Virus record (IMG/VR): IMGVR_UViG_3300017605_001116
Location: 1-41,595 of that record
Direction: 5' to 3' (one strand)
Source of the DNA: a virus
Length of the DNA: 41,595 nt
Of this stretch, positions 1 through 41,595 are shown piece after piece; position 1 is the first letter of the stretch; the number at the start of each line of letters is the position of its first letter. Position numbers and translations under genes: made by a program. The notes beneath the pieces were generated by a model. That model did not search any database, was not told where the DNA came from, and saw only the letters and a program-made list of their open reading frames with translations.

Positions 1-141
1 CCCACACCCGTGGTATAAGCCCGCGTCATGGCTGGACCTTCGCAGCAATTCGAAATCGCCGAGCGCCCGCCGCCACCAAAGCAGCGCGTCCCCGAGATCG
101 TCGAGGCCTTCGCCTCGCATGGCTCCTACCGCGCTGCCGGC
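1..141. repeat. Terminal direct repeat, left copy
   Basis: Bases 1-141 are identical to 41455-41595. The repeat covers the short region before the first gene and its first 38 codons. This is the signature of a circular assembly graph or a circularly permuted genome. A length of exactly 141 equals a commonly used maximum assembly k-mer, so the repeat is more likely an assembly overlap than a biological terminal repeat. The unique genome is 41,454 bp. Confidence 0.95.
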
Positions 142-882
142 GCTGCCCTCGGCATGCACCACGAATCCGTTCGCGACATCATCAAGAGCCCGCAAGGCGC
201 CTTCGCCCTCGAGCAGCTCCTCCGCGAACGCGCTCGCTCCAGAGCTCTCCGCCTCGGCGCCCTCACCGACCGCACCATCGACGAGTACCAGGCGATCCTC
301 GACCGCGGCGAAGAACGCGTTCTCACCGGCCGCCGCGATGATGACCCTCTCACCATCTGGTGCAGACCTGGTCTCCGCGATGTCGTCAACGCTCTCGCCT
401 GGGCTACGCACCACATGCGCGATCTCGCCGATACCCTCTCAAGCATCGACGTCACCAACCACGACGTCAGTCACGAGAGTCGTACGCAGAACCTCGCGAG
501 CTTGCGTGAACTCGTCGCGCAGGAAGAGCGGCGCCTGCAACTCGACTCTGTGCGTGCTCTCGCTGCCCCCAGTGGTGCTCTTGCTAGCCCGGGTGATGCC
601 GACACAGGTTCACAGTTTCTCAGTAGTAGTGGCGCTGATGCTTCGAGTAGTAGCGCCGCTGATGCAGTAGCGGGCCTGATGCCTGCGCCTGTTTCGTGCG
701 ACGGTGCAAGCGCGTCAACTGCAGAATCCGTGGCCACGATCGCGCAGCAGCGCACGACCCCGTCGCGCACTCGCCCACCCCCCCCCGCCGCGGCGAGAGA
801 GACTGACCCAGAAACTTCTCGCGACATTAGGAGTTCGCGCGAGTCAAGCAACGTAACATGGGAGGATCTCGAGGATGAGTAA
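28..882 (+). CDS. Putative small terminase subunit (HTH protein)
   Basis: The 284-residue protein has an N-terminal helix-turn-helix-like segment around residues 26-52 (YRAAGAALGMHHESVRDIIK). A charged helical region follows to about residue 165. The tail is Ser/Ala-rich and disordered, with a Pro run encoded by a nine-C tract (778-786) and an acidic end (WEDLEDE). Position one operon upstream of the large terminase and an HTH at the N-terminus fit a TerS that recognises the packaging site; no diagnostic family motif is visible, so this is inference. The ATG has no Shine-Dalgarno. A TATAAG lies 9 nt before it, so a leaderless transcript is possible. The stop overlaps the next gene (ATGAGTAA). 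Confidence 0.5.
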   Translation: MAGPSQQFEIAERPPPPKQRVPEIVEAFASHGSYRAAGAALGMHHESVRDIIKSPQGAFALEQLLRERARSRALRLGALTDRTIDEYQAILDRGEERVLTGRRDDDPLTIWCRPGLRDVVNALAWATHHMRDLADTLSSIDVTNHDVSHESRTQNLASLRELVAQEERRLQLDSVRALAAPSGALASPGDADTGSQFLSSSGADASSSSAADAVAGLMPAPVSCDGASASTAESVATIAQQRTTPSRTRPPPPAAARETDPETSRDIRSSRESSNVTWEDLEDE

Positions 883-1090
883 AGTAGCGGAGCACGTAGG
901 AGTGGAGAGTGTGGAGGCGAAGTCACCAGGGCCGAAGGTGAAGGTGGAGAAGGAGACGCCGGTGAGTGGGGCGCGGGTGAGGGAGATAGCGAAGATGGTG
1001 AGTGGAGCGCGGACGGTGATTAGGCATTGGAGGGTGGTGGTGGGGGAGTTGGAGAGAGTGGCGGAGCAGCTGGAGCATGGATCGAAGTAG
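875..1090 (+). CDS. Small charged hypothetical protein
   Basis: The 71-residue basic protein has a disordered Lys/Pro/Val-rich N-terminal half and a predicted amphipathic helix at the C-terminus (VIRHWRVVVGELERVAEQLE). The start overlaps the preceding stop by 8 bases and is preceded by GGAGG. I do not recognise a family. Codon choice changes abruptly here to GAG, GGG, AGG and GTG, making the strand very purine-rich compared with the C-ending codons of the head genes. The helix could mediate oligomerisation; the function is unknown. Confidence 0.6.
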   Translation: MSKVAEHVGVESVEAKSPGPKVKVEKETPVSGARVREIAKMVSGARTVIRHWRVVVGELERVAEQLEHGSK

Positions 1091-1244
1091 GGAGGCGGAG
1101 GAGCGCGAGGGATACCACTGGCATGATTGTCCGCGGTGCGGGGGAGAGTGGGAGCACGGGAGTCGAAGGTGCGTAGCGTCGCGGGAATTGGAGTGCGAGG
1201 TGTGTGCGCCTGGAGCGGAAGAAGATGTGGACGTTCCATTCTAA
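1077..1244 (+). CDS. Small zinc-ribbon protein
   Basis: The 55-residue protein has two Cys pairs: CPRC near residues 18-21 and CEVC near residues 40-43, with another Cys between. This is the spacing of a zinc ribbon. The C-terminus is acidic. Its ATG lies inside the end of the preceding gene (14-base overlap) and its stop is immediately followed by the AAGGAGG of the next gene. It shares the purine-rich codon style of its neighbours. Zinc-ribbon microproteins of this size are common in phages and usually bind nucleic acid or protein; no specific role can be given. Confidence 0.6.
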   Translation: MDRSREAEEREGYHWHDCPRCGGEWEHGSRRCVASRELECEVCAPGAEEDVDVPF

Positions 1245-1254
1245 GGAGGGAGCG

Positions 1255-1578
1255 ATGACGAAGCAGCACGAGGATTACCGAGCGGAGTACGAGGCAGAGG
1301 AGGCGCCTGCGACGAAGGAGCAGAAGGCAGCGCAGACGGAGGAGGAGCGGGTAGCGAAGGAGAAGGAGGAGTTGGCGGGGAAGGAGAAGGTGCGGGACAA
1401 GCTGGCGAGGCTAGTGCGGGAGCTGAGGGGAGGGCAGGTATTTGGGGCGGCGAGGAAGGCGATCTTCGAGCAGCTCGAGGAGTTGGTCGGGAGGCTGAAG
1501 GGGGAGGAGACGGTAGGGGAGATGGAGAAGGAGAAGCGGGCGGAGGAGGAGAAGGCCGCGAAGAAGGGCGGGGTGTGA
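1255..1578 (+). CDS. Highly charged coiled-coil protein
   Basis: The 107-residue protein is almost entirely Glu, Lys, Ala and Arg, with heptad-like spacing that predicts one long coiled coil. A perfect AAGGAGG lies at the ideal distance from the ATG, marking the start. The DNA consists largely of GAG, AAG, GCG and GGG codons. I do not recognise a family. A scaffold or an oligomerising adaptor are both possible, but nothing in the sequence decides between them. Confidence 0.6.
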   Translation: MTKQHEDYRAEYEAEEAPATKEQKAAQTEEERVAKEKEELAGKEKVRDKLARLVRELRGGQVFGAARKAIFEQLEELVGRLKGEETVGEMEKEKRAEEEKAAKKGGV

Positions 1579-1579
1579 G

Positions 1580-1756
1580 GTGGCCGACGAGGTGGAGGCG
1601 ACGGTAACGGTCGAGGACATATCGACGAAGCTGAGGAACATGGCGACGCTGCTGATCGGGGAGACGGGGAAGGATCAGGAGGTGCGGGAGTGGATGGCGG
1701 AGGAGATGCGGCAGCTAGCGGGGTTGTTGGAGTCGCCAGGGCCGGGGGGGGAGTGA
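1580..1756 (+). CDS. Small acidic hypothetical protein
   Basis: The 58-residue protein starts at a GTG two bases after the previous stop (TGAGGTG, a junction that recurs through this small-gene cluster). It is predicted helical, with acidic faces and a Met-containing amphipathic core (TKLRNMATLLIGETG), and ends in a Gly/Pro tail encoded by a seven-G run. No family is recognised. It is translated as part of the same run as the genes on either side. Confidence 0.5.
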   Translation: MADEVEATVTVEDISTKLRNMATLLIGETGKDQEVREWMAEEMRQLAGLLESPGPGGE

Positions 1757-1757
1757 G

Positions 1758-1952
1758 GTGGACATCGCGTGGATGCTTGGGATTCTGGGGATACTTCTGA
1801 TTGGCTGCATCGTCATTTGGGCAGCCAGAGCGCTGATGAGTGCGTGGAGCATCGGAGAGCCGATCGCGACGTCGATTTACGTGATTCTGGTGGTGCTTTT
1901 CGCGGTTGTGTTATTGACGCGGCTGTTACCAGGGGTGGTACAGTTAAGGTGA
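1758..1952 (+). CDS. Two-helix membrane protein, possible holin
   Basis: The 64-residue protein has two hydrophobic helices, about residues 5-24 (GILGILLIGCIVIWAARA) and 38-58 (ATSIYVILVVLFAVVLLTRL), joined by a short polar loop. Start is GTG in a TGAGGTG junction. Two-helix proteins of 60-90 residues are the usual shape of class II holins, but many unrelated phage membrane peptides look the same. No endolysin is adjacent, which weakens the assignment. Confidence 0.5.
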   Translation: MDIAWMLGILGILLIGCIVIWAARALMSAWSIGEPIATSIYVILVVLFAVVLLTRLLPGVVQLR

Positions 1953-2344
1953 CGTGGCGTGGTCCGGTGGGGTGCGGTGTGGTCAGGCATGGTTGGGCGA
2001 GGCAGGGTTTGGTTTGGGATGAGGGGGAAGATTCCTAACTCGGAAGCGCGCAGCGAGCGCGCAGACCGACGAGGTATGCGGGCTTGGTTGCTGATGGCGC
2101 AGCTCGGGACCATCCCTGAGCCCCCCCCCTCCCCCCCGTTGGAAGCGCGTCCGGCTTGGGCGGCTAGCCCTCTTCCGGCTCTGGGGGAGTGACCCTTTTG
2201 GGATCTGGGGGGAGCGGAGGTCCGCTGCCTAGCCACGTCCCGTCGCCCCTCACTGCGGCAGACCCGCAGCGAGGAAGTAGCTGCCGTGATGCTAGGGCGG
2301 AGTCAAGACCTGTGATAAGGGCGGCTTCTAGGAGGCTGAAAATC
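1953..2344. other. Non-coding or degenerate stretch with low-complexity sequence
   Basis: About 390 bases hold no convincing gene. The left part (1955-2025) is a G/T-rich run with many GGTG, GTGG and TTGGG repeats. A hairpin GCGCGC-AGCGA-GCGCGC lies near 2047-2063. Two C tracts of nine and seven are separated by one T (2122-2138). A 77-codon frame at 1959-2192 is low-complexity and lacks a ribosome site, so I do not call it. The end supplies the ribosome site of the next gene. Confidence 0.55.
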
Positions 2345-2455
2345 ATGGGTGATCCGACGAAGGTTCCCGAGCCGCCCGAGCCGCTGGAAGACCCGGCGCA
2401 GCCCGAAGAGGAAGAGGAAGATGGGGAAGCCGAAGCCGAAACCAAAGCCTCCTAA
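2345..2455 (+). CDS. Small acidic Pro/Glu-rich protein
   Basis: The 36-residue protein is mostly Pro, Glu, Ala and Asp (VPEPPEPLEDPAQPEEEEED). The only strong support for translation is a perfect AGGAGG at 2330-2335, nine bases before the ATG. It is likely disordered and strongly acidic; a DNA mimic or adaptor peptide is conceivable but unsupported. A second, 14-codon Lys/Pro frame overlaps its end and is not called. Confidence 0.45.
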   Translation: MGDPTKVPEPPEPLEDPAQPEEEEEDGEAEAETKAS

Positions 2456-2466
2456 GGGGTACTGAG

Positions 2467-2640
2467 GTGGGAATGGAAGCGGAGATTGCTGCGAAGGCCA
2501 AGACGGCCGGCGAAGCGGGGCCGTGCTTCTACTGCGGGAAGGCCTGCGTGAAGGGTGAGACGGCGTCGGTGCTGCTGACGGGGCCTAGGGGCGAGCCTTG
2601 CTGCTGGGAATGTCTGGACAAGCCGCTGGAGGGACGCTGA
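2467..2640 (+). CDS. Small zinc-finger-like protein
   Basis: The 57-residue protein has CFYC followed by GKAC and then CCWEC, a Cys arrangement typical of treble-clef or zinc-ribbon folds. Start is GTG in a TGAGGTG junction (ATG two codons later is an alternative). It ends one base before the next gene's GTG. It is the second of several tiny Cys-rich proteins in the genome. Function unknown; the fold suggests nucleic-acid or protein binding. Confidence 0.55.
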   Translation: MGMEAEIAAKAKTAGEAGPCFYCGKACVKGETASVLLTGPRGEPCCWECLDKPLEGR

Positions 2641-2641
2641 G

Positions 2642-2950
2642 GTGGCCGCGCCGATCGACATCGAGCTCGAGAATCTCAAGGTCTACGGCAAGTTCCTGGC
2701 GATCGACGTGTCCGCGGGGACGATCCACCAGGGCGCCGGCACGGGGAAGGTCGTCGCGCTGGGCTTCGAGGTGCAGAACTACTCTGCAGGGCCGATTTTG
2801 AAGGTGGGCGAGGACGTGCTCTTCCGCGGCGGCACCGAGATCAAGTTCACGGCGTCGGGGGATGTGGTGTTCGTCGAGATGGGCGACGTGCTGGCGCAGG
2901 TGAAGCTGCCCGAGGATCTGCCGCCCACCGGGGAGTCGCGGCCGGCGTGA
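2642..2950 (+). CDS. GroES-like co-chaperonin (Cpn10 fold)
   Basis: The 102-residue protein matches the length and order of GroES: a Gly-rich segment where the mobile loop lies (about residues 25-34), then GTGKVVALGFEV, and the barrel signature KVGEDVLFRGGTEIKF followed by GDVLAQV, which corresponds to the VGD-VLF ... SDILAIV pattern of Cpn10. The N-terminal strand LKVYGKFLAIDV is also compatible. Known phage co-chaperonins (T4 gp31, RB49 CocO) replace host GroES to fold the coat protein in GroEL. Start is GTG. The short mobile loop and lack of a clear GroEL-binding Ile-Val-Leu tripeptide leave doubt. Confidence 0.6.
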   Translation: MAAPIDIELENLKVYGKFLAIDVSAGTIHQGAGTGKVVALGFEVQNYSAGPILKVGEDVLFRGGTEIKFTASGDVVFVEMGDVLAQVKLPEDLPPTGESRPA

Positions 2951-2951
2951 G

Positions 2952-3068
2952 GTGCTGAAGCTTTTGGCCTTCTTGCTAGGCTTTTTTACGTTCTCGGTGG
3001 CAGTCGTGCTGCTGATCGGGGTGATCTTCGACGTCGTGGAGAAGTGGAAGGCGGGCCATTTCCGATGA
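2952..3068 (+). CDS. Single-pass membrane peptide
   Basis: The 38-residue peptide is one hydrophobic helix (residues 3-26, LLAFLLGFFTFSVAVVLLIG) followed by a short charged tail (VVEKWKAGHFR). GTG start in the TGAGGTG junction; the end overlaps the next gene by ATGA. It could be a pinholin-like or accessory membrane peptide, but nothing specific identifies it. Confidence 0.5.
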   Translation: MLKLLAFLLGFFTFSVAVVLLIGVIFDVVEKWKAGHFR

Positions 3069-3460
3069 GTTCTGAGCGTTTCGAGGAGTTTCACCGTCGC
3101 CAGGCCGCTCTGGGGGCTTGCCGCTGTGCGGAGTGTCGGGGTAAGGAGTCTGCGGCGGCCGCCGACCTTCGAGCCCCCGAAGCCGACGTTGCGGACGGTG
3201 CCCCGGGCAGGCACGAGGCGGCGGCTGCCGCCCCCTTCGATCCCGAGAGTGTCCGCCGAGCCTTCGTGAGCGAGCCTTTCCCGCCCGGGCTGTGGGAGGA
3301 GCGGCTGGAGAGGGCGAAGTCGGGCGGCAGCTACGGGCCGGATGCTGCCCCTTACGCGCCGCTCGGTGCCGAGTTCGACGAGCCGATCGGACCGCCGCTG
3401 CCCGGGGAGCCGGACATGCGACCCTACCGCGGCGTCGGGCCATGGTGGGATACGAAGTGA
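3065..3460 (+). CDS. Hypothetical protein with Cys pair
   Basis: The 131-residue protein begins at an ATG overlapping the previous stop (ATGA). It has a CRCAEC motif near residue 20, an Ala-rich disordered stretch, and a Pro/Gly-rich C-terminus (YAPLGAEFDEPIGPPLPG). An upstream ATG at 3044 in the same frame is less likely because the ATGA junction is the rule here. No family recognised. It ends in GTGA, which starts the next gene. Confidence 0.55.
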   Translation: MSSERFEEFHRRQAALGACRCAECRGKESAAAADLRAPEADVADGAPGRHEAAAAAPFDPESVRRAFVSEPFPPGLWEERLERAKSGGSYGPDAAPYAPLGAEFDEPIGPPLPGEPDMRPYRGVGPWWDTK

Positions 3461-3630
3461 CCGACGTCACCCTCGAGGAGATCAGCCTCCAGATGGAGGC
3501 CAACGCTCGAGTCCTCGGGCTGATCCTGCTGCTGCTCGCCGGATACCCCTTCCCGCGGACGCTGATCGAGGAAGTCGCCGGCGCCTGCGGAGTGCACCTC
3601 GAGGACTCGCCAGCCTACGGGGGCCACTGA
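3457..3630 (+). CDS. Small helical hypothetical protein
   Basis: The 57-residue protein starts at a GTG that overlaps the preceding stop (GTGA) with GGTGGG eight bases upstream; an in-frame ATG at 3442 is the alternative. It has an amphipathic helix and one moderately hydrophobic stretch (VLGLILLLLAGYPFPRTLIE) that could associate with membrane. The stop TGATG overlaps the next start. Family unknown. Confidence 0.5.
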   Translation: MTDVTLEEISLQMEANARVLGLILLLLAGYPFPRTLIEEVAGACGVHLEDSPAYGGH

Positions 3631-4019
3631 TGGGGTTCCGCACGCTCGCCATGTCGTCGTCCCACTGGATCGACCTGCCTGAGTGGTTCGTCGAGAAGTA
3701 CCAGCGCGCCATGCACCTCGGCGAGCGCGACGGGAAGGCGACTCTGCCCATCGTGACGAAGTTCGAGCGGAAGTTCTACGCCGACAAGGAAGACGATCTG
3801 TTCGTCGACTTCCAGCGCGTCCTTCGCGAGCAGCCCGACAGACTTCGCGAGGATGACGGCGTCGAGTTCGTGCTCTTCCACGAGTGCAGCGGAATCACCA
3901 TGGTGCGCGTCGGCGCCAACTTCATCCGAATGTACGAGCCCGAGGGCTGGCGCGAGGTAGAGGGCATCACCCACGGCTACGCTTGCGGTGACGATGGTCA
4001 CCCATGTCAGCGGCGATGA
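3630..4019 (+). CDS. Hypothetical protein
   Basis: The 129-residue globular protein has mixed charge and no transmembrane segment; recognisable features are an aromatic N-terminus (SHWIDLPEWFVEKYQRAM) and a Cys/His-containing middle (LFHECSGITMVRVG). The ATG shares a base with the preceding stop; an internal ATG at 3651 is an alternative. It ends with ATGA that starts the next gene. I do not recognise the family. Its place just before the terminase suggests a late or packaging-linked role, by position only. Confidence 0.6.
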   Translation: MGFRTLAMSSSHWIDLPEWFVEKYQRAMHLGERDGKATLPIVTKFERKFYADKEDDLFVDFQRVLREQPDRLREDDGVEFVLFHECSGITMVRVGANFIRMYEPEGWREVEGITHGYACGDDGHPCQRR

Positions 4020-4180
4020 AGGACGAGGAGGAGCTCCTTCGCGACGACCAGGCCCGCCAGGCCGAGATCGCCAAGGTGAAGTGGCACCTCGACTACGGCG
4101 GCGGCTACTTCATCGAGAAGGCGTCGCCGAAAGTCGCCGAGTACTGGGCTCGCATCGAGCGGTGGCTCCATGGCCGATGA
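4016..4180 (+). CDS. 54-residue mosaic protein with terminase N-tail and YFIEKAS module
   Basis: Residues 1-20 (MKDEEELLRDDQARQAEIAK) parallel the start of the terminase large subunit encoded next door (MADEDDLLREDQARQAEIAK). The rest (GGYFIEKASPKVAEYWARI...) matches the C-terminus of the gene at 40755-41045 at 20 of 23 positions. Equal length of the shared N-terminus and the ATGA overlap fix the start at 4016 rather than the in-frame ATG at 4004. It overlaps the terminase start by 11 bases. The synonymous codons differ, so the duplication is old or under selection. A role in binding a terminase partner is a reasonable inference. Confidence 0.7.
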   Translation: MKDEEELLRDDQARQAEIAKVKWHLDYGGGYFIEKASPKVAEYWARIERWLHGR

Positions 4181-5060
4181 AGACGACCTCCTGAGAGAGG
4201 ATCAAGCTCGGCAAGCCGAGATCGCCAAGCAGATCCACATCCACCGCCGCCTCGCCGAAGTCGGCGCCTTCTCGCTGTTCGTCCCCTCCAACTTCCAGCG
4301 AGAATGGTTTCAGACCGAGAAGAAGGTCACCACCCTCATCAAGGGCAACCAGACCGGCGGGACGACCTGCCTGGTGATTCGCATGCTGGCGTCGTGCCTC
4401 GGCACCTACCCGCTGGCGATGGGCGGCATCGTTCCGCCCGACTGGGGTCAACTGAGAATTCGCGAGCGCCCGGGCATGTACCTGCTGATGGGGAAGAACT
4501 TCACCAAGACCATCCCCGAGATCATCCTGCCGAAGCTCCGCGAGTTCGTCGCGCCGAACATGCTCTCCAAGAAGCCCAAGAAGAACCAGATGGGCGTCCC
4601 CTACATCTTCTACTTCAAGTCGGGCGCCGAGCTGCACCTGGCTTCCTACGATCAGGACGCGGAAAGCTTCGAGGGTAGCTTGTGGAACGGCATCGGCTTC
4701 GACGAGCCGCCAACGCGCGAGATCTACATGGCGTGTAGGCGCGGCACGATGCGGACGCGCGGCTGGATCTTCTTCTGCATGACGCCGCTGAAAAATATGT
4801 GGGTCTACGACGAGATCCACGTGCCCGCGCAGGAGGGGAAGCTCCCCGACGTCGCGCCATTCGAAGTGCATAGCCACCAGAACTGCACCACGTGCAACCC
4901 CGGCGAAGGGCACATCGACCACACCGAGCTGAACAACTTCTTCGCTGGCTTGACGCCGGCCGAGAGACGCGCTCGAGAGCTCGGCCTGCCGCTCGACTAC
5001 AGCAACGTGCGGTATGCGTTCGTCACGCAGGATACCCACGTGGTGAATAACCTGTGGTGA
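4170..5060 (+). CDS. terL: Terminase large subunit, N-terminal ATPase part
   Basis: The 296-residue protein carries the packaging ATPase. The P-loop is KGNQTGGTT (residues about 58-66): the usual GK is GG, with a Lys just before the loop, resembling the deviant Walker A of lambda gpA. Walker B is GIGFDEPP (about residues 173-180). A coupling-motif candidate is WIFFCMTPL. It stops at TGG-TGA just after THVVNN, the point at which TerL proteins normally continue through a WP motif into the nuclease domain. That domain is encoded separately from 5168. Related nuclease and ATPase domains usually form one chain of 450-600 residues, so the gene is interrupted. Confidence 0.88.
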   Translation: MADEDDLLREDQARQAEIAKQIHIHRRLAEVGAFSLFVPSNFQREWFQTEKKVTTLIKGNQTGGTTCLVIRMLASCLGTYPLAMGGIVPPDWGQLRIRERPGMYLLMGKNFTKTIPEIILPKLREFVAPNMLSKKPKKNQMGVPYIFYFKSGAELHLASYDQDAESFEGSLWNGIGFDEPPTREIYMACRRGTMRTRGWIFFCMTPLKNMWVYDEIHVPAQEGKLPDVAPFEVHSHQNCTTCNPGEGHIDHTELNNFFAGLTPAERRARELGLPLDYSNVRYAFVTQDTHVVNNLW

Positions 5061-5212
5061 CAGGATCGTGAGCGCGCCGCGCTTGTTCCCCCGAGGGACG
5101 AAAGCTCTGGGGAGTATCGGGCAACCCCTGAGGCAGGCCGGTGCGCTGACGATCTTGTGGCGGTGAGATGAGTCTCGACGGCGGCATGATGAACCTCGAT
5201 GCGCGGCAGTGG
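5051..5212 (+). ncRNA. Structured element splitting the terminase gene
   Basis: A hairpin CCTGT-GGTG-ACAGG (5051-5064) contains the last sense codon TGG and the TGA stop. Next, 5064-5078 pairs with 5140-5154 (14 of 15 positions, one G-G mismatch and one G-T). Inside are CCCC/GGGG, GAG/CTC and CCTG/CAGG stems. Homology resumes at TGG 5210-5212 (the W of RQWPLV), so joining the two TGG codons gives HVVNNLWPLVES and removes 152 nt. Candidates are an intron remnant, translational bypass as in T4 gene 60, or a simple insertion that created a two-chain terminase. It is shorter than typical group I or II introns, and I cannot see their conserved cores. Confidence 0.5.
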
Positions 5213-5899
5213 CCGCTCGTCGAGAGTTGCGATCCCAGCATGACTCGCGGCCTCTACGTGACGTGGATGCAGAAGGACCCGCGCACCGAGCGCTGGTACG
5301 TCGTCTGGGCGAGCCACATCGAGGACGCCGCCGTCTCCGTCATGGCAGAGCAGGTCAAGCGCGAGCGGAGATTCATCGGCAAGGAGCCGGACCTGGCGAT
5401 CATGGACGCCAAGGGTGGCCGCGCGAGAGTAGACAAGGAGCGCGATGAGGACTGGTTCATCCGCTTCAGGCAGCTCGGTCTCGACTACGTGCCGAACGAC
5501 GAGCCGGCGCCGCTAGAGGAGTTGGACGAATGGCTGAGGCCAGTCTGGGACCCCGTCTTGGAGAAGATGGTATCGAGGTTGATGATCACCCAGAGGGTGG
5601 CGGACTTGCCCCGGGGACCCTTGTGGGCACTCCAGAGGTTCCAGTGGGATCCGCTGTCGATGTCGACGAAGCAGCTCCTCGGGCAGCCGGGCAAGGACTA
5701 CGTCGACACTCTCAAGTACTTCGTGAACCAGAGGGCTATCAACCGGGGCCGCTTAGCGCGCGGACGAACTGGCGCCAAAAGGCGGTCGCAGGAAAGGCAA
5801 GCAAAGCTCGCCCAAAGCTACGGGTTCGGAAGAAGCGAAAACGCGAGCCGGGGGGACTCCCTTCGCCCCCGGATCTGGGCTCCGCCTTCGTACCGGTGA
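5168..5899 (+). CDS. terL: Terminase large subunit, C-terminal nuclease part
   Basis: The 243-residue protein has the RNase H-like nuclease fold of TerL. Acidic residues expected at the active site are visible: VESCDPS (about residue 22), IMDAKGG (about residue 78) and KDYVDTLKYF near residue 180, as in terminases that end with DALRYA. The Lys/Arg-rich C-terminus is typical. The first about 14 residues (MSLDGGMMNLDARQ) have no counterpart expected in TerL and may be an artefact of the split. The reading frame differs from part one. The start at 5168 has only a weak GGTGAG nearby. The stop overlaps the next gene by GTGA. Confidence 0.82.
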   Translation: MSLDGGMMNLDARQWPLVESCDPSMTRGLYVTWMQKDPRTERWYVVWASHIEDAAVSVMAEQVKRERRFIGKEPDLAIMDAKGGRARVDKERDEDWFIRFRQLGLDYVPNDEPAPLEELDEWLRPVWDPVLEKMVSRLMITQRVADLPRGPLWALQRFQWDPLSMSTKQLLGQPGKDYVDTLKYFVNQRAINRGRLARGRTGAKRRSQERQAKLAQSYGFGRSENASRGDSLRPRIWAPPSYR

Positions 5900-6465
5900 G
5901 GAATTATGATCTTGCGCTCAATAAGATCGAGGAACTGCAGAAGGTAATCCAGCAGTCCGAGAACCGCTTACAACTCATCTTCGCAAATCCCCACCTGATC
6001 GCCCTCGCGCGCGGCGATCTCTACTTGAAGAAGGAAGCGGTGGCGGCATTCCGCGAGCCGCTGGGTGTCTTCCTCTTCAACCTCATCCCGGCTTGGGTTA
6101 GAGGCATCAGTCGAGAGGAGCCGGCGGAGTACTCGCCCCCGCCGGATGCGGCGGTCGCGGAGCCCCGAGAAACGCAGTACATTCCTCCTGCGTCCCCCTC
6201 CACGGCGGTTGGTCCGCCGACCGTGGCCTCGGAGCTCCGCACCACCGTCGCGGCTGTAGTGACCGCTCTCGTTGAGATGGGCCTGATCCAGCCGCAGGGG
6301 CCGGCGATGAAGCCCATCCTCCCTGCGGAATTACACCCTGGCGCAGCGCCGACCGTTGTGGGAAATGAGATCGCTGGGGCTTGGCAACCACCCCCTCGGC
6401 CTACGATCGAAGGGCCGCGATCCGCCGTGAGACGGGCGATGTACGAGATGCTCTCAAGGGGCTGA
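5896..6465 (+). CDS. Hypothetical protein between terminase and portal
   Basis: The 189-residue protein starts at the GTG overlapping the terminase stop. The N-terminus is a predicted coiled coil (ALNKIEELQKVIQQSENRLQ), followed by a region with a hydrophobic patch (PLGVFLFNLIPAWVRG) and a long Pro-rich linker. A second helix follows (TVAAVVTALVEMGLIQ) before a disordered C-terminus. No family is recognised. Its place suggests a head or packaging accessory protein. Confidence 0.6.
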   Translation: MRNYDLALNKIEELQKVIQQSENRLQLIFANPHLIALARGDLYLKKEAVAAFREPLGVFLFNLIPAWVRGISREEPAEYSPPPDAAVAEPRETQYIPPASPSTAVGPPTVASELRTTVAAVVTALVEMGLIQPQGPAMKPILPAELHPGAAPTVVGNEIAGAWQPPPRPTIEGPRSAVRRAMYEMLSRG

Positions 6466-6788
6466 TGGACTGGGACGACCTCGACAAACGCTTCCGCAAG
6501 AAGGTTCGCGTCGCTGGGGGCGACGAGTGCTGGGAATGGACCGGGGGGCGGTTCTCGAATGGTTATGGCGTCTACTGGTCGCGAGATCATCAGGGCGCGA
6601 TGAGGGCACATCGGTTCGTCTTCATGCGCATGATCGGCCCGATCCCTGATGGACTCTTCGTCCTTCATCGCTGCGATATGCCTACTTGCGTGAACCCGAG
6701 ACACCTCTTCTTGGGCACTCAGGCGACGAATATGAGAGATCGGCATCGGAAAGGCCGCACCGCAGTGGCCGACCGCCCGGTCGGTTGA
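6465..6788 (+). CDS. HNH homing-type endonuclease
   Basis: The 107-residue protein has the HNH_3-type core: CWEWTGG, then RAHRFVFMRMIGPIPDG, then VLHRCDMPTCVNPRHLFLG and TNMRDRHRKGR. Catalytic His is in VLHRCD; Asn and His are in CVNPRHL. These small enzymes are free-standing nicking or homing endonucleases common in phages. The start ATG overlaps the preceding stop (TGATG). It lacks the C-terminal DNA-binding helix region seen in its two relatives in this genome (9336 and 32446), so specificity may be reduced or provided elsewhere. It lies between terminase and portal. Confidence 0.85.
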   Translation: MDWDDLDKRFRKKVRVAGGDECWEWTGGRFSNGYGVYWSRDHQGAMRAHRFVFMRMIGPIPDGLFVLHRCDMPTCVNPRHLFLGTQATNMRDRHRKGRTAVADRPVG

Positions 6789-6793
6789 TTAGG

Positions 6794-6831
6794 TAGCCTA
6801 ATTCAGGCTATTCCCCGGGCTACATGCCCGG
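6794..6831 (+). promoter_or_regulatory. Two hairpins in front of the portal gene
   Basis: TAGCCT-AATTC-AGGCTA (6794-6810) and CCGGGC-TACAT-GCCCGG (6815-6831) are perfect stems. The first ATG of the portal gene lies in the loop of the second. The region is the AT-richest part between two gene blocks. It could limit portal translation or act as an operator; neither is shown. A second ATG at 6833, just after the hairpin, is an alternative start. Confidence 0.4.
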
Positions 6832-8911
6832 CATGTTCGAGGACCCGAAGGCTTACGAGCAGTCCCTCGTCCCCGGGCTTGCCGCCCTTCTGACCGACAT
6901 CACGCCGGTCCCGGGCTGGGTCGCCTTGAAGCAGGAGTCCCAGCAGCAGGGCATGCCGCCCGAGATCCCCGGCATGGTCGCCGACCCCGAGACGGTGATC
7001 GCCAAGCTGACCAACGACCGGATCGTCCAGCAGACCCATTCCGACGTCGACGAGTCGAAGAACGCCCGCCAGGACCGCGAGGCTGACTGGCGCTCCAGCG
7101 CCGACCTCTACAACAACATCGGCGACGACTCGGGTAAGGCGCCGTGGCAGGCGCGCGTCTTCATTCCACAAATTCACGCCAAGATCGAAATGGCCCGCTC
7201 GCTCGTCAAGTCGAGCCTGCTCCAGAACCCCAACTGGTTCACCCTCGAGAAGCTCCCGACGTGGACTCCCGAGACCGCAGACGTGCAGTTCATCGAGCAC
7301 ATCTGCCGCGTCGTGCTCGACCTCGCCAACTTCATCGACGAGTACATGATGGCCCTCGAGGAAGGGTTCCTCTACGGCACCGGCTGCATCAAGCTCGTCT
7401 GGGAGCAGTGGATGGAGCGGAGCCCCGAGCTCCAGGACGTCCCCATCTACCAGGACCCGCAGCAGCAGCAGATGGCCCAGATGATGGGCCAGCCGACGAC
7501 GCGCCCGACCATCGTCTCTCAGCCTCGCCCGAGGTCGTGCCTTCGCGCGTACCAGGTCCCGGTCTGGAACATCTACCCAGACCCGTTCCACCAGGACTAC
7601 CGCCGCGGCCGCTACATGGTCGAGGAGCTGCTCGTCGATCAGGAGGAGATCGAGGACAACATCAAGCTCGGCGCCTACAACTGCCTCGACGACATCAAGG
7701 ACATCGGCGAGCCGTGCGGTACCACCTACGAGTTCGAGCGGCGCCAGCGGGAGGGGCGTCAGTCGTTGATCGGCCGCCGTGGCCCCCGCAAGCAGCATCT
7801 CCTGCAGATCAGGTACGGGAACTTCTACGACGACGACGGCTCGATGCTGGTCGAGAACTGGGTCTCCATCGTCGCCAACAAGAAGAAGGTCATCGCGCTT
7901 GACTCGAATCCCAGCTGGACCGGCAAGCGCCCGTACATCCTGACGACCCCGCTGCCCATGCGCGGCAGCCCGTGGGGACGGGAGATCATCTACGCAGCCA
8001 AGCCGCTGCAGGTCGTCTTGAACGCGATCTACAACCTGATGATCGACTCGACGACGTTCGGCGTGATCCCCGCCTGCACCGTCAACAAGAACAAGCTCGA
8101 CCCCGACGAGGACTTCGACTCGCTCACGCCCGGCGCGGTCTACCACGTGACCGGCGACGGGGCGATTCAGCCGCTGAAGATCGCGACAACGCCGTCCGAA
8201 GCGATGCCCATGATCCAGAGCTTCGAGGCGAAGATCGACGAGTCGACCATGATGTACGGCACGCTCGCCGGCGAGCCTCCGCTCAAGGGCAGAAGCACCG
8301 CGACGCAGTACCGCGGCGAAGTCTCGCAGGGCCGCTCCGCTGCGTCGATCCTGGCCCACGGCCTCCAGAAGCGCGACCTCGAGCCCGCCGTCCAGCTCGC
8401 CTACGAGAACATCCTTCAGTACCTGAGCGACATCAGCGACCCCAAGCTGCAGGAGGCGTTCAGCGTCTTCATGGGGCCGTCAAGCTTCCTCGACGAGTGG
8501 AACCGCTACCGCCTGCTGAATGCGAAGTTCCAGGTCAGAGCTCGCGGCATCTCGAACCAGATGGAGAAGGAGGATCAGCTCCAGAAGCTGATGCAGCTCT
8601 CCACCACCGCGCAGATGCTGCAGATGCCGTTCGACGTGCAGGGCAAGATCTTCTTCCGCACCGCCGAGGCGATGATGATCGATCCGCGCGAACTGAACGC
8701 GCCCGCGGACGAGGCCGGCTGGCAAGCCTTCACGCAGCAGATGATGGCCCAGCAGCAAGCGACTGGAGGGGGTCAGGGAGCAGGACCGGGCGGCGCACGC
8801 GGAGCGTCGCCGGAGCCGCCTGCTCCGCCGACTGGCCCCCCCGGTCCTCCTTCTCCGCAGGCTACGCAAAACATGGTGACGGCGAGTAGCGGGCCGCCGG
8901 CTGTGGGGTGA
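6824..8911 (+). CDS. Portal protein
   Basis: The 695-residue protein has the size and position of podovirus-type portals. It starts with a helical head (DRIVQQTHSDVDESKNARQD), continues with a mixed core (GRYMVEELLVDQEEI...), and has the portal-like LKGRSTATQYRGEVSQGRSAA segment followed by long helices (RDLEPAVQLAYENILQYLSD) and a Gln/Met-rich crown and a Pro/Gly-rich tail. Portals form the dodecameric ring through which DNA enters and leaves and which docks the terminase. Start codon is ATG at 6824 within a hairpin; ATG 6833 is possible. Location directly after terminase and before the coat gene is standard. Confidence 0.82.
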   Translation: MPGMFEDPKAYEQSLVPGLAALLTDITPVPGWVALKQESQQQGMPPEIPGMVADPETVIAKLTNDRIVQQTHSDVDESKNARQDREADWRSSADLYNNIGDDSGKAPWQARVFIPQIHAKIEMARSLVKSSLLQNPNWFTLEKLPTWTPETADVQFIEHICRVVLDLANFIDEYMMALEEGFLYGTGCIKLVWEQWMERSPELQDVPIYQDPQQQQMAQMMGQPTTRPTIVSQPRPRSCLRAYQVPVWNIYPDPFHQDYRRGRYMVEELLVDQEEIEDNIKLGAYNCLDDIKDIGEPCGTTYEFERRQREGRQSLIGRRGPRKQHLLQIRYGNFYDDDGSMLVENWVSIVANKKKVIALDSNPSWTGKRPYILTTPLPMRGSPWGREIIYAAKPLQVVLNAIYNLMIDSTTFGVIPACTVNKNKLDPDEDFDSLTPGAVYHVTGDGAIQPLKIATTPSEAMPMIQSFEAKIDESTMMYGTLAGEPPLKGRSTATQYRGEVSQGRSAASILAHGLQKRDLEPAVQLAYENILQYLSDISDPKLQEAFSVFMGPSSFLDEWNRYRLLNAKFQVRARGISNQMEKEDQLQKLMQLSTTAQMLQMPFDVQGKIFFRTAEAMMIDPRELNAPADEAGWQAFTQQMMAQQQATGGGQGAGPGGARGASPEPPAPPTGPPGPPSPQATQNMVTASSGPPAVG

Positions 8912-8914
8912 GCG

Positions 8915-9325
8915 ATGTCCATCACGCCGAACAAGCGCCAGTACGGGAGCACGTCGATCATCCGCGTCGCGACCACCTTCACCGGCGCCGCGCAAGGCAC
9001 CATCTGGACTCCCGCCGCAGGCAAGCGCATCACGCTGAAGGGCTGCGCCCTCAGGGCTCGCGTGACGACCGCCCTTGCCGGCGCGACTCCCGGCGATGCG
9101 ATCTTCCTCCTCGACAACGCCGTCGCGACGCCGCTCGTCTCGCTCGGCACCATCACCACGGCAACCGACGCCCCCGGCGCCGTGGCTTACGGCTTGACCT
9201 TCTTCGACTACGATTACGGCTACCAGCTCGCCGTCGGCAACGTGCTCAAGGTCTCCACCCTCGCGACCATCACCACCGGCGTGATCGCGGTGGAGGGCTT
9301 CGTCTGGGGAGACGAATCAGCGTAA
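8915..9325 (+). CDS. Small beta-rich putative decoration protein
   Basis: The 136-residue protein is made of alternating beta-strand-like Thr/Val/Ala segments and Gly/Pro turns (ITLKGCALRARVTTALAG...). It starts three bases after the portal stop. Similar composition and length are seen at 14466, 16089, 16742 and 17264, suggesting a set of small jelly-roll proteins on the virion. No catalytic motif is seen. Family assignment is by composition and position only. Confidence 0.6.
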   Translation: MSITPNKRQYGSTSIIRVATTFTGAAQGTIWTPAAGKRITLKGCALRARVTTALAGATPGDAIFLLDNAVATPLVSLGTITTATDAPGAVAYGLTFFDYDYGYQLAVGNVLKVSTLATITTGVIAVEGFVWGDESA

Positions 9326-9335
9326 GCTGCCGGCC

Positions 9336-10175
9336 ATGCATCCCTGGCTTGAGACGTCGAAGTTCGAGCAGCGGTACATTCCCGAGCCCAACACCGGGTG
9401 CTGGCTTTGGACGGCCGCTCTCTCTCCGAGTGGTTACGGTAGCGTTTGGCCCGAAGGTCGCCGCGTCGGCACATCCTGGCGAGCGCATCGGCTCGCCTAC
9501 GTGCTTTTCCGCGGCGATATCCCCGAAGGCATGCAGGTCCTCCATCGCTGCGACACGCCTTCCTGTGTGAACCCCGATCATCTCTTCCTTGGTACTCCGG
9601 CTGACAACAAGCGTGACGAGAGAGCGAAGGGGCGGTCGGCTATCGGCGAGCGACACCCTCGAGCCAGGCTGACCGCGGCGAATGTTCGCTCGATCCGCGA
9701 GCGCTACGGCCGGGACTCCACGGCGTCCCTCGCCCAGGAGTTCGGCATCTCGAAGTACCACGTCTGGGATGTCGCAAGGGGAAAAGCTTGGGCTTCGGTG
9801 CTGAAGCCCGTGCTGGCGCTGCTCTTCGTTAGCTTGGCAGCTAGTGCGAATGCGATGGTGGACACTACCTATAATCGCCATTCCCGAGGAAACGTCGTTT
9901 CGTACTCCCAGGTATCTTGCGGAACGACCAGTACGACGCTCAGAACGACCAACGTGGGAGTCTATGATCGACTCTCCATCACCATCAAGAACTGCGAAGC
10001 CAGCGGAGGCAATAACGTCTACGTCTGCCCAGGTTCGGCTACGTGCACGACCGCTACGGGTTTTCAGCTCGCGCCGCGTGAGGGATTTTGGATAGATTGG
10101 AGCAATAACGGCGTCATCAGCTGCATCGCCACGGTGGGCGCGGTGAACGTGTGCAACATCGACGAGCGAGACTAG
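9336..10175 (+). CDS. HNH endonuclease fused in frame to secreted protein
   Basis: Residues 1-154 are a complete HNH_3-type endonuclease: GCWLWTAALSPSGYG, RAHRLAYVLFRGDIPEG, VLHRCDTPSCVNPDHLFLG, then a DNA-binding region (ARLTAANVRSIRERYG ... SLAQEFGISKYHVWDVARG). No stop follows; the frame runs straight into a Sec signal-peptide protein whose own GTG start is at 9798. Either the endonuclease gene inserted upstream and lost its stop, or the two are made as a fusion and separately from the internal GTG. The first ATG is ten bases after the previous gene. Confident HNH; the fusion is what the sequence shows. Confidence 0.8.
   Translation: MHPWLETSKFEQRYIPEPNTGCWLWTAALSPSGYGSVWPEGRRVGTSWRAHRLAYVLFRGDIPEGMQVLHRCDTPSCVNPDHLFLGTPADNKRDERAKGRSAIGERHPRARLTAANVRSIRERYGRDSTASLAQEFGISKYHVWDVARGKAWASVLKPVLALLFVSLAASANAMVDTTYNRHSRGNVVSYSQVSCGTTSTTLRTTNVGVYDRLSITIKNCEASGGNNVYVCPGSATCTTATGFQLAPREGFWIDWSNNGVISCIATVGAVNVCNIDERD
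9798..10175 (+). CDS. Secreted Cys-containing protein (internal start)
   Basis: Reading from the GTG at 9798 gives 125 residues beginning MLKPVLALLFVSLAASANA, a textbook Sec signal peptide with an ANA cleavage site. The mature part has six cysteines, in VSCGTT, KNCEAS, YVCPG, TCTTA, ISCIA and VCNID, which could form disulfides in the periplasm or outside. Such a protein among head genes is unexpected. No family is recognised. It overlaps the start of the fibre gene by 25 bases. A weak upstream ribosome site means translation may depend on read-through from the HNH part. Confidence 0.55.
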   Translation: MLKPVLALLFVSLAASANAMVDTTYNRHSRGNVVSYSQVSCGTTSTTLRTTNVGVYDRLSITIKNCEASGGNNVYVCPGSATCTTATGFQLAPREGFWIDWSNNGVISCIATVGAVNVCNIDERD

Positions 10176-11848
10176 CTCTCCTCGCGCTGCTTCCTCTGCT
10201 GCTGGGATCGGGGCTTATCAGCGGCGGCGGTGGCGGTGGTGGTGGCGGCCCGGCGACGGATCTCACCTGCGTCGCCTGCGTGAGCGACGCCGAACTCGCC
10301 AGTAACTACTCCGGCATCGGTGCCTGCGGCGCGAGCACCTGGGCCAGCACGCTCAACGACAACGCTGCTCCCACCTGCACCCAGCCTGCCTTCACCGACA
10401 TCTCCGGCTCGGTCACCGACGCTCAGGTCCCGAACACGATCACCGTGGACCTCGCCACGGCAGCGACGGCGCTAGCGGCGAACCCTACGGACTGTGCGGC
10501 GAACCAGTTCGCCAATGCCATCGTCGCGAACGGGAACCTCACCTGCGCCCAGCCGAACTTCACCGACCTCGCGGGTACGGCGACCGACGCTCAGATCCCG
10601 AACACCATCACCATCAGCCTTGCCGCGACTGCCACGGCGCTGGCGGCCGATCCTACCGACTGCACCGCCAACCAATACGCGAATGCCATCGCCGCGAGCG
10701 GGAACCTCACCTGCGCGCAGCCGGACCACGCGAACCTCCAGAACCTAGCCATCGGCGATCCGCACACGCAGTACCTGCTCCTCGCCGGGCGATCGGGCGG
10801 GCAGTCAGCCAACGGCGGAACGGCCGCTGGCGATGACCTGACTCTCAACTCGACAGCCAACGCCACCAAGGGGTCCATCTTCTTCGGCTCAGAGTGGGAG
10901 TGGCTGGATCTGGTTCCAGACCCGGCAGACGGCACGAGCGGCAACGGCGGCCTCTGGAACCCAACAGTATCGGTCACCGGCAACGCAGGCACTACTTCAA
11001 ACCTCCGCGGAATCTATCTGAACCCGACCGTCAACTACAATGACGTTAGCCCCCATGTCGTCATCGACAGCTACAAGGCAGTCGAGGGCGCCGGGACGTT
11101 CACGGTTTCCGGCACTGCCACCCAAGCTTCGGCCTGGGCACTCTTCGCTGCCACTTCTACGTTGGATTCCACGCTGGCTACTGCCGTGCCTCCGACTCCG
11201 GTTGCGTTTCGATCCGCGCTGCTCATCAAGTATTCGGCAACCTCCGGCACCGGGGCCATGAACGGAACCGCGGCGGCCTTTCAGGACAGCAACACCTACC
11301 GAAATATAGATGCGGGCGGGACGTTCACCCTCGCCGCGCCGACGAGTTTCGTGTCGAGCCCGATCTTCACCGAGACGGCGGGCGCGCTCAATATCACCAC
11401 GTTCCGCGGCTTCTGGGCCGCCAACCCGACCATCAACGGCACGCCGCAGGTGACCACGCAGGTGGGCGTCGACATCGACAAGCCCACGCGCGCGGGTACC
11501 GGGGCGGGAAACATCGGGCTCCGCAACTCGGGGACAACCGTCTACACCAATACCAATCAGGCAGTGAACGCGGCGACCGACACCATCACGTGCGCGGCGA
11601 CCTACCAGACGATCACCCTTCCAAGCGGCAACATCACCCTGACTTCCAACCCCAGCATCGCCGACGGGGCGACCGGGCAGATCTGCATCCTCCAGAACGT
11701 CGGAGCCAACACGCTCACCCTGACCGACGCCACCAACGGCATGAACCTCGCCGCGGCCACGCGTGCGCTCGCGAGCGACGATACCCTCATGCTGATCTAC
11801 GGCGGTGCCGCAGGCGACTGGGTCGAGATCGCCTTCGCGAACAACTAG
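10151..11848 (+). CDS. Large repeat-containing fibre-like protein with signal-like N-terminus
   Basis: The 565-residue protein starts at GTG with a Leu-rich hydrophobic stretch (LALLALLPLLLGSGLIS) and a nine-Gly linker. Then come repeats of about 56 residues around TDAQVPNTITV ... PTDCAANQFA ... NGNLTCAQPNFTDL. The rest is Thr/Ala/Asn-rich beta structure ending in a C-terminal domain with ITLPSGNITLTSNPS. Such repeats are typical of surface adhesins and phage fibres. The N-terminal signal-like helix is atypical of a virion protein. It may be a tail or head fibre, or an exported surface protein. Confidence 0.6.
   Translation: MQHRRARLALLALLPLLLGSGLISGGGGGGGGGPATDLTCVACVSDAELASNYSGIGACGASTWASTLNDNAAPTCTQPAFTDISGSVTDAQVPNTITVDLATAATALAANPTDCAANQFANAIVANGNLTCAQPNFTDLAGTATDAQIPNTITISLAATATALAADPTDCTANQYANAIAASGNLTCAQPDHANLQNLAIGDPHTQYLLLAGRSGGQSANGGTAAGDDLTLNSTANATKGSIFFGSEWEWLDLVPDPADGTSGNGGLWNPTVSVTGNAGTTSNLRGIYLNPTVNYNDVSPHVVIDSYKAVEGAGTFTVSGTATQASAWALFAATSTLDSTLATAVPPTPVAFRSALLIKYSATSGTGAMNGTAAAFQDSNTYRNIDAGGTFTLAAPTSFVSSPIFTETAGALNITTFRGFWAANPTINGTPQVTTQVGVDIDKPTRAGTGAGNIGLRNSGTTVYTNTNQAVNAATDTITCAATYQTITLPSGNITLTSNPSIADGATGQICILQNVGANTLTLTDATNGMNLAAATRALASDDTLMLIYGGAAGDWVEIAFANN
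10415..10738 (+). repeat. Tandem repeats of about 168 bp within the fibre gene
   Basis: The block from TDAQVPNTITV to NFTDLAG is repeated about 168 bp later, starting near 10415 and 10583. A diverged half copy precedes at the 5' side (NDNAAPTCTQPAFTD). Each copy holds conserved Cys and the TDAQ...NTIT pattern. Length changes by recombination between copies are plausible. Confidence 0.7.
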
Positions 11849-11875
11849 AACGCCTTCGCTTGATTAGGGGCGCTA

Positions 11876-11899
11876 CTTCTGGCAAGGGGGAGCCAGAAG
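11876..11899 (+). promoter_or_regulatory. Hairpin presenting the ribosome site in its loop
   Basis: CTTCTGGC and GCCAGAAG form a perfect eight-base-pair stem around the loop AAGGGGGA, which is the Shine-Dalgarno of the gene starting at 11901. The start codon follows the stem by one base. A stem this stable next to a start usually regulates initiation by protein binding or folding, or exposes the ribosome site. The same idea recurs near 40683 and 41263. Confidence 0.5.
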
Positions 11900-11900
11900 C

Positions 11901-12149
11901 ATGCCTACTGACAAGTCGTTCAGGAAGGTCCAGGGGGGCTCGAGCCCCAGCCAGAAGGGCGCTGAGTACGCCATCAAGCGTTACCCGGTGCCCGGGATGC
12001 ACGAGACGGCCAAGGCCCCCAAGGGCCAGGCCCGCTCGCCCAAACCCCAGCACCTCGGCGCCACCCGCGGCGTCGGTGCGGGGGGCAAGAAGGTGCCCCC
12101 GATGGGCACGACGAAGCACACGCGCGCGATGGGCATCGAGAGCACCTAG
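11901..12149 (+). CDS. Small basic hypothetical protein
   Basis: The 82-residue protein is Lys/Gly/Pro-rich and likely disordered (FRKVQGGSSPSQKGAEYAIK). The ATG lies right after a hairpin with AAGGGGGA in its loop. Its stop is followed immediately by the next gene. Basic disordered proteins encoded just before coat and scaffold genes may bind DNA or aid assembly; the role is unknown. Confidence 0.6.
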   Translation: MPTDKSFRKVQGGSSPSQKGAEYAIKRYPVPGMHETAKAPKGQARSPKPQHLGATRGVGAGGKKVPPMGTTKHTRAMGIEST

Positions 12150-12653
12150 ATGCCCCGTGCCTTCGAGCACCGGGAACGCATCCTCGACGTCGCCGAGGCG
12201 GCGCCGGCCACCACCTGGCTCGAGGCCGCCGAGGCTCTCCTCGATCAGCAGTCGGCCCAGGCTCGAAGCGAGCTCACCGGAAGCTTCACCGACCGCTCCG
12301 AGGCTCGCCGCCAGCTCCGCGCCATTCGCACCATCAAGGATGCGCTGAAAGCGGAGAAGTCCATCCCTGCCAAGAAGTTCCCCTACGAGAAGAGCGACGA
12401 TCCGCTGATCCGGCGCATGAGGCGCGCGGACCTCCTCTGCTTCAAGGGCTGGCGCGATTCCATCAGGAAGAAGCTCGTCGAGCTCGCCGATATCTCCGAG
12501 CGCAGCTTCTTGGACGCCAAGGTCGCCAACGACGACGACATCGTCCTCTCGCTCGCGCTGAGAGCCTTCGTCGCTGAGCTCGACTGGGTGGCGACCCGTG
12601 GCGAAACCGCCCGGTCCACCTTCGCCCGCCGGGCGATGAAAGAGGCCAGCTAG
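12150..12653 (+). CDS. Helical hypothetical protein upstream of scaffold
   Basis: The 167-residue, mostly helical and charged protein has a basic central part (RSEARRQLRAIRTIKDALK). It starts directly after the previous stop and shares TAGTG with the next gene. I recognise no family. The place between fibre and scaffold genes suggests a capsid assembly factor, by position only. Confidence 0.6.
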   Translation: MPRAFEHRERILDVAEAAPATTWLEAAEALLDQQSAQARSELTGSFTDRSEARRQLRAIRTIKDALKAEKSIPAKKFPYEKSDDPLIRRMRRADLLCFKGWRDSIRKKLVELADISERSFLDAKVANDDDIVLSLALRAFVAELDWVATRGETARSTFARRAMKEAS

Positions 12654-13366
12654 TGGCAGACGAACAGCCCTCGATCGAGCAGATGATCGCCCACCTCGCG
12701 CAGCAGGTCGGGCAAGTCTCGCAGAACCAGGCCGCCCAGGCACAGACCCTCCAGCAACTCGCTCAAGGGACGCAGGTCGCCGCGCACGCCGCTCGCCAAG
12801 CTGCCCAGGCCAGCCGTCCCCCGCCCGATCCCGACGGCTACTCGCGGTTGAACGAGGAGTACCTGAAGACCCTCGCCAACGACCCGATCGGCCTTCGGAA
12901 CGCCGAGAAGCAGCAGATCGCCAACGAGATCGCCGGGCAGCTCAGGCAGGAGATGGCCGCGTCGGTCACCGAGGCCGAGCGCCGACGCCACGCCGAGGAG
13001 ATGGAGCGGTCCATCTACCAGCAGCACCCGCACCTCGTCTCCGAAGGCCCGTACCTGGAATTCTACTTGAACCACCTGAACCGCTCGCCCGGCAGCGCGG
13101 GCTGGCCCATCGAGGCCAAGGTCAAGCAAGCCATCGAGTGGTCCTACGAGAACAAGGCCGAGCGCGAGAACGCCATCGTCCACGCCTACGAGCGGTCCAA
13201 GAAGGAGATGGCCCGAGCGTCAAGCCCGGGCGGCAGATCCTTCCGCGATCCGAGCGGTCAAGATCAAGGCGAGTCCGAGTCGCCCGAGGCTGCCAATCAG
13301 AAACGCTTCGAGGTGCTCCAGGGCAAGCGCACCGCAGCAATGGGGGGTGGACGTTACATCAAGTGA
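12653..13366 (+). CDS. Putative scaffolding / capsid assembly protein
   Basis: The 237-residue protein has a long Gln/Ala-rich coiled-coil N-terminus (AQQVGQVSQNQAAQAQTLQQ), charged helices through the centre, and a basic C-terminal tail (NQKRFEVLQGKRTA), the general form of scaffolds that bind coat through a basic helix-loop-helix end. The start is GTG overlapping TAG (TAGTG). Immediately upstream of the coat gene, where podoviruses carry the scaffold. It shows no sequence motif that proves this. Confidence 0.65.
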   Translation: MADEQPSIEQMIAHLAQQVGQVSQNQAAQAQTLQQLAQGTQVAAHAARQAAQASRPPPDPDGYSRLNEEYLKTLANDPIGLRNAEKQQIANEIAGQLRQEMAASVTEAERRRHAEEMERSIYQQHPHLVSEGPYLEFYLNHLNRSPGSAGWPIEAKVKQAIEWSYENKAERENAIVHAYERSKKEMARASSPGGRSFRDPSGQDQGESESPEAANQKRFEVLQGKRTAAMGGGRYIK

Positions 13367-13433
13367 CGTTCGCCACGGGATCGGCGTCCCGAATAACAGC
13401 AACCTTCAGATCCGCGGGAAAACAGAGCCATGA

Positions 13434-14450
13434 GTGGCTGGGCAACTCTGGGCGCAAAACGAATACGGAGGCTACTGGTCAAACCAAGAGTTGTCCCTGG
13501 ATATGCATATCCAGGCGCAACCCATCATGCGGTTTCGCCAGTTCTGCGACCGTGACTCCTCATTCGGCGCCAATCGCGGAGACACTCTCCTCTTCAACAA
13601 GTTCCTGAACGTCGATACCGAGGGCGGTCCGCTCGACGAGAACCTGCCGTTTCCGAAGACCGGCTTCAAGACCAACCAGTCGGCGGCCATCGCGACGGAA
13701 TTCGGCAACTCGATCCCCTACACCGAGAAGCTCGAGCGCCTGTCCAAGTTCGACACGCAGAACGCGCACAACCGAGCCATCATCAACGACGTCGGCAAGG
13801 TACTGAACAAGGCCGCCGCGATCGAGTTCCGCCGGACTCGCGTGAAAGCCACGCCAGTAGGAACGGCCGGTACTCCGACCGTCAAGTTCGAGCTCCGCGC
13901 CGCCAGCGACGTGCTCTGCTCGACTGCCGCGACTCGCCCGGCCGAGGTCGAGGACATCCTGACCGTCATCGAGGCGATGAAGTCGGGCGTCTACACGTCG
14001 AGCGATACCGGCACGACCGTCGCCACGCTGTCGCCGGTCCCGCCCTACGACGACGACGGCAACTACATCTGCGTCTGCTCGGTCGGCTTCGCCTCGAGCA
14101 TCCGGCGCGACAGCGACTTCATCAACGCCGCGTTGTACGGCGATCCCGAGCGGCTCTTCGCCGGCGAGATCGGCCGCTTCCACGGCGTTCGCTTCATCGA
14201 GGACAACCACATCCTCGCCAACACCATCACCGGCTTCCGCGGTGAGGCAGTCTTCTTCGGCGCCGAGGCGGTGAAAGAGATCGTCGTCCTGATGGAGGAG
14301 ATCCGGCGTGGCGTGCCCATGGATGGCGGCCGCGACCGCTCTTTCTACTGGTACGCGATCCTCGGTTTCAAACTCATCTGGGAGGCGCACGCGACCAACG
14401 AGCCGGACAACCGGATCGTGCACTTCACCTCCTCGTCGATCGTCGCCTGA
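13434..14450 (+). CDS. Major capsid protein, N4-gp56-like
   Basis: The 338-residue protein has the pattern of the N4 gp56/HK97-fold coat family: an early FNKFLNVDTEGGPLDENLPF segment, ATEFGNSIPYTEKLERLSKFD, then the middle VCSVGFASSIRRDSDFINAA and a GRFHGVRFIEDNHI segment. It assembles the icosahedral head around the scaffold. A short hairpin CGGGA-TCGGCG-TCCCG (13376-13391) lies in the 67-base leader. Start is GTG at 13434; no strong ribosome site is seen, so the start is less certain. Confidence 0.8.
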   Translation: MAGQLWAQNEYGGYWSNQELSLDMHIQAQPIMRFRQFCDRDSSFGANRGDTLLFNKFLNVDTEGGPLDENLPFPKTGFKTNQSAAIATEFGNSIPYTEKLERLSKFDTQNAHNRAIINDVGKVLNKAAAIEFRRTRVKATPVGTAGTPTVKFELRAASDVLCSTAATRPAEVEDILTVIEAMKSGVYTSSDTGTTVATLSPVPPYDDDGNYICVCSVGFASSIRRDSDFINAALYGDPERLFAGEIGRFHGVRFIEDNHILANTITGFRGEAVFFGAEAVKEIVVLMEEIRRGVPMDGGRDRSFYWYAILGFKLIWEAHATNEPDNRIVHFTSSSIVA

Positions 14451-14465
14451 GGGGAGGAGATTACA

Positions 14466-15017
14466 ATGGCAAACGAACTCCAATTCTTCCTCGATACGCC
14501 GGTTGCCTTCGGCTCGGCACTCGCCGCGGCTGCCTATGACGCGACCACCGGCACGGTCATCGGCTCGACGGCAACCAACGGCACGATCATCTACCAGCGC
14601 CTCTCTGGCGCCTGCGGCATGCAGATCAAGCACGTCGGCTTCGTCACTACGGTGGCAGTCACCGGCGGCACCGCCGCGGTGCTGACCTGCTACGTCAACC
14701 CGACTGTCGGCTCGACGACTTCCCGGCGGACGGTGGGCACCATTTCGATCGCCAGCGGTACGGCCATCGGCGATGTCGTCTATGGGACGTTCGGCGACGA
14801 CGATATCAACGTGAACCCGGGCGAGGAGATCACCGTCGAGCTCACCACCAAGGCCACCACTGCGGGCGCCGGCTACCTTTCGGTCGGACTCAATTGCTTC
14901 CACGTCGGCCCGACTTCCGGTGGCTCGGCGACCAGCCCGAGGACCACCACCAAGCCCTACGGCGCGGTGAAAGTCGGCTCGGTCAAGCTCGTCACCTCGG
15001 GCACAAGTGGCAACTGA
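14466..15017 (+). CDS. Beta-rich head decoration or fibre protein
   Basis: The 183-residue protein has an excellent GGGGAGGAG ribosome site right after the coat gene, which implies high expression. It consists of Thr/Val/Gly beta strands, with the pattern VTGGTAAVLTCYVNPT and VNPGEEITVELTTKA typical of small jelly-roll proteins. Position after the coat protein and strong translation signals suggest a decoration protein. No named family can be proven. Confidence 0.65.
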   Translation: MANELQFFLDTPVAFGSALAAAAYDATTGTVIGSTATNGTIIYQRLSGACGMQIKHVGFVTTVAVTGGTAAVLTCYVNPTVGSTTSRRTVGTISIASGTAIGDVVYGTFGDDDINVNPGEEITVELTTKATTAGAGYLSVGLNCFHVGPTSGGSATSPRTTTKPYGAVKVGSVKLVTSGTSGN

Positions 15018-15019
15018 CC

Positions 15020-15295
15020 ATGAGAGAAGGACTACCGCCCGCTACGTTTCGTAGCGGGCAGGATCGGAAGACCACGCTCGCGAGCCGTCGCGCGAAGGGA
15101 GTCGAGTCCGCCAACTACAAGGACGGCATCTGCGGCGGCCCTCGCCCGGCCGACGTCTGGAAGGGCGAGACGAAGACTCTCACAAAGGACGTCAAGAGTG
15201 CCAAAATTACCGACCAGCCGTCGAACCAAGATCGCTACGGGTCAAAGCGCGAAGCCATCAGGGCGATCCGCCCGTTCGGTAAGCCCGTCGGGTAG
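15020..15295 (+). CDS. Small basic hypothetical protein
   Basis: The 91-residue Lys/Arg/Gly-rich protein begins at an ATG with weak support two bases after the previous stop. A perfect ten-base-pair hairpin (15037-15059) lies within its first codons, unusual inside a gene. The protein is likely disordered. It could start further downstream, or the hairpin may serve as a terminator between coat and tail genes with this frame being read through. The position is between head and tail genes. Confidence 0.5.
   Translation: MREGLPPATFRSGQDRKTTLASRRAKGVESANYKDGICGGPRPADVWKGETKTLTKDVKSAKITDQPSNQDRYGSKREAIRAIRPFGKPVG
15037..15059 (+). terminator. Perfect ten-bp hairpin, possible transcription attenuator
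   Basis: GCCCGCTACG and CGTAGCGGGC flank a TTT loop. The stem is perfect. No T-run follows, so it is not a canonical intrinsic terminator; it could reduce read-through after the coat block or serve as an RNA-processing or stability element protecting the upstream coat message. Confidence 0.35.
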
Positions 15296-15363
15296 CCTCC
15301 CGCGTCCGAAGCTCCCGCCTCGCCTCGGCGGCGCGAACCCGCACGAGAAGGGATACACCGTAG

Positions 15364-16080
15364 TTGGCAAACCTGGGTGAGCTGCGTGCCATCGTCCTCG
15401 ACAACCTCGAGCGCGCAGCTTCCGATACGAATGTTCAGAGCAACAACGCGGATCGTTGGATTAACAACGTCATCCGCCAGACCTTCTGCACCCGCTACAA
15501 CTGGGACGCCATGGAGGCGACCTACTCCATCAACACCGTAGCGGGCCAGGAGATCTATCCCTTCCCGTCGCCCCAGACGAAGGACATCAAGCAGGTCGCC
15601 ATCCGACTCGACACCGGCTCCCCGTACATGCCGATGCGCGAGGACTCCGAGGACCAGCTCGACCACAACATCCCGGTGACCTCGGTCGGCGGTATCCCCA
15701 AGGGCTGGTGCCGTACCGGCGCGGCGATGCGTCTCCGCCCCGTGCCGTCGTCGTCTAACTACCGCATTCGCGCCCGCGTCTGGGACTACCCGACTCCACT
15801 GACGGATGCGTCAGCGACCAACTACTGGACCCTCCAGCACCCCGACCTGATCGAGGACATCGCGACGGCGCTCGGGTTTCGCTGGCTCGGCGACTTCGAG
15901 CGGTACAACGCGCTCCTGCAAGCGGCGATGGGCGAGCTGCAGATACGAATCGCCGACGACATGAAGCGCCTCCGCCCGGCACGCCAGACGGTCTCGCCGT
16001 CCCTGCGTGCGGGTAAGCCGTCGTCCAGCGTCGGCCCGCGGATCGGCGAGGACGGCTACTACCGGCAATATTCCCCGTGA
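15364..16080 (+). CDS. Tail tubular protein A / head-tail adaptor (gp11-like)
   Basis: The 238-residue protein matches the layout of T7 gp11-type adaptors: N-terminal helix with DNLERAASDTNVQSNNADRW and a VIRQTFCTRYNWDAMEATYSI segment, a beta-rich centre (YPFPSPQTKDIKQVAIR) and a long C-terminal helix (FERYNALLQAAMGELQIRIA). It forms the ring between portal and nozzle. The start is TTG at 15364 with GAGAAGGGA upstream. It sits before the nozzle gene as expected. Confidence 0.65.
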   Translation: MANLGELRAIVLDNLERAASDTNVQSNNADRWINNVIRQTFCTRYNWDAMEATYSINTVAGQEIYPFPSPQTKDIKQVAIRLDTGSPYMPMREDSEDQLDHNIPVTSVGGIPKGWCRTGAAMRLRPVPSSSNYRIRARVWDYPTPLTDASATNYWTLQHPDLIEDIATALGFRWLGDFERYNALLQAAMGELQIRIADDMKRLRPARQTVSPSLRAGKPSSSVGPRIGEDGYYRQYSP

Positions 16081-16088
16081 GGTGACCC

Positions 16089-16745
16089 GTGGCGAAGACG
16101 GCAACCGACATCCCGATCACTCAGGGCAGCGGCGTCAACCTCTCGAACTTCGCGCTCGCGAGCGGCCGCAGGCGCCAGACCGTGATTCTCGCCGACGCCG
16201 ACGACTCGGGCGAGGCACTAGTCGCCGAGCTCCCGGCGCACGACTCGGTCGATCGCGGCTCGCCGCTCAAGATCGGTGGCAGAGCCACCATCCATCCCGA
16301 GTTCCAGTTCGGCGTACCCAAGACCGTGACCGAGGGCGACCGCACCGACGCCTGGTTTTCGCTGAACGGTCAACTCGGCGCGGTAAGCACCATAGAGCCA
16401 GGGACCGTCTACGACAAGGGTCGCTGCGTCGTCGGCTCGCAACTCTTCCCCCTGACGGCTGCGGCTGGGCCGATCATCGCTGGCGTCGCGAATTTTCGGA
16501 TCAAAGTCCTCTCGCTAGCCGTCGCCTGCACGACGTTCACCAGCGTAGGGACCGCCACCGTACTTGCGGGTAGTGGCGGATTCCCGATGATGGCGCTCTA
16601 CATCTCGGGGCTCGGCAACTACAGCTTCCCGACCACGGGGTACATGCTCGCTCAGACTGGCGTGAACCAGGACCTCTGGTGGACGTTCAGCGGCGGCGCC
16701 GCCAACTTCTCGCTCACCATGACTTGGTACATGGGTCCGGCGTGA
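16089..16745 (+). CDS. Beta-rich tail or decoration protein
   Basis: The 218-residue protein starts at GTG with GAGGTGA upstream. The N-terminal half is a mixed domain, and the C-terminal half (VLSLAVACTTFTSVGTATV...) is beta-rich and similar in style to the genes at 16742 and 17264. It shares a GTGA overlap with the next gene. Probable virion surface or tail protein; no family motif. Confidence 0.6.
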   Translation: MAKTATDIPITQGSGVNLSNFALASGRRRQTVILADADDSGEALVAELPAHDSVDRGSPLKIGGRATIHPEFQFGVPKTVTEGDRTDAWFSLNGQLGAVSTIEPGTVYDKGRCVVGSQLFPLTAAAGPIIAGVANFRIKVLSLAVACTTFTSVGTATVLAGSGGFPMMALYISGLGNYSFPTTGYMLAQTGVNQDLWWTFSGGAANFSLTMTWYMGPA

Positions 16746-17137
16746 TCGACCCTACCGGAGGTCCAGGCCAAGCGGGGCAGAGCGATCCGTCGGTCGTTGT
16801 TGACGGAGGTGTCGCGCGGCCGGTTCTCTACACTTCGACCTCTGGAGCGTTGGCGGGCACGGCCATCGCGCTGGTGGGCGCCTCGCCCGGCATCAAGACG
16901 AAAGTGCTCGCGCTGAGCATGATATGCGCCGCGTTCACCACGGCGGGCTCCGCGTACTTCACCGGCGGCGTTAGCCCCGTCTACTGGATCGGGCGCTTCG
17001 GTGCGCTGAACACCAACGTATGGCTGGATCTGGGCGGCATTGTGATCTGCTCTACTGCCGCAAATACGGCGCTGAACATCCATTTCGACGGCAGCGCGAC
17101 CTTCGGCATGGCGATCACCTACTACCAGGCGCCGTGA
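16742..17137 (+). CDS. Small beta-rich virion protein
   Basis: The 131-residue protein starts at the GTG overlapping the preceding stop. It has the strand-rich pattern VLALSMICAAFTTAGSAYF and IVICSTAANTALNIHFDGS, closely resembling the C-terminal half of the protein at 16089. It is likely a paralogous jelly-roll domain. Presumably a decoration or tail surface protein. Confidence 0.6.
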   Translation: MIDPTGGPGQAGQSDPSVVVDGGVARPVLYTSTSGALAGTAIALVGASPGIKTKVLALSMICAAFTTAGSAYFTGGVSPVYWIGRFGALNTNVWLDLGGIVICSTAANTALNIHFDGSATFGMAITYYQAP

Positions 17138-17263
17138 ATGCTGATCGAGTACCTCGCGCAGCCTCGCGCCGGTGACATCACCACGCCAGGCGACATCGGC
17201 GACTCCTACGTCTGGGTGAAGGAGACGGTTCCCGCCGCGACCTGGACCCTCGACGAGACGTAG
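17138..17263 (+). CDS. Very small hypothetical protein
   Basis: The 41-residue protein begins at the ATG directly after the previous TGA and stops right before the next ATG, so coupled translation is likely. It is acidic with aromatic residues (GDSYVWVKETVPAATWTLDE). No family is recognised; perfect packing between neighbours is the main support that it is expressed. Confidence 0.45.
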   Translation: MLIEYLAQPRAGDITTPGDIGDSYVWVKETVPAATWTLDET

Positions 17264-17755
17264 ATGCCAGGCTACGCGCCGACCTCCGCGCCGCGCTCGT
17301 CCATGCCGACGACGGCGAACCTGCCGCAGCCGCGCGACGTGGCGATGCCCGACTTCACGTCGAACGTCTACGTCCCCTTCAGCGGCACCATCACCGGCGA
17401 CATCACCAACACGGCGAACATGCTCAACGTCTGGTCGCCGCGCGAAACCCGCTACGTACTCCGCGGCGGCTACGTCCACATCGTCTGCCTCGCCTCGCTC
17501 GCGGGGACGGCTACCGCTGCCGAGCTCTGGTTCTTCGACGAGACGAACGCACAGCCGGTGCTGCCGATCACCAGCTACCACGGCACCCTGACGCTCATAA
17601 ACTGGGTCAACGCGATCACCCCGTGGCACTTCGACCTGGGCAAGGGCTTCAAGAGCGCGGTCAAGAACAACCACCTGCGCATCGGCGGCACTCTCGCCAT
17701 CGGCGCGGGGCAGCTCTACTGCTCAGGCAATCTCTGGGGCGTGCAGGAGCTCTGA
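17264..17755 (+). CDS. Beta-rich hypothetical virion protein
   Basis: The 163-residue protein has a Pro-rich N-terminus (APTSAPRSSMPTTANLPQP) and a beta domain (GGYVHIVCLASLAGTATAAE). It lies directly between the small 41-residue gene and the nozzle gene. Style similar to the genes at 8915, 14466 and 16742. Probably a tail-attached or decoration protein. Confidence 0.6.
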   Translation: MPGYAPTSAPRSSMPTTANLPQPRDVAMPDFTSNVYVPFSGTITGDITNTANMLNVWSPRETRYVLRGGYVHIVCLASLAGTATAAELWFFDETNAQPVLPITSYHGTLTLINWVNAITPWHFDLGKGFKSAVKNNHLRIGGTLAIGAGQLYCSGNLWGVQEL

Positions 17756-19888
17756 GTGGCGAAGCAGATCCAGAGGCTCGCTCCGCTCCGCGGCCTGAAC
17801 CCCATGAACGTCAGCGCCGAGGCCGGGCTCCAGGGCACGTTCATGCGCGGCGGGCTCAATGTGGAAGTGTTCGACGCGGAGTGGTGGGTGCGCCACGGCT
17901 GCGCGCAGGCGAGCGAGAACCTGGGCTCGGTCTGGTGGAGGTGGATCATCTCGAGCCCCGAGCTCGACCGGCTCTTCCTCGTCTCCAACGACTACGTGCT
18001 GCAGGTCGAGAGTCGCGTCGGCGAAGTCGGCGTCGTCGACAACACCACCTTCTTCCGCCAGTTGACGATCCCCTACGCGACCGGCAACACGATGACCGCC
18101 ACCTTCACGGTGGGCTCGCCTACGGTGGGCTTTACCGTCACAGCCGGCTCGCCGCCGCAGAAGGGCTGGTGCTTTGTAGTCCAAGGCACCGCCGGTGTGC
18201 CCGATCGTTTCTACCGCATCATCGACGTCCCGACGGCAGCCTTGATGACCCTCGACCGTCCCTACCAGGCAGGCAACCCGACGACCGTAGTCGGGCTCCA
18301 GATCTACTCGGATCTGATGTTCACCTTTGCGGCTTCGCCGGGAGTTGCGGATACCGACTTGAACGGCGGCTGCTGCCTCTTCGAGCAGACGGCGACGCAC
18401 GCAGCCGGCAGCCTCGGCTATGCCACTCCTATCGGCGTGGACCCGGGCACTTACATCATCGTCATCTCGACGCTGGGCTATGCGGCAGTCGCGATCGCCC
18501 CGGCGATCAAGCCGTTGATCGGCGGCTATTGGTTTCGCCAGACGCAACTCCCAGCGCCGACCGCGGTCACGATGTACAACGTCAAGCCGTGCGTCTACAA
18601 GGATCGGCTCTTCCTCTCGGGTGCAGACCCGACCATGCCGAACACCGTCTCGTACCGCACCTTCTGGTACTCGAGGCCGTTCGACTTCATGCAGTGGCAT
18701 ACGGGACTCCAGGGCTTGGGCGGCACGCCTAACTTCTTCACGCTGAACGATCCGACCGACCCCATCAGCGGATTCATGGTGCAGGGCGATACGCTCGTCG
18801 TGCATCGGCGTAACTCGCAGGATCTCATCCAGACCTACGGCACCGGATTCAAGGCGTCACACAACGAGTCGGGCATCGGCTTCTGGCCACGCTCGATGAT
18901 GGAGAACATCCCGACCGGCCACATCGGCTGGACCCGCTACGGTCCTGGCCTCTTCAACCAAGAGGGCATGACCGTGATGTTCCCCGAGATCGAGCGCATG
19001 CTCGCGGCGTTCAACCAGTCGCAGCGCATGAACCCGCGCCTGCGTGGTGTGATCCACGATCAGAATCGCCGTCGCGTCTACTTCCTGCTCGGCTGGGAGG
19101 CGGTCGGGTTCGTCGATACGCCGACCGAGTACGGCACCCGGCGGATCATCCGGCATCAGGACGCCAGCGGCACGAACCAGCTCTTCTTCACCGACCAGAC
19201 CTGGTACTCGCGCTGCCCCGTCCTCGTCGTCGACTACGCGCGGAATGAGGCCTGGCTCGAGGACTACGCCGGCCTCTGCGGTGGCGGCGACCACCTCGGG
19301 CAGATGTACTTCTTCCGCTACGACGGCACGGTCGTCGAGCACCCGACCGGCTGGAGTGGCAAGGACTTCGACGTCGCCAAAATCAACGCCGCCACTCCCG
19401 TCGACGCAGTGGTCGAGACGCAGTGGATGAACCACGGCTCCGAGCAGCGGAAGATGCTCCAGAAGATCTACCTGACGCTCCGAGCTCTGGACGTGAGCGA
19501 GGACACCGACGAGATACTGGGCGGGAAGTTCAACCCACTCAGGATCAGCGACCTCTGGGACGCGACGACCGACACGCTGCACCTCTGCACCGTCGAGGTC
19601 ATGGCCGACCACCGGGACGACGTGCAGGCCCGCGCCGACGTCTCGATCGTGGTCAGCGACATGCTCTCGAGGAGTCTCGAGGGGAACCGCATGCTGCCGG
19701 TGATGCTCTTCACGATCACGCCGCGAGTAGCGGGGAGAGCGTTCAAGTACCGCTTCAAGACTGCCTTGAGTACGACCGCCGCCGCAGCGGGGCACAAGGT
19801 GGGGAGCTTCCGGCTTGTGGACGCGGTTATCGAGTTCGAGGTAGAACAGGACACCCGTGCGGCCGGGGTGACAGGAGGATCGCCATGA
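17756..19888 (+). CDS. Tail tubular protein B / nozzle (gp12-like)
   Basis: The 710-residue protein begins at GTG with IQRLAPLRGLNPMNVSAEAG, a start reminiscent of podovirus nozzle proteins (short N-terminal segment, then beta-propeller repeats). It has recurring strand-rich blades and ends in beta domains. The size, and its place after the adaptor, are those of T7 gp12-type nozzles that form the hexameric tube tip. The end overlaps the next gene by four bases (ATGA). Confidence 0.68.
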   Translation: MAKQIQRLAPLRGLNPMNVSAEAGLQGTFMRGGLNVEVFDAEWWVRHGCAQASENLGSVWWRWIISSPELDRLFLVSNDYVLQVESRVGEVGVVDNTTFFRQLTIPYATGNTMTATFTVGSPTVGFTVTAGSPPQKGWCFVVQGTAGVPDRFYRIIDVPTAALMTLDRPYQAGNPTTVVGLQIYSDLMFTFAASPGVADTDLNGGCCLFEQTATHAAGSLGYATPIGVDPGTYIIVISTLGYAAVAIAPAIKPLIGGYWFRQTQLPAPTAVTMYNVKPCVYKDRLFLSGADPTMPNTVSYRTFWYSRPFDFMQWHTGLQGLGGTPNFFTLNDPTDPISGFMVQGDTLVVHRRNSQDLIQTYGTGFKASHNESGIGFWPRSMMENIPTGHIGWTRYGPGLFNQEGMTVMFPEIERMLAAFNQSQRMNPRLRGVIHDQNRRRVYFLLGWEAVGFVDTPTEYGTRRIIRHQDASGTNQLFFTDQTWYSRCPVLVVDYARNEAWLEDYAGLCGGGDHLGQMYFFRYDGTVVEHPTGWSGKDFDVAKINAATPVDAVVETQWMNHGSEQRKMLQKIYLTLRALDVSEDTDEILGGKFNPLRISDLWDATTDTLHLCTVEVMADHRDDVQARADVSIVVSDMLSRSLEGNRMLPVMLFTITPRVAGRAFKYRFKTALSTTAAAAGHKVGSFRLVDAVIEFEVEQDTRAAGVTGGSP

Positions 19889-20505
19889 TGGGAATGGGGC
19901 AGCAGATGCCGATGCGGCGTCCGCCCATGGGACCGTCGCCGATGACCGCAGGGAGGCCCAACCCGATGGCGGGCTTCCAGGGTGGTGGCGGCGGCGGGCC
20001 GCAGCAGCCTCCGCCATGGGCGCAGGGTGGCATGCAGGGCATGGCGCCGTGGATGCGACCGCCCCCTCCGCAGATGCCACCCGGCGGCGGAGCCGGCATC
20101 AGGAGTGCCCCGGCGCAGCCTCCTCCGCAGCAGTGGGGCGGCGGCCCAGCGCAGGCGATGCCATTGCTCCAAGCGCCGGAAGGGATGGGTGGTCCGCAGG
20201 GTTACACGCCGTGGATAGGTGGTGGCGTCGAGGGGAACAATATCGGCGGTCCGCAGGGCCAGTACGATACTCCGCAGGTCGCGTACCCGCAGGGCGGCAT
20301 GTCCGACGCGCAGATGCATCCGTTCGCGCCTCGCAATCGACCGCAGTTCCCAGGCGCCATGCAGGGGGCGATCCAAGGAGCGATGGGTCGGATGGGTCCG
20401 CAGATGACTCAGGGATTCCAGGGGAGCGGACAGATGCTCCCGCCGGGGCAGCAGATGATGCCCCCATGGATGCAGCGGCGCTTCGCTAACGCCATCCCCC
20501 TCTGA
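19885..20505 (+). CDS. Met/Pro/Gln/Gly-rich low-complexity protein
   Basis: The 206-residue protein is almost entirely Met, Pro, Gln and Gly (MGMGQQMPMRRPPMGPSPM). A perfect AGGAGG precedes the ATG. No fold is predicted. It is the first of four consecutive low-complexity proteins; similar disordered proteins may serve in tail or ejection assemblies. The GC-rich repeats could mislead alignment tools. Confidence 0.6.
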   Translation: MMGMGQQMPMRRPPMGPSPMTAGRPNPMAGFQGGGGGGPQQPPPWAQGGMQGMAPWMRPPPPQMPPGGGAGIRSAPAQPPPQQWGGGPAQAMPLLQAPEGMGGPQGYTPWIGGGVEGNNIGGPQGQYDTPQVAYPQGGMSDAQMHPFAPRNRPQFPGAMQGAIQGAMGRMGPQMTQGFQGSGQMLPPGQQMMPPWMQRRFANAIPL

Positions 20506-20513
20506 GGTGACCC

Positions 20514-21851
20514 ATGGCTACCGTGCGAAGACCGACGACGATGCAACGCCCGGTGCCGGGGCCGGCGGCAGCGGCTTCTACCCGTCGAGACTACACGCAG
20601 CCTCCGCCGGGTGGAGCGCATTACCCGTGGGAGCCCGGCGGCGGCAGTAAAGTCCCCGGCGTTCCCGACAACTGGAGCGACTTCTACCCGAACGAGGGCG
20701 AGGGCCGTGGCGACGCCTGGATCGGCCCGAAGAAGGCGCAGCTGAACGCCGAGCACCCACCGAGCTCGTACCAGGGCATGCCTTCGGCGCGCTCGAGCAT
20801 GTCGCCGCAGGACTTCGCCAAGTACCAGCAGGGTGCGCTTCCGCAGGACGCCGCCGCCAAGGCGAACCTCGCCAAGATGCACGACTACTCCGACACGGGG
20901 CCGGTCGCGCAGGGGAAGCCCGGCGTCTACGACTGGCAGCGCGGCGGCTGGCCGCAGGGCACCGACACGACGGCGCAGGCGCTTGCGAAGCATGGCGCCA
21001 AGCCGGGGCCGCTCAACAAGATCGGCGGCGCTCCCGGGAGCGGTGGCTACTACAAGGGTGGGAACACGATCATCCCGCCGGGGGCCAAGGCGGACAAGGC
21101 TGCGGCGCCCGCCTCGCAGGCGGACCTGGGCAAGTGGTTCGGGCAGATCAAGCCTGGGCAGAAGGTCACGCTGCAGGGGAAGACCTACTTCAAGAACCAG
21201 AACGGCGCGGTGGTTGACGTTACCAACCCAGCGGCGAGGAAGCGCATCACCGACCGTCAAGGCGCGTTCATCGGGCAAGCGGCGGCTCCGCCTGCGCCAG
21301 GAACGACTCCACCGGCGACGACTCCACCGGGAACGCCTGCCGCGACGACACCGCCGGGGCGCGTGCCGATCGGCAACCAGCCTCCGCCGACGACTCCTGG
21401 CGGCGACGTGCGACGACCGATCGGCGAGCAGCCTCCGCCGCAGCAGCAACCGCCGCCATATCAGTACCCGCCGACGAACCAGCAGCCCTACCAGTACGAT
21501 CCGTCGTCGCTGAACCAGTTCGCGTATCCGCAGAACCAGGGTCCAGGCCCCTACGGCTGGAACCCGGGCTACGGCGGGAGCCCGTTCAACTACAGCAACT
21601 TCAGCAACTCGATCATGCAGGGCATGGGCGGCTACGGCGGCGGCATGCTCAACTCGCTGGCCGACTACAGTGGCATGGGTGGCGGCTACGGCTGGCCCGA
21701 GCAGAACATGGGCGGCTACGGCGATCCATACGGCGGCATGGGCGGGATGGATCAGTTGATGGGCTACGGCGGCGGCATGGGAGGCATGAGCGGCGGGATG
21801 GGTTACGACCCGTACATGTTCCAAGGCCAGCCCATGTCCCAGGCGATATGA
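20514..21851 (+). CDS. Pro/Gly-rich protein with prion-like Gly/Tyr tail
   Basis: The 445-residue protein has a Pro-rich N-terminus and a folded-looking centre (LGKWFGQIKPGQKVTLQGKTYFKNQ). A long Pro/Thr linker follows, then a C-terminal region of Gly/Tyr/Met/Asn repeats (GYGGGMLNSLADYSGMGGGY) with composition like prion-like domains. Two Lys/Gly-rich segments may bind DNA or capsid. It is probably an internal or tail protein. No homology is seen. Confidence 0.6.
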   Translation: MATVRRPTTMQRPVPGPAAAASTRRDYTQPPPGGAHYPWEPGGGSKVPGVPDNWSDFYPNEGEGRGDAWIGPKKAQLNAEHPPSSYQGMPSARSSMSPQDFAKYQQGALPQDAAAKANLAKMHDYSDTGPVAQGKPGVYDWQRGGWPQGTDTTAQALAKHGAKPGPLNKIGGAPGSGGYYKGGNTIIPPGAKADKAAAPASQADLGKWFGQIKPGQKVTLQGKTYFKNQNGAVVDVTNPAARKRITDRQGAFIGQAAAPPAPGTTPPATTPPGTPAATTPPGRVPIGNQPPPTTPGGDVRRPIGEQPPPQQQPPPYQYPPTNQQPYQYDPSSLNQFAYPQNQGPGPYGWNPGYGGSPFNYSNFSNSIMQGMGGYGGGMLNSLADYSGMGGGYGWPEQNMGGYGDPYGGMGGMDQLMGYGGGMGGMSGGMGYDPYMFQGQPMSQAI

Positions 21852-21861
21852 CGGAGGGGAC

Positions 21862-22659
21862 ATGAACCCAATCTTCGATCCCGGCACGTCCGGCGCTCCG
21901 CAGTTCGTTCCCGGCAACAACCCGGGACTTTACACCGGACTCGCGAGCACGGGCGGCGATCCCGGCACTGTCGGCGGTGGCCCCGGGCAGCTCGCGCAGA
22001 CGCCGGGGACGCCGGCAGGCGGATCAGGTGTGCCCGAGGCGGATCAGCAGCACCTGGCGTCGCCCGGTGGTCCGAGCACAAGGCCGGCGCCGACTGGCGG
22101 GCAGCAGCAACTCGGCGCGCCCTCGTGGTACACGCCCCCGCCTATGGTGGCGCGGCCCGGGAATCCCGCGAGAGCTGCATACATAGCGAACTGGGATCCC
22201 AACGCGCCGCAGAACACGGGGAGGCGAAGGCCGGCCCCCGATAGGGCGAGGGGTCCGATACAGAGTCCCTACGACTGGTCCCGCTACACCAACTTCGGGG
22301 GCATAGGCAATTCCAACCCAGCACTCGCACAATTCAGCGATCCAGCGTGGCACCCGGCAGCGCAGCCCGGGGCCAATGCCGCTCAGGGACAGACTTACGA
22401 CCAGTGGCGACAGGAGATGGCGGCAACACATCCCTGGATGAACGACACCAGCGTCATGTGGGGCGGCGGAAGCCAAGGGTACTTGCCGATCAACTACCAG
22501 CCGCACGACATCCGCTACTACATGAACACTCCAAATCTCGCGCCGTGGGAGGGAGCGTACTTTGGCGACACTTGGACCCAGAACATACAGCCAGATAAGC
22601 CGGGATACTGGGATCCACAGCGGGTCCAGAACGATCCCAGCTACAACCCCGTAGGTTAA
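21862..22659 (+). CDS. Gly/Pro/Asn-rich hypothetical virion protein
   Basis: The 265-residue protein has low-complexity Gly/Pro-rich N-terminus and a more ordered C-terminal half with Trp and Tyr (QGYLPINYQPHDIRYYMNTP). A GGAGGGG lies before the ATG. It stops three bases before the next gene. Unknown family; likely part of the internal or tail complex by location. Confidence 0.6.
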   Translation: MNPIFDPGTSGAPQFVPGNNPGLYTGLASTGGDPGTVGGGPGQLAQTPGTPAGGSGVPEADQQHLASPGGPSTRPAPTGGQQQLGAPSWYTPPPMVARPGNPARAAYIANWDPNAPQNTGRRRPAPDRARGPIQSPYDWSRYTNFGGIGNSNPALAQFSDPAWHPAAQPGANAAQGQTYDQWRQEMAATHPWMNDTSVMWGGGSQGYLPINYQPHDIRYYMNTPNLAPWEGAYFGDTWTQNIQPDKPGYWDPQRVQNDPSYNPVG

Positions 22660-22662
22660 GTC

Positions 22663-24243
22663 ATGGCATCCGGCGTAGGTCCGAACATAATCATCCCTGG
22701 CGGCCAGGGGATGTTCCAAGGGATTACCGGACAGAGTGTCTGGGACGCCCAAAAAAATGGCGTGCCGATGTTCGGCACCGACCCCATGGGGCTGGCGCAG
22801 CAGACCATGGACGCGGGCGCTCGAGGGCTCTTCGTCTCGCGCGGGCCGCAGTCGACGCAATACGACCCGAATGCCGACTGGGCGCAGATTTCGACACCAG
22901 TCGGAGTCCGCGGCGCGCTCTTCGGCGGTGGCGGCGGCATGCCGGGTTGGGGTCAGGGGGCCTACGATCGCTTCAACGACGCTGGCGCCTCGTACCTACG
23001 CCGCTACGGCACCGACCTCTACGGGCCTCAAGGCAACATCGTCGGACTCTCGCCCGAGCACAGCGCGGGGCTGCGGTCGTTCCAGGATCTGGGTGGGCGC
23101 GACCAGAGCGGGAACCCGCTCTATGGCTCGCAGTACGACACCGCCAAGACCATGAGCGGCCTCATGCAGCTTCAGCAGGGCGCTAACCCGTGGCTGAACG
23201 ACCCGCGCATGGCGGCGGCGATGGCCGCGGGGAGTGAGACCGACTCGCCCTTCGCTCGAGCGAATCCGAAGCAGTACCTCGCGACGATGCTCGGCGCCGA
23301 AGGCACGACTCCGACGACGGCGAGCGTTGCTAACTCGTACGTGAATCCGACGTCCCAGTTGGGTGGGCGCAGCGTCGGGCAGATGGGTGGGTTGGTCAAC
23401 TCCTACGAGCAGTCGCTCATGGATCAGATGGCGAACCAGGGCTCGAAGGATCTGAGCCTCGGTCTGCAGGACGCGCAGTCCACGCTCTCGTCCATGGGAC
23501 TCGGCCGCTCGGGCCAGGGGCAGTCAACCGCTGCGGGAGTCTGGGCGGACATCCAGCAGAAGAACGCCCTCGACCGCCAGCAGCTGATGTCTCAGTTCGC
23601 CGAGGCCGGGATGGGTCGCCAGGCGCAGGCAATCATGGGGCAGCAGCAGGGCGGCATCCAGGCGATGCTCGCAGCGCAGCAGGCTGCGGCTGGCGGCGCG
23701 GAGTCGCGTCTCGGTCGCGCGAACCAGGCAGCGATGGGCGGGCAGAATGCTCTGACTGCATCCCTCGAGGCATCCCGCGCGGCGCAGCGCGGAGCTCTCA
23801 CCGGCGGCATGGCGAACACCGCGCAGTGGAATACCGGCATCCAGGGCAACTACTTAAACGCTCTAAATGCCGGCGATCAGGCCGCGCTCGCGCGCATGCA
23901 GGCGACGGGGAATCAGCAGTCGCAGGGGCTCGCCGATTACATGCGCCTGCAGGCGACGAAGGACCAGATGTACTACGACACCGAGAACAACATGCTTAGC
24001 TTGGAGGATCGCTACCGCACGGCGCAGAACGAATCGCTGAACCAGCGGGCGCAGTACGGGCTGATGGGACAGCAAGCCCTGATGCAGATGATCACCGGCA
24101 TGTCGCCGACCGGGGCCTCTCAGGCACGGACGAACCCGTGGGCGGCGATCGGCGGACAACTCGGGGGCGCGGCGATCGGTGCGCTGCCGGGAGCTTACGC
24201 AAGCTATCGCGGGCAGTACGATCCCGCCAATAACGGTGGGTGA
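22663..24243 (+). CDS. Large virion-associated protein with Ala/Gln/Met repeats
   Basis: The 526-residue protein has an N-terminal Gly-rich domain and then a long helical Gln/Ala/Met-rich region (GIQAMLAAQQAAAGGAESRL and following) predicted as coiled coil, ending in a Gly/Ala hydrophobic segment (IGGQLGGAAIGALPGAYAS) resembling Gly-zipper membrane helices of ejection proteins. It may enter the cell envelope with the DNA. The end overlaps the region before the acetyltransferase. Confidence 0.6.
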   Translation: MASGVGPNIIIPGGQGMFQGITGQSVWDAQKNGVPMFGTDPMGLAQQTMDAGARGLFVSRGPQSTQYDPNADWAQISTPVGVRGALFGGGGGMPGWGQGAYDRFNDAGASYLRRYGTDLYGPQGNIVGLSPEHSAGLRSFQDLGGRDQSGNPLYGSQYDTAKTMSGLMQLQQGANPWLNDPRMAAAMAAGSETDSPFARANPKQYLATMLGAEGTTPTTASVANSYVNPTSQLGGRSVGQMGGLVNSYEQSLMDQMANQGSKDLSLGLQDAQSTLSSMGLGRSGQGQSTAAGVWADIQQKNALDRQQLMSQFAEAGMGRQAQAIMGQQQGGIQAMLAAQQAAAGGAESRLGRANQAAMGGQNALTASLEASRAAQRGALTGGMANTAQWNTGIQGNYLNALNAGDQAALARMQATGNQQSQGLADYMRLQATKDQMYYDTENNMLSLEDRYRTAQNESLNQRAQYGLMGQQALMQMITGMSPTGASQARTNPWAAIGGQLGGAAIGALPGAYASYRGQYDPANNGG

Positions 24244-24244
24244 T

Positions 24245-24679
24245 GTGCTCATCCGCCTCGCAAACGCAGACGACGGCAAGCGTCTCTGGCGCCTCGTAGA
24301 GGAGTACATCGAGGAGGAGAAGCGCCGCGGATCGCCGGACCAGCGGAAGGTGCTGGCAATGGCGATCGAGTACGGCATCCGGCGCGGCGAGGCAGTCGTC
24401 GTCGCCGAGGAGTCGGGCGAGCTCGTGGGCTTCGTCGTCTGGGTGGCGCTCCCCGACGCGGCCGAGGGTGAGGTGCTCGGCTGCGGCACCTACGTCGCCC
24501 CTGAGTTCCGCAGGCAGCTGGTGAGCGTCGAGATGCGCGAGTTCGCGAAGGACTTCTGCCGCGAGAAGGGGAAGAAGTACGTCACTGGCGCGGTCTGGGG
24601 CGACAACGCCGGGGCGCTGAAGGCGGCGAAGCGGACTGGCGCCAACATCAAGGGCTTCCTCGTGGAGTGGCCGCTGTGA
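24245..24679 (+). CDS. GNAT-family acetyltransferase
   Basis: The 144-residue protein has the GNAT core: an N-terminal substrate strand (VLIRLANADDGKRLWRLVEE), the motif A region GCGTYVAPEFRRQLVSVEMR with an R-rich turn for acetyl-CoA, and a C-terminal NAGALKAAKRTGA motif B. It transfers acetyl groups from CoA to an amine, often a protein N-terminus, polyamine or antibiotic. The GTG at 24245 is preceded by GGTGGG; GTG at 24236 is an alternative. It is embedded between virion genes, overlapping the next gene by GTGA. Substrate unknown; the Q/R substitutions in motif A weaken the CoA-binding consensus slightly. Confidence 0.75.
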   Translation: MLIRLANADDGKRLWRLVEEYIEEEKRRGSPDQRKVLAMAIEYGIRRGEAVVVAEESGELVGFVVWVALPDAAEGEVLGCGTYVAPEFRRQLVSVEMREFAKDFCREKGKKYVTGAVWGDNAGALKAAKRTGANIKGFLVEWPL

Positions 24680-25902
24680 TTCTGCTGCTTGGCGACTTTC
24701 CGGCGTGGCTGCCGGTGTTCACGTTCGTCGGCGGCGTGACGACGGCGATCATCGCAGGCCTCATCGGTGTGGGCGTCGCGGGTGGCCTTGCCTACGAGGG
24801 CGCCAACCTCGCGCAGGGCAACATGCCGTGGGACGACTGGGAGGGCTGGATTCTCGGTCACCTGAAGGGCGAGCTCGGTGGTCTCGGCTCGGTCGTCGGC
24901 GCCGCGCGGGGAGAGGACACGCTCCAGACGGCGCTCAAGGGGGCGGACACGCGCTCTGGGCAGGGCGGCGGCAGTGGCGGCGAACTCCAGGCAGCGACCG
25001 GGCAAGGTCCGCTGCAGATCCAGAACGCGGCGCTCGCTGCCGGTGGTGCGGCTGCGCCTGGGTATCAGATGGGAGCTGGCTCGCAGCCCAAGCCCATGGG
25101 CGGCCAGATGATGGGCGAAGGGGGCGGCGGTGGCGCTGCTCGGTACGACGCGATGGATGCCGAGACCGGCCCGTCGCGCGGCGACCTCCTGAAGGGCGCG
25201 GGGAAGGATATCGGGATTGGAGTAGCCCAGAACGTCATCTCCGCTATTCCCATCATCGGGCAGATCGGCTCCGTAGCCGGGACCGCCGCGCAAGTCGGGG
25301 GCGCCGTTGCCGGGGCAGCGGAGGCAGCCGCCCCGGCAGTCGAGGCGATCCCTGGTATCGCGGCAGCCGGCGCAGAGGCAGTGGGAACGGCCCCGAGCTT
25401 CGCCTCGAGCGCGCTGCAATCCCTTCGCGCCATCCCCGACACGATCGGCACCACCGCGACGGGGATACTCCAGAAGTCGCTGCTCGGCGCTGGCATGGGC
25501 GCGGCTGGCGCGGCACTCAAGGGCGAGAATCCCCTGCGCGCTGCGGCGATGGGTGGCGCAGGTGGCGCGGTCGGCGGCATCGCCGGGGTTGGCGCATCGC
25601 AGTTCGCGCCTGCGCCAGTGCCGACCATCCAGCCGAACCCGTTCCCCATGCCCGAGATCGGCGCGCCGTCGTTCGTCGGCGGCACGGCGCCGGGAGCTCC
25701 GACGCTCGGCTCGTTCGCCGCGTCGAAGATACCCGGCCTGGCAGGCGGCATCGCGAGTGCGGGCGTCGGGCAGATGATGCAGCCGCCCATGCCGTCGCAG
25801 CCTGGCGCGCCCGTCTACTCGTCGCGCCCGAGCTATTACGACGTCTACGACATCGGCGGGCAGAACGCGACGTATCCCGGCCGGCGGCCGTACTGGGGGT
25901 AA
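24676..25902 (+). CDS. Hydrophobic ejection-type virion protein
   Basis: The 408-residue protein starts with two hydrophobic segments (LLLGDFPAWLPVFTFVGGVT and AIIAGLIGVGVAGGLAY) and contains several long Gly/Ala-rich segments that look like membrane-inserting or Gly-zipper helices (GAAGAALKGENPL, GGAGGAVGGIAGVGAS). The C-terminus ends in aromatic residues (RRPYWG). A GTGA start links it to the acetyltransferase. Such proteins are ejected and may form the channel across the envelope. Confidence 0.6.
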   Translation: MILLLGDFPAWLPVFTFVGGVTTAIIAGLIGVGVAGGLAYEGANLAQGNMPWDDWEGWILGHLKGELGGLGSVVGAARGEDTLQTALKGADTRSGQGGGSGGELQAATGQGPLQIQNAALAAGGAAAPGYQMGAGSQPKPMGGQMMGEGGGGGAARYDAMDAETGPSRGDLLKGAGKDIGIGVAQNVISAIPIIGQIGSVAGTAAQVGGAVAGAAEAAAPAVEAIPGIAAAGAEAVGTAPSFASSALQSLRAIPDTIGTTATGILQKSLLGAGMGAAGAALKGENPLRAAAMGGAGGAVGGIAGVGASQFAPAPVPTIQPNPFPMPEIGAPSFVGGTAPGAPTLGSFAASKIPGLAGGIASAGVGQMMQPPMPSQPGAPVYSSRPSYYDVYDIGGQNATYPGRRPYWG

Positions 25903-25905
25903 GCG

Positions 25906-27708
25906 ATGCCGATGATCAATGGCATGTGGGTAGACGACGCGACCGGCGTGCCAGACCCCGGCATGCCGATGGGCGTTGGCGACCCTACCGGCGGTAGTAT
26001 GCCGCCTCCGCCGCCACCACAGATGCCGCGACCGATGCTCGGCCCGCAAATGGGGGCTGCCCCAGCGCCGCCATCCGCCCTCCTTCCGCAAGCTCCGCAG
26101 GACTACATGGGAATGCGTGGTCCGCCGGTTCCGCCTCCCGTCACCGACCCGCGAGTAGGGCAGCAGATCCAGCAGGGGTTCCAGCAACTCGACCGCCCGG
26201 AGACTGGGCCGGGAGACCTCGCTGCGACGATCTTGAAGGCTCCCTTGACCGTGCCGCTAGGCATCGCGGAGGAGCTCCGCGGACTCATGGGCGGCGACAC
26301 CATCCAGGGCTGGGCTCAGGAAGCGCGGAGTCGCTACAACAGCCCGACCTTCAGCGAGACCCGTGCCTTCGGTGTGCAAGGTAACGCAGAAGAGCCCAGC
26401 TTCGGCGACCGTTTCCTTGGCGTGGTCACCGGCTCGGCGCAGCGCGGCGCGCTGGCTGGCAAGGAGATTCGCCAGCAAATCGGCGCCTACAACGCGCAGC
26501 GGAAGGCGGCGCTCCGCGAGAACAAGGATGTTCAGCAATTGCAGCAGGGCCAGTTGGGCATCGAGGGCGGCTTCATCCAGAACGAGCGCAATTCGCGGAA
26601 GAACGAGATCGAAAGAAAGTACTCCGAACTGCAGACACTACTCGGCATTGCGGGGCAGCGATCCAACCTCGCCACTCAGGCAGTCAGTCGCGCGAACATG
26701 GGGCAGGAGATGAGCCTCCGCGACATCGCCATAAGCATCAAGACGATGGAAGAGGCGAAGGCGCGAGGCGAGCAGGTTGACGAGCAGATGCTGTCCCAGC
26801 TCTACGCGGATCACCCCGAACTACGTGGACTCAGCGGGGCTGCGGACATCCTGACCCGTGGCTCCGTGCTGACACCAAACGCCATCAAGAGCCTTCGCGA
26901 GGCAACTGGCGAGGGAGCACGTAACCAGACGACCATTCTCGGCAACGTGGAGAAGGCCGCGACGCAGCCGAGCTTCGGCACCGGGCTGACTCCCGAGCAA
27001 CAACAGAGAATCGACGACGCGATGGCGGCTCGCGATATCGCGGAGCAGGCACGCAAAGATACGGCCGCCGCCCTGCAAGCTTTCCGCGATCAAGGCGAGG
27101 CTGACAAGAAGGCGATCCGCGACCGCGAGGAGATCAACGCCACGCTGTCGGACATCGACCACGCCTACGCCAAGCGCAAGGAAGTGGAGATCCAAGAGCC
27201 GAGCGGCTTCTTCGCCAAGTTCGGCAAGGGACCGATCGTGCCGAGTGTCCCCGATCAGATCAAGGCGTTGAACGACGAGTCTATGCTCCTGAAGTCGGAC
27301 GTCGCGGCAGGCAAGTACCTCGGGAAGCGCGGCGACGCACTCCTGCGGGCGCAAGGACTCTCGGCTGCGCCAACTGTAGATGTGGCGCCGCAAGTCGCCC
27401 CGCTGGCGACTCCGACGCCGGGACTCGACGCACGTATCGGCACCATGTCGTCCGCGGATAAACTCGCCGAGAGACTCGCTCGCGAAGTACAGGATACCGG
27501 CATCCGCCCGACGCCCATGGCGACGCCGAAGCCTGCGGGCGAAGACGCGCGCCGAGAGAACGCCGACAAGCTCATGCGGTTCAGGACGCAGTTCAACGCA
27601 GACTGGCAGCGCTTGCATCCCTCGAAGCCGATAGGCGGCGAAGTCTACAAGCGGGAATTCAACCGGAACGCGATCGCCAACAATCTCACGGTTGAGAGCA
27701 TCGACTAG
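25906..27708 (+). CDS. Large coiled-coil internal virion protein
   Basis: The 600-residue protein has a Pro/Met/Gly-rich N-terminus (SMPPPPPPQMPRPMLGPQMG), then a long charged helical region (LRENKDVQQLQQGQLGIEGG...) with Arg/Glu-rich coiled coils, and a structured C-terminus (RFRTQFNADWQRLHPSKPIG). It lies between two large ejection-type proteins. Structural or ejection function is inferred from size, composition and order. Confidence 0.62.
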   Translation: MPMINGMWVDDATGVPDPGMPMGVGDPTGGSMPPPPPPQMPRPMLGPQMGAAPAPPSALLPQAPQDYMGMRGPPVPPPVTDPRVGQQIQQGFQQLDRPETGPGDLAATILKAPLTVPLGIAEELRGLMGGDTIQGWAQEARSRYNSPTFSETRAFGVQGNAEEPSFGDRFLGVVTGSAQRGALAGKEIRQQIGAYNAQRKAALRENKDVQQLQQGQLGIEGGFIQNERNSRKNEIERKYSELQTLLGIAGQRSNLATQAVSRANMGQEMSLRDIAISIKTMEEAKARGEQVDEQMLSQLYADHPELRGLSGAADILTRGSVLTPNAIKSLREATGEGARNQTTILGNVEKAATQPSFGTGLTPEQQQRIDDAMAARDIAEQARKDTAAALQAFRDQGEADKKAIRDREEINATLSDIDHAYAKRKEVEIQEPSGFFAKFGKGPIVPSVPDQIKALNDESMLLKSDVAAGKYLGKRGDALLRAQGLSAAPTVDVAPQVAPLATPTPGLDARIGTMSSADKLAERLAREVQDTGIRPTPMATPKPAGEDARRENADKLMRFRTQFNADWQRLHPSKPIGGEVYKREFNRNAIANNLTVESID

Positions 27709-30251
27709 TGGACGAGTTCAACATCGACATCAAAGGCGATGAGGAGCCGCCGCCCGAGTTCAACATCGACATCCCCGCCGACACGCCTGAGTTCAAGATC
27801 GACCTCGGCCCCTACGGCGAGCCGACGACCCAGCCCGAGGCCGGCGTGGACTGGCCGCAGGCGATTGAGACGGGGAAGACCAAGGTTCTCCCGGCCGCCC
27901 TCCAGATCGGCACTGGCTTCGCCACCAGCGGCATGTCCATCCCGGCGCAGATCGGCGCGAATGTTCTGGCCGGCGGCGTAGGCCGCTACCTCGGAGGCGG
28001 AGACCCACTCGCAGCAGGCGGCCCCATTCCCTTCAAGGATGAGTCGGGCTGGCTGCAGGATGCGCTCTTCCCCGCCGCGCCCCTGATCGCCAACACCGCC
28101 ATCGGCGCCGCAAAGGGCCTCGCCAAGCCGATGATGAAGACCCTCTACCCCGACATCGCAGAGGCGACCAAGGGCATCACTAAGTGGTTCCCCGACCTCC
28201 CCGAGGTCAAGCTGACCGATGTCACCGCGCGACCCATCGCGGAGAAGACAAAGGCGAGGGCAACCGTCGATTGGTTCCGCGACGTCCTCGGCTCGCCAGT
28301 CGAACTTGGCAAGGGCGCTGCGAGCGAAGAGCTTCCCCAGGTAGCGCAGCGGCTCGATCTCTTCCCGAGGGCGCGGAACCAGTTCTCGCAGTACATCCAG
28401 AACGCCGAGCAGGACATCTTCTCGACGCCCGCCGAGGGACTCCTCGGCAAGCTAGGCCGTCGCGTCGAGATGCCGCAGGCCGACCGCGAGGATGTGAAGC
28501 TCCTCATGGAGGGGCACAAGACTGCCGACGAGGTAGCGCCGCACGTCGTCGAGGCGGCGGGGCAACTCCGCAACTTCTACGACAACTTCGCCAGCCTCGG
28601 GAAGCGGTTCGGACTTCTCAACAAGGACGCGCCAGAGATCCTCAACTACTCGGGGCCGAACATCTTCCGCCACGGGATGGGCGAGGATGTATCGTCGCTC
28701 GCCGAAGAGACTGCCATGGATCAGGCGCGCCGCCGCGCCATGGGGTTCAAGGCGCGCGATCTGCCGTTCGACCCGCTCGTCCACGTCACCGACGCGCGCG
28801 AGCTACTGCGCTCCTACGGGAAGGCCGCGCCCGAGAAGTTCGCCGGGGCGTACACCTTCGGCCCGCGAGCGGCATCGACCTCCGAGGGGACGAACGAGTT
28901 CGGCGTCTACGCCAACGAGCTCCTGAACCGCGCCTCGGCGAAGGGGCTTTCCCCGAACGACCGCCAGCGGGCGGAGTCGATGATCGGGTCGCTCAAGAAC
29001 ATCTACCACGCAGGCGAGCCGACCAAGGCGACCGGGCTAGCGCAGGCGATCAGCACTCCACTGCTGGCACTCTCGGGCCTTCGCCAGTTCAAGCAGGCTG
29101 CGTGGAATGTCGCGCGCCCGGGCTGGCAGAACACCGTCGAGGGCGTGGTCCGCTACCTGAAGGACCCCGACTTCCGCGCACTCATTGACGCCGGCGGCGG
29201 GCGCGCGGGATCGCTCACTCACCTCTTCAAGGAGATGGGTAGCGACGAGAGCCTGCTCGGAAGCTTCGCCAAGGCAGGCGCGCGGCGGCTGCCATCGAGC
29301 GTCGGCGGCCCCATAGGGCGCGGCATCGAACGGGTGCAGAGCTCGCCGCTCCTCTCGCGCCTCCCGAGCAACCTAGTAGGCAGCACGATCGGCGGGGCGG
29401 AGAGCATGCTACGCGGTCCCTTGGCAGCGGGCTACATCCCGCAGATGGAGGACGTGCTCTCCCGCGCTGCCCGCGGCGAGAGCTCGCGCGGACTCTCCCG
29501 GCAACTCGCGGAGGCGGGGCTGGACATCAAGAACCTGCCACCAACCTCGGCGGCACTGCTCCGCGACGTGCAGCCGACGCTGACCGGGCGCTACCAGCTC
29601 ATGTCGGGCGACCCCGGGCAGTCGAGCTCCAAGCTCCTCGGCTCTGAGTTCGGCCGCCTCGCCGGGATGTTCCAGAACTTCCCACTCGGTGCCGCGCGAC
29701 TCTTCAAGAATGACGTGCTCGCGCCGATCGGCTCGGGGCTGAAGAACCGCGACATGTCGGAGCTCGCCCTTGGCCTCGGGCGGGCGACTCGCCTGGCCCC
29801 CGCAGGGCTAGCCTCGGCGGCTGCGGTGAGGGCAGTGAGCAACCTGGCGCAGGGCAAGAGCCCCGCCGACTGGGCTTACTCCGACGTCGCCCACGACGCA
29901 GCCGGGACGATCCTCGGCAAGCCCGCCGACATCTACTCCGCCGTGACCAGCGCGAAGGACCCCACGACTGGCGGCGTGGATCTACCTGCCGGCGTGCTCC
30001 GAGCGATCCTATCGCAGCGGGCGCCGATCATGAACTTGAACCCGAACTGGGGGCAACTCGGACTGCTCGGCGCGAACGCCCTCTCTCCGCAGCTAGGCAG
30101 CGCGCTCTCGCTCGCAGGCCCCGCGGCGAAGGAGTACCTGCGGGACAAGGGGACGCCGCTGGAGCAGTTCCACCGCATGCAGCGGCAGAACAGTCCCTAC
30201 CTGCAGTATCAGCACCAGCAGGCGGCAGCGAGGCAGCAGAGTGGACGCTGA
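27708..30251 (+). CDS. Largest virion protein, internal ejection-type
   Basis: The 847-residue protein starts at a GTG shared with the preceding TAG. The N-terminus has three short repeats of FNIDI/FKIDL (residues about 4-8, 18-22, 29-33), possibly docking motifs. A Gly/Ala hydrophobic segment follows (LQIGTGFATSGMSIPAQIGA), then a mostly helical body. The C-terminus is basic and Gln-rich (QHQQAAARQQSGR). Length, location at the end of the structural block and the membrane-like segment fit an injected internal protein. No lytic transglycosylase motif is evident. Confidence 0.6.
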   Translation: MDEFNIDIKGDEEPPPEFNIDIPADTPEFKIDLGPYGEPTTQPEAGVDWPQAIETGKTKVLPAALQIGTGFATSGMSIPAQIGANVLAGGVGRYLGGGDPLAAGGPIPFKDESGWLQDALFPAAPLIANTAIGAAKGLAKPMMKTLYPDIAEATKGITKWFPDLPEVKLTDVTARPIAEKTKARATVDWFRDVLGSPVELGKGAASEELPQVAQRLDLFPRARNQFSQYIQNAEQDIFSTPAEGLLGKLGRRVEMPQADREDVKLLMEGHKTADEVAPHVVEAAGQLRNFYDNFASLGKRFGLLNKDAPEILNYSGPNIFRHGMGEDVSSLAEETAMDQARRRAMGFKARDLPFDPLVHVTDARELLRSYGKAAPEKFAGAYTFGPRAASTSEGTNEFGVYANELLNRASAKGLSPNDRQRAESMIGSLKNIYHAGEPTKATGLAQAISTPLLALSGLRQFKQAAWNVARPGWQNTVEGVVRYLKDPDFRALIDAGGGRAGSLTHLFKEMGSDESLLGSFAKAGARRLPSSVGGPIGRGIERVQSSPLLSRLPSNLVGSTIGGAESMLRGPLAAGYIPQMEDVLSRAARGESSRGLSRQLAEAGLDIKNLPPTSAALLRDVQPTLTGRYQLMSGDPGQSSSKLLGSEFGRLAGMFQNFPLGAARLFKNDVLAPIGSGLKNRDMSELALGLGRATRLAPAGLASAAAVRAVSNLAQGKSPADWAYSDVAHDAAGTILGKPADIYSAVTSAKDPTTGGVDLPAGVLRAILSQRAPIMNLNPNWGQLGLLGANALSPQLGSALSLAGPAAKEYLRDKGTPLEQFHRMQRQNSPYLQYQHQQAAARQQSGR

Positions 30252-30477
30252 GTTCCGCGACGCCATCCGCTGGGACCGCCGCATGATCGTCGGCATCGCG
30301 ATCGTCGTCTTCGCGTTGCTCGGCCTGGTCGCCGTTCAGCTGATCCTCATGCGCGCGTCGATCACCGACGCCCGGGTGATGATCACGGCGCTGACGATGC
30401 GGGTCGACTCGATCGACGAGCACGGCACGCGGGCGCTCGCCCAGCACCGGCTCGAGGCGCACGATCGGGCTAAGTAA
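30241..30477 (+). CDS. Single-pass membrane protein, possible spanin or holin-like
   Basis: The 78-residue protein has a cytoplasmic-side charged N-terminus (DAEFRDAIRWDRR), one strong transmembrane helix (MIVGIAIVVFALLGLVAVQLI) and a helical charged tail. GTG start overlaps the end of the large virion gene. It ends the plus-strand late block and converges, with an 8-base overlap, on the minus-strand recombination operon. Topology fits an inner-membrane spanin subunit or a holin-like protein; not diagnostic. Confidence 0.5.
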   Translation: MDAEFRDAIRWDRRMIVGIAIVVFALLGLVAVQLILMRASITDARVMITALTMRVDSIDEHGTRALAQHRLEAHDRAK

Positions 30478-30775
30478 CCTCGCGTTGCATGATCTTCTGC
30501 CACGTCGCCCAAGGTAACAGCACGAGCGGAGTGGCACGGTCGCGGCGAAGGAACAGCACGTCGAAGTCCCCGAGCCACCGCTCCAGCATGGTGAAGCCAC
30601 TACCGCTCGCCCGAGCCTTCACCTCGCAGCGGAAGTCGCCCACCATCACGTCGCCGCGGTAGCCATCGACGGCGCCGCTCAGCGGTACGCGGTGAGAGGA
30701 GAGCCCGAGCTCGCGGCAGAGGCTCACGACCTCCCTCTCCGCGCGTCCACCCTTATCGCGGGACTTCTTACCCAC
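30470..30775 (-). CDS. PD-(D/E)XK Holliday-junction-type resolvase
   Basis: The 101-residue protein has the nuclease signature: Glu in GGRAEREVV, Asp in YRGDVMVGDF, and the E-x-K in FRCEVKARAS. The RxREVVSLCRELG beginning is typical of Hjc-like archaeal or phage resolvases. It would cut four-way junctions during recombination or clear branched DNA before packaging. The start is GTG overlapping the end of the preceding minus-strand gene. It is the last gene of the operon with RecT and exonuclease, a functional match. Confidence 0.78.
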   Translation of the reverse strand: MGKKSRDKGGRAEREVVSLCRELGLSSHRVPLSGAVDGYRGDVMVGDFRCEVKARASGSGFTMLERWLGDFDVLFLRRDRATPLVLLPWATWQKIMQREVT

Positions 30776-30926
30776 CCTTCTTGACGCGCCGGTAGCCGCC
30801 CGACTTCGTGATGCGCCCGGCCTTGCCCATGGAGATGGCTTCCGCGATGGCTTGCTTCTGCGGCACGCCCTCGTGGCGGAGCACTTTGATCTTCTTCGAC
30901 ACCAGATCGGGGCTGTTCTTCTTCAT
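30768..30926 (-). CDS. Small basic phage protein (helical, QKQAIA motif)
   Basis: The 52-residue protein reads KKIKVLRHEGVPQKQAIAEA followed by a Gly/Arg-rich tail (KSGGYRRVKKGG). The helix with PQKQAIA and the basic tail recall the many small phage proteins of this layout, some labelled DUF6496-like; I give it only as a resemblance. The ATG overlaps the previous stop (ATGA). Basic and tiny, it may bind DNA. It was recognised only by reading the short frame between the two larger genes. Confidence 0.6.
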   Translation of the reverse strand: MKKNSPDLVSKKIKVLRHEGVPQKQAIAEAISMGKAGRITKSGGYRRVKKGG

Positions 30927-31270
30927 TGCACCGCCGCCTTCTCCGCGTTCTCGCGCTGGAACTTCCCGTCCTCTTGGCGGACGAGCTGCAACGTCTTGGG
31001 CTTACCATCCGCCGACGTCGTGCCGTACTTGTGCTCCATCTCGAAGATGCGGAGCAGCTTGCCCATGGCGTTGCAGACCGCGTTTCCCACCTGGGGAGTC
31101 ATGGCTCCCATGATGAGATCCTCGATGATGGCGGCACCTACGATCGCGGTGTCGCGGCTGTTGGTGATGCCTCTTCGCGAGATTGCCTCAATTGAGCGAC
31201 TTCGGATGGCTTGCGGAGTAATCGCCGTGTCTTCCTTAGTTGCTGCCTCGCTCTTTTTAGCTCTGCCCAT
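30923..31270 (-). CDS. Hypothetical protein of the recombination operon
   Basis: The 115-residue helical protein has a Ser/Arg-rich N-terminus and an Ala/Ile-rich core (AIVGAAIIEDLIMGAMTPQV). The chosen ATG is preceded by AAAGGAAGG about 11 bases away. Its first 133 bases overlap the preceding gene in another frame, longer than the usual 4-13-base junctions here, so a later start is possible. It ends with ATGA that starts the small basic gene. Unknown family. Confidence 0.5.
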   Translation of the reverse strand: MGRAKKSEAATKEDTAITPQAIRSRSIEAISRRGITNSRDTAIVGAAIIEDLIMGAMTPQVGNAVCNAMGKLLRIFEMEHKYGTTSADGKPKTLQLVRQEDGKFQRENAEKAAVQ

Positions 31271-31812
31271 TTGCGGTCCGCCTTCCTTTCGCAGCTCTGA
31301 CTACAGTAGGTCTGCCTGTAGCCCCAACCCCCACACCAGTATTTATCTTTACTCGTGATGCTCCCGCACTCGAAGCACTGCACCAGCGGGAGGCGTTCCG
31401 CGAGGAATTTCACCAGGCTCATGTCGTGGTAGGACCGCCCGAAGTGGCCTTCCATGAAGAGGCTCATGCCCTGCACGGCTTGGTGCGTTATCCAGTGACC
31501 CCGCACTGGAATCGTCTTCAGGAAGGACTTCTCCCAGAGTCGCTCGACGTCATCCTTCGTACCGACGTCGATGCCGAAGTATGCGCCCACCCAGTCCGCC
31601 ATGTCGCGCTCCGTTGGCTGGAACCTGAGAGAGCAGTACGGAATTTCTAGCTCGTAGTTGACTCCGCACAGCGTGACCGTGCGTAACCACTTCACCGGCG
31701 CCAAGTCTTGGTCGCAACGCGAGCCGACTTCGCACCACTGGGCATGCCCCCATTCGAGAGGCACGCTTACCTCCGACGCTGGAGTCTTGTGGTAGTGGTG
31801 TCCGATCTCCAC
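31138..31812 (-). CDS. Hypothetical protein with Cys-rich zinc-binding motif
   Basis: Starting at a GTG that follows the exonuclease stop by one base (TGACGTG), the protein is 224 residues. It is mostly mixed alpha/beta, with a Cys cluster CFECGSITSKDKYWCGG plus TYCSQSCERKAD that looks like a zinc finger. The basic helical tail (RKWAELKRARQQLRKTRRLL) may bind DNA. It lies downstream of the PD-(D/E)XK exonuclease in the same operon. No family is recognised. Its end overlaps the next gene by 133 bases. Confidence 0.5.
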   Translation of the reverse strand: MEIGHHYHKTPASEVSVPLEWGHAQWCEVGSRCDQDLAPVKWLRTVTLCGVNYELEIPYCSLRFQPTERDMADWVGAYFGIDVGTKDDVERLWEKSFLKTIPVRGHWITHQAVQGMSLFMEGHFGRSYHDMSLVKFLAERLPLVQCFECGSITSKDKYWCGGWGYRQTYCSQSCERKADRKWAELKRARQQLRKTRRLLRKPSEVAQLRQSREEASPTAATPRS

Positions 31813-31813
31813 G

Positions 31814-32458
31814 TCACGCCACTGCTTGCTGCTGCTGCGCCTCCTGCCACCTGACCAAGATGTCGGCGAACGTATCGACGTCCCTCGCCGCCCCGTAGCG
31901 CACGAGCTTCGCCCCATCGGGCCAGAGGTACAGGCAGCCCGTCACGGCGGCGTCGGGGCCGAGCCGCTGCGCTACTGCGACCCGCTGCGCCGCGACCTCT
32001 AGGGCGTGCCGCTTCTGCTCGTCGACGCTAGGCATGCGCCCAGACTTCGACTTGGTCTTGATGTCGACGATCCAGACGTGGCCGTCGCGCTCGATCACGC
32101 GGTCGGGGCGGACGATGTAGTTGACGCCTGCGAGGCTGCCCCAGAGGGGCTTCTCGATTGCGAGGAGCTTGTCACTTGGCTGGCGCCACGCCTGCCAGGC
32201 GAGGATGTACTGGCGCATCTCTTCCGACTTCTCGACGGAGGGCCAGTGGAGATCCTTCTCGTCGAGGTAGTGGAGTGCCGTGTGGACCTTGGAGCCGCGG
32301 TCCATGGCGACCCAGACGTTCGGCACGTCGGGCGGGCCTCCCAAATGCCAGCTGATCACTCCAGTGGCCGAAGGAACTTTCGTTGCGTCCCAGTAGTCCG
32401 GTAATACATCGGCGTATATTTCCCATGCTTTACGATGCTCGGGGACTACGCTGTCCAT
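31814..32458 (-). CDS. PD-(D/E)XK exonuclease, RecB/Cas4-like
   Basis: The 214-residue protein has the exonuclease motifs: a GSKVHTALHYLDE start of fold, then IVRPDRVIERDGHVWIVDIKTKSKSG, with Asp in PDR and the D-x-K of DIKTK, followed by the Q of HALEVAAQRVAV. Such enzymes trim DNA ends to give single-strand substrate for RecT. Start ATG has GGGGAGAG upstream and overlaps the HNH end by 13 bases. The pair exonuclease plus RecT, divided by an HNH gene, is a classic phage recombination module. Confidence 0.8.
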   Translation of the reverse strand: MDSVVPEHRKAWEIYADVLPDYWDATKVPSATGVISWHLGGPPDVPNVWVAMDRGSKVHTALHYLDEKDLHWPSVEKSEEMRQYILAWQAWRQPSDKLLAIEKPLWGSLAGVNYIVRPDRVIERDGHVWIVDIKTKSKSGRMPSVDEQKRHALEVAAQRVAVAQRLGPDAAVTGCLYLWPDGAKLVRYGAARDVDTFADILVRWQEAQQQQAVA

Positions 32459-32916
32459 GTCTCTCCCCTGTAGATGCGAGCGATGGTGGACTTGGTAACC
32501 GCATACATCCTGGCCGCGGTGCGTTGGCCTACGGACCCCTTCAGCTGGCGGATCTCTTCTACTTGGGCGCGGGTAAGCTTTGCCCCGGGGTTCTTCTCGC
32601 CCTTAAGGGTGCGCCCGCTTACGGTACGATCCCGCATGTTGTCCGCGTGCGTACCTAAGTAGAGATGATCCGGGCGAACGCAGGAGGCGTTGTTGCAGAG
32701 GAAGGGGTGATGAAGGACATGTTGGCCCTTCGGAATCGGTCCGTAGGTCAACTCCCATGCAACCCGATGCGCATGGAGAGCTTTGCCTTTGATCCCCACT
32801 GCACCGTACCCGCCGTGATGCTTCGACTTCGCCCACTCCCAGCAGCCAGCGGTCTTGTTGACGCTGGCCCAGAATCGCTGCTCCAGAGTTGCCGCTGCCG
32901 ATGCCGCCGTGGTCAT
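32446..32916 (-). CDS. HNH homing-type endonuclease inserted in the recombination operon
   Basis: The 156-residue protein carries CWEWAKSKHHGGYG, LHAHRVAWELTYGPIPKG, HVLHHPFLCNNASCVRPDHL and DNMRDRTVSGR, then a DNA-binding tail (LTRAQVEEIRQLKGS ... TKSTIARIYRGE). The insertion in HPFLCNNASCVRPDHL differs from the other two copies (CDxPxCVN), where the N is replaced by R, so the third motif is altered. Start ATG overlaps the recT stop by ATGA. It separates recT from the exonuclease, most likely a selfish insertion. Confidence 0.82.
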   Translation of the reverse strand: MTTAASAAATLEQRFWASVNKTAGCWEWAKSKHHGGYGAVGIKGKALHAHRVAWELTYGPIPKGQHVLHHPFLCNNASCVRPDHLYLGTHADNMRDRTVSGRTLKGEKNPGAKLTRAQVEEIRQLKGSVGQRTAARMYAVTKSTIARIYRGETWTA

Positions 32917-33920
32917 AGCGGCATCGGGTCGCGCAGGCGCGCGCAGATGTCCTCGAGCTGATCCTTGTGGATCTCGCTCGTCGAGCTGTAGCCGTACATG
33001 GCTCGGAGCCACTCCTTCGCGGAGTCCTTGGGATGGTGTCCCTGCTCGCGGCAGACGTGAAAGTAACGCCTATCTTTTTCGTTGATGAGGATCGGCTCGT
33101 CCAAGTCGCCCTCCAGCGCGTCGAGAAGTAGTGAGGGCGCCGCCCCATCCTCAGACACAACGTCCGAGGATCTGGGGAGATTCGCACCATCGGCGAGGAC
33201 CGATGTGGATGCGGGAGCGGCGCCCCCGGCGACCTCTACAGATGCCTGCAGGGCCACTTCAAGATCTGCGTCGCTGGTCCCCTCGAGGACCTCGCCCGTC
33301 TCGCGGTCGACGGCGCTGGCGCGGAGCGGCGTCGGGAGGTCGCTCGTGGGCCGGGCCTCCTTCACCTGCTCGTCCTCGGACGGGTAGTCGGCCGCCTCCT
33401 CGCGGGTGATCACGCCCTTCAGCACGTCGGGGAAGCCAGCCCGCATGCAGGCCGAGCGAGCTCGGGCGACGAGCATGACGTCGGGGTAGGACGCCCAGAC
33501 GTTCTTGCCGGCCAGCTTGGCCCTCGTGGCGTCGGCCATGGAGAACGTCTTCACGTAGGGTGTCGGGCGACCGCGACGGTTCATGCGGCAGAAGCCCTCG
33601 CGGGCCATGCCCTCGCCGCGGACACCTTCCTCGTGGTCCTCGAGGAGCCCGCTGGCTTGGACGAGGGCGATCGCACCGTCGCCCCAGACGCTGGGCTTCC
33701 CGTTGATCACCGAGATCGACTGGAGGGCCGAGAGGGGCGAGAGTCCGAGCTCGGCGCCCATCTGCAGGCAGACGAGGATATCGCCGGGCTTACCCCGGTA
33801 CTCGACCGGGACGAAGTTCGAGTTGGCGATCAGCTTGGAGAACTCCATCGCCTCGCTGAGCGTCGTCGGGGCGAAGGACGTCGGCCTGGCCGGTCGTGCA
33901 GTAGCTAGCTCGGTGTTCAT
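32913..33920 (-). CDS. recT: RecT-family single-strand annealing recombinase
   Basis: The 335-residue protein shows the RecT-like pattern FVPVEYRGKPGDILVCLQMG, LGLSPLSALQSISVINGKPS and WGDGAIALVQ, a highly characteristic run. Later come TFSMADATRAKLAGKN and MLVARARSACMRAGFPDVLK as in RecT relatives. It anneals complementary strands made by the downstream exonuclease. A long acidic disordered linker (TSDLPTPLRASAVDRETGE ...) and a C-terminal domain follow. The start is set by ATGA overlap with the preceding gene; an upstream extension to 34295 is a shadow. Conservation is strong. Confidence 0.88.
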   Translation of the reverse strand: MNTELATARPARPTSFAPTTLSEAMEFSKLIANSNFVPVEYRGKPGDILVCLQMGAELGLSPLSALQSISVINGKPSVWGDGAIALVQASGLLEDHEEGVRGEGMAREGFCRMNRRGRPTPYVKTFSMADATRAKLAGKNVWASYPDVMLVARARSACMRAGFPDVLKGVITREEAADYPSEDEQVKEARPTSDLPTPLRASAVDRETGEVLEGTSDADLEVALQASVEVAGGAAPASTSVLADGANLPRSSDVVSEDGAAPSLLLDALEGDLDEPILINEKDRRYFHVCREQGHHPKDSAKEWLRAMYGYSSTSEIHKDQLEDICARLRDPMPL

Positions 33921-34267
33921 GACTCGACTCCCTCTGCCCACTTTTCGCACATGGCGTAGTGACCTACTGCCGCGGACTTGGGGTCGTTGTAGGGGGCGAA
34001 GTCCACTTCCTCCGCTACATCGATCTGGAAGGTACATCCGCACTCGGCGTCCGGCGTTGGCTTGGCGCGGAAGACCATCGTCTCGAAGAGGCGGTCGAGG
34101 CCGATCTCGACATCCTCGCCCCGCTCGTGGAGAGGCGGCCCGGGACGATACTGCCCGACCGTCGAGACGATGTACTCCCCGACGTAGGTCGCAAGGAAGA
34201 AGCGGCAGTCTGTCCCCCCGATGAAGTGCGCGGGGTGAGGCATCCAGATCCAGTCCTCGCGCTTCAC
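33917..34267 (-). CDS. Conserved phage protein of unknown function
   Basis: The 116-residue protein begins MKREDWIWMPHPAHFI, then CRFFLATYVGEYIVSTVG. The DWxWxPHPAHFI opening with a later FETMVFRA segment is a pattern I associate with small phage proteins found next to recombination genes; its function is not known. The C-terminus has CGCTFQIDVAEEVDFA and HYAMCEKWAEGV. ATGA overlap with the zinc ribbon gene upstream and with recT downstream. Cys and His placement may bind metal. Confidence 0.6.
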   Translation of the reverse strand: MKREDWIWMPHPAHFIGGTDCRFFLATYVGEYIVSTVGQYRPGPPLHERGEDVEIGLDRLFETMVFRAKPTPDAECGCTFQIDVAEEVDFAPYNDPKSAAVGHYAMCEKWAEGVES

Positions 34268-34458
34268 GCCTCACCTCCCGGCCAGCAGCGCGCACACCAG
34301 TGGCCGCCCTCGGAATCTACCATCCAGGGATCACCGGCGAAGATGGGCGTGCAGCACTCCACGCACTCGCCGAGGGGATGCGGGCACTCGCAGACCTTGC
34401 GACCGCAGACCTCGCACTCCGCTCGATGCTTGGATTCACTCTCAACCTCGGTTGTCAT
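34264..34458 (-). CDS. Zinc-ribbon protein, first gene of the recombination operon
   Basis: The 64-residue protein has CEVCGRKVCECP, then CVECCTPIF and CARCWPGG, a two-knuckle zinc-ribbon arrangement. The start at 34458 is chosen because AGGGAGA lies at the right distance and the promoter at 34484-34512 would place it as the first gene. A longer frame to 34512 is disfavoured by this promoter. It is likely a DNA or protein binding accessory of recombination. Confidence 0.6.
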   Translation of the reverse strand: MTTEVESESKHRAECEVCGRKVCECPHPLGECVECCTPIFAGDPWMVDSEGGHWCARCWPGGEA

Positions 34459-34480
34459 CGTACGAATCTCCCTTTCGAGG

Positions 34481-34496
34481 GAACTTGTACAACTTC
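34481..34496. promoter_or_regulatory. Palindromic operator
   Basis: GAACTTGTACAACTTC: the core TTGTACAA is perfectly palindromic and the outer GAA/TTC arms match, with only one mismatched pair between. It lies across the -10 of the operon promoter. A dimeric repressor such as the adjacent ribbon-helix-helix protein could bind. A closely related GAAGTTnTACAA occurs at 41382-41394. Confidence 0.6.
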
Positions 34497-34512
34497 GGAG
34501 GTTAAGAGTCAA
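34484..34512 (-). promoter_or_regulatory. Promoter of the recombination operon
   Basis: Reading the minus strand, TTGACT (34512-34507) is followed 17 bases later by TACAAG (34489-34484), close to a sigma70-type promoter. The -10 overlaps a palindrome. Transcription would begin near 34477, about 20 bases upstream of the zinc-ribbon ATG. This region lies between the end of the ribbon-helix-helix gene and the operon. Confidence 0.5.
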
Positions 34513-34523
34513 CCGCAGATCTT

Positions 34524-34787
34524 CTAGGGGCCGGCCCAGTCGATCAAGGTGTGCTTCAGGATCTCGCGAACGATCGAGGAAATCGTGCGTCCTTCGACCT
34601 TTGCCTTCTCGTCGAGCCGCTTGCGAATCCCCCAGATATCATCGCCCATATCGATGGTGAGGAGGTTTCGCGGCGGCTGGACCGTCGTCTCCCTCACCAC
34701 TCCGTTGGGAGAGCGGGGGCGGCGCTTGTGCTTGAGTTGCTCGTTCGAGCCGGTGCGGGGCATCACTTTGCGTTTCCTAGATTGCAT
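34524..34787 (-). CDS. Ribbon-helix-helix transcription regulator
   Basis: The 87-residue protein has the Arc/MetJ-type fold: a strand RNLLTIDMGD then helices WGIRKRLDEKAKVEGRTISS and IVREILKHTLI. A basic, disordered N-terminus (RKRKVMPRTGSNEQLKHKRR) could reach along DNA. The ATG at 34787 is placed by GAGGAATT upstream; an in-frame ATG at 34763 is possible. It stops 12 bases before the promoter of the recombination operon. Adjacent to a palindromic operator and divergent from the integrase, it is the best candidate for a lysogeny-type repressor or autoregulator. Confidence 0.7.
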   Translation of the reverse strand: MQSRKRKVMPRTGSNEQLKHKRRPRSPNGVVRETTVQPPRNLLTIDMGDDIWGIRKRLDEKAKVEGRTISSIVREILKHTLIDWAGP

Positions 34788-34981
34788 TACAATTCCTCGC
34801 CTGATACTGCAAGGCTCGAAACCCGCGGGGGTGCAGTGAAATGAGAAACCCCGTTGACAAGCGCTCGGGAATGCCCCAGAAGGGCCGCCCAACTCCACCT
34901 CACCGCAACTCTCCACGCCCTCCACCGCCGGCAACAAGTGCTTCGAATTGCATCCAGGGTCAGCTTTTCTGGGGGGGCGAC
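34788..34981. other. Divergent intergenic region between regulator and integrase
   Basis: The 194 bases lie between the regulator (minus) and integrase (plus). A TTGACA-like hexamer occurs at 34854-34859 on the plus strand but no good -10 follows at 17 bases. A seven-G run lies at 34972-34978. It could also hold the phage attachment core, but no direct repeat to a host sequence can be judged here. Confidence 0.4.
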
Positions 34982-35935
34982 GTGACTGCGTTTCGATTCG
35001 ATCAACCGAAGCAGCGGAAGCTCAGCTTGACGGTGCGCGAGCTCCTCGGCCTGGTGAAGAGCGACTACGATGCCGAGGGGAAGCGCTCGCGCGACAACAT
35101 CCGCTACCCGATGCGCCACGTGCTCGACTTCTTCGGTGAGGGGAGGCGGGCCAGGTCGGTGACCGACGCGGATCTCCAGAGCTACGTGGTGCAACGTCGC
35201 GATACCGAGAATGCGGCGGCGGCCTCGATCAAGGTCGAGCTGGCGATGCTCAGGCGCGGCTACCGGCTGGCACTTCGGGCGAAGCTCCCGAGTCTCACGC
35301 CCAACGACGTCCCGACCTTCCCGACGATCCGCGCGGACCAGCTCGGGGTGAGGAGGGGATTCCTTCGCTCTGAGCAGGTTTTTCGCCTGCTTCCGTACTT
35401 GGAAACGGACATCGCCGATCTGGTCCACTTCCTGTTCGCGACGGCGTGGCGGGTGAGCGAGGCGCAGGGGCTCACCTGGCCGCAGGTGGACGCCACGCAC
35501 ATCGTGCTCGCGACGTCGAAGAACGGGCAGGCACGCAAGATCCCGATCGCCGGGGAGATCCTCGAGATCGTGCAGAGGCGCCATGCCAGGAGGATCGGCC
35601 AGTACGTATTCCACCGGGCGGGGAAGCAGATCTCGTCGTTCCGCCACCAGTGGCGCCGGGCGCTCCGCGCAGCCGGGCTGGAGGGCTATCTGGTCCACGA
35701 TCTCAGGCGGTCGGCGATCCTTCGGATGATCGAGTCGGGGGCCGATCAGAAGGCGGCGATGGAGTGGAGCGGCCACAAGACCGACACCGTCTTCCGGCGC
35801 TACCTGATCATTGACGACCGGCGGATGGTGGAGGTAGCCGAGCGGGTAGCCGAGATGGAGCGGGAGAAGACGCGCCAGGCCCGTGCGGACCGCACCTGGG
35901 GGGATTCCGCGGTGAAGTGGCGGGAGCGGCGGTGA
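34982..35935 (+). CDS. int: Tyrosine-type site-specific integrase
   Basis: The 317-residue protein has an N-terminal core-binding domain (LGLVKSDYDAEGKRSRDNIR) and the catalytic domain with Arg in ATAWRVSEAQGL, the hairpin Lys in TSKNGQARKIPI, HDLRRSAILR (His-x-x-Arg), GHKTDTVFRRY with His and the Tyr nucleophile. All expected catalytic residues are present. It would integrate the phage into the host chromosome and excise it. The GTG at 34982 is chosen because 34841-34981 would add a Pro-rich disordered segment. It opens the plus-strand early block. Full length, intact. Confidence 0.88.
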   Translation: MTAFRFDQPKQRKLSLTVRELLGLVKSDYDAEGKRSRDNIRYPMRHVLDFFGEGRRARSVTDADLQSYVVQRRDTENAAAASIKVELAMLRRGYRLALRAKLPSLTPNDVPTFPTIRADQLGVRRGFLRSEQVFRLLPYLETDIADLVHFLFATAWRVSEAQGLTWPQVDATHIVLATSKNGQARKIPIAGEILEIVQRRHARRIGQYVFHRAGKQISSFRHQWRRALRAAGLEGYLVHDLRRSAILRMIESGADQKAAMEWSGHKTDTVFRRYLIIDDRRMVEVAERVAEMEREKTRQARADRTWGDSAVKWRERR

Positions 35936-36070
35936 ATCTACGTCAACGGGAAAGTTACGTGGCGGCATTGGCAATGAACTCGAGATTCATCGCCTGCCTC
36001 CGCACTGAACTCACGCGCGGGATCACGCGCGAAACTGCCTTTAAATCCACCCGGTCGCCAAGGTCAAGGG
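35936..36070. other. Intergenic region with repeats, possible regulatory or attachment site
   Basis: The 135 bases between integrase and replication gene contain ATGAA-CTCGAGA-TTCAT near 35974-35990, a direct repeat of CACGCGCG separated by GGAT near 36014-36033, and an AT-rich TTTAAAT near 36041. No confident promoter can be named. The position beside the integrase makes an attachment core possible, but this cannot be settled without a host junction. Confidence 0.4.
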
Positions 36071-36940
36071 GTGCTTGACGTGAAGTTAAGCACACAAAAG
36101 ACACTTAACCGGCACGAGGGGGAGCTGGACGTGGCGTTGCTGAGGCCGTTGATGGGGCTGGTCGAGAGCTGGGCACTCCACGAGGCGCCAGCTGAGGTGC
36201 AGGCGGCATTCGTCCAGGCGATGCAGGCGCTCTGGGCGGAAGCCAAGCGTCGGGGGCGGGCGCGGCTTCCACGCGAACGGGTGCGGCTTGCCGAGCAGTT
36301 GCTCAGCAGCGGGCTCGCCATCGAGGTGGAAGGCGGCATCGAGATCCCGTGCGTCACCGAGTGGTGGGGCACCGTGCAGAACTACAAGGCTGCCGGTAGC
36401 CGGGGAGGCCGTCCGAAAAAGGGTTTCGAAAGGGTTTCGAAAGGGTTGGTTTCGGAACCCTTTTCGCCCGCGGAATCACTAGGGATTTCAAACGGTACGC
36501 CGCCTGCTACCCGCGCGCGCGTCCCGGAAGAAGAATTAAGAAGTAAGACTAAGAGTAAGAGTACCGATCCAGCGCGCGCGAGACGCTGCCCACTAAGTTG
36601 GCAGCCGAATCTCGCGCATGTCTCCCTCGCCAACGAGATTCGCGTGAACCTCGGCGCCGAGGTCGAGAAGTTCCGCGACTACGAGTTCGGCGTCCCGAAG
36701 TCCGACTGGGACGCGACCTTCCGCAACTGGCTTCGCAACGCAGCCGAGAAGTCTCGCCCGCGGGCGCGCCAACCGACCGCGGACGAACGCAAGCTCGAAG
36801 CCATCCGCCGCTCCGACATGCTCTTCGACAACTGGGGAGAAGGCCATGAACCCGAGAGAAGCCAAGCAAATCGCGAACAGCCTGAACATGCGCTCTCGTC
36901 GCGATTGGTCGGACGAACGAATGACCCTGTTCGCCACTGA
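36071..36940 (+). CDS. Phage replication initiator (O-like)
   Basis: The 289-residue protein has an N-terminal helical DNA-binding-like region (LMGLVESWALHEAPAEVQAA ... LWAEAKRRGRARLPRERV), with a winged-helix-like segment ending GIEIPCVTEWWG. A repetitive low-complexity linker (36418-36466 repeats) follows. The C-terminal part contains NEIRVNLGAEVEKFRDYEFG and SDWDATFRNWLRNA, a recurrent ending of phage replication organisers. Such proteins bind iterons in the origin and recruit the helicase loader. The candidate origin lies inside the gene, as in lambda O. GTG start at 36071 with AAGG upstream; ATG 36152 is a later alternative. Confidence 0.7.
   Translation: MLDVKLSTQKTLNRHEGELDVALLRPLMGLVESWALHEAPAEVQAAFVQAMQALWAEAKRRGRARLPRERVRLAEQLLSSGLAIEVEGGIEIPCVTEWWGTVQNYKAAGSRGGRPKKGFERVSKGLVSEPFSPAESLGISNGTPPATRARVPEEELRSKTKSKSTDPARARRCPLSWQPNLAHVSLANEIRVNLGAEVEKFRDYEFGVPKSDWDATFRNWLRNAAEKSRPRARQPTADERKLEAIRRSDMLFDNWGEGHEPERSQANREQPEHALSSRLVGRTNDPVRH
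36085..36109. promoter_or_regulatory. Inverted repeat at the start of the replication gene
   Basis: GTTAAG and CTTAAC are separated by 13 bases, just after the GTG of the initiator. The gap is about one helical turn, consistent with a dimeric protein binding site for translational or transcriptional control. It could also be an origin-associated site; the sequence alone does not decide. Confidence 0.3.
36418..36466 (+). repeat. Origin iterons inside the replication gene
   Basis: Two perfect tandem copies of AAAGGGTTTCG (36418-36428 and 36429-36439), a third partial copy AAAGGGTTGGT (36440-36450) and an inverted near-copy CGGAACCCTTTTCG (36453-36466). Just downstream, 36527-36564, is an AT-rich purine stretch (AAGAAGAATTAAGAAG and continuing). 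This arrangement of iterons followed by an AT-rich unwinding region inside the initiator gene is that of lambda ori. Candidate origin of replication. Confidence 0.6.
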
Positions 36941-37400
36941 CCTTCTCGCCTCGGCGATCGGGCCGCTGCCGTTCGACGTCGTCTCGAACACGCTGCGGCG
37001 CCTCGTGGCCGAAGTCGATCCCGACGACATCACGCTCGCCAAGCTGATCGAGGCGGTGAAGACCCGGCCCGCCGTGCCCGACCAGCCACGCCTCGAAGGG
37101 CCGGTGGTCATGGGCGAATCGCCGACCGAGCGCGGCCTCCGTCGTGCGGATCGGCTCGGCATCCCGCGCCCGCCGCGCAACGAGGCGAACCGGGCGCTCC
37201 TCGCCGACATGCTCGTGCAGCTCGCTCGCCGCATGGGTTTCACGTGCAACCGCTGTCGCCGCCAGATGGGCGACGACGACCTGCTTTCGTACACGCAACG
37301 CTGCATGGACGCCGGCTCGCGAGCCGAGGAAGAGCCCGAGCGGCTGTGCATTTCGTGCACTCCCGTCGAGACAGTCGGCGACGACGCGGTGCCGTTCTGA
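36846..37400 (+). CDS. Helicase-loader-like replication protein with zinc ribbon
   Basis: The 184-residue protein has an N-terminal helical domain (AKQIANSLNMRSRRDWSDER, LFATDLLASAIGPLPFDVVS) resembling helicase loader / G39P-type inhibitors, followed by a linker and a C-terminal Cys set (CNRCRRQMGDDD ... RCMDAG ... LCISC) that could bind zinc. The ATG overlaps the end of the initiator gene by 95 bases in another frame. Replication initiator followed by helicase loader matches phage early-gene order. No Walker motifs, so not a DnaC-type ATPase. Confidence 0.55.
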   Translation: MNPREAKQIANSLNMRSRRDWSDERMTLFATDLLASAIGPLPFDVVSNTLRRLVAEVDPDDITLAKLIEAVKTRPAVPDQPRLEGPVVMGESPTERGLRRADRLGIPRPPRNEANRALLADMLVQLARRMGFTCNRCRRQMGDDDLLSYTQRCMDAGSRAEEEPERLCISCTPVETVGDDAVPF

Positions 37401-38353
37401 TGCGCCCGCAAGTCCTGGTCGGCGACTGCCTGCATGTGATGCCCGGGCTCGAGCCCGCAAGTATCGACGCTATCGTGACCGATCCGCCCTACGGCTTAGA
37501 ATTCATGGGCAAAGAGTGGGACCGCCTTCGAGTCGAGGCACGCTGGTGTCCCTACTGCGAGGGGGCTGGCCGTGTGCCATTCCCAGAGCCACAGGATTGC
37601 CCTGCCTGTACCGAAGGGCTCCGCGACGAGCCTGGCGGCTATCGAGAGCGTGGCCGTATGAACAAGGGACAAGGCCTCGGTGGCTATACCGAGCGCCCCA
37701 ACTGGTACCAGGGCGGCCTCGAGCTGCAGCTCTGGCATTACGAATGGGCATGCGAAGCCTATCGCGTCGCGAAGCCCGGCGCGCATCTCGTGGCCTTCGG
37801 CGGCACGCGGACGTTCCACCGACTCGCGTGCGCGCTCGAAGACGCCGGCTGGGAGATCCGCGACTGCCTCATGTGGCTCTACGGCACCGGCTTTCCCAAG
37901 TCAGATGCTGCGCTCAAGCCGGCATGGGAGCCGATAATTCTTGTGCGCAAGCCGCTCGAGGGCACCGTCGCCGAGAATGTCCTCGAGCACGGCACCGGCG
38001 GGCTGAACATCGACGCCACGCGGACAGACGTTGGTCGCTGGCCGGCGAACTTGGTGCTCGATGAGGCCACCGCGGCGATGATCGACGTGTCGCGATTCTT
38101 CTACACCGCGAAGGCAGCTCGCTCGGAGCGGGGCGATGGCAATACGCATCCGACAGTCAAGCCGTTCGATCTCATGCGCTGGCTCGTGCGCTTGGTGACG
38201 CCCAGTGGCGGGCTTGTGCTCGATCCGTTCGCCGGCTCGGGGACGACCCTCCTGGCAGCGCGGGCCGAGGGCTGCCGCTCAATCGGCATCGAGCGCAAGG
38301 CGCAATACGTCAGCATTCTGCAGTCACGCCTGAGCGATGGGCCGCTCTTCTGA
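37400..38353 (+). CDS. DNA methyltransferase (N4/N6 type)
   Basis: The 317-residue protein has the target-base motif IV TDPPYGLEFMGKEWD near residues 27-41 and the SAM motif I DPFAGSGTTLL near residue 275, in the circularly permuted order of beta-class N6-adenine/N4-cytosine enzymes. A zinc-ribbon-like insert (CPYCEGAG ... CPACTEG) lies between. It likely modifies phage DNA against host restriction, or regulates. No cognate nuclease is nearby. ATG overlaps the previous stop (TGATG). All key motifs are intact. Confidence 0.88.
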   Translation: MRPQVLVGDCLHVMPGLEPASIDAIVTDPPYGLEFMGKEWDRLRVEARWCPYCEGAGRVPFPEPQDCPACTEGLRDEPGGYRERGRMNKGQGLGGYTERPNWYQGGLELQLWHYEWACEAYRVAKPGAHLVAFGGTRTFHRLACALEDAGWEIRDCLMWLYGTGFPKSDAALKPAWEPIILVRKPLEGTVAENVLEHGTGGLNIDATRTDVGRWPANLVLDEATAAMIDVSRFFYTAKAARSERGDGNTHPTVKPFDLMRWLVRLVTPSGGLVLDPFAGSGTTLLAARAEGCRSIGIERKAQYVSILQSRLSDGPLF

Positions 38354-38354
38354 C

Positions 38355-38438
38355 ATGACCGCGCCGCAGACCTTCGCGCTCAGCTTCTCCGCCGCCGCGG
38401 TGCTCACCTTCGCCGCCATCTTCTGGCTCACGCAATAG
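38355..38438 (+). CDS. Short transmembrane peptide
   Basis: The 27-residue peptide is one hydrophobic helix (LSFSAAAVLTFAAIFWLT). The ATG lies one base after the methyltransferase stop. Support is position, a fully open frame and clean ends, not conservation. Could be a small membrane regulator. Confidence 0.4.
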   Translation: MTAPQTFALSFSAAAVLTFAAIFWLTQ

Positions 38439-38460
38439 CCCGCAAGGGCAGGGGGTTCCC

Positions 38461-39768
38461 ATGTTCTTCAAGTCTTTCGCACTCGTCCTCGTCCTAGCGA
38501 CATCCGCAACGGCCCAGACGCCGGTCTCCGAGGTGCTCAGCGCAGCCCTCGTCGGCCCGTTCGACCAGACTCAAGGCCACAAGACCTACGTGACCGCGAG
38601 CTCCCCGGGCGCCTTCAGCCCCTCGACAGGCATCCCAGCCGTCGTCGTCCACTGGACGTTCTGGTCCGACAGCTGCCAGCACCTCGCCGACTTCAACACC
38701 TGCCTCACCCGCGACGACTCGGTCGTCCTCGACGTCAGCGACATGGGCGGCATCGACGCCGAGAACGTGCCCCTCGAGAGTCGCGTCGACCTGACGGGCT
38801 ACCGCGGCAGCTACACCGCGCACGCCTTCGAGGCGGACGACCGCTGCAGAGATCCCGCAGACCGTGGCTTCGTGCTGGTCGAGGACGCCATCGCGGGGAC
38901 ATGGAGCATCGCCAACACCCGCAGCAACGCAGCCTTCGGCGATCGCGCCCAAAGCCTCCGCATCGACCCCGAGACCCACGCCATTGCCGTACCCGACCGC
39001 AAGTTCACGGCGCTCGACCTGCCGTTCTTCAACCCCGAGAGCCTGAACGACTCCGAGGTGATCATCCTCGCGGTGGTCGAGGGGTTCGGGGACCTGCCCG
39101 GCGAGATCGGCCCGCCCCAAGGCAGGGTGGTGATCGCGACCCAGGTGAAGGCGTGCGACACGCAGGAGACCTGCATCTCGCTGCCCGACCTCCAGCTCTC
39201 GTGCGCCCTGTACTCGACGTTGGTCCCGTCGCCGGGCGGGCTGATCCCCGAGACGCTCATGCCCGGCTCGAGCGGCTTCCTGCGGCTGAGCTCGCCGCGG
39301 TTCGTGGTGAGCGACCCCGCCATCGTGGGCGACTCGACCTGGCTCTACGCCTGGCACGGGCAGCAGCTCGGAGCCTACGGCACGGGGAGCAGGGGCACCT
39401 ACCTCGATCCGATCACCTTCGCGACGCCGACTCCGACCCCGAGCGCGACTCCGACGCCAAGCCTGACTCCCGGGGCAACGCCGACTCTCCCGGTGGCGAC
39501 CGCCACCCCGTCGCCGGCTGCCTCGGCTACCCCGGGAGTCTCCCCGACGCCAGAATTGACCGCCACGCCCTCGTTGACCGCGACCCCTGGTCCGACTACC
39601 TCCGGGACGCCGATCGCCTCTCCTACGCCAAGCCAGAGCGTTCCGACGCCATCCTCGTCGCCGTCAGCGACGCCAACAGCGACCGCGAGCCCTGTTTCGA
39701 CTGCCACGTCTACGCCTACGCCTAGTCCTACGCCTGGGCCTACGGGTACGGTCTTCGGCCCGCCGTGA
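38461..39768 (+). CDS. Secreted protein with Thr/Pro-rich C-terminal tail
   Basis: The 435-residue protein starts with a Sec signal peptide MFFKSFALVLVLATSATAQ. A globular Cys-containing beta-rich domain of about 300 residues follows, with no recognised catalytic motif. The C-terminal about 105 residues are Thr/Pro/Ser repeats (PTPTPSATPTPSLTPGATPT), like flexible or glycosylated linkers of surface proteins. A good AGGGGG site precedes the ATG. Such a gene among replication genes is unusual for a lytic function and may be a cargo gene expressed by the lysogen to alter the host surface. Confidence 0.68.
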   Translation: MFFKSFALVLVLATSATAQTPVSEVLSAALVGPFDQTQGHKTYVTASSPGAFSPSTGIPAVVVHWTFWSDSCQHLADFNTCLTRDDSVVLDVSDMGGIDAENVPLESRVDLTGYRGSYTAHAFEADDRCRDPADRGFVLVEDAIAGTWSIANTRSNAAFGDRAQSLRIDPETHAIAVPDRKFTALDLPFFNPESLNDSEVIILAVVEGFGDLPGEIGPPQGRVVIATQVKACDTQETCISLPDLQLSCALYSTLVPSPGGLIPETLMPGSSGFLRLSSPRFVVSDPAIVGDSTWLYAWHGQQLGAYGTGSRGTYLDPITFATPTPTPSATPTPSLTPGATPTLPVATATPSPAASATPGVSPTPELTATPSLTATPGPTTSGTPIASPTPSQSVPTPSSSPSATPTATASPVSTATSTPTPSPTPGPTGTVFGPP

Positions 39769-39845
39769 TCGACGACCTGATCATCGCCCTAGTCCTAGCC
39801 GCAGGCTGGGTCCTCGTCTGCATGTACACCGTAGGCCCGTTCTAA
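39765..39845 (+). CDS. Short transmembrane peptide
   Basis: The 26-residue peptide has one hydrophobic helix (LIIALVLAAGWVLVCMYTV). It starts at the GTG overlapping the stop of the secreted protein (GTGA), a coupling typical of this genome. No family. It may accompany the secreted protein or be a membrane accessory. Confidence 0.4.
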   Translation: MIDDLIIALVLAAGWVLVCMYTVGPF

Positions 39846-39859
39846 CGGAGGAATCCCGA

Positions 39860-40009
39860 GTGAATTCGCCTGTTTCGACTCGCCCTGTTTCGACTGACTC
39901 CGAGGTATGCGAGCGCTGCCGTCAGCCGGTCACGCTCCAGCCCAACGGCTGGTTCGTCTGCTCGCCGTGCGGGCGCATCTGGTCCGCTCCACCTGCGAGG
40001 AAGTCGTGA
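39860..40009 (+). CDS. Small zinc-ribbon protein
   Basis: The 49-residue protein has CERC and CSPC pairs, with a short intervening region, giving a zinc ribbon. A duplicated PVST occurs at its N-terminus. ACGGAGGAA lies nine bases before the GTG start, good ribosome site support. The stop overlaps the next start by GTGA. Function unknown. Confidence 0.55.
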   Translation: MNSPVSTRPVSTDSEVCERCRQPVTLQPNGWFVCSPCGRIWSAPPARKS

Positions 40010-40206
40010 AGCCGGAGAACGACCTCCAGGCCATCGCCGCGGCCATCGAGGAGATGGGCAGGGCCATCGACCGCCTCGGCATTCGCCTCTCAGCCGTGGC
40101 AGCTACCGACCCCCGCGAGACCCTCGACAAGATCGCCGGCGAGCTCCACGAGGGCTTCGACCTGATCACCGTCGCCATCGAGCGCTTGAGCGAGCCCAAG
40201 CCCTAG
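40006..40206 (+). CDS. Small helical hypothetical protein
   Basis: The 66-residue protein is a predicted pair of amphipathic helices (LQAIAAAIEEMGRAIDRLGI and ETLDKIAGELHEGFDLI), a likely coiled-coil or helical bundle. The start GTG overlaps the zinc-ribbon gene by GTGA; a frame extending upstream to 39907 is only a shadow. It ends the plus-strand early block. Confidence 0.55.
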   Translation: MKPENDLQAIAAAIEEMGRAIDRLGIRLSAVAATDPRETLDKIAGELHEGFDLITVAIERLSEPKP

Positions 40207-40215
40207 TCAATCGAA

Positions 40216-40265
40216 AGCATCGGCGAAACACAGCGGCGCCCACTCCGCTGCGAATCGTCGATGCT
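40216..40265. terminator. Convergent inverted repeat, possible bidirectional terminator
   Basis: AGCATCG (40216-40222) pairs with CGATGCT (40259-40265) and CAGCGG (40231-40236) with CCGCTG (40245-40250). It lies between the end of the plus-strand block and the end of the minus-strand gene at 40271, where a shared terminator is expected. There is no T-run, so a factor-dependent or weak terminator is more likely. The CGATGCT arm is one of several copies in this end of the genome. Confidence 0.45.
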
Positions 40266-40270
40266 CTCGC

Positions 40271-40393
40271 TCAGTAGCAGTTCGTGTTGCAGATGTTGCC
40301 CGAGCACCACGTCGTGCAGTGCAGCGCGTGCGCGATGCTCACGCCTCCTGCCAGCAATGCCGCGAGTGTCAGGCAGATTCCAAGGGTCTTCAT
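40271..40393 (-). CDS. Secreted Cys-rich micropeptide
   Basis: The 40-residue protein is MKTLGICLTLAALLAGGVSI followed by AHA and a 17-residue mature region with four cysteines (LHCTTWCSGNICNTNCY). The N-terminus is a classical Sec signal peptide. The mature peptide is small, Cys-spaced and ends in CY. Ribosome site CTGGAGAT precedes. It is the last of the minus-strand right-end genes, each preceded by a hairpin leader. Mature Cys-rich secreted peptides may act as toxins, signals or envelope factors; the role is unknown. Confidence 0.6.
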   Translation of the reverse strand: MKTLGICLTLAALLAGGVSIAHALHCTTWCSGNICNTNCY

Positions 40394-40414
40394 GTTGCGG
40401 ATCTCCAGGTTGTT

Positions 40415-40472
40415 GCGGCACTAGCGCCGCAGGGGTTCCGCTCCAAGGAGCGGAGTCCCCGCGATGCTCTGC
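40415..40472 (-). repeat. Leader hairpin unit 1 (upstream of the secreted peptide)
   Basis: Conserved flanks GCGGCACTAGCGCCGCAGG (40415-40433) and CCCGCGATGCTCTGC (40458-40472) enclose a variable hairpin CCGCTCC-AA-GGAGCGG (40438-40453). Unit 2 at 40701-40754 has the same flanks with a different stem that still pairs. The flank hairpin GCGGC...GCCGC recurs a third time at 41282-41296. Pairing kept despite changed bases suggests a conserved RNA structure. Confidence 0.65.
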
Positions 40473-40474
40473 CT

Positions 40475-40678
40475 TTAGGCGGCTGGATGCGACCGCCACA
40501 CGACTCCGTTGTCCTTCGGATCGCATAGCAACTCGCGGTCTACGATGACGACCGCGTCTAGGATCTGCCCGCGTTGACTTTGCCAATCGATCGATGCGCG
40601 AATGCTGTACCAATCCGGCGAAGTGAATAGCAGTCGGTTGCTCAACTCGTCGCGGCACTCAAATCGTACTTGCTTCAT
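40475..40678 (-). CDS. Small hypothetical protein of the right-end operon
   Basis: The 67-residue protein (KQVRFECRDELSNRLLFTSP) has mixed charge and no transmembrane segment. Its ATG is preceded by a GGGGAG site held in the loop of a short hairpin, the same as the gene starting at 41258 (22 bases including the ATG identical). Family unknown. Confidence 0.6.
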   Translation of the reverse strand: MKQVRFECRDELSNRLLFTSPDWYSIRASIDWQSQRGQILDAVVIVDRELLCDPKDNGVVWRSHPAA

Positions 40679-40682
40679 CTTC

Positions 40683-40698
40683 GAATCTCCCCAGATTT
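40683..40698 (-). promoter_or_regulatory. Hairpin with ribosome site in its loop, copy 1
   Basis: On the minus strand, AATCT-GGGG-AGATT places the GGGG of the Shine-Dalgarno in the loop, four bases and a codon before ATG 40678. Identical to the copy at 41263-41278 over 22 bases (40676-40697 and 41256-41277). Probably controls translation. Confidence 0.5.
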
Positions 40699-40700
40699 CG

Positions 40701-40754
40701 GCGGCACTAGCGCCGCAGGAGGCCCTCCGTAGAGGGCTTCCCGCGATGCTCTGC
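40701..40754 (-). repeat. Leader hairpin unit 2
   Basis: Flanks GCGGCACTAGCGCCGCAGG (40701-40719) and CCCGCGATGCTCTGC (40740-40754) match unit 1 exactly; the enclosed stem is GCCCTC-CGTA-GAGGGC (40722-40737). The stem sequence differs but pairing is preserved, indicating selection for structure. It lies between the stop at 40755 and the gene at 40678. Confidence 0.65.
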
Positions 40755-41045
40755 TTACTTCAGCCAGCGGTTGATTCTCGCCCAATAGTCCGCGACTCGG
40801 GGCGATGCTTTCTCGATGAAGTACCCGCCGGCATATTCCTGTTGCCACCTCACGGCGCCAGGCGTACCAGTATCCGCCCGCTGCTGACGCTCCCGCTCTG
40901 ACATCACCCGGGCGAAACGTTTCGCGTCCGCAACGCTGATCGGTCCGATCGTCTCGATGATCGCTTGCTCCCGCGAGTAGCGATACTGGCTCATTAGCGC
41001 ACGAACCTGCATCTCTTGCGCGATGGTTAGCGGATAAGCCGCCAT
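40755..41045 (-). CDS. Protein with C-terminal YFIEKAS module
   Basis: The 96-residue protein has an N-terminal helical region (LTIAQEMQVRALMSQYRYSR, AKRFARVMSERERQQRAD) and a C-terminal module GGYFIEKASPRVADYWARI with NRWLK, which is nearly the same as the C-terminus of the 54-residue protein at 4016-4180. The start ATG is preceded by CGGAG. No known function; the module might bind the same partner in both. Confidence 0.62.
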   Translation of the reverse strand: MAAYPLTIAQEMQVRALMSQYRYSREQAIIETIGPISVADAKRFARVMSERERQQRADTGTPGAVRWQQEYAGGYFIEKASPRVADYWARINRWLK

Positions 41046-41060
41046 TTCGATGCTCCGTTC

Positions 41061-41258
41061 TCAGGCGCTTGCGCGCTGCTCAGTGTCCGCGTCTACCCAC
41101 TCGATGAAGCCGTCGCGCGTGTCGTAGATCGCATGCGCATCACACTCGCCGCAGTTCACGCGACCAAGGCCGACCTGCCGCAACTCGAAACGGCCGTCGT
41201 GCGTCTCGAATTCCAGATCGTCGCTGCCGCAGATTCCGCACTTGCTAGGCTTGGTCAT
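41061..41258 (-). CDS. Zinc-ribbon protein of the right-end operon
   Basis: The 65-residue protein has CGICGSDDLEF and then VNCGECDAHAIYDT, two CxxC pairs typical of a zinc ribbon. The start at 41258 is preferred to an upstream ATG (41366) because the 22-base leader around it is repeated before the gene at 40678. It is the first gene of the minus-strand right-end operon. Probably nucleic-acid binding or small protein adaptor. Confidence 0.6.
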   Translation of the reverse strand: MTKPSKCGICGSDDLEFETHDGRFELRQVGLGRVNCGECDAHAIYDTRDGFIEWVDADTEQRASA

Positions 41259-41262
41259 CTTC

Positions 41263-41278
41263 GAATCTCCCCAGATTC
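41263..41278 (-). promoter_or_regulatory. Hairpin with ribosome site in its loop, copy 2
   Basis: GAATCT-GGGG-AGATTC on the minus strand, six base pairs, with the GGGG of the Shine-Dalgarno in the loop, five bases before ATG 41258. A second stem GCGGC-(ATAGA)-GCCGC (41282-41296) lies just upstream in the transcript, as in the other leader units. Confidence 0.5.
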
Positions 41279-41381
41279 TTCGCGGCTCTATGCCGCACCT
41301 CTCTTCTCGCATACACACCATTTCTGCACCATCCACTAACTCGCGCACACCCGGAAAACCTAGCATCCACCTGCGAAAATA

Positions 41382-41412
41382 GTTGTAGAACTTCTCCCAA
41401 ACACCGCGTCAA
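41382..41412 (-). promoter_or_regulatory. Promoter candidate of the right-end operon with operator-like site
   Basis: On the minus strand TTGACG (41412-41407) is followed by GAAGTTCTACAAC (41394-41382), similar to the GAAGTTGTACAAG of the recombination promoter. The -35/-10 spacing would be 19 bases if TACAAC is the -10, longer than ideal. The shared GAAGTTnTACAA suggests regulation by the same protein. Confidence 0.45.
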
Positions 41413-41454
41413 CGTACCTGTTGAAAATCCTTCAGCGGCGGTGGCAGTAGCTGC

Positions 41455-41595
41455 CCCACACCCGTGGTATAAGCCCGCGTCATGGCTGGACCTTCGCAGC
41501 AATTCGAAATCGCCGAGCGCCCGCCGCCACCAAAGCAGCGCGTCCCCGAGATCGTCGAGGCCTTCGCCTCGCATGGCTCCTACCGCGCTGCCGGC
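41455..41595. repeat. Terminal direct repeat, right copy
   Basis: Identical to bases 1-141. It includes the start of the first plus-strand gene (ATG at 41482). Removing one copy gives the circular genome of 41,454 bp. Confidence 0.95.

Follow-up and report, generated by a model that had tools for sequence, protein, structure and literature searches.

According to the account given in PMC2988022, the T4-type endonuclease genes segC, segF, mobA, mobC and mobE each overlap the gene upstream of them and lack a clear ribosome-binding site. In the description of "HEG-islands", nuclease genes mark the boundaries of exchange (PMC10448857), and in lactococcal phages HNH genes are numerous and occupy particular insertion places (PMC12724721). 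The main text of the latter does not contain the words "fusion", "fused" or "in-frame", and among the titles listed in searches of open-access papers none reported an HNH gene fused in frame to a downstream or secreted gene, which is weak evidence of absence. Here we describe a locus in a 41595-base virus record (hereafter the window, meaning the whole stretch of DNA that was analysed) in which the frame of an HNH gene continues into that of a downstream gene, referred to as B. The features of the locus are collected in Table 1.

Table 1. Features of the HNH-B locus and HNH sites compared between the window and its relatives (coordinates are those of the window)
Feature	Coordinates	Strand	Description and basis
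Gene A	8915..9325	+	136 aa; upstream neighbour; the relatives' A end contains the ancestral B start
ACG in place of the ATG of B	9312..9314	+	aligned A ends; ATG in L084 and L091
HNH endonuclease	9336..9800	+	residues 1-155 of the 279-aa frame; Pfam HNH_3, PHROGs, end of the relatives, confident fold
SD-like stretch AAGGGGAAA	9776..9784	+	in the last HNH codons; duplex energy -7.5 kcal/mol, spacing 13 to GTG 9798
GTG, putative internal start of B	9798..9800	+	yields 125 aa, equal to the length in L084
Signal-peptide-like segment of B	9798..9854	+	19 residues, ends in A-N-A; hydropathy and comparison with L084 and L091
Mature B	9855..10175	+	106 residues plus stop; 87% identical to L084; phrog_30212
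Gene C	10151..11848	+	565 aa; overlaps the end of B; related C in L084 and L091
HNH site 1			between the two terminase pieces; L084 only
HNH site 2			ahead of the portal gene; window, common to L090
HNH site 3			between A and B; window only

Elsewhere the window looks like a temperate tailed phage, with genes for terminase, major head protein, SU10-like portal, integrase and DNA methyltransferase. When genome contigs were searched with the portal protein for a host or a prophage, 356 stretches matched and none was a relative. The window (4170-5060 and 5168-5899) and all four relatives examined (L084, L090, L091 and L092) each carry the large terminase as two separate ORFs; the spacer between the two pieces is 13 bases in L091 and L092, about 110 in the window and about 180 in L090, and in L084 it holds an HNH gene. 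A second HNH gene of the window (6465-6788; 5043-5369 in L090) lies just ahead of the portal gene, its ATG overlapping the stop of the preceding ORF, and was not found at that place in L084 or L091. The end of a third HNH gene (32446-33012, minus strand) overlaps the start of an exonuclease-like gene (31814-32458). Positions 38461-39768 encode a 435-aa protein with a signal-peptide-like start, no Pfam match and only a weak PHROG match.

A first-pass annotation had reported that a complete HNH endonuclease at 9336-10175 runs stop-free and in frame into a protein with its own signal peptide and GTG start. Our analysis confirmed the read-through at the same coordinates, where a single plus-strand frame encodes 279 aa without an internal stop. 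Pfam HNH_3 (PF13392) matched residues 50-93 with an E value of 1.6e-13 (50.5 bits against a curated cut-off of 24.8), and matches to PHROG HNH families spanned about residue 10 to residue 158. The HNH query also matched in 1763 named phage records. From IMG/VR we used the best 80 of 196 related stretches, and in an alignment with 26 of these 80 the nearly invariant columns included H70, C72, C77, N79 and H82. The structure model of the fusion was confident to about residue 150, with pLDDT below 50 from residue 156, and the best match to a solved fold was I-HmuI (1u3e, E 9.9e-4), the only one of the 499 listed matches with E up to 0.001. Residues 1-155 are a complete HNH endonuclease with an intact frame and the conserved residues of its family, which has its own ATG and no stop of its own before B. 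By its domain and patchy presence it would be a free-standing HNH homing gene, for which cutting and homing are predicted.

We then examined where the HNH ends. Among the 80 relatives, 72 align to residue 147 or beyond, and most of these (60/72) stop at most 6 residues from the place aligned to residue 155; another seven stop at 7-30 residues and five later, with tails longer than 30 aa. By eye, the long tails look like extra helix-turn-helix, zinc-ribbon-like or short proline-rich stretches, and none resembles a signal peptide. The family frequently ends in GKxWxHV or similar, followed by a stop, and the HNH of the window ends in GKAWASV, whose final V is encoded by the GTG of B. By chance, about one join in three would preserve the frame, so that the shared frame by itself is weak evidence; what goes beyond chance is that the join falls at the usual end of the HNH family and that B is a separate gene in relatives without the HNH. 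Because the HNH relatives normally end at this place, the endonuclease would have lost its own stop, at the join.

With B as query, IMG/VR yielded a single relative, L084 (81% identical across residues 6-125), and a second B-bearing contig, L091, was found with a portal protein query. Both have the order A-B-C with no HNH between A and B, and in both the ATG of B lies within the last codons of A (B at 5989-6366, 125 aa, in L084; at 7150-7524, 124 aa, in L091). The A protein of the window is 97% identical to that of L084 and 87% to that of L091, and the HNH starts 21 bases past the ACG that replaces this ATG, in the same frame. The HNH is thus patchy at the A/B boundary, being present in the window and absent from L084 and L091. 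These two HNH-less phages give good support to the proposal that an endonuclease was inserted directly upstream of the secreted gene, and the comparison suggested in the first-pass annotation for finding the ancestral start of that gene places its ATG inside the end of A. In L090 none of A, B and C is matched, and the portal gene directly adjoins the gene that otherwise follows C, so A-B-C looks like an accessory segment; L092 is uninformative for A-B-C because the contig ends inside the portal gene. A distant relative of gene A was detected in the same genome as the locus, at 17264-17755 (profile E 5.8e-5). Gene C is long and contains repeats, with a conserved hydrophobic N-terminal segment followed by a glycine run, and its product, encoded next to B, may be exported or membrane-anchored as well.

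After the GTG, the N-terminus of B reads LKPVLALLFVSLAASANA. Its pattern (basic start, hydrophobic core and A-x-A) and its hydropathy fit a signal peptide in the window, L084 and L091, with best 11-residue hydropathies of 2.82, 2.22 and 2.29, respectively. B matches phrog_30212, a PHROG without known function, with an E value of 4.2e-5. Searches with B alone yielded nothing in named phages (E up to 1), in PDB sequences (E up to 10) or above the Pfam cut-off. Since B was poorly modelled both alone (mean pLDDT 51) and in the fusion, we claim no fold for it. When differences in mature B were polarised with L091, the changes specific to the window comprised no amino-acid and 13 synonymous changes, whereas those specific to L084 comprised 6 and 3 (p = 0.001); 7 amino-acid and 21 synonymous differences were unpolarised. 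The absence of amino-acid changes against 13 synonymous ones indicates that B was constrained on the window's branch, and this constraint could partly be older than the HNH insertion. In the signal segment, 4 amino-acid changes are specific to the window and 4 to L084, with 5 unpolarised, and its hydrophobic character is kept.

Three observations favour GTG 9798 as the start of B, namely the length of the unfused protein, the SD-like stretch and the constraint on B, and B is most likely made mainly from this internal codon. The first-pass annotation had suggested that the second part may be made only from its own start; a putative own start is what these observations favour. In our anti-SD scan, where 13 was the largest spacing permitted, the SD-like stretch lies beyond the 5th percentile of 274 gene-internal positions (-7.1), and the best SD matches of the two unfused B genes stand at the same spacing of 13 with energies of -9.8 and -6.0. 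The alternative starts of B gave -3.8 (CTG 9801), -3.0 (GTG 9810) and -1.8 (ATG 9855), and the HNH's own ATG gave -0.6. Against an internal start, the spacing of 13 is long, GTG is a weaker start than ATG, and ribosomes traversing the HNH may block GTG 9798. In 45 dereplicated HNH genes, the SD-like energy at the 3' end averaged -6.1, compared with -5.3 in synonymous shuffles (p = 0.003) and -4.5 in other segments of the same genes (p = 0.0003). Tight gene packing alone would produce such a signal, so we do not offer it as special.

Divergence between the window and its relatives changes at the insertion. Synonymous divergence (dS) between the window and L084, calculated on single pairs with a custom Nei-Gojobori script and near saturation at the upper values, was 0.25 in the second terminase piece (ter2), 0.24 in the portal gene and 0.27 in A, and rose to 0.98 in B (A vs B, p = 2e-5); past B it was 0.91 for most of C and fell to 0.40 in D and 0.28 in E, the two genes that follow. 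The A/B step was also present between the window and L091 (A 0.54, B 1.42; p = 0.001), whereas L084 and L091 showed none between them (A 0.61, B 0.47; p = 0.45), which assigns the excess divergence to the window's B. The HNH and mature B had third-position G+C contents (GC3) of 0.73 and 0.70, compared with 0.91 in the portal gene and 0.90 in A; mature B of L084 and B of L091 had values of 0.95 and 0.83. As a control, 15 other window genes, C not among them, gave 48 stretches of 105 codons, none of which had a GC3 of 0.70 or less (lowest 0.73); C itself contains one 70-codon stretch at 0.69. Since HNH and B are both low in GC3 and dS jumps at the insertion, the HNH and the window's allele of B probably arrived together, via homing with co-conversion. 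Two points count against joint arrival: some of the pattern may reflect a B-C segment exchanged by other means, and the GC3 match may be coincidental, other HNH genes that we saw being equally low (0.71-0.73).

The HNH content of the window departs from that of L084 at three sites, and identity changes near all three. At site 1, dS was 1.89 in the first terminase piece against the low value in ter2, and the rise in identity falls inside ter2, whose first 75-base stretches are 72, 83 and 97% identical. At site 2, identity is 61-79% in the last six such stretches ahead of the HNH gene and 88-97% in the first four of the portal gene, with one drop to 76% in later portal stretches. At site 3, it is 96 and 88% in the final two stretches of A and 58-84% in the five of B. 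Identity steps without an HNH exist too, for example near 6068, so the agreement at all three HNH sites is suggestive only.

Several other readings of the locus were weighed. The 279-aa fusion could be the main product, its internal signal serving as a signal-anchor that moves B across the inner membrane; signal peptidase may then cut after A-N-A, with the HNH left cytoplasmic or membrane-tethered. The frame is continuous and even matches the phase of B's former start codon, the signal has been kept and is more hydrophobic than in L084 or L091, and the SD spacing is long for an internal start. We nevertheless regard this reading as unlikely, because the HNH start is almost without an SD match compared with GTG 9798 and a B started at the GTG would be as long as the free protein. 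A related idea is that one HNH-B chain is made, the internal signal exports B and signal peptidase splits the two, giving one expression unit in which loss of the HNH means loss of B. Such an addiction-like link would, if true, fix the homing gene; we hold it to be quite doubtful. As for a nuclease at the envelope, which the first-pass annotation had envisaged for the chimera, a Sec signal that lies behind the nuclease leaves the HNH expected on the cytoplasmic side even in the full fusion. With the signal C-terminal to the nuclease, an envelope nuclease is unlikely, and the proposal found no support. It is also improbable that an assembly or sequencing error hides a stop and that HNH and B are two ordinary adjacent genes. 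The window is known from a single metagenomic record, and HNH relatives do stop at this place, but alignments with relatives support the correct frame as far as W152 in the HNH and again from about residue 157 in B; few codons are left where an error could hide a stop, and those at the join contain no long homopolymer.

Turning to the origin of the arrangement, the HNH might be dead or passive and have been carried along when ordinary recombination (fibre swapping) exchanged the B-C segment. The divergence of C, which resembles that of B, and the identity steps without an HNH speak for this account, but we find it somewhat unlikely: the HNH frame is intact with the conserved residues of the family present, and the divergence step falls exactly at the insertion. 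Far more remote, to the point of being nearly negligible, is the idea that B is restored by splicing of an intein-like or intron-like element. The insert does share the frame of the old B gene and sits in its 5' end, but the old start codon is gone and an entire signal peptide follows the insert. Among Pfam matches of the 279-aa protein at E 0.1 we found HNH-type domains only and no Hint (protein-splicing) domain, and no Rfam family, group I and group II introns included, reached the gathering threshold in the window, a screen that divergent introns could escape; the intron or intein reading was rejected on these results.

The explanation that we favour, and consider reasonably probable as a whole, is an HNH homing gene at the A/B boundary that arrived together with its B allele and lost its stop, with B made mainly from GTG 9798. 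In this sequence of events, a free-standing HNH gene of the HNH_3 type with an I-HmuI-like fold would have entered the A/B boundary of a temperate phage and replaced the start codon of the small gene B, whose product is probably exported. Homing would have brought the adjoining allele of B by co-conversion, and the HNH stop would have been lost at the join. B would then be translated mainly from the internal GTG via the SD-like stretch in the last HNH codons, a start that would keep the signal peptide N-terminal and leave export of B unchanged; some 279-aa read-through would be made whenever the HNH is translated, probably as a by-product. At this locus, the states of a gene boundary before and after the arrival of a phage homing gene can be compared, with a recognisable altered old start, a possible new start in the last codon of the insert and a neighbouring allele that was seemingly co-transferred. 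It shows one possible way in which an insert can be tolerated without silencing the downstream gene, and is a neat yet mostly ordinary case of phage gene mobility.

Compared with known systems, the HNH of the window resembles free-standing phage HNH homing endonucleases (HNH_3; I-HmuI-like) in its domain, its fold and its patchy presence at gene boundaries, and differs from them in having no stop of its own, so that its frame enters the next gene; its cutting is a prediction. It shares with the T4-type endonucleases, as they are presented in PMC2988022, a packing against the neighbour so tight that translation is tied to it, as well as the want of a clear ribosome-binding site for the endonuclease. 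Those genes overlap the upstream gene with an intervening stop, whereas the HNH of the window merges with the downstream gene. In lying at a divergence step between related phages, the HNH of the window agrees with the picture of HEG-islands drawn in PMC10448857, although here the pattern concerns three sites in one contig pair, in which HNH-free steps exist as well.
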